Assembly: GCA_900320245.1 (NCBI GenBank)
Contig: ONRP01000030.1
Coordinates: 1 to 38,396 of the forward strand
DNA from: an uncultured Prevotellaceae bacterium
GTDB taxonomy: Bacteria > Bacteroidota > Bacteroidia > Bacteroidales > Muribaculaceae
Reading direction: 5' to 3'
DNA: 38,396 bases
Numbering within the stretch: position 1 is the stretch's first letter; every line of letters begins with the position of its first letter. Position numbers and translations under genes: made by a program. Below are positions 1-38,396 of the stretch, one piece after another. Below the pieces are notes generated by a model. That model had not been told where the DNA came from. It worked only from the letters and a program-made list of their open reading frames with translations, and searched no databases.

Positions 1-91
1 AGCACTGAGCGATGGTCGGGGCCACAGCCACGTCGTGGGTGCGGCGCTTAGCGGTACGAGTCTTAGACTGTCTTCTTTTAGGATGTGCCAT
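1..91 (-). CDS. rpmF: 50S ribosomal protein L32 (partial, 3' end outside window)
   Basis: Structural protein of the large ribosomal subunit. The visible N-terminus reads MAHPKRRQSKTRTAKRRTHD, the basic Ala-His-Pro-Lys start typical of bacterial L32. About 30 of roughly 60 residues are inside the window; the rest, including any zinc-binding cysteines, lies beyond base 1. It starts 21 bp downstream of the DUF177 gene on the same strand. This DUF177-rpmF order is common across bacteria, often followed by plsX and fabH. The start is fixed by the conserved MAHPKR sequence. Confidence 0.93.
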   Translation of the reverse strand, partial: MAHPKRRQSKTRTAKRRTHDVAVAPTIAQC

Positions 92-112
92 TTTCTTGTT
101 GTTATTTAAAAA

Positions 113-655
113 TTATTGTTCTTTCAGTTTTTTAAGCGCCTCCCATCTGGGGTCGGTGCCGGTTGTTTCACTCACGTTGTCATCGTCGTCGGGGACGGCC
201 TCGGCGCGGTGTCGGTCCAGGGCGTCGAGCATGTCGGCGTTGCAGTCGTCCTCGCTCTCGTGACAGCGCGTCATCGGCAAGGCCAGCAACACGGTGTCGC
301 GCACGAGTGGCGCGGCATCCAGTTCTCGCCAGTCCGATGGCACAATCAGGAGTTCGTCGTTACTGTCGTCGACCTCGGTGCCCATTTGCTCCACGTTCAG
401 GCTATAGTCCACGTCCACCGGCAAATCCAGATCGTCGAGGCAGCGGTCACAGGGAATCGTCACTGTACCCCTGCACGAGATCTCCAGGTGGTAGGTGCTC
501 TCGCTCTTGCGTGTCACCTCGAGGGTGGCATCGACATCGGCTCGTCGCACCTCGGTCTGCTCGTCAATATTGAAAAACGACTCGTCCAGATGACATTCAA
601 CCGTATGAGTGCCAAATGGTAACGTCTTGATTTTCAATTTCAAAGCATCTACCAT
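113..655 (-). CDS. DUF177 (YceD-family) protein
   Basis: 180-residue protein of the DUF177/YceD family, whose members sit upstream of rpmF and have been linked to 23S rRNA or large-subunit maturation (family knowledge; not shown here). Seen in the sequence: the family CxxC signature in CDRCLDDLDLPV near residues 89-100, an acidic middle and C-terminal half with a DDDD run, and the conserved ending DPRWEALKKLKEQ. Length fits the family. Spacing to rpmF is 21 bp, so cotranscription is very likely. A Bacteroidetes-type promoter lies just upstream. Confidence 0.9.
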   Translation of the reverse strand: MVDALKLKIKTLPFGTHTVECHLDESFFNIDEQTEVRRADVDATLEVTRKSESTYHLEISCRGTVTIPCDRCLDDLDLPVDVDYSLNVEQMGTEVDDSNDELLIVPSDWRELDAAPLVRDTVLLALPMTRCHESEDDCNADMLDALDRHRAEAVPDDDDNVSETTGTDPRWEALKKLKEQ

Positions 656-681
656 CTCCTGATTTTTTCGTTAAAGCGCCA

Positions 682-712
682 CAAAGGTATATCAAATTCC
701 GTTAATAATCAA
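682..712 (-). promoter_or_regulatory. Bacteroidetes-type promoter of the DUF177-rpmF unit
   Basis: On the minus strand TACCTTTG (689-682) matches the -7 consensus TAnnTTTG, and TTG of the -33 box lies at 712-710 with a 20-nt spacer. The predicted start site is about 20 nt upstream of the DUF177 ATG. Confidence 0.6.
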
Positions 713-773
713 CGATTTTACGTTTTTTTTTAAGATAAGGGGTGGCACAAGGGGTTGGCGTCATCGTTGACTG

Positions 774-2015
774 TCAGGACTGCTGCTCGCCGAAGATGTG
801 GTCGTAGATGAGTTGGGTGCCGCCCAGGTGGGACTGGATGTACTGGCCGGCGGTGTTGCCGCACTTCAGGCGCAGGGGCTCGTTCTCGAGCAGGGGATCC
901 ATCGCAGCCGAGAAGGTGTCGGCATCGTGGATGCTCATCGCGCCGTCGAGGGCGATGAGGTCGGTGGCCTCCTGGAACTTGTGGTGCTTGGGACCGAAGA
1001 TGACGGGAATGCTGTAGACGGCGGCCTCGTTGATGTTGTGGATGCCGGAGCCGAATCCGCCGCCCACATAGGCAGCCTGGCCGTAGCGGTAGAGTGATGA
1101 CAGCAGGCCGAAACTGTCGATAATCAGGCAGTCGGCGCTCTCGATATTCTTGGCCGTGGCCTCGCTGTAGAAGCGTGTGGGACGCGCCAGTTTGGACATG
1201 AGCACATGCAGGCGGTGACGGTCAAACTCGTGGGGGGCGATGATGAGTTTCATCTCGCGGTGGGCGTTGAAGTAGGGGATGACGATGTCCTCGTCGGGGG
1301 GCCACGAACTGCCCATCACCAGCGTGAATTTGGCTTTCTCGACAAATTTGGCCACCAGGGGGAATTCCTTGGCTGCTGCGTACACGTCGGCCACGCGGTC
1401 GAAGCGGGTGTCGCCGGCCACAACCACGTTCTTGACACCGATGCCGGCGAGCAGTTCGCGGGACTGCTCATTCTGGACGAACAACGTGTTGAAGCACTTG
1501 AGCATCTTGCGGAACAAGCCGCCCCAAGGCTTGAAGAAGATCTGGCCCGGGCGGAAGATGGCCGAGATGATATAGGTGGGGATGCCACGGCGCTTGAGGG
1601 CGCTCAGGTAGTTGCCCCAAAATTCATACTTGACAAAGATGGCGACCGAGGGCTTGACCAGGTCCAGGAAACGTTTGACATTGCCGGGCAGGTCAAAGGG
1701 GAGATAGACCACGGTGTCGACCATGCTGAAGTTCTTGCGCACCTCGTAGCCTGAGGGGGAGAAGAACGTGAGCAGGATGCGGGCGCCGGGCTGCTCCCGC
1801 TTGATTTTCTCGATCAAGGGGCGTCCCTGCTCAAACTCGCCGAGCGACGAGGCATGTACCCAGATGTAGCCGCCGGCCGGGTCGAGTTTGCGCTGCAGGG
1901 TGCGGAAACAGCGCCGCTGGCCGCGAATCAGCAGTTTTGCTTTGCGGTTGCGTGTTGCCGCCAGGCGGACGGCGTTGCGGTAGGTGGCGACACCCAGATT
2001 GTAGAGTGGGTCCAT
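774..2015 (-). CDS. waaA: 3-deoxy-D-manno-octulosonic acid (Kdo) transferase
   Basis: Transfers Kdo from CMP-Kdo to lipid A precursor at the inner face of the cytoplasmic membrane, the first step of LPS core assembly. 413 residues, normal for the family. The N-terminal GT-B domain has the ASSLGEFEQG motif; its Glu60 falls at the position of the catalytic Glu of KdtA/WaaA. Other family features are KYEFWGNYL, the linker around NTLFVQNEQS, VVAGDTRFDRV, and in the C-terminal domain the nucleotide-binding GGGFGSGIHNINEA stretch followed by PVIFGPKHHKF. It starts 21 bp after the preceding outer membrane protein gene, so it probably ends a surE-gltX-OMP-waaA unit. No convincing terminator hairpin is visible after the stop. 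Confidence 0.96.
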   Translation of the reverse strand: MDPLYNLGVATYRNAVRLAATRNRKAKLLIRGQRRCFRTLQRKLDPAGGYIWVHASSLGEFEQGRPLIEKIKREQPGARILLTFFSPSGYEVRKNFSMVDTVVYLPFDLPGNVKRFLDLVKPSVAIFVKYEFWGNYLSALKRRGIPTYIISAIFRPGQIFFKPWGGLFRKMLKCFNTLFVQNEQSRELLAGIGVKNVVVAGDTRFDRVADVYAAAKEFPLVAKFVEKAKFTLVMGSSWPPDEDIVIPYFNAHREMKLIIAPHEFDRHRLHVLMSKLARPTRFYSEATAKNIESADCLIIDSFGLLSSLYRYGQAAYVGGGFGSGIHNINEAAVYSIPVIFGPKHHKFQEATDLIALDGAMSIHDADTFSAAMDPLLENEPLRLKCGNTAGQYIQSHLGGTQLIYDHIFGEQQS

Positions 2016-2036
2016 AGTCGGGTCTTGCGTTGATGG

Positions 2037-3089
2037 TTAGTGTTTGGTTTTGGCTGCCTTCCACAGGCAGTTGTCGAGGTAGAAACGGCAGGTGAACTGC
2101 TGCCAGAATCCTGTGAACTTGTCGGTGGCGTGGTAGGCCAACGACAGGGCCATGTCCACGTACTGGTTGCTCAGGATGTGGCCGATGAGGTCGGTGCGGC
2201 TGTATACCTTGTGGTTGAAGTACGGGTCACCCAGGTTGAGCAGGCTGCCATGCTGCGGGTAGAGCGGCATCAGGGCCTTGCCGGCGTAGAAGGTCTCGTC
2301 GACCTGCAGCCAGCGCCATCGTGCCGTAGCCGTAGTGAGCAGTCCTGCCTGGTTGAGCCATTTCATGTCGCCGCGGTCGCGTTCCATGGTAATGAGAGCC
2401 CCGGCATCGAAGCGCAGCGAGTCGAGCGCGGTGCGATGTGACAGGTCGAGCCCCAGCATGGGGTTGATGAGGATGTCATCGTTGACGTGCTGGTACTCTT
2501 TGCCGACGTTCGACATGGCCAAGTGGCTGTACTGCAGGTGTCCGCCCAGCCTGAAGGGGCCTGCCACGCGCCAGTCGGTGTTGACCATGACGGTGAAGGC
2601 CTCGCGGCGGACGTCGGTCGGTATCTGGCGCCAGTCCACGGCCACTTCGGTATAACCGGCGGGCTTGATGAACTGTGCCATGATGCCGCGCACGTTAGGC
2701 TGGCAATAGTCGAGCGAGTCGCTCCACATGTATCGCGTCGCGCGCTGCACCATGAGCGTGCGGGGGAACATGCCGGCCGTCACATGCCATCCGTTGTCGC
2801 CATTGTAGCGGTAGTAGAGCGTAGGCAAGACCTTGAAGCCGCTCATCTCGTCGGTCATGGGCTGATACCATGCCACACCGCCCTTGAGCACGTGGGCACG
2901 GTCGTTGAGCGAAATGCCCACTTCGGGGGCGAGGCGGGTGAATATGAACGTCTGGGCGGGCGTGTATACATCGCCGCCCTCGCGGTTGTTAATCACCACG
3001 TTCGCGTCGATGCTCCATTCCACCTCTTGCGCGGCAAGAGGCGAAATGGTGGCAATGGTGAGCAATATGGCCGTCAGCCATTTAAGCAT
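2037..3089 (-). CDS. Putative outer membrane beta-barrel protein, unknown function
   Basis: 350 residues from the ATG at 3089. This start was chosen because it opens a clean signal peptide ([20 protein letters not shown], cleavage near AQEVEW). The open frame extends further upstream, but only antisense-like into gltX coding sequence in another frame. The ATG overlaps the gltX stop by 8 bp (ATGCTTAA), suggesting translational coupling. The mature part has alternating polar/aromatic segments ([26 protein letters not shown]) and a late [16 protein letters not shown] segment, as expected of outer membrane barrels, but I recognise no named family. Placement between gltX and waaA points to an envelope protein; the function is unknown. 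Confidence 0.8.
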
Positions 3090-4620
3090 CGGCGGGCAAT
3101 TGGATGTTCTGGATGCCGGCATTGATGCGGGCGATGGTCTCGTCGCGTCCCAGCAGTTGGGTGATGTCGAACATGTGCGGGCCACGGCATTCGCCCACCA
3201 CGGTGAGACGGAAGGCATTCATCACGTTGCCCTTGTGCAGGCCATTCTTGTCAATCCAGTCCATGACGAGGGCTTCGCAGGCTTGGCTGTCCTCGAAGTC
3301 GGCCGTCTCGAGCAGGGCGATGAGTTGTCGCATGAGTTCGGGCGTCTCGGGTTTCCAGCGCTTGCGGATGTCCTTTTCGCTGTAGGCGTTGGGACGGATG
3401 AAGAAGAAGTCGGCCTGGTCCCACAGGTCGCCCACGAAGTTGGCGCGGCTCTTGACCAGCGCTACCACGCGGGTGATGTATTCGTCGCTGAAGTTCTCGA
3501 CGTTCACGCCATGTTGCTCGAGCACGGGCTTGAACAGTTCGGCCAGTTCCTTGTCGTCCATATTCATCAGGTACTCGTGGTTGAACCACTTGCCCTTCTC
3601 GAAGTCAAACTTGGCACCCTTGCGCGAGCAGTGGTCGATAGAGAATTCCTTGATGAGTTCGTCCATCGAGAAGATTTCGCGGTCATCGCCGGGATTCCAG
3701 CCCAACAGGGCCAGGAAGTTGACCACGGCCTTGGGCAGGTAGCCGGCCTCGCGGTAACCGCTGGAGCGCTCACCGCTCTTGGGGTCATGCCAGTCGAGGG
3801 GGAACACGGGGAAACCCAGACGGTCGCCGTCGCGCTTGCTCAGTTTGCCCTTGCCGTCGGGCTTGAGCAGCAGCGGCAGGTGCACAAACTCGGGCATGGT
3901 GTCCTCCCAGCCGAAGGCTTGGTACAGCAGCACGTGCAGCGGGGCACTGGGCAACCACTCCTCGCCGCGGATGACGTGTGACACCTCCATGAGGTGGTCG
4001 TCGACGATGTTGGCCAGGTGGTAGGTGGGCAGGTCGTCGGCACTCTTGTAGAGCACCTTGTCATCGAGGATTGACGAGTTGATGGTTACGTCGCCGCGCA
4101 ACAGGTCGTGTACCACCACGTCCTGGTCGGGTTCGATGCGGAAGCGCACCACCCATTTGGCGCCCTGGTCCATGAGGGCCTTGACCTCCTCAGGCGGCAG
4201 TGACAGCGAGTTGCGCATCATGCCGCGGGTGCGTGCGTCATACTGGAAATTCTTGATTTCCTGACGTTTGGCCTCAAGTTCCTCGGGGGTGTCGAAGGCA
4301 TAATAGGCCTTGCCGGCGTCGATGAGTTGCTGCGTGTACTTGCGGTACAGGTCGCGGCGCTCGCTCTGCTTGTAGGGGCCGTAGTTGCCGCCCTCTCGCA
4401 CGCCCTCGTCGATGCCGATGCCCAGCCAGTTCAGGGCCTCGTTGATATACTCCTCGGCGCCGGGCACAAAGCGTGTGCTGTCGGTGTCCTCGATACGCAG
4501 GATCATATCGCCGCCGTGCTGGCGGGCAAACAGGTAGTTATACAGCGCGGTGCGCACGCCGCCGATGTGCAGCGGTCCGGTGGGTGATGGCGCAAAGCGC
4601 ACTCTTACTCTTCGTTCCAT
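3082..4620 (-). CDS. gltX: Glutamyl-tRNA synthetase
   Basis: Class I aminoacyl-tRNA synthetase charging tRNA-Glu (cytoplasmic). 512 residues. The N-terminal Rossmann domain carries [20 protein letters not shown] with the HIGH-type motif at residues 18-21, and the KMSKS-type loop is [14 protein letters not shown] at about 257-270. [18 protein letters not shown] before it is a family hallmark. The C-terminal half is the anticodon-binding helical domain. The frame ends 8 bp inside the next gene. The gap to surE upstream is 62 bp of AT-rich DNA with no TAnnTTTG box, so transcription may come from the surE promoter. In many Bacteroidetes a GltX-type enzyme with glutaminyl-tRNA synthetase elsewhere is the norm, so I see no reason to call it non-discriminating. 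Confidence 0.97.
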
Positions 4621-4682
4621 GTGATTGATGTCTTATATATATTATTTAATGTAATGTTCGTTTTGGCATTGCGGCCCAGGTG

Positions 4683-5456
4683 TCAGAGCAGCAGGTCGGA
4701 AATCTGCTGCATCGACGCGAAGTCGGTTTGGTCGACGTGGGTAGGCGTCACGGTCACGTAGCCGCGCTGCAGCCAGTAGTAGTCGGTGAGGCCCTCGTCC
4801 TTGTCGGCAATTTCAAACTCGCCCGTGAGCCAGTAGTAGTCGCGGCCCGTGGGGTCCACGCGGTGCTCCCACTCGTTGACCCAGCGCCCCATGTCGCCGG
4901 TGGTCACCTTCATGCCGTTGAAGGGGCTCTCCATCTTGGGGATGTTGACGTTGAGGCACACATCCTTGGGCAGGCCGCCCTTGAGCACCCGCTCGGTCAC
5001 ATGCTTGACGACGGGCTCGCACACGCTGGTGTCGGCATCGGCGCTGTAGTCGCCATAGGAGAAGGCCACCGAGGGCACGCCATGCAGGATGCCTTCAAAG
5101 ACGCAGGCCATCGTGCCGCTGTAGAGCGTGTTCAGTCCGCTGTTGTAGCCGTGGTTGATGCCGGCGAGCACCAGGTCGGGCATGTTGTCGGCCATGAGTT
5201 GGCTCAGCGCGAGTTTCACGCAGTCGGCCGGTGTGCCTGTGGCCAGATAGGCGGTGAAGCCGGGCTCCTGGGCGATGCGCGTCGTGCGCACGGGGTTGAC
5301 AAACGTGATGGCGCTGGCCTTGCCGCTCTGGTGCACGGCAGGCGCGACGACAAACACGTCGCCCAGCGTGCGGGCCACCTTGATGAGCGACTGGATGCCG
5401 TTGTAGTTGTAGCCGTCATCGTTGCTGATGAGGATGAGAGGTCTGTTCTTGTCCAT
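4683..5456 (-). CDS. surE: 5'/3'-nucleotidase SurE
   Basis: Metal-dependent phosphatase of nucleoside 5'- and 3'-monophosphates, acting in the cytoplasm. 257 residues. The metal-binding SNDDGYNYNGIQSL motif is at residues 11-24 (Asp13, Asp14). VHQSGKASAITF, ATGTPADCVKLAL and GINHGYNSG (a second metal/active-site block) follow, in the standard SurE order. The start directly before MDKNRPLILISNDDG is conventional. It is first in a probable minus-strand unit with gltX, the barrel protein and waaA, and is transcribed divergently from nagB. Confidence 0.96.
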   Translation of the reverse strand: MDKNRPLILISNDDGYNYNGIQSLIKVARTLGDVFVVAPAVHQSGKASAITFVNPVRTTRIAQEPGFTAYLATGTPADCVKLALSQLMADNMPDLVLAGINHGYNSGLNTLYSGTMACVFEGILHGVPSVAFSYGDYSADADTSVCEPVVKHVTERVLKGGLPKDVCLNVNIPKMESPFNGMKVTTGDMGRWVNEWEHRVDPTGRDYYWLTGEFEIADKDEGLTDYYWLQRGYVTVTPTHVDQTDFASMQQISDLLL

Positions 5457-5482
5457 TTGACAGGTTCACATTATTTTGGCCG

Positions 5483-5490
5483 CAAAGTTA
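5483..5490 (-). promoter_or_regulatory. surE promoter -7 box
   Basis: The minus strand reads TAACTTTG, an exact TAnnTTTG match, 26 bp upstream of the surE ATG. No clear TTTG -33 box is present at 19-20 nt spacing. The same octamer occurs on the plus strand at 5523-5530 for nagB. Confidence 0.5.
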
Positions 5491-5522
5491 CTATTTTTTA
5501 TGGAGATTTCGCAGAAATGGGT

Positions 5523-5530
5523 TAACTTTG
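5523..5530 (+). promoter_or_regulatory. nagB promoter -7 box
   Basis: TAACTTTG matches TAnnTTTG 34 bp upstream of the nagB ATG. The -33 region is only T-rich. It lies 32 bp from the oppositely oriented, identical surE octamer, so the two genes share a short divergent promoter region. Confidence 0.5.
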
Positions 5531-5564
5531 CCATGTCAAAATACATCAAATTAATAATTGAATT

Positions 5565-6374
5565 ATGAGACTGATTATTGAACCGGATTATGAGAATGTG
5601 TCGAAGTGGGCGGCCCGTTTTGTGGCTAAGCGCATCAATGATGCCTGCCCCACGGCCGAAAAACCCTTCAAACTGGGATGCCCCACGGGCAGTTCGCCCC
5701 TGGGCATGTACCGTGAACTCATTGAGATGAACAAAGCCGGTAAGGTGTCCTTCCAGAACGTCATCACGTTCAATATGGATGAATACTGCAACCTGCCCGA
5801 GGATCACCCCGAGAGTTACCACTCGTTCATGTGGAACAACTTCTTCTCGCACATCGATATCCGTCCCGAGAACGTCAATATCCTGAACGGCAACGCCGAG
5901 GATCTGGTCAAGGAGTGTGCCGACTATGAGGCCCGCATCCGTGCCGCCGGCGGCATCGACCTGTTCATGGGCGGTGTGGGCCCCGATGGTCACATCGCCT
6001 TCAACGAGCCGGGTTCGTCGCTCACGTCACGCACCCGCCAGAAGACGCTCACCCAGGATACCATCATCGCCAACAGCCGCTTCTTTGACGGCGACCTGAA
6101 CAAGGTGCCCAAGACTGCCCTCACCGTGGGCGTCGGCACCGTGATGGATGCCCGCGAGGTGATGATTATCGTCAATGGCCATGCCAAGGCGCGCGCCCTG
6201 CAGCAGGCTATCGAGGGTGGCGTGTCGCACATGTGCACCCTGAGTGCACTGCAGATGCATCCCCATGCCGTCATCATCGCCGACGAGATGGCCGTTGATG
6301 AACTCAAGGTGAGCACCTACCGCTACTTCAAGGACATCGAGGCCCACAACCTCGACCCCGACACCTTGCTGTAA
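5565..6374 (+). CDS. nagB: Glucosamine-6-phosphate deaminase
   Basis: Converts glucosamine-6-phosphate to fructose-6-phosphate and ammonia, linking amino-sugar breakdown to glycolysis. 269 residues, close to the 266 of E. coli NagB, and the catalytic residues fall at the same numbers: Asp72 in NMDEYCNL, Asp141, His143 and Glu148 in [14 protein letters not shown]. The phosphate-binding loop is [12 protein letters not shown] (residues 38-49). It is a single gene with its own promoter and a strong terminator 25 bp after the stop, not clustered with nagA or transporters. The C-terminus reads [14 protein letters not shown], as in other NagB proteins. Confidence 0.97.
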
Positions 6375-6399
6375 ACGCCATAACAGGTGAGAATATAAC

Positions 6400-6438
6400 A
6401 ATGCTGGCAGGTCGCGGGACCTGCCAGCATTATATTTT
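6400..6438 (+). terminator. Rho-independent terminator of nagB
   Basis: A perfect 14-bp stem (6400-6413 with 6418-6431) closes a 4-nt loop, GCGG, and is followed by TATATTTTT. It lies 25 bp past the nagB stop. Confidence 0.9.
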
Positions 6439-6451
6439 TGCCCGATTAGGG

Positions 6452-6491
6452 ACAAAAAGAAAGCTGCTCAACCCTCGCGGGTGAACAGCTT
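6452..6491 (-). terminator. Terminator of the small lipoprotein gene
   Basis: Read on the minus strand, AAGCTGTTCACCC pairs with GGGTTGAGCAGCTT around a GCGA loop (6491-6461), followed by TCTTTTTG. It starts 23 bp after the lipoprotein stop and lies back to back with the nagB terminator. Confidence 0.85.
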
Positions 6492-6514
6492 CAAACGTTC
6501 TGTAAAGCCTTTGC

Positions 6515-6778
6515 TTACTTGGCGGGCTGCTCTTCAGCCTTCTGCTCCTCGGCGGGAGCCTGCTCGGTAGCGGCAGCGTCAGTGGCGGGAGCCTGCTCAC
6601 CTTCCTTAACCTCGGTACCCTCAGCGGCGGGAGCCTGCTCAGCGTTCTCAACGGGAGCGGGGGTTACCTGCTCGGTAGCGGTGGTGTCCTGAGCGTTCTC
6701 AGTGTTCTCAGCCTTCTGTTCGCATGAAGCCATGCACATAGCAGCGATAACGGCAAAAGCCAAAACTAACTTCTTCAT
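6515..6778 (-). CDS. Small acidic lipoprotein with EQAPA repeats
   Basis: 87 residues from the ATG at 6778, chosen because MKKLVLAFAVIAAMCMASC is a textbook lipoprotein signal with Cys at the lipobox. The longer upstream frame has no sensible N-terminus. The mature part is low-complexity, almost entirely Glu, Ala, Pro, Thr and Gln, with repeated units such as EQAPA, ATEQ and EEQ. This suggests an extended, disordered, negatively charged tail tethered to a membrane. No enzymatic domain. Such tiny Ala/Pro/Glu-rich lipoproteins are common in Bacteroidales, but I know of no assigned role. The gene has its own promoter and terminator. Confidence 0.8.
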   Translation of the reverse strand: MKKLVLAFAVIAAMCMASCEQKAENTENAQDTTATEQVTPAPVENAEQAPAAEGTEVKEGEQAPATDAAATEQAPAEEQKAEEQPAK

Positions 6779-6833
6779 TTCTTTGTAAAATTTAAATAAT
6801 AAAACAATTAATATTCGTTGTTGAAATCGGCTG

Positions 6834-6863
6834 CAAAGGTATAACAAAAATTTCACCTGCAAA
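6834..6863 (-). promoter_or_regulatory. Promoter of the small lipoprotein gene
   Basis: Minus-strand TTTG (6863-6860), an 18-nt spacer and TACCTTTG (6841-6834) fit the Bacteroidetes consensus. The implied 5' leader is about 50 nt and very AT-rich. Confidence 0.65.
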
Positions 6864-6943
6864 CTTTTTTCGGTTTTTTTTTGCAAGAATTTTCAGACCG
6901 GTTTTTTGTCAGAGATCGATTTTTGGTGTTTAACATGTTGATA

Positions 6944-6994
6944 ATCAGATAAAAATATTAACGAACACCGCCAACGCGGCATTCGTTAATATTT
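6944..6994 (-). terminator. Terminator of the acyl-CoA synthetase gene
   Basis: A 13-bp perfect outer stem (6953-6965 with 6982-6994) and an inner CCGC/GCGG helix form a long hairpin. On the minus strand it is followed by TTATCTG in a T-rich context. A second hairpin (AGGGCCAAA near 7012 with TTTGGCCC near 7039) lies directly after the stop codon and lacks a T-tract. Confidence 0.65.
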
Positions 6995-7047
6995 GTTAAG
7001 AACGTGTATATAGGGCCAAAGAAACGTGATTTTTGGCCCCTGTACTA

Positions 7048-8712
7048 TCAGTTGCTGTAGAGGTAGCGCTTGATGCTGCGTTTGGGTGTCTTGTCAAATT
7101 CGGTAGCCATCAGTTGGATCTTGGCGATTCGCTCATAGGGGGCTACGAGTTTGTTGAGTTCGGTGCGTATCTCCTCCATCAGGTCAGGCAGTTTGTCGCG
7201 TGTAACGCCCAACTGGTCCATGGCGTCGTAGTCGGGATAGACGAGGGCGACAAGTTTGCCCTCGCGCATGACGACGAGGCTCTCGCTCACGTAGAGCATG
7301 TTGTTGAGTTTGGCCTCGATTTCCTCGGGGTAGATATTCTGTCCGCTGGAACTCAGCAGCATGGTCTTCAATCGTCCCCTTATAAATAATGTGCCGTCGG
7401 CATTCAGGGTACCCATGTCGCCGGTGTGCAGCCATCCGTCCTCGTGGAGCACCTTGTCGGTGGCCTCGCTGTTGTGGAAATAGCCCTGCATGACGTTCTC
7501 GCCGCGCAGGCAGATTTCGCCGGGGATGTTCTCGGGGTCATCGCTCAGGATCTTGCACTCCATGATGCCGGGCAGGATGCGTCCGGCGCTGTGGGGCACG
7601 AACTCGCGCCACGGGGTGTGGCTCACCAGCGGTCCGCACTCGGTCATGCCGTAGCCCACGGTGAAGGGGAACTTGATCTTGTAGAGGAAGTCCTCGACCT
7701 CGGCGTTGAACGGGGCACCGCCGACGATGACCTCCTCAAACTCGCCACCGAAGGCCTCGATGAGTTTGTTGCGTATCTGGCTGTAGATGCGGCGGTCCAG
7801 ATAGGGGACAGCCAGGGCCCAGCGCAATGCGCCCTTGCTGATCATGGGCACAATCATCTTGCTGTAGATTTTCTCGAGCACCAGGGGCACGGTGAACACC
7901 ACGTTGGGCTTGATCTCGGCCATGGCCTTGACCAGGATTTTGGGCGACGGGATGCGTCCCAGCAGCGTGATGTGCGAGCCGACGGCCAGCGGGGTGAGCA
8001 TATCGAAGGCGCAGCCAAAGGCGTGTGCCAGCGGCAGGAAGGCCAGGTCGCGCGTCCCTTTGTAGTGCAGTTGCGAATTGATGCCGTAGACGACGTTACC
8101 GGCCAGGTTGTTGGCCGTGAGCATCACACCCTTGGAGAAGCCTGTCGTGCCCGACGTGTAGTTGATCTCGACCAGCGCGTCGTTGGGGATGTCGGCATAG
8201 TGGATGTGGTTGCGGTAGAAGCCGTCGCCGTATTTCGTCTTAAAGGCATCTTCGAGCCCGGCCATAGCCTTGGCTACCATGTCCTCGCCCTCCTTCTCGG
8301 CCAGGAGTTTCTTGTCCTCGAGTTGGATGACAGCGCGCACGCGGGGCATCTTGTCAAACTCCAGGTTCTCCCAGATGCTCTTGCTGATGAACAGCATGGT
8401 GGCCTCGCTGTGGTTGATGATGTGCTGTGCGTCGGCGGGGTTGAACTCCTGCAGGATGGGCACGATGACGGCGCCGTAGGTGATGGTTCCCATGAAGACA
8501 ATCACCCAGTTGGGGATGTTCTTGCCGATGAGGGCGATGCGGTCGCCCTTCTTGACGCCGCAGTTCTCGAACAGCAGATGTAACTTGGCGATGTTGCGTG
8601 CAAAGTCGCCGTAGGTCAGTTTCTCGCCGGTGTTATAATCGGTCAGTGCGGGCAGTTCCCAATTGTCGATGAAACTGCGCTCATAAATCTTGATCAGGTT
8701 TTCCTTCATCAT
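7048..8712 (-). CDS. AMP-binding long-chain acyl-CoA synthetase family protein
   Basis: Adenylate-forming enzyme expected to activate a fatty acid with ATP and pass it to CoA. About 554 residues from MMKENLIKIYERS; the start could be 8709, one codon later. The ATP-binding P-loop is YTSGTTGFSKGVML, followed by PLAHAFGCAF, the adenine-binding GGAPFN, the GYGMTECGPLVSH motif, GWLHTGDMG with the ribose-binding Asp, and near the C-terminus SSGQNIYPEEIE and the likely catalytic Lys in DKTPKRSIKRYL. Sequence further upstream in frame includes the promoter, so it is not coding. It is a single gene with its own promoter and terminator. The substrate chain length cannot be read from the sequence. Confidence 0.9.
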   Translation of the reverse strand: MMKENLIKIYERSFIDNWELPALTDYNTGEKLTYGDFARNIAKLHLLFENCGVKKGDRIALIGKNIPNWVIVFMGTITYGAVIVPILQEFNPADAQHIINHSEATMLFISKSIWENLEFDKMPRVRAVIQLEDKKLLAEKEGEDMVAKAMAGLEDAFKTKYGDGFYRNHIHYADIPNDALVEINYTSGTTGFSKGVMLTANNLAGNVVYGINSQLHYKGTRDLAFLPLAHAFGCAFDMLTPLAVGSHITLLGRIPSPKILVKAMAEIKPNVVFTVPLVLEKIYSKMIVPMISKGALRWALAVPYLDRRIYSQIRNKLIEAFGGEFEEVIVGGAPFNAEVEDFLYKIKFPFTVGYGMTECGPLVSHTPWREFVPHSAGRILPGIMECKILSDDPENIPGEICLRGENVMQGYFHNSEATDKVLHEDGWLHTGDMGTLNADGTLFIRGRLKTMLLSSSGQNIYPEEIEAKLNNMLYVSESLVVMREGKLVALVYPDYDAMDQLGVTRDKLPDLMEEIRTELNKLVAPYERIAKIQLMATEFDKTPKRSIKRYLYSN

Positions 8713-8734
8713 GGGCGTATAGGGATTTTGACTG

Positions 8735-8765
8735 CAAAGATACTGCTTGCCGAAAACAAAACAAA
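8735..8765 (-). promoter_or_regulatory. Promoter of the acyl-CoA synthetase gene
   Basis: Minus-strand TTTG (8765-8762), a 19-nt spacer and TATCTTTG (8742-8735) make a near-ideal Bacteroidetes promoter 22 bp upstream of the start. Confidence 0.75.
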
Positions 8766-8819
8766 GGAATTGGGCCCTTTTTTTGTTCAGACGACACTGG
8801 CCCGGTGGCCACGATGGCA

Positions 8820-8853
8820 AAAACAATTGATGCGGCCCGAGTGTGGCCGCATC
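8820..8853 (-). terminator. Terminator after DUF4919
   Basis: A 9-bp perfect stem, GATGCGGCC (8829-8837) with GGCCGCATC (8845-8853), has a 7-nt loop. On the minus strand it is followed by AATTGTTTTTG. It lies 56 bp past the DUF4919 stop. Confidence 0.8.
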
Positions 8854-8909
8854 CCATAGCCCAGGCAGAACAACGCCTGCAAAAGGGCCGACAGTATGTC
8901 TTGGGTGGG

Positions 8910-9647
8910 TTAGATGTCGGGGAACTTGAGCCTTGCAATCTGCATCATGCGCGAGATGTCGAAGTAGAAGCCCTCGGTGCTCTTGCCCGCAACGGGCTGC
9001 ACCTTGATGTAGTCGATGTCGCCGTCGAGCGTCTCGTGGTCGGTGGCTACGAAGCCCAGGAAGTTGATGATGTTGTACTCGTGCTCGGGCGAGATGACCA
9101 CCCAGGGCTCCTCCTTGGTACCCCTGCCGCTGGACATGATGGCCGCGATGAGGCGGTCAAGGCGGTGTTGCAACATGGCGGCACTGGCATGTTTCTTCTT
9201 CTCCTTGAGGACGTAGATGTAGAAGTTCATCTGGTTCATGTCGAACATGTTGTCGTTGAGCGACAACTGGGCATAGTGCTCGATGGTGTCACACTCGGCG
9301 CGCGAGTGAGGCTGCTTGTAGTAGAGTTCCTCGACCTTGTTGCTGTAGATGCTCTCGCGGAAGGGGTTGTAGTCCTCCTGGAAGGTGTAGCCGTAGTAGA
9401 AGTTGCGCCACGCCTCGATCGACATCGTTGTGTCCCTCTTGTCGTAATAAGCCTTCATCAGTTTGGGGTAGTAATAGGCGTTCTTGGGGTTGGAGATGAC
9501 CTCTTTGACATGGTCAAAATCCACCTTGGCGATGGCGAACTTGCTGGGCTGGTTGCGTTCCGGAACCTCTTTGGTCGCCTGTGCCCATGCCGTGGTGGCG
9601 GTGGCGAAGACGATCAGCAGTGCGAGGATATGAAGCAGATGTTTCAT
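8910..9647 (-). CDS. Secreted DUF4919 family protein
   Basis: 245 residues. It has a signal peptide (MKHLLHILALLIVFATATTAWA, cleavage near AQA), so it is periplasmic or outer-membrane associated. The body matches my memory of DUF4919, a Bacteroidetes family with TPR-like helices: NAYYYPKLMKAYYDKRDTT, then NFYYGYTFQEDYNPFRES, EHYAQLSLNDN and a C-terminal GFYFDISRMM. The function is unknown. It follows the small membrane protein gene by 18 bp and ends in a terminator, so the two form a unit. Confidence 0.82.
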   Translation of the reverse strand: MKHLLHILALLIVFATATTAWAQATKEVPERNQPSKFAIAKVDFDHVKEVISNPKNAYYYPKLMKAYYDKRDTTMSIEAWRNFYYGYTFQEDYNPFRESIYSNKVEELYYKQPHSRAECDTIEHYAQLSLNDNMFDMNQMNFYIYVLKEKKKHASAAMLQHRLDRLIAAIMSSGRGTKEEPWVVISPEHEYNIINFLGFVATDHETLDGDIDYIKVQPVAGKSTEGFYFDISRMMQIARLKFPDI

Positions 9648-9665
9648 TTTGCGTAGTCGGTTAGG

Positions 9666-10157
9666 TTAGGTGATGACGATTCCCATGATGGCAATGCACA
9701 CGATTGAGATGGCGATGATGGCCGGAAGGCACTTGGCGGCAAAATAGCGCGCAAACATCGTCGAGGGGTTGAGCATCCACTTGCCGGCCGGGGTGCGGCT
9801 GTAGGCCAACTGGCCAATGGCGGCTCCGACGATGACGCCGAGTACCATCACGCGCGGTGCGAGCAGGATGCCGAGCAGGCCGCCCGCCATCGAGGTGAGT
9901 CCCACATAGAAGTTGCTGGACCGGTTCCCGTCGGGCTCGCCGCTGGGCGTGAGGTAGAACAGTCCCACGGTGATGAGCGTGGCGATGCCCCAGAAGATGA
10001 TGGTCGGCGTCTTGGCGTCGATGTAGTAACTCCAGTGCAGTAGCACGAGCCCCGCATAGGCCGGCACGGCAGCAACCCACCGTGGCCACAGCACCAGGAT
10101 GAGTGCGGCGGCGAGGCAGATGATGCCGGCGATGAGCAGTATGGTGGACATTCCCAT
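9666..10157 (-). CDS. Small multi-spanning membrane protein, DUF456-like
   Basis: 163 residues, almost wholly hydrophobic, with four or five predicted membrane segments: near residues 5-25, 30-45, 53-70, about 85-115 with glycine-rich GGLLGILLAPRVMVLGVIVGAAIG, and 142-162. The glycine-rich segment near the middle recalls DUF456-type proteins, but I am not sure of the family. MSTILLIAG at residue 3 is an alternative start (10151). It lies 82 bp after pgpH and 18 bp before DUF4919. Confidence 0.7.
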   Translation of the reverse strand: MGMSTILLIAGIICLAAALILVLWPRWVAAVPAYAGLVLLHWSYYIDAKTPTIIFWGIATLITVGLFYLTPSGEPDGNRSSNFYVGLTSMAGGLLGILLAPRVMVLGVIVGAAIGQLAYSRTPAGKWMLNPSTMFARYFAAKCLPAIIAISIVCIAIMGIVIT

Positions 10158-10239
10158 GGGTTGTCGTTCGGGTTCGTTTTACCGTTGTCTTTTATATAAT
10201 AAACACGATTTAGGCTATGATATTGCCCGGACGGCCACA

Positions 10240-12306
10240 TTAATTTGCGTCCTCGGCAGCCTGGGCGCCGGTCTCGGTGATGGCGTCGCTGGGATAGGAC
10301 ACGCGCATGTGGAAGGCCGTGCGCAGGCGTTCGACAAAGAGTTGCTTGACGGTCTTGACGTCGCTGAAACTGATGGGCGCCTCGCGCAGCAGGCCGTCGG
10401 CAATCTGGCCGTCGATGATTTTGTCGACCATGGCGGCGATGGACTCCTCGGAGTGGTCCTTGAGGCTCTTGGTGGCAGCCTCACAGGCGTCGGCCATCAT
10501 CAGGATGGCGGCCTCCTTGGTCTGCGGATTGGGGCCGGGGTAGGAGAATGGCGCCTTGTCCACCTCCTGGCCGGGCCTCATCTCGCGGGCCTTGTAATAG
10601 AAGTATCGGGTGACGCCCTTGCCGTGGTGCTGGGCGATGAGATCCCTGATGACCTTGGGCAGGTCGGCCTCCTCGGCCAGTTTGAGGCCGTTGGCGACAT
10701 GCTCGATGACGATTTTGGCGCTGTCCTCGGGCCTGACAAGGTGGTCGTGGGGGTTCTCGCCGATCTGGTTCTCGGTGAAGAAGGCCGGATTGACCGTCTT
10801 GCCGACGTCATGGTACAGCGCACCGGCGCGCACCAACTGCAGGTTGGCGCCGATTTTCAGTGCTGCCTCGCCGGCCAGGTTGGCCACCATCAGCGAGTGC
10901 TGGAAGGTGCCCGGACAGTTGGTTGACAGTTGGCGCAGCAGGGGGTTGTTGATGTCGGTGAGTTCGAGCAGGGTCATCGTCGAGGTGAAGCCGAAGATTT
11001 TCTCCACGATGGGGATGCTGAGGAAGGCAAACGACAAGATGACGCAGTTGGCCAGGAAGTAGGCGGGGAAGTGCTTGTCAAAGTTGTCGAGGTTGCCGTC
11101 GTTGATGAGCATCATGGCCAGATAGGTGATGAAGTAGGCGCAGAAGATTGCCGCGGCGCAGCGCACCAGTTGCGTGCGCTTGGTCAATTCCTTGACCGAA
11201 ACGATGGCGATAATGCCCGCCAGGAACTGCATGATGATGAATTCGGCCTGGTCGTTGATGGCAATCAGCGAGCAGATGAGCACGGTGACGATGTGCACAA
11301 AGAATGAGGTGTGGTCGTCGAAGAACGAGGCCACGATGATGGGCACCAGTCCGAAGGGTATCACGTACAACATGTTGTACTTGAACTTGACGCACAGGAA
11401 GGCGACAATGACAAAGACCGTGATGAACGCGATGAGGAATACCATGCGCCGCATGCTGGAGAAGACCTTGTTGCGCTGCAGTTTCATGAAGAAATAGAAT
11501 GCCAGCATCAGCGTGGCGACAATCAGGATCTGTCCCAGCAGATTGAGCGACTGGTCCACGTTGCGCTTCTTGTTGCGCTCCAGAATCTCGTTCTGGTAAC
11601 TCTCGATGGCCGACGCCTTCTTGGGGGTGACGATTTCGCCGTTGCGGATGATGGCCTCTCCGGCCTGCACGGATCCGGGCGAGCGCAGGGCATTGCGCAG
11701 GTCCTCGCTGAGCCATTTCTCGTTCTCCTCTTGGTTTACCATCATATTGGGAACGAGGTAGTTGCTGATGTCCACGGCATGGAGGGCGTTCTGCAGGTCG
11801 GAGTTGCCGGCCAGCGAGTCGGTCAGCCATTCATAGGCCTGCTTCACCGTCTTCATGTTCTGGGCGTCAACGACTTGCAACTGGTTGTTGCCCACCATGA
11901 AGCGCAACTGCTTGCCTGAACGGATGTCGTTGGCGGCATCGTTGTCGACGATGCCGTCGTCATACAAGGTGGCAACGGCACGCAGGAGGGCCTGGCTGCC
12001 AGGTCGTCCGGCCAGGGCCCGCGTGAGCAGGGCCTGCTGCTGTTCGCCCTTGTTGCGGTCCAGGGTGTAGATTTTGGAGAAGTTCTGTTCTACGCTGTCG
12101 GTGATGTGTTTGCGGGTGGCTTCGTCAAGTTCGATGTCAAACTCGAAGTTGGCCTCCAGCGCCTTGTGCAGCCATGGCTTGCCCACCTCGAAGGTGTAGG
12201 TCCTGCCTTCCTCGCGGCTGAAGAACAGCATCGTTGCTATCAGTATCACCGAAAGAATGAGTAGCAGGATGATGACGATGTTGCTATGTTTGCTTGATAT
12301 CTTCAT
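10240..12306 (-). CDS. pgpH: PgpH-type 7TM-HD protein, probable c-di-AMP phosphodiesterase
   Basis: 688 residues. The order is an N-terminal membrane helix (residues 9-29), an extracytoplasmic 7TMR-HDED domain (about 35-250), a cluster of transmembrane helices (about 255-440) and a cytoplasmic HD domain (about 460-660). HD-domain metal ligands are visible: His470 in CPGTFQHSLMVANLAGE, His499-Asp500 in ALYHDVGKT, and later AQHHGKG and MMADACEA. Known relatives (Listeria PgpH) hydrolyse c-di-AMP to pApA and are inhibited by (p)ppGpp. It lies 40 bp downstream of rel on the same strand, so the two are almost certainly cotranscribed. Substrate assignment is by family, not direct. Confidence 0.9.
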   Translation of the reverse strand: MKISSKHSNIVIILLLILSVILIATMLFFSREEGRTYTFEVGKPWLHKALEANFEFDIELDEATRKHITDSVEQNFSKIYTLDRNKGEQQQALLTRALAGRPGSQALLRAVATLYDDGIVDNDAANDIRSGKQLRFMVGNNQLQVVDAQNMKTVKQAYEWLTDSLAGNSDLQNALHAVDISNYLVPNMMVNQEENEKWLSEDLRNALRSPGSVQAGEAIIRNGEIVTPKKASAIESYQNEILERNKKRNVDQSLNLLGQILIVATLMLAFYFFMKLQRNKVFSSMRRMVFLIAFITVFVIVAFLCVKFKYNMLYVIPFGLVPIIVASFFDDHTSFFVHIVTVLICSLIAINDQAEFIIMQFLAGIIAIVSVKELTKRTQLVRCAAAIFCAYFITYLAMMLINDGNLDNFDKHFPAYFLANCVILSFAFLSIPIVEKIFGFTSTMTLLELTDINNPLLRQLSTNCPGTFQHSLMVANLAGEAALKIGANLQLVRAGALYHDVGKTVNPAFFTENQIGENPHDHLVRPEDSAKIVIEHVANGLKLAEEADLPKVIRDLIAQHHGKGVTRYFYYKAREMRPGQEVDKAPFSYPGPNPQTKEAAILMMADACEAATKSLKDHSEESIAAMVDKIIDGQIADGLLREAPISFSDVKTVKQLFVERLRTAFHMRVSYPSDAITETGAQAAEDAN

Positions 12307-12346
12307 GCTGGTATTTCGCTTGTTGTTGACTACTGCGGCGGTGATG

Positions 12347-14575
12347 TCACGACACCCTCGAGGCGCTGTTCACGCCCTTGACCTTCTTGATTTCTTTGCA
12401 CAGGTTGGTAACGACCGTCGCATCGCTGATGAGGACGTCCAGGTCACAGTTGAATACGCCCTGGTCGGCAGTAACGAACATTTTCTTCATGTTGATGGAC
12501 ATGTTGGTCGAGATGATGTTGACGATGGTCTGCAGGATGCCTTTCTGGTCGATGCCCTCGATGCGGATGGTGGCCAGGAAGCGGTCGCTGTGGTCCTCCC
12601 ACTTGGTCTCCAGCAGTCGCGAGCCGTAACTGGCCTTGAGACGTGCCAGGGTGGGGCAGTCCATCTTGTGGACGATGACTTCGCCCGCATCGTTGAGGAA
12701 TCCCACCACATCGTCGCCGGGGATGGGATGGCAGCAGTCTGCTATCTGGTAGTTGCTCACGCCGTCGCTGGTCTTGAGCGAGTAGATGGCCTTGGTGCTG
12801 ATGGCCTTGGCGGGCTCGCTGGTCGTCTGCTTGGGCGTCTCCTTGCCCTTGAAGGGGTTGCGGCGCCACCAGTTGAAGCGGGTGCCCTGCTCTTTCTTGA
12901 TGACCATATCCTCGTTGAGGATAATCTCGTTGTTGCCGATCATGAAGAAGAGTTCCTCCTTGCCGGCGACGCGTTGCCGTCCGATGGCCTGCGAGAGTAC
13001 CTCGTTGCTGAACTCGATGTTGTGGGTCTTGAGGAATTCCATGAAGCGTTTCTCACCTTCCTCCACAATCAGGCGCCGCTGGTGGCGCAGGGCAGAGCGC
13101 AGGCGCGTCTTGCCCTTGGCGGTGACGACAAACTTCTCCCACTCGGGCTTGGGCGTCTGGGTGTTGCTGGTGAGGATTTCCACCTGGTCGCCGCTGTTCA
13201 TCTTGTAGGACAGCGGTTTGAGTTTGTGGTTCACCTTTCCGGCGATGCAGTGTGTGCCCAGGTCGGTGTGCAGCGTGAAGGCCAGGTCGAGCACCGACGC
13301 GCCTTTGGGCAGCGTCATCGTCTCGCCCTTGGGGGTGAACACGACGATTTCGCTGGCGAACAGGTTGAGTTTGATGGTGTCCAGGAAGTCGATGGCGTTG
13401 GGTTCGGGTTCCTTGAGGATGTCGGTGATGGTGCTGAGCCACTTGGAGAGTTCCTCCTCCTCCTCGCCCTCACCGATCTTGTATTTCCAGTGGGCGGCAA
13501 ATCCACGCTCGGCGATGTCGTCCATCTTGCGGCTGCGAATCTGCACCTCGACCCAGTTGCCGTCGGGGCCCATGACGGTGACGTGCAGAGCCTGGTATTT
13601 GTTGACCTTGGGGGTGGTGAGCCAGTCGCGCACGCGGTCGGGATGCTTGGTATAGACCTCGGTGACCTCGTTGTAGATGTTCCAGCACAGCCGTTTGGCC
13701 AGGCTCTCGTCGTCGCCGCACTCAAACACGATGCGGGCGGCGTACAGGTCATAGACCTCCTCGAAGGGGATGCGCTTGCTCTGCATCTTGTTCCAGATGG
13801 AGAAACACGACTTGACGCGGGTGTTGAACTCGTACTTCAGCCCCATGTTGTCGAGGCGTTCGCGGATGGGCGCCGAGAAGCGGGCAAACAGTTCGTTGCG
13901 GCTCTCCTCGCTGGCCAATACCTGCTCCTTGATGCGCTGGTACTCGGTGGGGTGGTTGTACTTGAAACTCAGGTCCTCGAGTTCGGTCTTGATGGCATAT
14001 AGTCCCAGGCGGTGGGCCAGCGGGGCGTAGATATAGAGTGTCTCGCCGGCAATCTTGTACTGCTTGTTGGCAGGCATCGACGACAGGGTGCGCATATTGT
14101 GCAGGCGGTCAGCCATCTTGATGAGCACGACACGCACGTCCTCGCTCATGGTGAGCAGCAGTTTGCGGAAGTTCTCGGCTTGGGCCGATGCCTTGTCGCC
14201 GAAGATGCCGCCCGATATCTTGGTCAGTCCGTCGACGATGCGTGCAATCTTCTTGCCGAACTGGGTCTCGATGTCCTCGAGGGTATAGTCGGTGTCCTCG
14301 ACCACGTCGTGCAGCAGGGCCGCGCTGATGCTGGTCGAGCCCAGGCCGATTTCCTGGCTGACGATGGTTGCCACAGCGATGGGATGCATGATATAGGGTT
14401 CGCCAGAGCGGCGGCGAATGCCCTTATGGGCGTCGCGCGCGAACCTGAAGGCTTTGTCGATGACCTCCACTTTCTTGCGGTGGTTGCTTGACAGATAGCC
14501 GTTTAGAAGATTCTGATAGGCCTGGTCGACCATCTGCTCTTCCATCTCGGGCGTTATGTTGTTATTCTGAATCAT
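12347..14575 (-). CDS. rel: Bifunctional (p)ppGpp synthetase/hydrolase (RelA/SpoT homologue)
   Basis: Makes and degrades the stringent-response alarmone (p)ppGpp. 742 residues, full length. The HD hydrolase domain (about 40-200) has His64, His89-Asp90 in ALLHDVVEDT and KMADRLHNMRTL, so hydrolase looks active. The synthetase domain (about 245-365) has RVKSCFSIWNKM, YDLYAARIVF, DRVRDWLTTPK (the basic RxKD-type motif of bifunctional enzymes) and YQALHVTVMG. The TGS domain is at about 405-468, the zinc-finger-like CCHPIPGDDVVGF at 614-626 and the ACT domain at about 665-740. Own strong promoter upstream; pgpH follows after 40 bp. Confidence 0.96.
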   Translation of the reverse strand: MIQNNNITPEMEEQMVDQAYQNLLNGYLSSNHRKKVEVIDKAFRFARDAHKGIRRRSGEPYIMHPIAVATIVSQEIGLGSTSISAALLHDVVEDTDYTLEDIETQFGKKIARIVDGLTKISGGIFGDKASAQAENFRKLLLTMSEDVRVVLIKMADRLHNMRTLSSMPANKQYKIAGETLYIYAPLAHRLGLYAIKTELEDLSFKYNHPTEYQRIKEQVLASEESRNELFARFSAPIRERLDNMGLKYEFNTRVKSCFSIWNKMQSKRIPFEEVYDLYAARIVFECGDDESLAKRLCWNIYNEVTEVYTKHPDRVRDWLTTPKVNKYQALHVTVMGPDGNWVEVQIRSRKMDDIAERGFAAHWKYKIGEGEEEEELSKWLSTITDILKEPEPNAIDFLDTIKLNLFASEIVVFTPKGETMTLPKGASVLDLAFTLHTDLGTHCIAGKVNHKLKPLSYKMNSGDQVEILTSNTQTPKPEWEKFVVTAKGKTRLRSALRHQRRLIVEEGEKRFMEFLKTHNIEFSNEVLSQAIGRQRVAGKEELFFMIGNNEIILNEDMVIKKEQGTRFNWWRRNPFKGKETPKQTTSEPAKAISTKAIYSLKTSDGVSNYQIADCCHPIPGDDVVGFLNDAGEVIVHKMDCPTLARLKASYGSRLLETKWEDHSDRFLATIRIEGIDQKGILQTIVNIISTNMSINMKKMFVTADQGVFNCDLDVLISDATVVTNLCKEIKKVKGVNSASRVS

Positions 14576-14602
14576 GGGAACAATCGGTTTGTTTCAAAAG
14601 GA

Positions 14603-14634
14603 CAAAGATAGTGCAAGCCGAACACAATGGCAAA
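14603..14634 (-). promoter_or_regulatory. rel-pgpH promoter
   Basis: Minus-strand TTTG (14634-14631), a 20-nt spacer and TATCTTTG (14610-14603) match the Bacteroidetes consensus exactly, 27 bp upstream of the rel ATG. Confidence 0.75.
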
Positions 14635-14700
14635 CAAAAACGAAGTTTTTTGATTTGCCATTGTTGAGTGGAAGCCGCCTGTTTCCAGATAATATAGATG

Positions 14701-14717
14701 CTCTAGATGTTCTAGAG
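14701..14717. repeat. Short perfect inverted repeat
   Basis: CTCTAGA, TGT, TCTAGAG: 7-bp arms around 3 nt, between the esterase stop and the rel promoter. There is no T-tract after it, so it is a poor terminator. It could be an operator or simply part of the esterase 3' end. Confidence 0.4.
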
Positions 14718-14730
14718 GGGTGGCATTGGC

Positions 14731-16056
14731 TTATCCTTGGCCCTGGCTGGTGGGGCGGGTACCCAAGACGGGGGCTGTGACATTTAGGCGGCGACACCAG
14801 TCACTGGTAGATGTGTGAAGCCACACCATGCCTTCGGTGATAGTGACCTCGTTAACCGCGTCGATGCCTAGTGGCAGGCGCAGGATACCGCGCACCCGGC
14901 CATTTTGGTCGCAGATCTGCAGCCCTGCCGATGTGACGGCCCACAGGTTGCCGTTGCCATCAAAGGTGATGGCTTGAATGTCAAGTGCCTTGCTGTTGTC
15001 GTCGTTGTGCAGCCAGTAGAAGGGCTCGCCGCACGTCAGTTTCCCGTCCTGCAGGATGTATTGCCACACGGCATTGCCCGGTTCGGCGGGTATGACGGCG
15101 ACATTGGTCAAGTCGGGATAGATGATGCTGGTCACTGCTTTGCCAGGAGCCCCGTTGCCGGTCTTCTGCCAGCCTTTATCATCGCTCGTGAGCAGGTTTT
15201 CCAGAAAATCGTTACAGGTATATCCGAGATTAATCGGTGCCGACCAGTCGCGCCACATCCATTCCATCACTTGGGAAAAAATCTCAGTTGAGCGGGTGAC
15301 GTTGTGGCCGCCGTCGCTCCAGTCACACTCCACGTCATAGCCGGCGAACTTCAGCGCGCTGGCCAGCATTTGGTTGCCCTCGTACCAGTGACCGAACAAT
15401 GGGTTCCACACGTCGTTGCTGCCGTCCTGAATGAACACGCGCAGGGGTAGGGGCTCGGTCTTGCGCACCAGTGCCTGCAGGTCGTTACCGCCGCGCATCG
15501 CCACGAATGTGCCCACGCCGGTAAACACTTTGCCGAATAGGTCGGGACGGTGCCATGCGGCGTTAAAAGCGGCGATACCACCGCTGCTCAGGCCGAAAAT
15601 CATGCGTTCCTCGGGACGTCGCGACAGGCGGATGGGTTTGCCTTTGGCTGTGGTCTTCTGCTCAACGGCGGGCAGCACCTCGCTCTCGAGGAAGGTTGCA
15701 AAGGTGCCCGTGGTGCTGTCGAACTCATAACTGCGGTTGTAACGCAATACGTTGCCGTCCGCGTCCTTGATGACGCCCGGCTGCAGGAAGACGCCGATAG
15801 TGCAAGGCATCTTGCCCTCGGCGATGAGCGAGTCCATCACTTGGGGCGCGTTGCACAGCACGCCGTCCAAGCCCACATAGAGCGCAGCGGGTTCTTTTCC
15901 GTCATACTGATCCGGCACATAGACTTGGAGAGTGTGCACTGTGCCAGGATAGATGGCCGACTCTTCCAGCACACCGTCAATCAGCACATGGCCTGCTGCC
16001 ATGCTTAGTGCCGCTGCGGCGAATATAGTCAACAGTGAAAATCGTCTTGAAAACAT
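14731..16056 (-). CDS. Secreted CE1-like esterase with C-terminal SMP-30-like tail
   Basis: 441 residues from the ATG at 16056, which opens a signal peptide (MFSRRFSLLTIFAAAALSMA); the longer frame upstream runs through the promoter. The alpha/beta-hydrolase domain resembles Fes/esterase D type carbohydrate or siderophore esterases. The nucleophile elbow is GLSSGG (Ser157), a likely acid is Asp211 in QDGSNDVW, and the catalytic His251 is in SDGGHNVTRS. After about residue 275 comes a short segment with ITFDGNGNLWAVTSAGLQI, typical of SMP-30/gluconolactonase beta-propellers but long enough for only one or two blades. It probably removes acyl groups from polysaccharides in the periplasm; the substrate is not evident. 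Confidence 0.82.
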   Translation of the reverse strand: MFSRRFSLLTIFAAAALSMAAGHVLIDGVLEESAIYPGTVHTLQVYVPDQYDGKEPAALYVGLDGVLCNAPQVMDSLIAEGKMPCTIGVFLQPGVIKDADGNVLRYNRSYEFDSTTGTFATFLESEVLPAVEQKTTAKGKPIRLSRRPEERMIFGLSSGGIAAFNAAWHRPDLFGKVFTGVGTFVAMRGGNDLQALVRKTEPLPLRVFIQDGSNDVWNPLFGHWYEGNQMLASALKFAGYDVECDWSDGGHNVTRSTEIFSQVMEWMWRDWSAPINLGYTCNDFLENLLTSDDKGWQKTGNGAPGKAVTSIIYPDLTNVAVIPAEPGNAVWQYILQDGKLTCGEPFYWLHNDDNSKALDIQAITFDGNGNLWAVTSAGLQICDQNGRVRGILRLPLGIDAVNEVTITEGMVWLHTSTSDWCRRLNVTAPVLGTRPTSQGQG

Positions 16057-16078
16057 AGTTGTCGAGTTTTGGTTATTG

Positions 16079-16106
16079 CAAAGATAGATAATTTTGCGAA
16101 TAACAA
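16079..16106 (-). promoter_or_regulatory. Probable esterase promoter
   Basis: Minus-strand TATCTTTG (16086-16079) is an exact -7 match 22 bp upstream of the start. The -33 box is weak (TTG at 16106-16104, spacer 17). Confidence 0.5.
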
Positions 16107-16119
16107 GACATGAACGGTG

Positions 16120-16160
16120 GTAAAATGAAAGCGTGCGCTCCCGATTGTGGGAACGCACGC
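16120..16160 (-). terminator. Terminator of the NlpC/P60 gene
   Basis: 12-bp stem with one mismatch (16131-16142 with 16149-16160), 6-nt loop, followed on the minus strand by TTTCATTTT. It lies 25 bp after the NlpC/P60 stop. Confidence 0.8.
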
Positions 16161-16185
16161 GATGGTAGTTATAAGATGATTTGAT

Positions 16186-16719
16186 TTACAGAACTCGGCA
16201 GGCGCCTACATAGCGGCGACTGTAATAGGATTCGGTGTTTTTGCTCTCGGTGACGCCGCTGCTGCAAGCCGAATGGATGAAGTGGAAGGTGTTGTCGGCG
16301 TTGACGCGGGTAACGATGCCCACGTGGCCGATGCCTCCACGTCCCGAGCGGCCCTGGAAGAACACCAGGTCGCCAGGCTGCAGGTCGTTGCGCTGAACGC
16401 GCACGCCGTCAGAAATCTGGCCTCTTGACGAACGGTCGAGGTTGATGCCGAAGCGCTTGAATACGTAACTGGTGAAACCCGAGCAGTCAAAGCCGCGGGG
16501 AGACGCTGCTCCATAGCGGTAGGGAGTGCCACGGAAACCGTAAGCATAACTGATAAGTTGGTCAATGACGTTGCTGCGGTTGTATTGCTCGATCTGCTCA
16601 AGCACGGTGCCTTGTTTGCGGTTGTTCAACATCTGCGCCTGTGCAGGGAGACTAGTGATGGTGATTGCAATAAGAACGAATAATGCTGATAAACTTATTT
16701 TACTCTTGATAAAACTCAT
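16186..16719 (-). CDS. NlpC/P60 family cell-wall endopeptidase
   Basis: Expected to cut peptide stems of peptidoglycan in the periplasm. 177 residues: a signal peptide (residues 1 to about 28, ending LPAQAQ), a short linker, then the NlpC/P60 domain. The catalytic Cys79 is in RGFDCSGFTSYVF, His132 in GIGHVGIVTRV, and the third polar residue His149 in FHFIHSA. GTPYRYGAASPRG and LQPGDLVFFQG are family landmarks. It is a compact single-domain enzyme without SH3 or LysM modules. The promoter lies about 135 bp upstream, implying a leader of about 128 nt. Confidence 0.93.
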   Translation of the reverse strand: MSFIKSKISLSALFVLIAITITSLPAQAQMLNNRKQGTVLEQIEQYNRSNVIDQLISYAYGFRGTPYRYGAASPRGFDCSGFTSYVFKRFGINLDRSSRGQISDGVRVQRNDLQPGDLVFFQGRSGRGGIGHVGIVTRVNADNTFHFIHSACSSGVTESKNTESYYSRRYVGACRVL

Positions 16720-16853
16720 AAAATGTTGTTTAATAGGACTGGAAAGTCACACAACCCTGTGCTCATTTCTTTATGGCCGTTACGAACGATTCAACGACGT
16801 GCGTCCTGGTTTGTTACTCAATGAAGATAAGCGTAAAATTATCTTCGACGCTG

Positions 16854-16885
16854 CAAAGGTAGCCCAACCTGCCAACCCGACCAAA
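16854..16885 (-). promoter_or_regulatory. NlpC/P60 promoter
   Basis: Minus-strand TTTG (16885-16882), a 20-nt spacer and TACCTTTG (16861-16854) are an ideal match, placing the start site about 128 nt upstream of the ATG. Confidence 0.7.
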
Positions 16886-17273
16886 CTAATTAAACACTTG
16901 TAAACATTTACCGAAAATCGAGGTTTTAACAGATTGTTCCACGCAAACTCCCGCAGAAACGGGGCTCGCGGGCGACCTCAATGTTTAAATTTTGGAAAAG
17001 AAAAATGAAAAAGTTTACAAATTTTAACAATAAATGGCATCCTATAAGATTTATTTTTTGAATTTTTGCTACAAAAAGCGACCTCGAAGAATGAGAATCG
17101 GGCCTTCGAAATTGCAAAATGCAACCAAGAAGGCCCGTTTTATCAAAAAATGGATTTTTGGGGTCGGATCACGTGCCTGGACAGGGTGCCGGCGCGTGGA
17201 ACATTGCAGTTTTTTTCGTCCCTTCCCGAAGTGGCTGTTCGGGGGTGCATGTTAGGCCTGTTACGGGCCAAAA
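16886..17273. other. Intergenic region without a convincing gene
   Basis: AT-rich on the left. It holds one hairpin, CGGGCCTTC (17099-17107) with GAAGGCCCG (17129-17137), 21-nt loop, followed by TTTTATC, which could act as a plus-strand terminator. A weaker stem, CCCGAA with TTCGGG, lies at 17225-17243. Open frames here are short, have no recognisable protein signature and no start signals, so I call none. Confidence 0.5.
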
Positions 17274-17756
17274 TCAGTTGACGATGATGTAGCCGCCGTT
17301 GTTGGGCAGGACGCGGTACTGGCGCATGCCCACTTTGTTATTGATGGCCACTCCCCTGACGGGACCACCGGCTCCGGTGAGGGGGTTGTAGTGCGAGCCG
17401 CACTTGGGGCAGACGGCATCGAGGTTCTCGTTGTCGATCGACAGGATGATGTCGTGGCTGGACTCGACAGGACAGGCGAGGTCATAGGCCAAGGGTTCCT
17501 CGGCGCCCATCATGAGCAGCACGCCGCCATAGCCGGTGAAGGTGTTGACGTTATAGGGGAAATTGGCGGGAATGTTCTTCTCGCGGTTGAAGATGCGGTA
17601 CTGGCCCATGCCATGCACGCCGTAGGTGTTCCACAAGGCAAAATTGCCCAGGTCGATGCGTACGGCTAAATTGGGCAACGACTTGTTGTCGATGGTGTCG
17701 CAGGCCACGCTGCCAAGCAGTGCCAGCAGCGTCAGGAAGATGGCAAAACGGTTCAT
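17274..17756 (-). CDS. Rieske-fold-like lipoprotein with altered cluster ligands
   Basis: 160 residues from the ATG at 17756, chosen because MNRFAIFLTLLALLGSVAC is a lipoprotein signal with lipobox Cys. The C-terminal two thirds follow the layout of Rieske-type domains: AYDLACPVESSHD, then about 20 residues, then AVCPKCGSHYNPLTGAG followed by GPVRG. Canonical Rieske proteins bind [2Fe-2S] through CxH and CxxH; here the first His is Val and the second box reads CPKC, with no His at the ligand position. Related lipoproteins are widespread in Bacteroidales. It may bind another metal (three Cys plus the nearby His) or none. The role is unknown. It stands alone between two intergenic regions. Confidence 0.75.
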   Translation of the reverse strand: MNRFAIFLTLLALLGSVACDTIDNKSLPNLAVRIDLGNFALWNTYGVHGMGQYRIFNREKNIPANFPYNVNTFTGYGGVLLMMGAEEPLAYDLACPVESSHDIILSIDNENLDAVCPKCGSHYNPLTGAGGPVRGVAINNKVGMRQYRVLPNNGGYIIVN

Positions 17757-17814
17757 CTGTTTCTCATTATTATAATAATTATATGGTCTATTAACGTAAA
17801 AAAAGGTCATTTGA

Positions 17815-17845
17815 TTGTAAATTTGTACGGAATTCTATAATTTTG
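17815..17845 (+). promoter_or_regulatory. Probable promoter of the glycosyltransferase-PBP unit
   Basis: TTG (17815-17817), a 20-nt spacer and TAATTTTG (17838-17845). The -7 box fits TAnnTTTG. The leader would be about 80 nt. Confidence 0.5.
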
Positions 17846-17934
17846 CGTCCACAAAACTTGTGAGAACCGTGAGCCGCCGGCGTGTTTGCGTCGCCTGCGG
17901 TGGGTCGGGAGCAGCAAGTTGATTATCAACCATT

Positions 17935-18699
17935 ATGACAGGCATGGAACCATTATTTTCCATCATTACGGTCACTTGGAACGCCGCTGCTGTGATTGCT
18001 CCGACGCTGCATAGCGTGCAGCGCCAGTCGAGCAGCAACTATGAGTTGCTTATCATCGACGGTGCGTCGAGCGATGACACGCTGTCGATTGTCAAGCAGG
18101 CTTCGATAACGTCGTTGCGCGTGTTCAGCGAGCCCGACAAGGGACTGTATGACGCAATGAACAAAGGTATTGCGCGCGCACGTGGGAAATACATCATGTT
18201 CCTGAATGCCGGCGACTCGTTTGCCGACGATACCGTGCTGGCCCGCCTGGCGCTGCTCACGGCCGACAATCCCGGCGTGATTTACGGCCAGACTCAACTT
18301 GTTGACGCGCAGCGCAATGTGGTGGGCAAGCGCCATCTGACAGCACCTAAGCGGCTGACAGTCAATAGTTTCATGAACGGTATGGTGGTGTGCCACCAAG
18401 CCTTCATCGTGCGTCGAGACCTGGCGCCCGACTACGACCTGCAGTACCGCTTGAGCGCTGACTATGACTGGTGCATCAGGGTGCTGCGCAAGAGCCCTGC
18501 CAATGCCTATGCCGGCAAGGCCCCCATCATCAGTTACCTGGCCGACGGCATGACCACACGCCATCACCGCGCCTCGCTGTGGGAGCGATTCCGAATCATG
18601 TGCCACCACTACGGTACGGGCACGGCGGTGATGCGCCACCTGGGGTTCATTCCCCGCTATGTGAAACGACGCTTGGGCCACAGTGCCAACAAGCAGTAG
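17935..18699 (+). CDS. Family 2 glycosyltransferase
   Basis: Cytoplasmic GT-A fold enzyme that adds a sugar from a nucleotide donor, probably to a surface glycan. 254 residues. N-terminal FSIITVTWNAA, LIIDGASSDDTL (nucleotide-binding Asp), EPDKGLYDAMNKGI and GKYIMFLNAGDSF are the WcaA-type motif series. LSADYDWCIRVL carries the ED/DYDW acceptor-site motif, and DGMTTRHHRASLWERFRI lies near the end. The start may be MTGMEPLF at 17935 or MEPLF at 17944. No other glycan genes are adjacent. The following penicillin-binding protein gene begins 63 bp later without a clear promoter, so the two may be cotranscribed. Confidence 0.92.
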   Translation: MTGMEPLFSIITVTWNAAAVIAPTLHSVQRQSSSNYELLIIDGASSDDTLSIVKQASITSLRVFSEPDKGLYDAMNKGIARARGKYIMFLNAGDSFADDTVLARLALLTADNPGVIYGQTQLVDAQRNVVGKRHLTAPKRLTVNSFMNGMVVCHQAFIVRRDLAPDYDLQYRLSADYDWCIRVLRKSPANAYAGKAPIISYLADGMTTRHHRASLWERFRIMCHHYGTGTAVMRHLGFIPRYVKRRLGHSANKQ

Positions 18700-18762
18700 C
18701 CGGCAACGACAATCGGCTGGCAGTATCTCTCAGACTCTAATCAGCAACCATCAAACTTTACT

Positions 18763-21198
18763 ATGAGCGAAAAATCTTCAGGTAATATCATCACACGCAA
18801 CTGGCGGCGCTTCAAGAAGTGGTACAAGGGATTGTACCGCGGGCGTCCCTGGTGGGCCAAAATCCTGGCCGCTCTCGCGACCTTCATCGTGCTGTTCCTG
18901 CTCTACTTGATCGCTGTGGACATCAACTTCCTGTGGCTCTTCGGCAAGTCGCCGAGCACCTACAGCATCATGCATCCCAGCAATCCCGAGGCCAGTTACC
19001 TGTACAGTGCCGACGGCCAGACCATCGGCAAATACTATGACGAGAACCGCACGCCGGTGCCGTTTGACTCAATCAACCCCGAGTTCTTCAGGGTGCTCAT
19101 CGACACCGAGGACGAGCGTTTCTACAGCCACCACGGCATCGACTTCAGCGGCCTGGGCGCCGCGGCCAAGGACCTGGTGCTGCATGGCCGCCCGCGCGGT
19201 GCGAGCACCATCACGCAGCAGTTGGTGAAGAACATGTTCCGCACCCGCAGCGACTACTCGACGGGCCTGCTGGGCTACATCCCCGGCGTGAAGATGCTCA
19301 TCATGAAGAGCAAGGAATGGATCATCGCCACCAAACTGGAAATCTTCTACAGCAAGGAGGAAATCCTGGAGATGTATGCCAACACGGTGGACTTCGGCAG
19401 CAATGCCTACGGCATCAAGACGGCGGCCAACACCTACTTCCGGACCACCCCCAAGAACCTGAAAATCGAGGAGAGTGCCGTGCTGGTGGGACTGCTCAAG
19501 GCCACAAGCACCTACAATCCTCGCATCAATCCCAAGAACAGCCTGCGCCGTCGCAACCAGGTGTTGAAGAATATGGTCGAGCACGGCGACCTGACGCAGC
19601 AGCAATATGACTCGATATCGGCATTGCCCATCGACTTGAAGTACACCCTCGAGACCAACTATGCCGGCGTGGCGCCCTACTTCCGCGAGGCTGTAGCCCA
19701 CGAGGTGGAACGCATTTCGGACGAGAAAGGCCTCAAACTCGACCTGGAGCGCGACGGCCTGAAGATTTACACCACGCTCGACTCCAGGATGCAGGAGTAT
19801 GCCGAGCAGGCCGTCAGCGAGAAGATGAAGGTTGTGCAGCGCAACTTCAGGAGTCATTGGGGCAATCAGGACTGCTGGCTCGACGAGAACAACCAGCCCA
19901 TCGCCAACTTTGTCGAGGACAAGGCGCGCAACACGCCTGTCTACCACGAGTTGCTGGCCCGCTATCCCAACGACCTGGACTCGGTCAACTACTACATGAA
20001 CCAGCCCCACATGGTGCACCTGTTCGACTATGAGAACGACTCGCTGTATATGGAGATGAGTTCGATGGACTCGGTGCGCTACATGCTGCACTTCATGCAC
20101 TGCGGCTTCGTTGCCATGGACCCGAGCAACGGCCACGTCAAGGCGTGGGTGGGTGATGTGGACTTCGACACGTGGAAGTATGACAAGGTGCGCGCCAAGC
20201 ACCAGCCGGGCTCGACGTTCAAACTCTTTGTCTATGCCGCAGCCATGGAGCGCGGCCTCGTGCCCTGTGACCGACGTCTCGACGAGTACATCGACACGAT
20301 GGTCAGGAATGATGAGACGGGCGAAATGGAACCCTGGCGGCCCACCAACGCCAACGGCACCTTCTCGGGCGCCGATATGACCCTGCGTTCGGCCTTCGCA
20401 CAGAGTATCAACAGCGTGACTGTGCGTGTGGCTCAAGAAGTGGGCTTCAACAACGTCGCGCGTGTGGCCCGTGATATGGGCATCGAGTCGCCTCTCGAGG
20501 AAAAGCCTGCACTCTCGCTGGGAGCCAGCGATGTTGACCTGATGGAACTGGTCAATTCCTACTGCACCGTGGTCAATGACGGCATGCGCAACGACCCCAT
20601 CATCGTCACACGCATCGTGGACCGCGACGGCAAGGAAATCTACCGTGCCCCCGAGCGCCAGGAACGCGGCATCAGTTACCGCACGGCATTCCTGATGCAG
20701 CAGATGCTCATGGCCTGCCGCACCGATGCCGGTGGCACCGCGATGGCACTGAACGGCTATATCACGCGTCCCCTCTATGACGTGGACCTGGGTGGCAAGA
20801 CCGGCACGAGCAACCGCCATGCCGACGCCTGGTTCGTCGCCGTGTCGCCGGGCCTGGTTTGCGGCTCATGGGTGGGCGGCGAGTATCGCCAGATTCACTT
20901 CCGTTGGGGCTCGTTGGGCCAGGGCAGCCGCACGGCATTGCCCATCTGCGGCCGTTTCCTGCAACTCGTGCTGAGCGACCCGCAGTTCCAGAGTTACCAC
21001 AAGCGGTTCCAGCCCGCCAAGGAGGTTATCAATGCCGACCTCTACTCGGGTTGCTCATCGATCGCTCCTGTCGAGGAGTTTGACTCCACGATGATTGACC
21101 AGGAGTATGACTCGTTGTTCCTCAGTCCCGACGAGGAAATTGATCTGACTGAAAAGCCCAAAATCGAGGAACCCGTGACGGCTCCTGACTCAATTTAG
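18763..21198 (+). CDS. mrcA: Class A penicillin-binding protein 1A (transglycosylase/transpeptidase)
   Basis: Polymerises and cross-links peptidoglycan at the outer face of the inner membrane. 811 residues. There is a short cytoplasmic basic N-terminus, one membrane anchor (about 33-55), and a GT51 glycosyltransferase domain with catalytic Glu in TEDERFYSHHGID (residue 116 region) and RGASTITQQLVKN. The transpeptidase domain has the SxxK motif STFK at 484-487 (HQPGSTFKLF), QSINSVT as the SxN motif, and KTGTSN beginning at Lys679. All catalytic motifs are intact. The C-terminus is a short acidic tail. It is a standard housekeeping enzyme of this size in Bacteroidales. Confidence 0.95.
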   Translation: MSEKSSGNIITRNWRRFKKWYKGLYRGRPWWAKILAALATFIVLFLLYLIAVDINFLWLFGKSPSTYSIMHPSNPEASYLYSADGQTIGKYYDENRTPVPFDSINPEFFRVLIDTEDERFYSHHGIDFSGLGAAAKDLVLHGRPRGASTITQQLVKNMFRTRSDYSTGLLGYIPGVKMLIMKSKEWIIATKLEIFYSKEEILEMYANTVDFGSNAYGIKTAANTYFRTTPKNLKIEESAVLVGLLKATSTYNPRINPKNSLRRRNQVLKNMVEHGDLTQQQYDSISALPIDLKYTLETNYAGVAPYFREAVAHEVERISDEKGLKLDLERDGLKIYTTLDSRMQEYAEQAVSEKMKVVQRNFRSHWGNQDCWLDENNQPIANFVEDKARNTPVYHELLARYPNDLDSVNYYMNQPHMVHLFDYENDSLYMEMSSMDSVRYMLHFMHCGFVAMDPSNGHVKAWVGDVDFDTWKYDKVRAKHQPGSTFKLFVYAAAMERGLVPCDRRLDEYIDTMVRNDETGEMEPWRPTNANGTFSGADMTLRSAFAQSINSVTVRVAQEVGFNNVARVARDMGIESPLEEKPALSLGASDVDLMELVNSYCTVVNDGMRNDPIIVTRIVDRDGKEIYRAPERQERGISYRTAFLMQQMLMACRTDAGGTAMALNGYITRPLYDVDLGGKTGTSNRHADAWFVAVSPGLVCGSWVGGEYRQIHFRWGSLGQGSRTALPICGRFLQLVLSDPQFQSYHKRFQPAKEVINADLYSGCSSIAPVEEFDSTMIDQEYDSLFLSPDEEIDLTEKPKIEEPVTAPDSI

Positions 21199-21252
21199 CG
21201 GAAACAGGAATTCGGGTAAGATTTCTTGCACATTTCGGATTAGTTAAGTTAT

Positions 21253-21273
21253 TTTGCATACAAATTATGCAAA
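21253..21273. repeat. AT-rich perfect inverted repeat
   Basis: TTTGCATA, CAAAT, TATGCAAA: 8-bp arms, 5-nt loop, 55 bp after the PBP stop and about 100 bp before the next start. It is low in GC and has no T-tract directly after it, so an operator is as likely as a terminator. Confidence 0.4.
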
Positions 21274-21376
21274 CGGTGATTTTTGTTCATGTTTTTATCG
21301 CTGTTTGGATGTCGTGTTTCAGGGATTTGTTGGATTCTCGTCTATACTGATGAGATAGAATTTAATATTAACTGAT

Positions 21377-22486
21377 ATGAAAAGATTCTTATTGTTTTTG
21401 ACTTGCGTATTGCTGATGTCGCAATTTCACTCTGCGGCCTATACCTTTCCTCCCAGCCAGGTGCGTTGCCTGGTAGTGTATTACACTTATAGCGGTGTGA
21501 CCCGGACGCTTGCCCAGGCCATTGCCGATAATTGTGACGGCGAATTGCTCGAGGTTGTGGACCACGGTAATTATCCTCGCCCTGAGAGCCAGACAACCTA
21601 TACCTTTGCCAACAACGAGCGCAGCCAGATGGATGCCGGCAACTGGCCCGAGATCAATACCAGCGTCGATGATTTTGACGACTGGGACTTTGTCATCATC
21701 TGCACGCCCCTGTGGAACGGCAAGATGGCCAACCCGATGCTCACCTTCCTGCACAACCATGCCGAGAAACTCGACGGTAAGCAGGTGGCACTTGCCGTGA
21801 CCAGTTATAGCAGCGGTCACAGCGGAGTGCCCGCCGATGCCCGCAACACCCTGCCCAATAGCACCTTTGTGGGCAACACGTTGCACATCACCTATTCAAA
21901 CCGTCCCAGAATGGCCGAGATGGCCAGTGAGTGGGTGCCGGGTCTGGAGGTTGAAGTAACCCCGAACACAAACAAGATTCATGTTATTGTGGGAGGGCAG
22001 ACCTTTATGGCCACGCTTGCCGACAATGCCACGGGCAACTTCTTCAAAACGATGCTGCCCATGACCATCGACATGGACGAACTCAATGGCAACGAGAAGT
22101 ATTATTACCTGAACGAATCTCTCCCCAGTGCCCCTGTAAACCCCGGTACCATCTATGCCGGCGACATCATGCTCTATGGGAATTCGTGTGTGGTGCTGTT
22201 CTATCAGACGTTTAATACCGGTTATTCCTACACCCGCATCGGCAGCCTTGACTACCCGACAGGGCTGGCCGAGGCTGTGGGCCCGGACAATGCGATGGTG
22301 ACGTTTGAACTGGCCTACGCGTGTGACGTGAACTGCGACAACGAGGTGGACATCAACGACGTGACCGATCTGATTGCTATGGTCCTGTCGGGCCAAATCT
22401 CGGCTTACGGCGACGTGGACATCAACGGCGTGGTGGATATTAACGATGTTACCTGCCTGATTAATGTGCTGCTGGGCGTGAAGTAG
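21377..22486 (+). CDS. Secreted flavodoxin / cyclophilin-like / dockerin-like fusion protein
   Basis: 369 residues in four parts. A signal peptide covers residues 1 to about 21 (MKRFLLFLTCVLLMSQFHSA). A flavodoxin domain (about 28-190) has the FMN phosphate-loop region VVYYTYSGVTRTLAQAI, then IICTPLWNGKMANPM and VTSYSSGHSG. A cyclophilin-like domain (about 195-312) begins IHVIVGGQTFMATLADN and includes KYYYLNESLPSAP and GDIMLYGNSCVVLFY. A C-terminal dockerin-like tail (about 315-369) has two Ca-binding-type repeats, each with DINDVTxLI. Flavodoxin plus cyclophilin-like pairs occur in gut bacteria, usually cytoplasmic. Export plus a dockerin-like tail is unusual, because FMN must then be loaded outside the cytoplasm or exported already folded. 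The physiological partner is unknown. Confidence 0.85.
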   Translation: MKRFLLFLTCVLLMSQFHSAAYTFPPSQVRCLVVYYTYSGVTRTLAQAIADNCDGELLEVVDHGNYPRPESQTTYTFANNERSQMDAGNWPEINTSVDDFDDWDFVIICTPLWNGKMANPMLTFLHNHAEKLDGKQVALAVTSYSSGHSGVPADARNTLPNSTFVGNTLHITYSNRPRMAEMASEWVPGLEVEVTPNTNKIHVIVGGQTFMATLADNATGNFFKTMLPMTIDMDELNGNEKYYYLNESLPSAPVNPGTIYAGDIMLYGNSCVVLFYQTFNTGYSYTRIGSLDYPTGLAEAVGPDNAMVTFELAYACDVNCDNEVDINDVTDLIAMVLSGQISAYGDVDINGVVDINDVTCLINVLLGVK

Positions 22487-22547
22487 TCGTGGCCGATGAT
22501 GCCGTGCCGCATCGTCGTGACGGCATCGTTAGCCGACAAAATTTAAT

Positions 22548-22584
22548 CGAGCGGGAATCCCATAGCGGGGTTCCTGCTCGTTTT
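22548..22584 (+). terminator. Terminator between the flavodoxin fusion and DUF2851
   Basis: 14-bp stem with two G-U pairs (22548-22561 with 22567-22580), 5-nt loop, then TTTT. The opposite strand also has a T-rich run after the hairpin, so it probably serves both converging genes. Confidence 0.85.
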
Positions 22585-22626
22585 GCGTGATGTGCCGGTG
22601 CCCGTTCTTGGGAGGGGGCGGATTTC

Positions 22627-23916
22627 TCAGGTGTTGGGCTGCTGGCGGGCGTCGGTGGCGAGCAGGCGGTGTCCCAGTCGGCAGTAGATGCACTTGCGGG
22701 CCTCGCAGTAGTTGCGGCGCAACTGGATCAGGGCCTGACTGGTGAGGGCGTCGTCACACTTGATGCCAGCATTGCGGAACAGGGTCACGATGCTGTTCTG
22801 CTCGGGGCGGATGTCCTCGAGCAGGGCGATGGCGCGGTCGGTCATCGCGTAGTCGTCGGTCATCTCGCCACGGGCATAGTAGAGCGGGGCAACCGTATTG
22901 ATGAGCACGATGTCGATGCTGCCGTTAGACAAAGCGCGTCCGGCACCGGGCGACGGCTTGCCGAAGGAGTAGTGCGTGGTCCAGTAGCCGCTCAACTCGA
23001 TGTCGAACAATTGGCGCAACTGCTTGGTGTCGCTGGCCTCAAGGATGTCGTTCATCAGGTTGAAGCCGCCCTGTACAAACTGCGCCAGCAGGGCGATGCG
23101 GCGGTAGGGGAAATTCTGCGGACGGCTGCGGAACAGGCGCCATGCCGAGCCCTCGATGGGGCGCAACGAGAATTTGTTGGCCAGGAAAGCGTATTCGCGT
23201 GTCAACTGCTGGAAGTAGGGGTCCTCGCTGTGCGCTCCGTTGAGCAGGCCCGCCTGGCCGAAGAGCAGAGCCTCGACCTGCAGGATGGAGTCGCTGTGCT
23301 TGTGCAGCAGGCGCAGCGGCGTGACACGGGCCAGCCGCTCAAAGGCATCGTTGTTGATGCCGAAACCCAGCGTGCGGGCCAGCATCACGTAGCAGATATC
23401 TTCCCAACTGCCATTGTAGCGGTCATAAAGTTCGCGCACGCGGTCCACCTTGCCGTGCAGCCGCTCGAAGGCCAGCGCCTCGATCCACTCGGTGACGGTG
23501 AGTGTGGGCACCTCGTTGAGGCGTGCCGCGCAGGGCAGTTCCACCTGGGCGTTGACCAGCCTGTCATAGCACTCGTTGAAGCGTGGCGACACGCGCAGTT
23601 CGACCTGGGGGATGCGCTCACCGTTAATGCGGGTGACGGGCGCATCGTCCTTCTCGACGACGTGCAGGATGACGCTGTCATAGGCAGGGTCCTCGTCGTG
23701 GTGGTGCCGCTTCCAGTCGCTGGCGCGCACGTGAATCTCGACATTTCCGACCCACAGGCGGCCGTCAATCTCGATCTTGGCGTTGAAGAAGTCGGGTCCC
23801 GCATCGGTGTTGAGCAGGCCCGGGTCAATGACCCGCACCTTGAGGCCGTCGCCCGTCACCATGTCCTCGCTGAGCCACAGGCGGTGCTGCCAGATGTATT
23901 GCAGGAGTCCTTCCAT
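22627..23916 (-). CDS. DUF2851 family protein
   Basis: 429 residues with no signal peptide, so cytoplasmic. It matches DUF2851, a family seen mainly in Bacteroidetes: N-terminal EGLLQYIWQHRLW, DAGPDFFNAKIEIDG, WVGNVEIHVRASDWKRH and YDSVILHVVEKDD (a region reminiscent of a metal-dependent nuclease-like fold), SYWTTHY-like GYWTTHYSFGK, and a C-terminal CEARKCIYCRLGHRLL with clustered Cys/His that may bind zinc. The biochemical role is unknown. It begins 6 bp after the HAD-GT-C gene and is the last gene of the three-gene operon; the facing terminator follows. Confidence 0.85.
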   Translation of the reverse strand: MEGLLQYIWQHRLWLSEDMVTGDGLKVRVIDPGLLNTDAGPDFFNAKIEIDGRLWVGNVEIHVRASDWKRHHHDEDPAYDSVILHVVEKDDAPVTRINGERIPQVELRVSPRFNECYDRLVNAQVELPCAARLNEVPTLTVTEWIEALAFERLHGKVDRVRELYDRYNGSWEDICYVMLARTLGFGINNDAFERLARVTPLRLLHKHSDSILQVEALLFGQAGLLNGAHSEDPYFQQLTREYAFLANKFSLRPIEGSAWRLFRSRPQNFPYRRIALLAQFVQGGFNLMNDILEASDTKQLRQLFDIELSGYWTTHYSFGKPSPGAGRALSNGSIDIVLINTVAPLYYARGEMTDDYAMTDRAIALLEDIRPEQNSIVTLFRNAGIKCDDALTSQALIQLRRNYCEARKCIYCRLGHRLLATDARQQPNT

Positions 23917-23922
23917 CGCGCG

Positions 23923-26229
23923 TCATTTGGGTTGACCGGGTTGGTAGAGGATGAAGTGGGTGTCCTCGTAGATGATATGGTAGCCGTAGCGCTCAAGGAA
24001 GTGGTTGAGCACCTTCAGTTTGCGGTTGTCGCGGTAGGTGTCCTGATGGCCGTAGTCGAAGCCGAAGTTGGCCGTCGGCTCGCTCCAGTACGGCCCCAGC
24101 GTGTTGAACTTCTGCTGCAGCACGAGCGGCAGCCCCGACTTGGGCGCGTAGGCCAGTTTCTTCTCGAGCATGGGGGCGCTGAGTTGCTCGACCCACGAGC
24201 AGCCGATGTAGGGCCGGGTGTGTGTGAGGTAGTTGATGAGCGGCGCGCTGCCGTAGACCATGAGCGTGTCGCCGGCCTTGACGTGTGGCTCGATGCCGTG
24301 GAGCACGGTGTTGAGCACGTTGGCGCGCTCGCGTGTGGTATAGATGTGTGCCGCGCGGTCGTTGTCGATGGTGTATCGTTTTTCCCACAGCGGCCCGCCG
24401 TCAAAGTAGGCGCCGCCGGTGACCATACGCACTGCGCACACGGAGATAAACGTCAGCGGGAACGCCAGGCGCACACGGCGCATCCACCACAGGGCCGCCA
24501 CGGGAGCGATGGCCCAGGCGATGATGGAGCCGTTGTTGTAGGCCCCGTCGCTGCCCAGGGGCATTACCAGCATCATGCCGATGCCCAGCACAGCCATCCA
24601 AGCCAGTCCGGAGCGCTTTCTCCAGCGTTCGATGATGATCATGATGCCGCCCGCCAGACACATGACCCACAGCGGCTGCAGCGGGTGCATGCGCATCACC
24701 AGCCAAATGAAAAGTGCCAGCGCTGCGACCTTGGCGGCCCACATGAGCCATGCCTGCCGCAGGCGGGTGTGTGCCAGCCAATAGACGGCGACGGGCACGG
24801 CCAGTTTGATGGCGACCCATGCCTCGGTGGCATAGAAGCGCAACTGCACCATTATCATCTGGCCCGTGGTGTGGGATGCCGTGCCGCTCTCGTCGGCAGC
24901 GATGTCGCGCAGGTCACGCAGCACGTTGAGCAGGCAGGTGTTGTGGATGCCCGGCATGACGACCAGCACAAAGCATACGGCCAGTCCGGCGCTGGCCAGG
25001 AACAGCATCATGCGGAAGACGGGACGCACCCAGTAGATGCGCAGGAAATGCCGCACCGATACAAACCTGATGACAGGCAGCACGGCCATCGACAGGCCCA
25101 GCACGTTGGGTATGCGCACCAGGATGTTCAATCCCGCCACGACGCCGGCCACGGCAATCACCCATGACTTGTTCTTCTCCAGGCCGCGCCATAGCAGCGT
25201 GATGGCCAGCACATACAGCAGGGCGGTGCACAGGTCGTAGCAGAAAGTGTAGGGCGGAGCGATGAACGAGGTGACCACCAGGGCGCTGCCCAGCGCGATG
25301 GCACGCTCGTCGAGGTGGCGGCGCAGGGCATAGTACAGGACGATGGCACAACAGGTGTTGAAGGCCACGCCCAGCAGGCGCATGCCCGCCATGCCCATCG
25401 ACGGGAACAGCGTCTGGAACGTGCCGCCGATGACGCCGCTCAGGTAGTACATGAAGTTATACTCCACACTGCCGGGGTGGGAGAAGATGTTGTCATAGAA
25501 GGTGAGGTAGAAGCCCGCATCGGCCACGTCCATGCCGTAGAACACGCCCAGCAACTGGTAGAGCACCAGCAGGGCCAGGACTGTCCAGAAGATGCGGCCA
25601 CCGCGCCCCATAGCATTGGGGCGCGACATATCGGTCGTGTGGTCAAAGTCGCGCAGGTAGGCCTTGTCGGCATGGCAGAGCATGACCTGGTCACCGCGGC
25701 TGTCACCATAGGCCACCAGTTCGCGCTGCTCCACGTCGGGCACCTCCTGCACGATGCGTCGCCACTTCTCGGCCCCGTTGCAGTTGGGCTGGGCATACCT
25801 GCCCGTCAGCAGTCCCTCGTCGTCGACCTCGAGTTCGGTAGCCAGCACCGTCACGTCCTGTCCCTTGAAGAACGGCTCGACCCACTCGCGGACGCTGGCG
25901 GTCACCACCAGCACCCGGTCGCCCGCCTCGAGGGCCTCGTCCATGGCCACGCGGGCCTGGTGACGCACCAGGTTGGGGTGGGCGGGAGCAAACTCCTCGC
26001 ACAACTGCTGGAAACGGCTATAGGGCATTCCCTTGAAGAAGTGGGACAGCAGCCGCTGTTTGGCCTCTCCCCCCTTGAGAATGCCCAATTTGAACATGAT
26101 GATCCACGGCAGGCACATGAGCAGCCCCGCCAGATAGCGCTCCCAGCCGAAGGCGTGCTTCAGCATCAACGGCAGGGAGTCGTGTCGCGTGTAGGTGCCG
26201 TCAAAATCAAATGCCACCGTGCGTTTCAT
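23923..26229 (-). CDS. HAD-IB phosphatase fused to a GT-C-like multi-spanning membrane domain
   Basis: 768 residues from the ATG at 26229, at which the HAD motif begins (MKRTVAFDFDGTYTRHDSL). Residues 1 to about 205 form a HAD subfamily IB phosphatase: nucleophile Asp8 and Asp10 in DFDGT, VVTASVREW at about 108-116, and YGDSRGD with Asp176 and Asp180. From about 211 there are ten or more hydrophobic segments, beginning FWTVLALLVLYQLLG and followed by an acidic loop, MDVADAGFYL, of the kind that carries catalytic Asp in GT-C glycosyltransferases. The C-terminal about 150 residues are soluble and probably periplasmic. The GT-C label is inference. It is preceded 2 bp upstream by a DPPR-synthase-like UbiA gene, which suggests that the HAD domain dephosphorylates polyprenyl-phosphoryl-5-phosphoribose and the membrane domain uses the product. 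Confidence 0.82.
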   Translation of the reverse strand: MKRTVAFDFDGTYTRHDSLPLMLKHAFGWERYLAGLLMCLPWIIMFKLGILKGGEAKQRLLSHFFKGMPYSRFQQLCEEFAPAHPNLVRHQARVAMDEALEAGDRVLVVTASVREWVEPFFKGQDVTVLATELEVDDEGLLTGRYAQPNCNGAEKWRRIVQEVPDVEQRELVAYGDSRGDQVMLCHADKAYLRDFDHTTDMSRPNAMGRGGRIFWTVLALLVLYQLLGVFYGMDVADAGFYLTFYDNIFSHPGSVEYNFMYYLSGVIGGTFQTLFPSMGMAGMRLLGVAFNTCCAIVLYYALRRHLDERAIALGSALVVTSFIAPPYTFCYDLCTALLYVLAITLLWRGLEKNKSWVIAVAGVVAGLNILVRIPNVLGLSMAVLPVIRFVSVRHFLRIYWVRPVFRMMLFLASAGLAVCFVLVVMPGIHNTCLLNVLRDLRDIAADESGTASHTTGQMIMVQLRFYATEAWVAIKLAVPVAVYWLAHTRLRQAWLMWAAKVAALALFIWLVMRMHPLQPLWVMCLAGGIMIIIERWRKRSGLAWMAVLGIGMMLVMPLGSDGAYNNGSIIAWAIAPVAALWWMRRVRLAFPLTFISVCAVRMVTGGAYFDGGPLWEKRYTIDNDRAAHIYTTRERANVLNTVLHGIEPHVKAGDTLMVYGSAPLINYLTHTRPYIGCSWVEQLSAPMLEKKLAYAPKSGLPLVLQQKFNTLGPYWSEPTANFGFDYGHQDTYRDNRKLKVLNHFLERYGYHIIYEDTHFILYQPGQPK

Positions 26230-26231
26230 CG

Positions 26232-27104
26232 TCAACAATAGATAATCAGTAGGAATGCAATGGCCCAACCCAGCAGGCACACCTGGATAAAGCGGTCACG
26301 CAGCAGCACCCGTGTGGGGCTGCCGCTGCGGTTCTCCACGACCGAGATCTGGAGGTAGCGCAGGATGCCGGCCAGCACGAACACCGCCGTGCTGTAGACG
26401 TGCCGGTTGTTGAACCGCGCCATCACCTCCTCGCTCATCGTGTAGATCATATAGGTGACAATGGTGACCGTGGCCACCAGGGTGAGCGCCATGTTGACGA
26501 ACTGCAGGTTGTAGCGGGCCGCGCCGCGCCTGACCACCGTGCCGCTTTGGCTCTGCAGCAGCACGTCGTCGCGCCGCTTGCCGAGCACCAGGAACAGGGC
26601 CAGCAGGAAGGTCATGACGATAATCCACTGCGACGCCACGATGCCGCCTGCCAGCGCACCGGCCAGCACGCGCATCACGTAGAAGGTGGCCACCACGAGC
26701 ATGTCGACCAGGCTCAGGTGCTTGAGCCACGTGCTGTAGGCCAGGTTCAGCGCCATGTAGCACAGCATCAGCCATGTCACGCTCGCGGGCAGGAAAATCC
26801 ACGACAGCCCGATGGCGGCGATGGCACACACGGCCATCACCACGGTGGCGGTGCCCACGCTGACGGCCCCCGAGGCAATCGGGCGCTTACACTTCACCGG
26901 GTGCTGGGCGTCGGCCTTGCGGTCCAGGATGTCGTTCAGGCAATAAATCGCGCTCGCCGCCAACGAGAAGACGGCAAAGCAGATAAGCGTCAGCATGAGC
27001 AGGCGGCCATCGGTGAATTTCTTGTCGAAAAACAGCGGCAGCAGCACAAACACATTCTTGCACCATTGTTCGGGACGCAGCAATTTGATGATGGGTGGCA
27101 ACAT
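26232..27104 (-). CDS. UbiA-family prenyltransferase, decaprenyl-phosphate phosphoribosyltransferase-like
   Basis: 290 residues, about eight or nine membrane helices. LLRPEQWCKNVFVLLPLFF at the N-terminus is the signature of the DPPR synthase branch (Rv3806c-like). The first aspartate motif is NDILDRKAD (residues 57-65), followed by HPVKCKRPIASG; the second region is LSLVDMLVVATFYVMRVLAG. Family members move 5-phosphoribose from PRPP to polyprenyl phosphate in the inner membrane, making the lipid carrier for furanosyl transfer. The gene is first in an operon with the HAD-GT-C fusion (2 bp gap) and DUF2851 (6 bp gap). The start MLPPIIKLL is the only good one. Confidence 0.88.
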   Translation of the reverse strand: MLPPIIKLLRPEQWCKNVFVLLPLFFDKKFTDGRLLMLTLICFAVFSLAASAIYCLNDILDRKADAQHPVKCKRPIASGAVSVGTATVVMAVCAIAAIGLSWIFLPASVTWLMLCYMALNLAYSTWLKHLSLVDMLVVATFYVMRVLAGALAGGIVASQWIIVMTFLLALFLVLGKRRDDVLLQSQSGTVVRRGAARYNLQFVNMALTLVATVTIVTYMIYTMSEEVMARFNNRHVYSTAVFVLAGILRYLQISVVENRSGSPTRVLLRDRFIQVCLLGWAIAFLLIIYC

Positions 27105-27134
27105 ATCCTGACGCTTTAGTGAATTATCATATCA

Positions 27135-27142
27135 CAAAAGTA
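27135..27142 (-). promoter_or_regulatory. Possible -7 box for the UbiA operon
   Basis: Minus-strand TACTTTTG fits TAnnTTTG 30 bp upstream of the UbiA start; the -33 region is only T-rich. Confidence 0.45.
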
Positions 27143-27189
27143 ATGCTTTTCGTCGAAAAAAAGAAAAAATTAAAATTTTCCTCAAAAAA

Positions 27190-27221
27190 TTTGGTCACGT
27201 CAAAAAGTCGACGTATCTTTG
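27190..27221 (+). promoter_or_regulatory. tRNA-Phe promoter
   Basis: TTTG (27190-27193), 20 nt, TATCTTTG (27214-27221): an exact consensus promoter whose start site would fall about 10 nt before the mature tRNA 5' end. Confidence 0.75.
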
Positions 27222-27237
27222 CAGTCGCTTTTGAAAA

Positions 27238-27309
27238 GGTACCTTAGCTCAGTGGTAGAGCAGTGGACTGAAAATCCGCGTGTCCCTGGTTCGATCCCCG
27301 GAGGTACCG
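27238..27309 (+). tRNA. tRNA-Phe (GAA)
   Basis: Full cloverleaf: acceptor GGTACCT (27238-27244) with AGGTACC (27302-27308), D-stem GCTC/GAGC, anticodon stem GTGGA/TCCGC around CTGAAAA with anticodon GAA at 27270-27272, variable loop GTGTC, T-loop TTCGATC. CCA is not encoded. One mismatch is present in the T-stem (CCTGG against CCCGG, U27287 opposite C27299). Confidence 0.95.
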
Positions 27310-27352
27310 CAGCCGGCCGTTTTCTTTTGTGTGGATGTATGGGAAATGGGCA
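27309..27352 (+). repeat. Copy 1 of a 43-44 bp repeat (partner 30010-30052)
   Basis: Starts at the last base of tRNA-Phe with GCAGCCGGCCG, a T-run, GTGTGGATGTATGG and AAATGGGCA. Its partner lies downstream of the first LRR_5 gene, where the first part is the 3' arm and T-tract of a terminator. Here the 5' arm is absent. Confidence 0.75.
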
Positions 27353-27385
27353 ACTATTCAGCCAAAACATCCGCCACCAAATACC

Positions 27386-27409
27386 ACGCTAAGTCGCAAA
27401 GACGCTAAG
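27386..27409 (+). repeat. Three tandem 8-mers ACGCTAAG / TCGCAAAG / ACGCTAAG
   Basis: Three consecutive 8-bp units of the CGCTAAG/CGCAAAG type. Short intergenic strings of this kind recur in many Bacteroidetes and related genomes. It lies between tRNA-Phe and the 377-bp element. Confidence 0.55.
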
Positions 27410-27501
27410 TTTCTTTTAATTTCCCGTGCGATTGCACGGTTAAATATATTGTCGTTCCATCGCAGGGTCAACTGCTATATCGTTCCCTTATTTTATTTCG
27501 C

Positions 27502-27878
27502 TGACTGATATTTACTATGGACGCTATTCGTTCATAGCAGTTGCTTTAGTGTTGTACTCGCCCAAGGGGCGAGCCTCTCAGTAACCCGTGGTAATGCTGG
27601 CAATCGAGCGGAGCGAGAGAGTCAGCATCACCACGGGTTAGGCTGTACGCAAGACTGTCGCTGAAGGCGACCCCCTTGACGGTCGTGGGTATTGGGGTCG
27701 CCTCTGGCGACGACATGGCTGGATTACAGTTCCAGGGGTGCCTGCCACTTCACTCGCTTCGCTCGTTTCATTAGCAGGTACCCCCGGTTACTCAGATGAC
27801 ACCCTTCGGGTGTTTCGCCCGCATCAAAAAAATGTCCTTGCCGGCTACATTTTAAACGATGTTTACCGGACACCAATA
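27502..27878 (+). repeat. Structured 377-bp direct repeat, copy 1
   Basis: 93% identical without gaps to 30120-30496 (25 differences by hand count; the last 99 bp are identical). Visible hairpins: 27557-27573 (7-bp stem), A 27583-27639 (10-bp perfect outer stem plus 6 bp inner), 27657-27671, 27697-27711, D 27735-27784 (11 bp), 27799-27813 and 27841-27869. The loops of A and D are complementary (27605-27617 with 27753-27765). The ends are related: GATATTTAC...GGAC at 27507 and GATGTTTACCGGACACCAAT at 27858. It contains no TAnnTTTG promoter and no convincing protein. It ends within the signal-peptide region of the next gene. Confidence 0.85.
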
Positions 27879-27963
27879 GGCCCTCCTGCTGCCCGCACTC
27901 GCCACGGCCCACGACTTCGAGGTCGATGGCATCTATTACAAGATCAACGGCAATGAGGCCACA
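27859..27963 (+). pseudogene. Broken 5' end of the first LRR_5 gene
   Basis: In the frame of the downstream gene, ATG at 27859 reads MFTGHQ and then an amber stop (27877-27879). After it the frame continues ALLLPALATAHDFEVDG, clearly the tail of a signal peptide and the start of the mature protein. So the repeat's right end replaced the promoter, start codon and first part of the signal peptide. TAG is used as a normal stop by other genes here, so recoding is unlikely. Confidence 0.7.
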
Positions 27964-29946
27964 GTGACTTTCAGAGGTTACAATTGTAGTTCATTCTACA
28001 ATGAGTATTCAGGCGCTGTCGTCATCCCTGCCGCCGTCACCTATAATGGAACCACCTACCCGGTGACTTCTATTGATGCGTTGGCGTTCATTTACTGCGA
28101 AGGCCTGACCAGTATCGTCATCCCCAACTCGGTAACTGATATCGGTCAAGAGGCGTTCGCGTACTGCCCTGGGCTGGCCAGCATCGTGGTAAAAAGTGGC
28201 AATCCAAGATATGATTCGCGCAACAACTGCAAAGCGGTTATCGAGACCACCGATAATGAGTTGATTGCTGGCTGCAAGAACACGATTATCCCCAATTCGG
28301 TGACTAAGGTCGGTAACTTTGCGTTCAAAGGCTGCGAGAGCCTGACCAGCATCGTCATCCCCAACTCGGTAACTGAGATCGGTGATAGGGCGTTCTATAG
28401 TTGCGATGGGCTGACCAGCGTCAACATAGGTAACTCGGTGACTGAGATCGGTGACTGGGCGTTCGAGGGCTGCACAGGGCTGACCAGCATCGTGGTAGGC
28501 AGTGGCAATCCAAGGTTTGATTCGCGCAACAACTGCAATGCAATTATCGAGACTGCCTCTAACACGTTAATTTATGGCTGCAAGAACTCGACTATCCCCA
28601 ACTCGGTAACTGCAATCGGTAACTTTGCGTTCGACTGTTGCTATGGACTGACCAGCGTCAACATAGGTAACTCGGTAACTTCTATCGGTGACAAGGCGTT
28701 CGAGAATTGCAGTGGTCTGACCAGCATCGTCATCCCCAACTCGGTAGTTGTGATTGGCGACGAGGCGTTCAAGAGTTGCTGGGGAGTGACCAGCCTCAAC
28801 ATAGGCAACTCGGTAACTTATATCGGTGACGGGGCGTTCGAGGGCTGCGCTGGACTGACCAGTATCGTCATCCCCAACTCGGTAACTGATATCGGTGACA
28901 AGGCGTTCTCTGACTGCAATCGGCTGACCAGCATCGACATCCCTAACTCGGTAACGTCCATCGGTGAAAGGGCGTTCTATAACTGCCCTGGGCTGACCAG
29001 CATCGTGGTAGAAAGTGGCAACCCGATATATGATTCACGCAACAACTGCAATGCAATTATCGAGACCGCCTCTAATACTTTATTGTTGGGCTGCAGGAAT
29101 ACGATTATCCCCAACACGGTCACTGAGATCGGTGACTATGCGTTTGTTTACTGCGCTGATTTGACCAGCATCGTCATCCCCAATTCGGTGACCAAGATCG
29201 GTGACGGGGCGTTCTCTTGTTGCAAGGGGCTGACCAGCGTCGACATTCCTGACTCGGTGACTAAGATCGGTATCGGGGCTTTTGAGGCCTGCACTAGACT
29301 GGCCAGCATCGTCATCCCTAACTCGGTGACTTCTATCGGTCTCTCGGCGTTCTATAATACAGCATGGTACAATAACCAGCCAAACGGACTGGTCTATGCC
29401 GGCATGGTCGCTTATGAGTATAAGGGAACGATGCCAAGCGGAACGAATGTAACTTTAAAAGAAGGAACATTAGGCATCGCCGGCTGTGCGTTCGAGAGTT
29501 GCACTGGTCTGACCAGCATCGTCATCCCCAACTCGGTGATTGATATCGGTGACGGGGCATTCTATTGGTGCACAGGACTGACAGATGTGTATTGCTACAT
29601 TGCTGACCCCTCGAGAGTATCGTACGGGAATGAACAATTCAATTTGAATGATGGTGATTACTCGGGCCGTACGCTTCATGTGCTGAAGGGGAAGGCTGAT
29701 GCCTACGGGGCTGATGAGAACTGGTATCCCTATTTCGGGCGGATTGTGGAAGACCTGAATCCTGTGATTCCGTCTGGCGATGTGAACGGCGACCTTGAGG
29801 TCAACATTGCTGATGTGAATGCCGCCATCGACATCATCTTGAATGGTGGCGAGAATCCCAGCGGTGACGTGAACGATGACGGCGAAATCAACATCGCCGA
29901 CATCAACGCTGTCATCGACATCATCCTGGGCGGCACCCAGAATTAG
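27964..29946 (+). CDS. BspA-type LRR_5 surface protein with dockerin-like tail, lacking a normal start
   Basis: 660 residues from a GTG at 27964. That codon lies inside mature protein (ATVTFRGYN), so it is only the first formal start; homologous coding begins at 27880. It has about 17 LRR_5 repeats of 23 residues (pattern LTSIVIPNSVTEIGDxAFxxC), interrupted three times by a longer unit, SGNPRFDSRNNCNAIIET. The C-terminal part is LHVLKGKADAYGADENWYPY, then two dockerin-like Ca-binding repeats (GDVNGDLEVNIADVNAAID and GDVNDDGEINIADINAVID). BspA-type proteins are adhesins that bind host or bacterial surfaces. No promoter, start codon or complete signal peptide is present, so it is a pseudogene or a silent cassette. 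A terminator follows. Confidence 0.8.
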   Translation: MTFRGYNCSSFYNEYSGAVVIPAAVTYNGTTYPVTSIDALAFIYCEGLTSIVIPNSVTDIGQEAFAYCPGLASIVVKSGNPRYDSRNNCKAVIETTDNELIAGCKNTIIPNSVTKVGNFAFKGCESLTSIVIPNSVTEIGDRAFYSCDGLTSVNIGNSVTEIGDWAFEGCTGLTSIVVGSGNPRFDSRNNCNAIIETASNTLIYGCKNSTIPNSVTAIGNFAFDCCYGLTSVNIGNSVTSIGDKAFENCSGLTSIVIPNSVVVIGDEAFKSCWGVTSLNIGNSVTYIGDGAFEGCAGLTSIVIPNSVTDIGDKAFSDCNRLTSIDIPNSVTSIGERAFYNCPGLTSIVVESGNPIYDSRNNCNAIIETASNTLLLGCRNTIIPNTVTEIGDYAFVYCADLTSIVIPNSVTKIGDGAFSCCKGLTSVDIPDSVTKIGIGAFEACTRLASIVIPNSVTSIGLSAFYNTAWYNNQPNGLVYAGMVAYEYKGTMPSGTNVTLKEGTLGIAGCAFESCTGLTSIVIPNSVIDIGDGAFYWCTGLTDVYCYIADPSRVSYGNEQFNLNDGDYSGRTLHVLKGKADAYGADENWYPYFGRIVEDLNPVIPSGDVNGDLEVNIADVNAAIDIILNGGENPSGDVNDDGEINIADINAVIDIILGGTQN

Positions 29947-29993
29947 ATATAACTGGAGCCTGCTGCAAAAGGTACCACATCCAATAACACGAA

Positions 29994-30028
29994 GCGACCG
30001 ACTGCCCACGCAGCCGGCCGCTTTTTTT
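29994..30028 (+). terminator. Terminator of the first LRR_5 gene
   Basis: GCGACCGACTGC (29994-30005) with GCAGCCGGCCGC (30010-30021), two A-C mismatches, 4-nt loop, then seven T. Confidence 0.7.
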
Positions 30029-30052
30029 GTGTGGATGTATGGAAAATGGGCA
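30010..30052 (+). repeat. Copy 2 of the 43-44 bp repeat
   Basis: Partner of 27309-27352, with a few substitutions and one indel. Here it contains the 3' arm and T-tract of a terminator. Together with the 377-bp repeats it marks a tandem unit of about 2.6-2.7 kb. Confidence 0.75.
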
Positions 30053-30119
30053 TGCCTGTGATGATAATTGAGAAATCTTTCATTGTCTGGGGAAAATCTA
30101 TTCAATTATTCTATTTGGT

Positions 30120-30496
30120 TGACTGATATTTACTATGGACGCCAATCGTTCATAGGGCTTGTTTTAGGGCCGCTCTCGCCCAAGGGGCGAGCCTCTCAGT
30201 AACCCATGGTAATGCTGGCAATCGAGCGGAGCGAGAGAGTCAGCATTACCACGGGTTCGGCCGTACGCACGAATGTCGCTGGAGGCGACTCCCTTGACGG
30301 TCATGGACATTGGGGTCGCCTCTGGCGACGACATGGCTGGATTACAGTTCCGGGGGTGCCTGCCTCTTCACTCGCTTCGCTCGTTTCATTAGCAGGAACC
30401 CCCGGTTACTCAGATGACACCCTTCGGGTGTTTCGCCCGCATCAAAAAAATGTCCTTGCCGGCTACATTTTAAACGATGTTTACCGGACACCAATA
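30120..30496 (+). repeat. Structured 377-bp direct repeat, copy 2
   Basis: Offset +2618 from copy 1. It keeps all hairpins. Stem A has one pair opened (AACCCATGGT against ACCACGGGTT) and one gained (AATGCTG with CAGCATT). The 13-nt loop-loop complementarity is unchanged (30223-30235 with 30371-30383). End-related direct repeats lie at 30125 and 30476. It ends CACCAATA directly before AACAACTATTC, which looks like an Met-Lys-Gln-Leu-Phe start that lost its ATG. Confidence 0.85.
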
Positions 30497-30519
30497 AACA
30501 ACTATTCCGCTTTTCTGTA

Positions 30520-31791
30520 TTGCTGCTGGCACTCCTGTTGCCTTTAACGGCTACGGCCGCCGACTTCATGGTCGATGACATCTGTTACAACATCCACGGC
30601 AACGAGGCCGCCGTGGCTTCCCGCCGTGTTCCTGGTTTTTTATTTATCGGGTATAAAGGCGATGTCGTCATCCCGGCCACCGTTACCTACAATGAAATCA
30701 CCTACCCGGTAACTTCTATCGAAGACATTGCGTTCTATGGTTGCCATGATCTGACCAGCATCGTCGTCCCCAACTCGGTAACTGAGATCGGTCAAGAGGC
30801 GTTCGGGAACTGCCCTGGGCTGACCAGCATCGTGGTAGAAAGTGGCAACCCAAGGTTTGATTCGCGCAACAACTGCAATGCAATTATCGAGACCACCGAT
30901 AATGAGTTGATTGCTGGCTGCAAGAACACTATTATCCCCAACTCGGTAACTAAGATCGGTAACTTTGCGTTCGGTGCCTGCGTCAGTCTGACCAGTATCG
31001 TCATCCCCAACTCGGTGACTGAGATCGGTCACTATGCCTTCTATAGTTGCGACAGTCTGACCAGCATCGACATTCCCAACTCAGTAATTGAGATTGGTTA
31101 CGGGGTGTTCGAGAGTTGCCTTGGTCTGACCAGCATCGTGGTAGAAAGAGGCAATCCAAGATATGATTCGCGCAACAATTGCAATGCAATTATCGAGACC
31201 GCCTATAACACATTACTTTATGGCTGCAAGAACACGACTATTCCCAACTCAGTAACTACTATCGATGACTATGCGTTCTATGGTTGCGACAGTCTGACCA
31301 GCATCGTCATCCCCAACTCGGTAACTGAGATCGGTTACGGGGCGTTCTATGATTGCATAGATCTGACCAGCATCGTCATCCCCAACTCGGTAACTTCTAT
31401 CGGTGACAACGCGTTCTGTAATTGCTGGCGGCTGACGGATGTGTATTGCTACATTGCTGACCTCACGAATGTATCGAGCGGGAATCGTACATTCTATTCT
31501 AATAGTTATGGTTACTCAGGTCGCACGCTTCATGTGCTGCAGGGGATGGCTGATGCCTATCGGGCTGACGAGAACTGGTATTCCTATTTCGGACAGATTG
31601 TTGAAGATATATTCATGGGTGACGTTAACGGCGACCTTGAAGTGAACATTGCTGATGTGAACGTCGCTATCGACATGATTCTGGGCGGAAACAGTAGCGC
31701 TCCTGCTGCCGATGTGAACGATGACGGAGAAATCAACATTGCCGACATCAACGCCATCATCGACATCATCCTGGGCGGCACCTGGAATTAG
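30520..31791 (+). CDS. BspA-type LRR_5 surface protein with dockerin-like tail, start codon lost
   Basis: 423 residues from a TTG at 30520, the best formal start, giving a short hydrophobic leader ending PLTATAADF. In frame upstream the sequence reads NKQLFRFSVLLLALLLP, an evident signal peptide whose ATG is missing; the frame is closed at 30415-30417 without any ATG. About eight LRR_5 repeats, two SGNPRFDSRNNC-type units, and a tail with two dockerin-like repeats (GDVNGDLEVNIADVNVAID and DVNDDGEINIADINAIID). Several stretches are nearly identical in DNA to the preceding gene, which allows gene conversion. Probable surface adhesin, but expression is doubtful because neither promoter nor ribosome start is recognisable. 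Confidence 0.78.
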   Translation: MLLALLLPLTATAADFMVDDICYNIHGNEAAVASRRVPGFLFIGYKGDVVIPATVTYNEITYPVTSIEDIAFYGCHDLTSIVVPNSVTEIGQEAFGNCPGLTSIVVESGNPRFDSRNNCNAIIETTDNELIAGCKNTIIPNSVTKIGNFAFGACVSLTSIVIPNSVTEIGHYAFYSCDSLTSIDIPNSVIEIGYGVFESCLGLTSIVVERGNPRYDSRNNCNAIIETAYNTLLYGCKNTTIPNSVTTIDDYAFYGCDSLTSIVIPNSVTEIGYGAFYDCIDLTSIVIPNSVTSIGDNAFCNCWRLTDVYCYIADLTNVSSGNRTFYSNSYGYSGRTLHVLQGMADAYRADENWYSYFGQIVEDIFMGDVNGDLEVNIADVNVAIDMILGGNSSAPAADVNDDGEINIADINAIIDIILGGTWN

Positions 31792-31906
31792 AGATAACTG
31801 GTTGTCAGAATGACAACCGAGATTGCAACCTTGGTGATTCAAAGTGTGCATTGGTGAGTGACTGAGACTCATCCGTCCGAGAGCGGAGGCACCTCTTCAA
31901 AAAACA

Positions 31907-31941
31907 GACGGCCGACTGCCTTGCAGCCGGTCGTCTTTTTT
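31907..31941 (+). terminator. Terminator of the second LRR_5 gene
   Basis: GACGGCCGACTGC (31907-31919) with GCAGCCGGTCGTC (31923-31935), one A-C mismatch and one G-U pair, 3-nt loop, six T. Its core resembles the terminator at 29994. Confidence 0.8.
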
Positions 31942-32026
31942 GTATTGGGAAAAACCGAATTGCTTACTAATCTCTGGCTTGTAAGTGAAATATCGAGAAT
32001 TAAAGTAATAATTCGCCGAATTTATA

Positions 32027-32057
32027 TTGGATTTATAAATAATTATCATTAAATTTG
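32027..32057 (+). promoter_or_regulatory. Promoter of the Cys-containing LRR gene
   Basis: TTG (32027-32029), 20 nt, TAAATTTG (32050-32057), about 57 bp before the ATG. The same TAAATTTG octamer precedes the next two genes. Confidence 0.65.
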
Positions 32058-32113
32058 CGGCATTACTAAAGAATTGGAATACAAATTTATTAACTAATAA
32101 AACGATAACGATC

Positions 32114-34597
32114 ATGAAGAAACTATTACTTTTTTCATTGGCTGCACTGATGGCTGCACTCGCAGTCCACGCCGATGTGACCATCAACAGCACGAACTTC
32201 CCTGACGCGACCTTCCGCAACTATCTGTTGAGCGAGTATCCCAGCGGCACCATCACCACGGCGCAACTCAATGCGCGCGACACGTTGAATCTGCCTTACA
32301 AGGGCATTTCCAACATGACGGGTGTGCAGTATTTTACCCAATTAAAAAGATTGGATCTCTACTCCAATAATCTCACCTCGATTGACGTGAGCGCCAACAC
32401 CAAGCTGATTTACCTCAATTTGGGTTACAACAAGTTGACGTCTATCAACGTGACCAGTAACACGGTGTTGCAAGAGCTGTATCTCCAGAATAACCAACTC
32501 ACCACAGTCAGTGTGAACAATCACAGCAGTCTGAGAACGTTGTGGGTTCGGGGCAACACCACCTTGACGGGCTTCTACTGCTGGCGTGATGCGCTGACCA
32601 GTGTTGACGTGACAGGTTGCACAGCACTGCTGTATCTCAAGATTTACAACAACTATAACTTGACGAGTATCTATGGCTTGGAAGACTGCACCAATCTGAC
32701 CTGGCTGGATGTCGAGGACACGTCGTTCAGCGACTTGAGTGCTGTTACGGGCATGACCAAACTGGAGACGTTGCTGGCGGGCAATACCCAAATCAGCGCC
32801 CTCAATACCAGCCATAACGGCAGCCTGAAAAACCTGCAAGTCGCTGGCGACACGCGATTGACCGAACTCATCTGCTACAGTGAGGACTTGACAACACTCA
32901 AAGTGACGGGTTGCACGGCATTGAGCACGCTCAAGTGCTACTACAATGATAATCTCGAGACTATCACTGGCCTTGCCAGTTGTAAAGCGCTGGCCTATGT
33001 GGACTGTGAGGACTGTGCCATCACCGAGTTGCCCGGCGTGAACGACATGACGAACCTGGGGACGCTGTGGTGCCGCAATAACCAGTTGACGGGCACCCTT
33101 GAAGTGAGCGACAAACCTCAACTGAAATATCTCAGGGTTAGTGGCAACAAGGGGCTGCAAGAGCTCAGATGCCCCCGCAACGCCTTGATATCGCTTGATG
33201 TGACAGGCTGCACCGCGTTGAACTTATTACATTGTGAAGTAAACAGCAATCTTTCGTCAATCCTGGGACTGACTGGTTGCACAGCGTTAAATTGGTTGGG
33301 CTGCGATTATTGCGCACTCACTTCACTTGACGTGACATTCTGCCCTGGCCTCGAAAGTCTGTATTGCTACAATAACCAGTTGACCTCGCTCAACGTGACG
33401 GGTCTGACTAACCTTTTGAACTTGAACTGCATGAACAACCCTGACCTTGGCAGCATTACCGGCCTGAGTGACTGCTCGGCCGTGACTTATTTTGGGTGCT
33501 CTGACTGCGGCCTCAACAGCTTGGATGTGAGCCACATGAACAATCTGGGAGAACTGTGGTGCAGCAACAATCTGTTCACCACACTCTCGGTAATTAATAA
33601 ACCCCAGTTGACGGCATTGGTTGCCAACGATAATCCATTCCTTGAAGAATTAGAATGCTACTCTTGCGCACTGACCCGTTTGGATGTTTCTGATTGCCCT
33701 GTACTGGATTATATCGATTGCGAGGAAAACCAATTGACTGAACTGGACGTCACCACTTGCCCGGCGCTCATATACTTCCTCTGCTCATACAATCAACTGA
33801 CCGAACTCGACATCAGCCGCAACTCTGAACTCCTTTACCTCTGGTGCCGAGACAACCAGTTGACAAGTGTGGACCTGAGCTCTTGTCCCGACGCTTTCCT
33901 TTCTCTTGACTGCCGTAACAACCAGGTTTCGGGCACTATCGATGTCTCGAGGTTTGCCAACTTGATCCATCTAATATGTAACAATAATCAGATATCTCAA
34001 GTGGTACTCGGTAACCATGACCAACTCACTTACCTTTGGGTCGCTGCCAATCAGTTAACGAGTCTTGATGCCAGTGGCTGCACTGCACTGCAATCATTAC
34101 GTGCTCAAACCAATCAACTGACGAGCCTGCCACTGGGAAATTGCCCTGATTTGAAAGAATTGCCCATTTTCTATAATCAAATCAATGCCGCCAAGATGGG
34201 TGAGATTGTCGACGCGCTACCCATGCGCAGCGCCGATAATCGAGGAATACTTTATGCCATTATCGATTATAATCCCGAAGATGATACTGTAGAGGGAAAT
34301 GTCATTACTGCAGCCCAGGTTAGCCAGGCCAATGCCAAGAATTGGGATGTCTACCATTGGTCTTGGGCGGAAGGCGAAGGCTGGGAGCCTTATGCCGGCA
34401 GTTCGTTCCAGCGTGGCGACGTAAACGGCGACGGCCATGTCGACATCAACGATGTGACCGCCCTGATCAACTATGTGCTCACTGGTAATGCCACAGGTGT
34501 CAACATGACCAATGCCAACTGCGACCTGCAGGGCGGCATCGACATCAACGATGTGACCGTCCTGATCAACTACGTGTTGAAAGGCTCCTGGAATTAA
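32114..34597 (+). CDS. Secreted LRR protein with dockerin-like tail
   Basis: 827 residues. Signal peptide MKKLLLFSLAALMAALAVHA. After about 75 residues, 25 or more leucine-rich repeats of 20-23 residues follow, in two flavours: NNQLTSLDVSxCPxLxxLxC and NPDLGSITGLSDCSAVTYFGC. Cys recurs at fixed positions of the repeat. The C-terminus (about 768-827) is a dockerin-like pair, GDVNGDGHVDINDVTALIN and CDLQGGIDINDVTVLIN, ending LKGSWN. The architecture resembles internalin-like and BspA-like adhesins, made for protein or glycan binding outside the cell. Start, signal peptide, promoter and terminator are all intact, in contrast to the two preceding genes. The ligand is unknown. Confidence 0.88.
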   Translation: MKKLLLFSLAALMAALAVHADVTINSTNFPDATFRNYLLSEYPSGTITTAQLNARDTLNLPYKGISNMTGVQYFTQLKRLDLYSNNLTSIDVSANTKLIYLNLGYNKLTSINVTSNTVLQELYLQNNQLTTVSVNNHSSLRTLWVRGNTTLTGFYCWRDALTSVDVTGCTALLYLKIYNNYNLTSIYGLEDCTNLTWLDVEDTSFSDLSAVTGMTKLETLLAGNTQISALNTSHNGSLKNLQVAGDTRLTELICYSEDLTTLKVTGCTALSTLKCYYNDNLETITGLASCKALAYVDCEDCAITELPGVNDMTNLGTLWCRNNQLTGTLEVSDKPQLKYLRVSGNKGLQELRCPRNALISLDVTGCTALNLLHCEVNSNLSSILGLTGCTALNWLGCDYCALTSLDVTFCPGLESLYCYNNQLTSLNVTGLTNLLNLNCMNNPDLGSITGLSDCSAVTYFGCSDCGLNSLDVSHMNNLGELWCSNNLFTTLSVINKPQLTALVANDNPFLEELECYSCALTRLDVSDCPVLDYIDCEENQLTELDVTTCPALIYFLCSYNQLTELDISRNSELLYLWCRDNQLTSVDLSSCPDAFLSLDCRNNQVSGTIDVSRFANLIHLICNNNQISQVVLGNHDQLTYLWVAANQLTSLDASGCTALQSLRAQTNQLTSLPLGNCPDLKELPIFYNQINAAKMGEIVDALPMRSADNRGILYAIIDYNPEDDTVEGNVITAAQVSQANAKNWDVYHWSWAEGEGWEPYAGSSFQRGDVNGDGHVDINDVTALINYVLTGNATGVNMTNANCDLQGGIDINDVTVLINYVLKGSWN

Positions 34598-34619
34598 ATG
34601 ACCGACATCGCCAAGATAT

Positions 34620-34657
34620 TTCCCTCATGCCCTCTCCTGGGGCGTGAGGGAATTTTT
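34620..34657 (+). terminator. Terminator of the LRR gene
   Basis: 13-bp stem with one G-U pair (34620-34632 with 34640-34652), 7-nt loop, then TTTTT. Confidence 0.9.
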
Positions 34658-34672
34658 ATCCTATTTTATCGG

Positions 34673-34700
34673 CCATTAATGGAAAATATTACTAAATTTG
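34673..34700 (+). promoter_or_regulatory. Palindrome plus -7 box before the DUF285 gene
   Basis: CCATTAATGG (34673-34682) is a perfect 10-bp palindrome 10 bp upstream of TAAATTTG (34693-34700). The palindrome overlaps the expected -33/spacer region and the usual TTTG is missing, so it could be an operator. The arrangement is repeated at 37106-37133. Confidence 0.5.
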
Positions 34701-34732
34701 TGGCAAATATTAACTTTTAAAGCCAAATTACT

Positions 34733-37030
34733 ATGAAAAAGAAGAATTTACTCCTGCGTCTGGTCGTCCTGCTGGCGGCCATGATGTGTGCCTTCGGCGC
34801 CGCTGCTGCCGAGGCCTATGCCAACTACACGCCGTCGAACACGACGTTGACGTTCTACTACGACAACTACCGCAGCAGCCGCTCGGGAACGACCTACGAC
34901 CTGAACACGCTCAACAACAGTCCCGGCTGGTACACTGACGGCACCAATGCCAATGTGACCAAGGTGGTCTTTAACTCCTCGTTTGCCGATGCCCGCCCGA
35001 CGACCACCTATTTTTGGTTTTACAGAATGGAGAACCTTCAGTCCATCACAGGCCTGAGTTACCTGAACACCAGTGAGGTGACTAATATGTCTTATATGTT
35101 TGCGAGCTGTACAAATCTGACGAGCCTTGACTTGAGCAGTTTCAACACGTCCAAGGTGACTAAAGCAAACGGTATATTCCGTGATTGCAGTAGCCTGGCA
35201 AGTCTTGACTTGAGCAGTTTCAATACGTCCAAGCTTACTAATATGAATTACATATTTAGTAACTGCACCAGTCTAAGGACCGTCTATGCGGGTTCGGGTT
35301 GGACAACAGCAGCCGTGACAAGTTCCTACTACATGTTCCAAGATTGCACCAACCTGGTGGGCGGCAAGGGCACGACCTATGATGCCAATCATATCGATGC
35401 CACCTACGCCCACATCGACGGCGGCACGAGCAACCCGGGCTATTTCACCGAATTCAAAGAGGCCTATGCCTGCTATACACCGTCGAACACGACGCTGACG
35501 TTCTACTACGACAACCAGCGCGCTTCACGCACGGGCACGACCTACGACTTGAACACGGACGACAACGACACCGGCTGGGATACCGACGACACTAATGCCA
35601 GTGTGACCAAGGTGGTCTTTGACCCCTCGTTCGCTGGTGCCCGCCCGACGTCCACCTGCGGTTGGTTCTATTATATGCCTAACCTTGAATCCATCACGGG
35701 CATGGAGTACCTGAACACCAGCGAGGTGACCAATATGAATTGGATGTTCATGGAGTGTTATAAATTGACAAGCCTTGATTTGAGCCACTTCAACACGTCC
35801 AAGGTGATAAGTATGACTCAAATGTTCACATATTGCATTGGCTTAACGAGCCTTGATTTGAGCCACTTCAACACGTCCAAGGTAACCCAAATGAATAAAA
35901 TGTTCTATAACAGCACTAATTTGCGGACCATTTATGTGGGCAATGGCTGGAGCACGGCTGCCGTGACGTACTCCGGTGATATGTTCAAATACTGCACCAG
36001 CCTGGTGGGCGGCATGGGCACGACCTATGATGAGAACCACATTGATGGTGCGTACGCCCACATCGACGGCGGCACGAGCAACCCGGGCTACTTCACCGAG
36101 AAGGGGCCAGAAGCCTATGCCTGCTACACGCCGTCGAACACGACGCTCACGTTCTACTACGACAAACTGCGCAGCAGCCGCACGGGCACGACCTACGACC
36201 TGAACGAGGGCGACAACTATACTGAATGGGAAACCGACGGCATCAATGGCAGTGTGACCAAGGTGGTCTTTGACCCGTCGTTTGCGGGCGCCCGACCGAC
36301 AACCACCAGCGGTTGGTTCTATGATATGCGGAACCTTGAATCCATCACGGGCATGAGTTACCTGAACACCAGTGAGGTCACCAATATGTCTTGGATGTTC
36401 TACAACTGCTCTAAACTAACAAGCCTTGATGTGAGCCAGTTCAACACGTCCAAGGTGACCGATATGAGTTTCATGTTCTACAACTGCAGTACACTAACGA
36501 GCCTTGATGCGAGCCACTTCAACACGTCCAAGGTCACCATTATGTACGCGATGTTCTTGAACTGTAGCCGCTTGACAAGCCTTGATGTGAGCCATTTCAA
36601 CACGGCCAAGGTGACCGATATGAGATACATGTTCGCTGGCGGCCTCAATCTGCAGACCATCTATGTAGGCAATGACTGGAGCACTGCGGCTGTGACGGAG
36701 TCCAGTGATATGTTTATGAACTGCTTCAACCTGGTGGGCGGTAAGGGCACGACCTACGATGCCAACCATGTGGACAAGACCTACGCCCACATCGACGGCG
36801 GCCCCAGCAACCCGGGCTACTTCACCGCGAAGAATGCCGGCCTGCGTGGCGACGTGAACAATGATCAGCGTGTCGACATCAACGATGTGACCGCCCTGAT
36901 TAACTATGTGCTCACTGGTAATGCCACAGGTGTCAACATGACCAATGCTAACTGCGACCTGCAGGGCAATGTCGACATCAACGATGTGACCGCCCTGATT
37001 AACTTCGTGTTGAAAGGCACCTGGAATTAA
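34733..37030 (+). CDS. BspA-family DUF285 surface protein with three modules and dockerin-like tail
   Basis: 765 residues. A signal peptide (residues 1 to about 26, ending FGAAAA) is followed by three modules of about 216 residues, starting near bases 34811, 35459 and 36111. Each module has an entry segment (EAYACYTPSNTTLTFYYD, then TKVVFDPSFAGARPT), several DUF285 repeats of 24-25 residues (SLDLSxFNTSKVTxMxxMFxxC) and an exit segment (VGGKGTTYDANH, YAHIDGGTSNPGYFT). The dockerin-like tail is GDVNNDQRVDINDVTALIN and DLQGNVDINDVTALIN, ending LKGTWN. DUF285 repeats occur in surface lipoproteins of mycoplasmas and adhesins of Bacteroidales. The modules are very similar in DNA, so copy number can change by recombination. 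Cell-surface binding is likely; the ligand is unknown. Confidence 0.9.
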   Translation: MKKKNLLLRLVVLLAAMMCAFGAAAAEAYANYTPSNTTLTFYYDNYRSSRSGTTYDLNTLNNSPGWYTDGTNANVTKVVFNSSFADARPTTTYFWFYRMENLQSITGLSYLNTSEVTNMSYMFASCTNLTSLDLSSFNTSKVTKANGIFRDCSSLASLDLSSFNTSKLTNMNYIFSNCTSLRTVYAGSGWTTAAVTSSYYMFQDCTNLVGGKGTTYDANHIDATYAHIDGGTSNPGYFTEFKEAYACYTPSNTTLTFYYDNQRASRTGTTYDLNTDDNDTGWDTDDTNASVTKVVFDPSFAGARPTSTCGWFYYMPNLESITGMEYLNTSEVTNMNWMFMECYKLTSLDLSHFNTSKVISMTQMFTYCIGLTSLDLSHFNTSKVTQMNKMFYNSTNLRTIYVGNGWSTAAVTYSGDMFKYCTSLVGGMGTTYDENHIDGAYAHIDGGTSNPGYFTEKGPEAYACYTPSNTTLTFYYDKLRSSRTGTTYDLNEGDNYTEWETDGINGSVTKVVFDPSFAGARPTTTSGWFYDMRNLESITGMSYLNTSEVTNMSWMFYNCSKLTSLDVSQFNTSKVTDMSFMFYNCSTLTSLDASHFNTSKVTIMYAMFLNCSRLTSLDVSHFNTAKVTDMRYMFAGGLNLQTIYVGNDWSTAAVTESSDMFMNCFNLVGGKGTTYDANHVDKTYAHIDGGPSNPGYFTAKNAGLRGDVNNDQRVDINDVTALINYVLTGNATGVNMTNANCDLQGNVDINDVTALINFVLKGTWN

Positions 37031-37052
37031 GTGACCGACATCGCCAAGACAT

Positions 37053-37090
37053 TTCCCTCATGCCCTCTCCTGGGGCATGAGGGAATTTTT
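37053..37090 (+). terminator. Terminator of the DUF285 gene
   Basis: Perfect 13-bp stem (37053-37065 with 37073-37085), 7-nt loop, TTTTT. The U-G pair of copy 1 is a U-A pair here, so the stem is kept by the substitution. Confidence 0.9.
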
Positions 37091-37105
37091 ATCCTATTTT
37101 ACCGG

Positions 37106-37133
37106 CCATTAATGGAAAATATTACTAAATTTG
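37106..37133 (+). promoter_or_regulatory. Palindrome plus -7 box before the last gene
   Basis: CCATTAATGG (37106-37115) and TAAATTTG (37126-37133), same spacing as upstream of the preceding gene. Confidence 0.5.
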
Positions 37134-37164
37134 TGGCAAATATAAATTTTAACCCGATACAATT

Positions 37165-38396
37165 ATGAAACAGCAATCCTTGTTCCTTCGTTTGGTCGTC
37201 GTGGTGATGGCCGTGATGTGCGCCCTCGGCGCCAGAGCCCAAGAGGCTTATGCTTGTTACACATTGGATAACACGACGCTGACGTTCTACTACGACGACG
37301 ATCGCAATATCCGCCCGGGCACAACCTACCTTCTGAATACCGATAACAACGATGCCGGTTGGGACACCGATGGCACCAAGGCCAATGTGACTCGAGTGGT
37401 GTTTGACCCCTCGTTCACTGATGCCCGCCCGACGACCACCTACGGCTGGTTTTATGGCATGACGAATCTTCAATCCGTTGAGGGCGTCGAGCATCTGAAC
37501 ACCAGTCAGGTGACCCGTATGGATTATATGTTCTATGACTGCTACAGATTGACAAACCTCGACTTGAGCCATTTCAACACCGCCAAGGTAACACGCATGT
37601 CTGCCATGTTCTCTCGCTGCTCTGGCTTGACGACGCTTGATTTGAGGCATTTCAACACAGCCACGGTAGACAACATGGAGTATATGTTCAATGCCTGCAC
37701 AAATCTGAGAACCATCTATGTCAGCATCGGATGGAGCACAGCGGCTGTGACCGGGTCCCTTAATATGTTCTATAACTGTACCAGCCTGGCCGGTGGACAG
37801 GGCACGACCTTCGACCCGGGCCATGTGGATGCCTCCTATGCCCACTTGGACGGTGGTACGGGCAACCCGGGCTACTTCACCGAACTGAAGGAGGCCTATG
37901 CCTGCTACACACCTGAGAACACGACGCTGACGTTCTACTACGACGGCCTGCGCATTGGTCGCCCTGGCAGGACCTACGACCTGAACGAGGGAGAGTACGA
38001 TACCGGTTGGGACATTGATAATACCAACCACGAGGTGACCCGGGTGGTCTTTGACCCCTCGTTTGCTGATGCGCGACCGACTACCACCTGGGGTTGGTTT
38101 TACAGGATGTGGAATCTTGAATCCATCGAAGGCTTGACTTATCTGAACACCAGTGAGGTGACCATTATGGCTTTCATGTTCGATAGTTGTTATAAATTGA
38201 CGAGTCTTGATTTGAGCAGTTTCAACACATCTCAGGTCTACGAGATACGACATATGTTCATCCACTGCAATAATCTGCGCACCATCTATGTGGGCGATGG
38301 CTGGACGACGGCTTCCATGCGCTACACTTGGGACATGTTCAAGGATTGCACAAGCCTCGTGGGCGGTAAGGGTACCACCTACGATGTCAATCATGT
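37165..38396 (+). CDS. BspA-family DUF285 surface protein (partial, runs off window)
   Basis: Open from ATG 37165 to the window end, about 410 residues. Signal peptide MKQQSLFLRLVVVVMAVM...ARA. Two modules are visible, starting near 37243 and 37891, with the same plan as the preceding gene: an entry segment (EAYACYTLDNTTLTFYYDDD), DUF285 repeats (LTNLDLSHFNTAKVTRMSAMF) and an exit segment (YAHLDGGTGNPGYFTE). The second module has fewer DUF285 repeats. More modules and probably a dockerin-like tail lie beyond the window. It is a paralogue of the preceding gene, with the control region duplicated too. Confidence 0.88.
   Translation, partial: MKQQSLFLRLVVVVMAVMCALGARAQEAYACYTLDNTTLTFYYDDDRNIRPGTTYLLNTDNNDAGWDTDGTKANVTRVVFDPSFTDARPTTTYGWFYGMTNLQSVEGVEHLNTSQVTRMDYMFYDCYRLTNLDLSHFNTAKVTRMSAMFSRCSGLTTLDLRHFNTATVDNMEYMFNACTNLRTIYVSIGWSTAAVTGSLNMFYNCTSLAGGQGTTFDPGHVDASYAHLDGGTGNPGYFTELKEAYACYTPENTTLTFYYDGLRIGRPGRTYDLNEGEYDTGWDIDNTNHEVTRVVFDPSFADARPTTTWGWFYRMWNLESIEGLTYLNTSEVTIMAFMFDSCYKLTSLDLSSFNTSQVYEIRHMFIHCNNLRTIYVGDGWTTASMRYTWDMFKDCTSLVGGKGTTYDVNH

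What the first reader, a model, noticed from the sequence alone, without database searches (positions are those of the whole stretch)
27502..30496. A 377-bp structured direct repeat precedes two surface-protein genes
Two 377-bp copies (27502-27878, 30120-30496) share 352 of 377 bases without gaps, more conserved than needed for ordinary intergenic DNA. Each folds on paper into about seven hairpins. Long-range alternatives also exist, such as GGCGACCCC at 27667 pairing with GGGGTCGCC at 27694 instead of the two local hairpins. There is no promoter octamer and no convincing protein. It could be a non-autonomous mobile element, a structured RNA leader, or a recombination cassette.
Basis: partly seen in the sequence, partly recalled or inferred. 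Interest (0 to 1): 0.8.

Follow-up and report, generated by a model that had tools for sequence, protein, structure and literature searches.

The report
Hairpin repeat inside a transposon shell
The repeat is a gene-less mobile DNA element: a set of hairpins like those that flank a single-strand-DNA transposase gene in related gut bacteria, here enclosed between the ends of a second kind of transposon, and copied along with a surface-protein gene.

Summary
The two 377-bp copies are real (352/377) and fold far better than shuffles (z -5.6 and -6.1). They are not just a segmental duplication: the core, whole or half, lies at ten more places in the same genome, in 21 of 101 genomes of the genus including this one, and at 36 places in one relative. 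The core is a quasi-palindrome: small hairpin, GTAA foot, long hairpin, small hairpin, then the mirror image. In relatives the same arms bracket a 149-aa HuH/Y1 (IS200-type) transposase gene, so the window element is an ORF-less, REPIN-like derivative. That enzyme shows the signature of TnpA-Y1 subclass 1.2, listed without REPs in the one survey I found. A second layer was unexpected: copies amplified in a relative, and window copy 2 (left end degenerate), end in inverted repeats ATTRGTGTCCRGKRAAA. Short elements with such ends carry several hairpin families and often have 9-bp target duplications; DUF4372/DDE insertion sequences of the genus have similar ends. Best reading: REPIN-like cargo in a MITE shell, locally duplicated with a BspA-like gene. 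No enzyme activity was tested; neither cognate gene was found in this genome.

The parts
27557..27573 (+). copy 1, outer small hairpin 1 (CTCGCCC..GGGCGAG)
27581..27584 (+). copy 1, GTAA foot at the base of long hairpin 1 (position of the guide tetranucleotide in REPs)
27585..27637 (+). copy 1, long hairpin 1 with apical GAGCGnAGCGAG
27657..27671 (+). copy 1, inner small hairpin (GTCGC..GCGAC); in relatives the transposase gene lies just beyond it
27697..27711 (+). copy 1, second inner small hairpin (mirror); only 25 nt separate it from the first, where relatives hold the gene
27733..27787 (-). copy 1, long hairpin 2 (mirror arm)
27787..27791 (-). copy 1, GTTAC = mirrored foot of long hairpin 2
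27799..27813 (-). copy 1, outer small hairpin 2 (ACACCCTTCGGGTGT)
27862..27878 (-). copy 1, right terminal inverted repeat of the shell (TTTACCGGACACCAATA); no left one found in copy 1
27880..29946 (+). BspA-type LRR gene 1: open frame without ATG; begins inside the signal-peptide region directly at the element's right end (first start codon GTG 27964)
30079..30098 (+). copy 2, left end of the shell, degenerate; found by alignment to G109 left ends (score 69-76 for three of four, against 38 for the best of 200 shuffles), not by the pattern scans
30175..30191 (+). copy 2, outer small hairpin 1
30199..30202 (+). copy 2, GTAA foot
30203..30255 (+). copy 2, long hairpin 1
30275..30289 (+). copy 2, inner small hairpin
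30315..30329 (+). copy 2, second inner small hairpin
30350..30405 (-). copy 2, long hairpin 2
30405..30409 (-). copy 2, mirrored foot GTTAC
30417..30431 (-). copy 2, outer small hairpin 2
30480..30496 (-). copy 2, right terminal inverted repeat of the shell
30496..31791 (+). BspA-type LRR gene 2 with a dockerin-type C-terminus: frame open but no ATG; relative to G020 the 88 bp that hold promoter motif and start codon are missing right of the element

Best explanation
The repeat is a non-autonomous nested mobile element. Inner layer (shown by comparison): two inverted REP-like arms, each small hairpin - GTAA foot - long hairpin - small hairpin, of the same layout and similar sequence as the arms that frame Y1/HuH transposase genes of TnpA-Y1 subclass-1.2 type in the same genus; the gene between the inner hairpins is absent. 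Outer layer (shown for relatives; in the window only copy 2 has both ends, the left one degenerate): terminal inverted repeats ATTRGTGTCC.., similar to those of DUF4372 + DDE_Tnp_1 (IS4-type) insertion sequences of the genus, with about 9-bp target duplications at many relatives' elements. Mechanism (inferred): the Y1 enzyme cuts and joins the hairpins as single strands and seeded ORF-less copies; the IS4-type enzyme moved shell and cargo together as a MITE. In the window one such element lies upstream of a BspA-like gene, and element plus gene were duplicated locally. In both copies the DNA right of the element (promoter motif and start codon) is missing, consistent with deletions that begin at the element's right end.
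For: Dispersed copies: ten other places in G000, seven with both arms; 21 of 101 genus genomes; 47 matches at 36 places in G109. Arms frame a Y1 gene in G017 and others. Flanks of 66 Y1 loci fold better than distal DNA of the same loci (z<-2: left 50/66, right 47/66, distal 16/119), and the left flank matches the inverted right flank in 54/66. GTA[AG] foot on a stem of 7 or more: left 21/66, right 20/66; shuffles 1.3 and 1.2; distal 0/53. All 11 G000 cores tested match Y1-locus flanks. Covariation in arms (selected arms). Element absent in G016 at the L005 site. Terminal-repeat pattern in 35 of 101 genus genomes, reversed pattern in none. Target duplication at 7/9 or better in 11 of 21 pairs; in the offset scan 10 of 21 at one offset, 0-1 at the other ten. 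DUF4372/DDE loci: both ends within 3 mismatches in 10 of 16 scanned. Interiors of 12 of 16 terminal-repeat elements match Y1-locus flanks, 0/16 shuffled, 0/32 neighbouring segments.
Against: No Y1 gene with this arm type and no IS4-type transposase at E<=1e-20 was found in G000, an assembly about 90% complete. Of the 12 G000 copies only the two window copies show an inward shell end within 2 mismatches; copy 1 has no left end and copy 2's left end was missed by the pattern scans. No target duplication is seen at the window copies. Pattern hits did not enclose a Y1 or IS4-type gene in the element loci checked, so the two layers are linked only by cargo similarity; 2 of the 12 matching cargoes (L257, L273) had been fetched with the window repeat itself. 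One search also gave two longer pairs at 2+2 mismatches (898 and 1749 bp) of unclear meaning. Two-sided GTA[AG] feet occur in only 13/66 Y1 loci, and the wrong-strand control gave 1 and 6. The G016 site differs in more than the element and its ends carry a short repeat, so deletion there is not excluded.
Confidence: 0.8

Rival explanations
1. REPIN/BIME-like elements moved by the Y1 enzyme alone; the GTGTCC ends are a favoured insertion target or chance neighbours.
For: Ten of 12 G000 copies show no inward shell end within 2 mismatches; Di Nocera et al. report REP dimers inside palindromes whose empty forms were not found in two species (PMC3733652 section 7).
Against: Direct repeats lie just outside the GTGTCC ends in 11 of 21 pairs, DUF4372/DDE ISs of the genus have similar ends, and three G109 copies of 384-414 bp carry both ends (L257, L258, L260).
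Confidence: 0.12
2. Structured RNA leader or cis-regulatory RNA of surface-protein genes.
For: Both copies precede BspA-type genes; strong fold; covariation.
Against: Other copies have varied neighbours, distances and strands; no Rfam match; the same arms frame transposase genes on both sides; both genes lack start codons; the core also matches its own reverse strand.
Confidence: 0.03
3. Local segmental duplication only.
For: Upstream strip, element and BspA gene are all duplicated; G020 has one copy that is a mosaic of both.
Against: Explains the pair, not the dispersed core copies in G000 and in 20 other genomes of the genus.
Confidence: 0.03
4. Silent-cassette or phase-variation system in which the repeat is the crossover site that joins start-less BspA cassettes to an expressed start.
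For: Both genes are start-less with long open frames; the repeat has recombined (G020 mosaic).
Against: In G020 the repeat lies 88 bp before the shared coding region, not inside it. Other G000 copies sit on other contigs with varied neighbours, though these were not compared with BspA genes one by one, and no expressed partner was searched for.
Confidence: 0.05

Closest known systems
REPIN / BIME and REPtron (TnpA_REP, RAYT) systems
   Same: Inverted pair of foot-plus-hairpin units, multi-copy, intergenic; the same units flank an HuH/Y1 transposase gene in relatives.
   Different: Foot is mostly GTAA, not GT[AG]G; each arm has three hairpins, not one; enzyme is of subclass 1.2 type; about a dozen copies here and 36 places in G109; cognate enzyme not found in this genome.
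TnpA-Y1 subclass 1.2 (Quentin et al. 2018, PMC6006769; abstract, passages and sections 12, 18, 38 read)
   Same: About 148 aa, HuH motif, Y---Q--HH, Bacteroidetes.
   Different: The paper's table says no REPs, and section 18 generally no typical IS200 end structures; here the genes are flanked by structured inverted arms with dispersed ORF-less copies.
TIRtrons/TIRYT (Di Nocera et al. 2013, PMC3733652; passages and sections 7, 16 read)
   Same: Tyrosine transposase genes flanked by long inverted repeats, some of which also occur dispersed.
   Different: Those TIRs are mostly described as unrelated to REPs; the present arms have a REP-like foot and three hairpins each.
MITEs of IS4-type (DUF4372 + DDE_Tnp_1) insertion sequences
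   Same: Terminal inverted repeats, about 9-bp target duplications in relatives, no transposase gene, under 450 bp, full IS in the genus.
   Different: The interior is not a deleted IS but arrays like the flanks of Y1 genes, of several families.
REP dimers nested in palindromes (A. variabilis GTAG-15, H. neapolitanus CGTC-1; PMC3733652 section 7)
   Same: REP pair inside a longer palindrome.
   Different: That section names no owner for the outer palindrome; here it resembles the ends of DUF4372/DDE insertion sequences.

Membership tests
TnpA-Y1 subclass 1.2 (the enzyme in relatives) | HuH written DH[IV]H | tested here: met
   both His invariant in 15 of 15; the Asp in 13 of 15, Asn in L049 and L050; the subclass's own HMM was not available
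TnpA-Y1 subclass 1.2 (the enzyme in relatives) | Y---Q--HH | tested here: met
   15 of 15
TnpA-Y1 subclass 1.2 (the enzyme in relatives) | No REP-like flanks, no typical IS200 end structures (as published) | tested here: not met
   structured inverted arms in most of 66 loci; this is a published negative trait
RAYT (NCBIfam REP_Tyr_transpos) | Score above the family cut-off (80 bits) | tested here: not met
   19.5-31.3 bits in 4 proteins; IS200 model 54.7-68.9 against cut-off 55, L049 just below it
REPIN/REPtron | Two foot-plus-hairpin units in inverted orientation | tested here: met
REPIN/REPtron | 5' GT[AG]G tetranucleotide | tested here: not met
   GTAA in 42 of 45 arms of A1, GTAG in 3; arms had been picked by GTA[AG]C
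REPIN/REPtron | Dispersed intergenic copies | tested here: met
   11 of 12 G000 copies overlap no ORF of 130 aa or more
REPIN/REPtron | Cognate transposase gene flanked by the same units in the genome | tested here: inconclusive
   present in relatives; not found in G000, about 90% complete
REPIN/REPtron | Single-strand cleavage by the enzyme | not testable with these tools
   needs a biochemical assay
MITE of IS4-type IS | Terminal inverted repeats shared with a full IS | tested here: met
   both ends within 3 mismatches at 10 of 16 loci scanned, 9 of 15 genus loci plus viral contig L333; window right ends within 1 mismatch, copy 2 left end degenerate
MITE of IS4-type IS | Target-site duplication | tested here: inconclusive
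   11 of 21 elements in relatives at 7/9 or better; none seen at the window copies
MITE of IS4-type IS | IS present in the same genome | tested here: not met
   0 matches in G000 at E<=1e-20
Structured RNA family (Rfam) | Match to a known family | tested here: not met
   at gathering thresholds only the tRNA

The most novel reading that the evidence does not exclude
In this gut Bacteroidales genus the hairpin arrays of several different single-strand (HuH/Y1) systems, including those of the supposedly REP-less subclass 1.2, are systematically carried as cargo inside MITEs of one IS4-type DDE transposon group, so that two different transposition chemistries share one element.
Probability: 0.45. 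Interest if true: 0.78.

Novelty: new variant of a known kind. Interest (0 to 1): 0.6.

Why it matters
It gives a concrete candidate substrate to a transposase subclass published as having no REP-like partners, so what these enzymes act on becomes directly testable. It also suggests that REP pairs, usually thought to spread through their own enzyme, can spread as passengers of a DDE transposon, which would change how REPIN copy numbers and spread are read.

Tried and rejected
Rfam search of the window: only the tRNA. Plasmid and phage records, distant blastn of copy 2: no match. Empty-site search with the L003 region: only the neighbouring gene is shared, no conclusion; with the L005 region 1 of 8 genomes searched (G016) has both flanks. 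The strict two-sided GTA[AG] test finds only 13 of 66 loci; the foot-free tests were then used. The scarcity of G-U pairs (10 of 605 paired cells) was considered as a sign of DNA hairpins and dropped: the arms in A1 (45 of the 73 found, chosen by me by eye) were picked by Watson-Crick stems, so helices 1 and 2 lean towards pairing; only helix 3 (92.2% paired, 5 G-U of 166 paired cells) was not selected for. 'Pairs with a change on both sides' (10 of 14) is reached by 29 of 500 shuffles, so that measure alone is weak; paired cells and both-side cells are reached by 0 of 500. Deletions at the right end of both copies are inferred from the G020 comparison, not shown. The terminal-repeat hits (62 against 1 control in 299 loci) include overlapping loci and loci fetched with that pattern; one search is the fairer count. 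The permuted control (0.3 expected) was run at offset 0, not at the best offset. The other three of four viral contigs with the pattern (L330-L332) showed no partner end suited to an element. Paper searches for prior reports; one search was swamped by unrelated papers.
Full report
OBSERVATION. The two copies are as stated: 352 of 377 bases identical without gaps, each folding better than all 100 shuffles. The window is contig C63 of a 3.02-Mb, 73-contig genome (G000, 90.4% complete). Same-genus relatives include a Muribaculaceae MAG: G017 and record JAFYYU01 share a 77,191-base contig.

NOT ONLY TWO COPIES. A blast of the repeat against its own genome gives 28 matches at E<=1. Leaving out reverse-strand overlaps and hits of under 25 nt, they fall at the window pair and ten other places: seven with both arms (C54 twice, C62, C44:552, C30, C52, C55; the last two score weakly but show the layout) and three with one arm (C44:3637, C19, C50). 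Of 41 genomes searched, 7 including G000 match at E<=1e-4; of 101 in the genus, 21 including G000 match at E<=1e-8. Relative G109 has 47 matches at E<=1e-5, 40 of 54 candidates scored, which merge to 36 places. Of 12 G000 copies examined 11 overlap no ORF of 130 aa or more.

ANATOMY. The core reads: small hairpin, linker, GTAA foot, long hairpin with an apical GAGCGnAGCGAG, small hairpin GTCGC..GCGAC, 25 nt, then the mirror image. It therefore also matches its own reverse strand.

THE ARMS FRAME A TRANSPOSASE GENE IN RELATIVES. In G017 the two halves lie about 590 bp apart with a 149-aa Y1/HuH gene between the inner hairpins. The same layout is seen by eye at other loci. In L148, L149 and L151 the DNA on both sides of the gene matches the window core at 72-84%. 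The protein is Pfam Y1_Tnp, closest in NCBIfam to the IS200 model, with weak sequence matches to solved transposases of that kind. In 15 aligned proteins the HuH histidines and Y---Q--HH are invariant. That is the published signature of TnpA-Y1 subclass 1.2 (PMC6006769 section 18), which the paper's table lists with REP 'no' (passage).

STATISTICS ON THE FLANKS. Of 70 loci from public genomes 66 have both flanks long enough. DNA-parameter folding z below -2: left 50/66, right 47/66, distal segments of the same loci 16/119; the left flank matches the inverted right flank above the 99th percentile of shuffles in 54/66. GTA[AG] foot on a stem of at least 7: left 21/66, right 20/66, both 13/66; shuffles 1.3, 1.2, 0.1; wrong-strand control 1, 6, 0; distal 0/53. 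All 11 G000 cores tested match flanks of Y1 loci. On 45 selected arms 96.3% of cells pair against 74.9% shuffled; sliding the partners gives 34-50% (selection bias in Tried and rejected).

MOBILITY. At the site of G000 copy L005, G016 (1 of 8 genomes searched) has both flanks (93% and 88%) but lacks about 421 bp that contain the core. The site is not otherwise clean: just to the left G016 has about 217 bp where G000 has 93, and the ends of the missing stretch carry a GGCCTCGCC-like short repeat. Deletion in G016 remains possible.

SECOND LAYER. Copies in G109 share more than the core: several end in inverted repeats of the type ATTRGTGTCCRGKRAAA, three with both ends (L257, L258, L260). The right one ends both window repeats (27862-27878, 30480-30496). 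The left one was found only in copy 2, at about 30079-30098, degenerate, by alignment to G109 left ends (score 69-76 for three, 51 for the shorter L267 stretch; best of 200 shuffles against L260 38; copy 1 against L260 30); the pattern scans miss it. The strict pattern occurs in 35 of 101 genus genomes, the reversed control in none; G000 has no strict match. In the loci fetched most pairs are 82-414 bp apart; one search also lists pairs of 898 and 1749 bp, each end with 2 mismatches. No Y1 or IS4-type protein is encoded between those two longer pairs or anywhere in loci L286-L329. I examined 16 elements: interiors of 12 match flanks of Y1 loci, of four hairpin families; 2 of the 12 (L257, L273) had been fetched with the window repeat, so 10 of 14 are independent of it; 0 of 16 shuffled and 0 of 32 neighbouring segments match. 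Of the other four, L312, L326 and L317 show GTAG-headed hairpins by eye and L309 is unassigned. Just outside the ends, 11 of 21 distinct pairs (searched at 60-450 bp only) have 9-bp direct repeats matching at 7 or more positions; in the offset scan 10 of 21 match at one offset and 0-1 at the ten others, 0.3 expected on permuting partners at offset 0.

OWNER OF THE ENDS. A scan of viral contigs gave four stretches; one (L333) is a 1.3-kb insertion sequence with these ends, a 385-aa DDE_Tnp_1 + DUF4372 protein and a 10-bp direct repeat by eye. Relatives of that protein occur in 21 of 101 genus genomes, not in G000; G109 is not among those matched. I scanned L333 and 15 of the 23 genus loci: both ends within 3 mismatches in 10 of 16, one end in 3, none in 3; 7 of the 10 show a 9- or 10-bp direct repeat by eye. 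The genus ISs differ from the element pattern mainly at the two bases after GTGTCC. 'IS4-type' is my naming from the domains, recalled.

THE WINDOW PAIR. Upstream strip, element and BspA gene are duplicated. In G020 one element lies 88 bp before the shared gene region, with a TAnnTTTG motif and an ATG in between; in the window both are missing, and gene 1 starts deeper in the signal-peptide region. G020's element is copy-1-like on the left and copy-2-like on the right, so homologous exchange between copies is likely.

MECHANISM, SHOWN AND INFERRED. Shown: layout, copy distribution, Y1 gene framed by the arms in relatives, similar ends on DUF4372/DDE ISs, target duplications in relatives. Inferred: that the Y1 enzyme acts on these arms; that the IS4-type enzyme moved the shell; that deletions started at the right end. 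Not found: either enzyme gene of matching type in G000.

LITERATURE. Seen: outline with abstract, passages and sections 12, 18, 38 of PMC6006769; passages and sections 7, 16 of PMC3733652; passages of PMC8266576; listings of searches. In these I saw no report of REP-like arms at subclass 1.2 genes or of REP pairs inside IS4-type MITEs; the library holds open-licence papers only.

Noticed in passing
window 27880-29946 and 30496-31791: Both BspA-type LRR genes lack an ATG and a TAnnTTTG promoter motif although their frames are long and open; G020 has a homologue of gene 2 with both.
   Followed up: partly
L166 (Oligosphaera), L204 (Chthoniobacter), L200, L173: Hairpin arms in mirror order also flank genes of this transposase type in more distant records, with other feet and stems.
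   Followed up: partly
window about 27418-27480; L009, L017, L023: Another recurrent short palindrome (AATTTCCCG..CGG, CAACTGCTATATCGTTC) lies beside several element copies and where copy 1's left shell end would be.
   Followed up: no
G109:C53 880-1362 (L271, L279-L281): Left arms repeated in tandem with a period of about 110 bp, like a REP cluster.
   Followed up: no
L312, L326, L317: GTGTCC-ended elements that carry GTAG-headed hairpins, i.e. canonical REP type, rather than GTAA arms.
   Followed up: partly
window 32114-37030: Further LRR and DUF285 genes with dockerin-type C-termini and about 648-bp internal periodicity follow the BspA pair.
   Followed up: no
L049, L050 (G000 C17, C73): G000's own two Y1 genes of this type have different arm families; arms of similar look occur as cargo of GTGTCC-ended elements in relatives (L286, L328, L315).
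   Followed up: partly
window 30206-30547: A 113-aa ORF runs through copy 2 and on past its right end; it has no Pfam match and only its last part is open in copy 1.
   Followed up: partly
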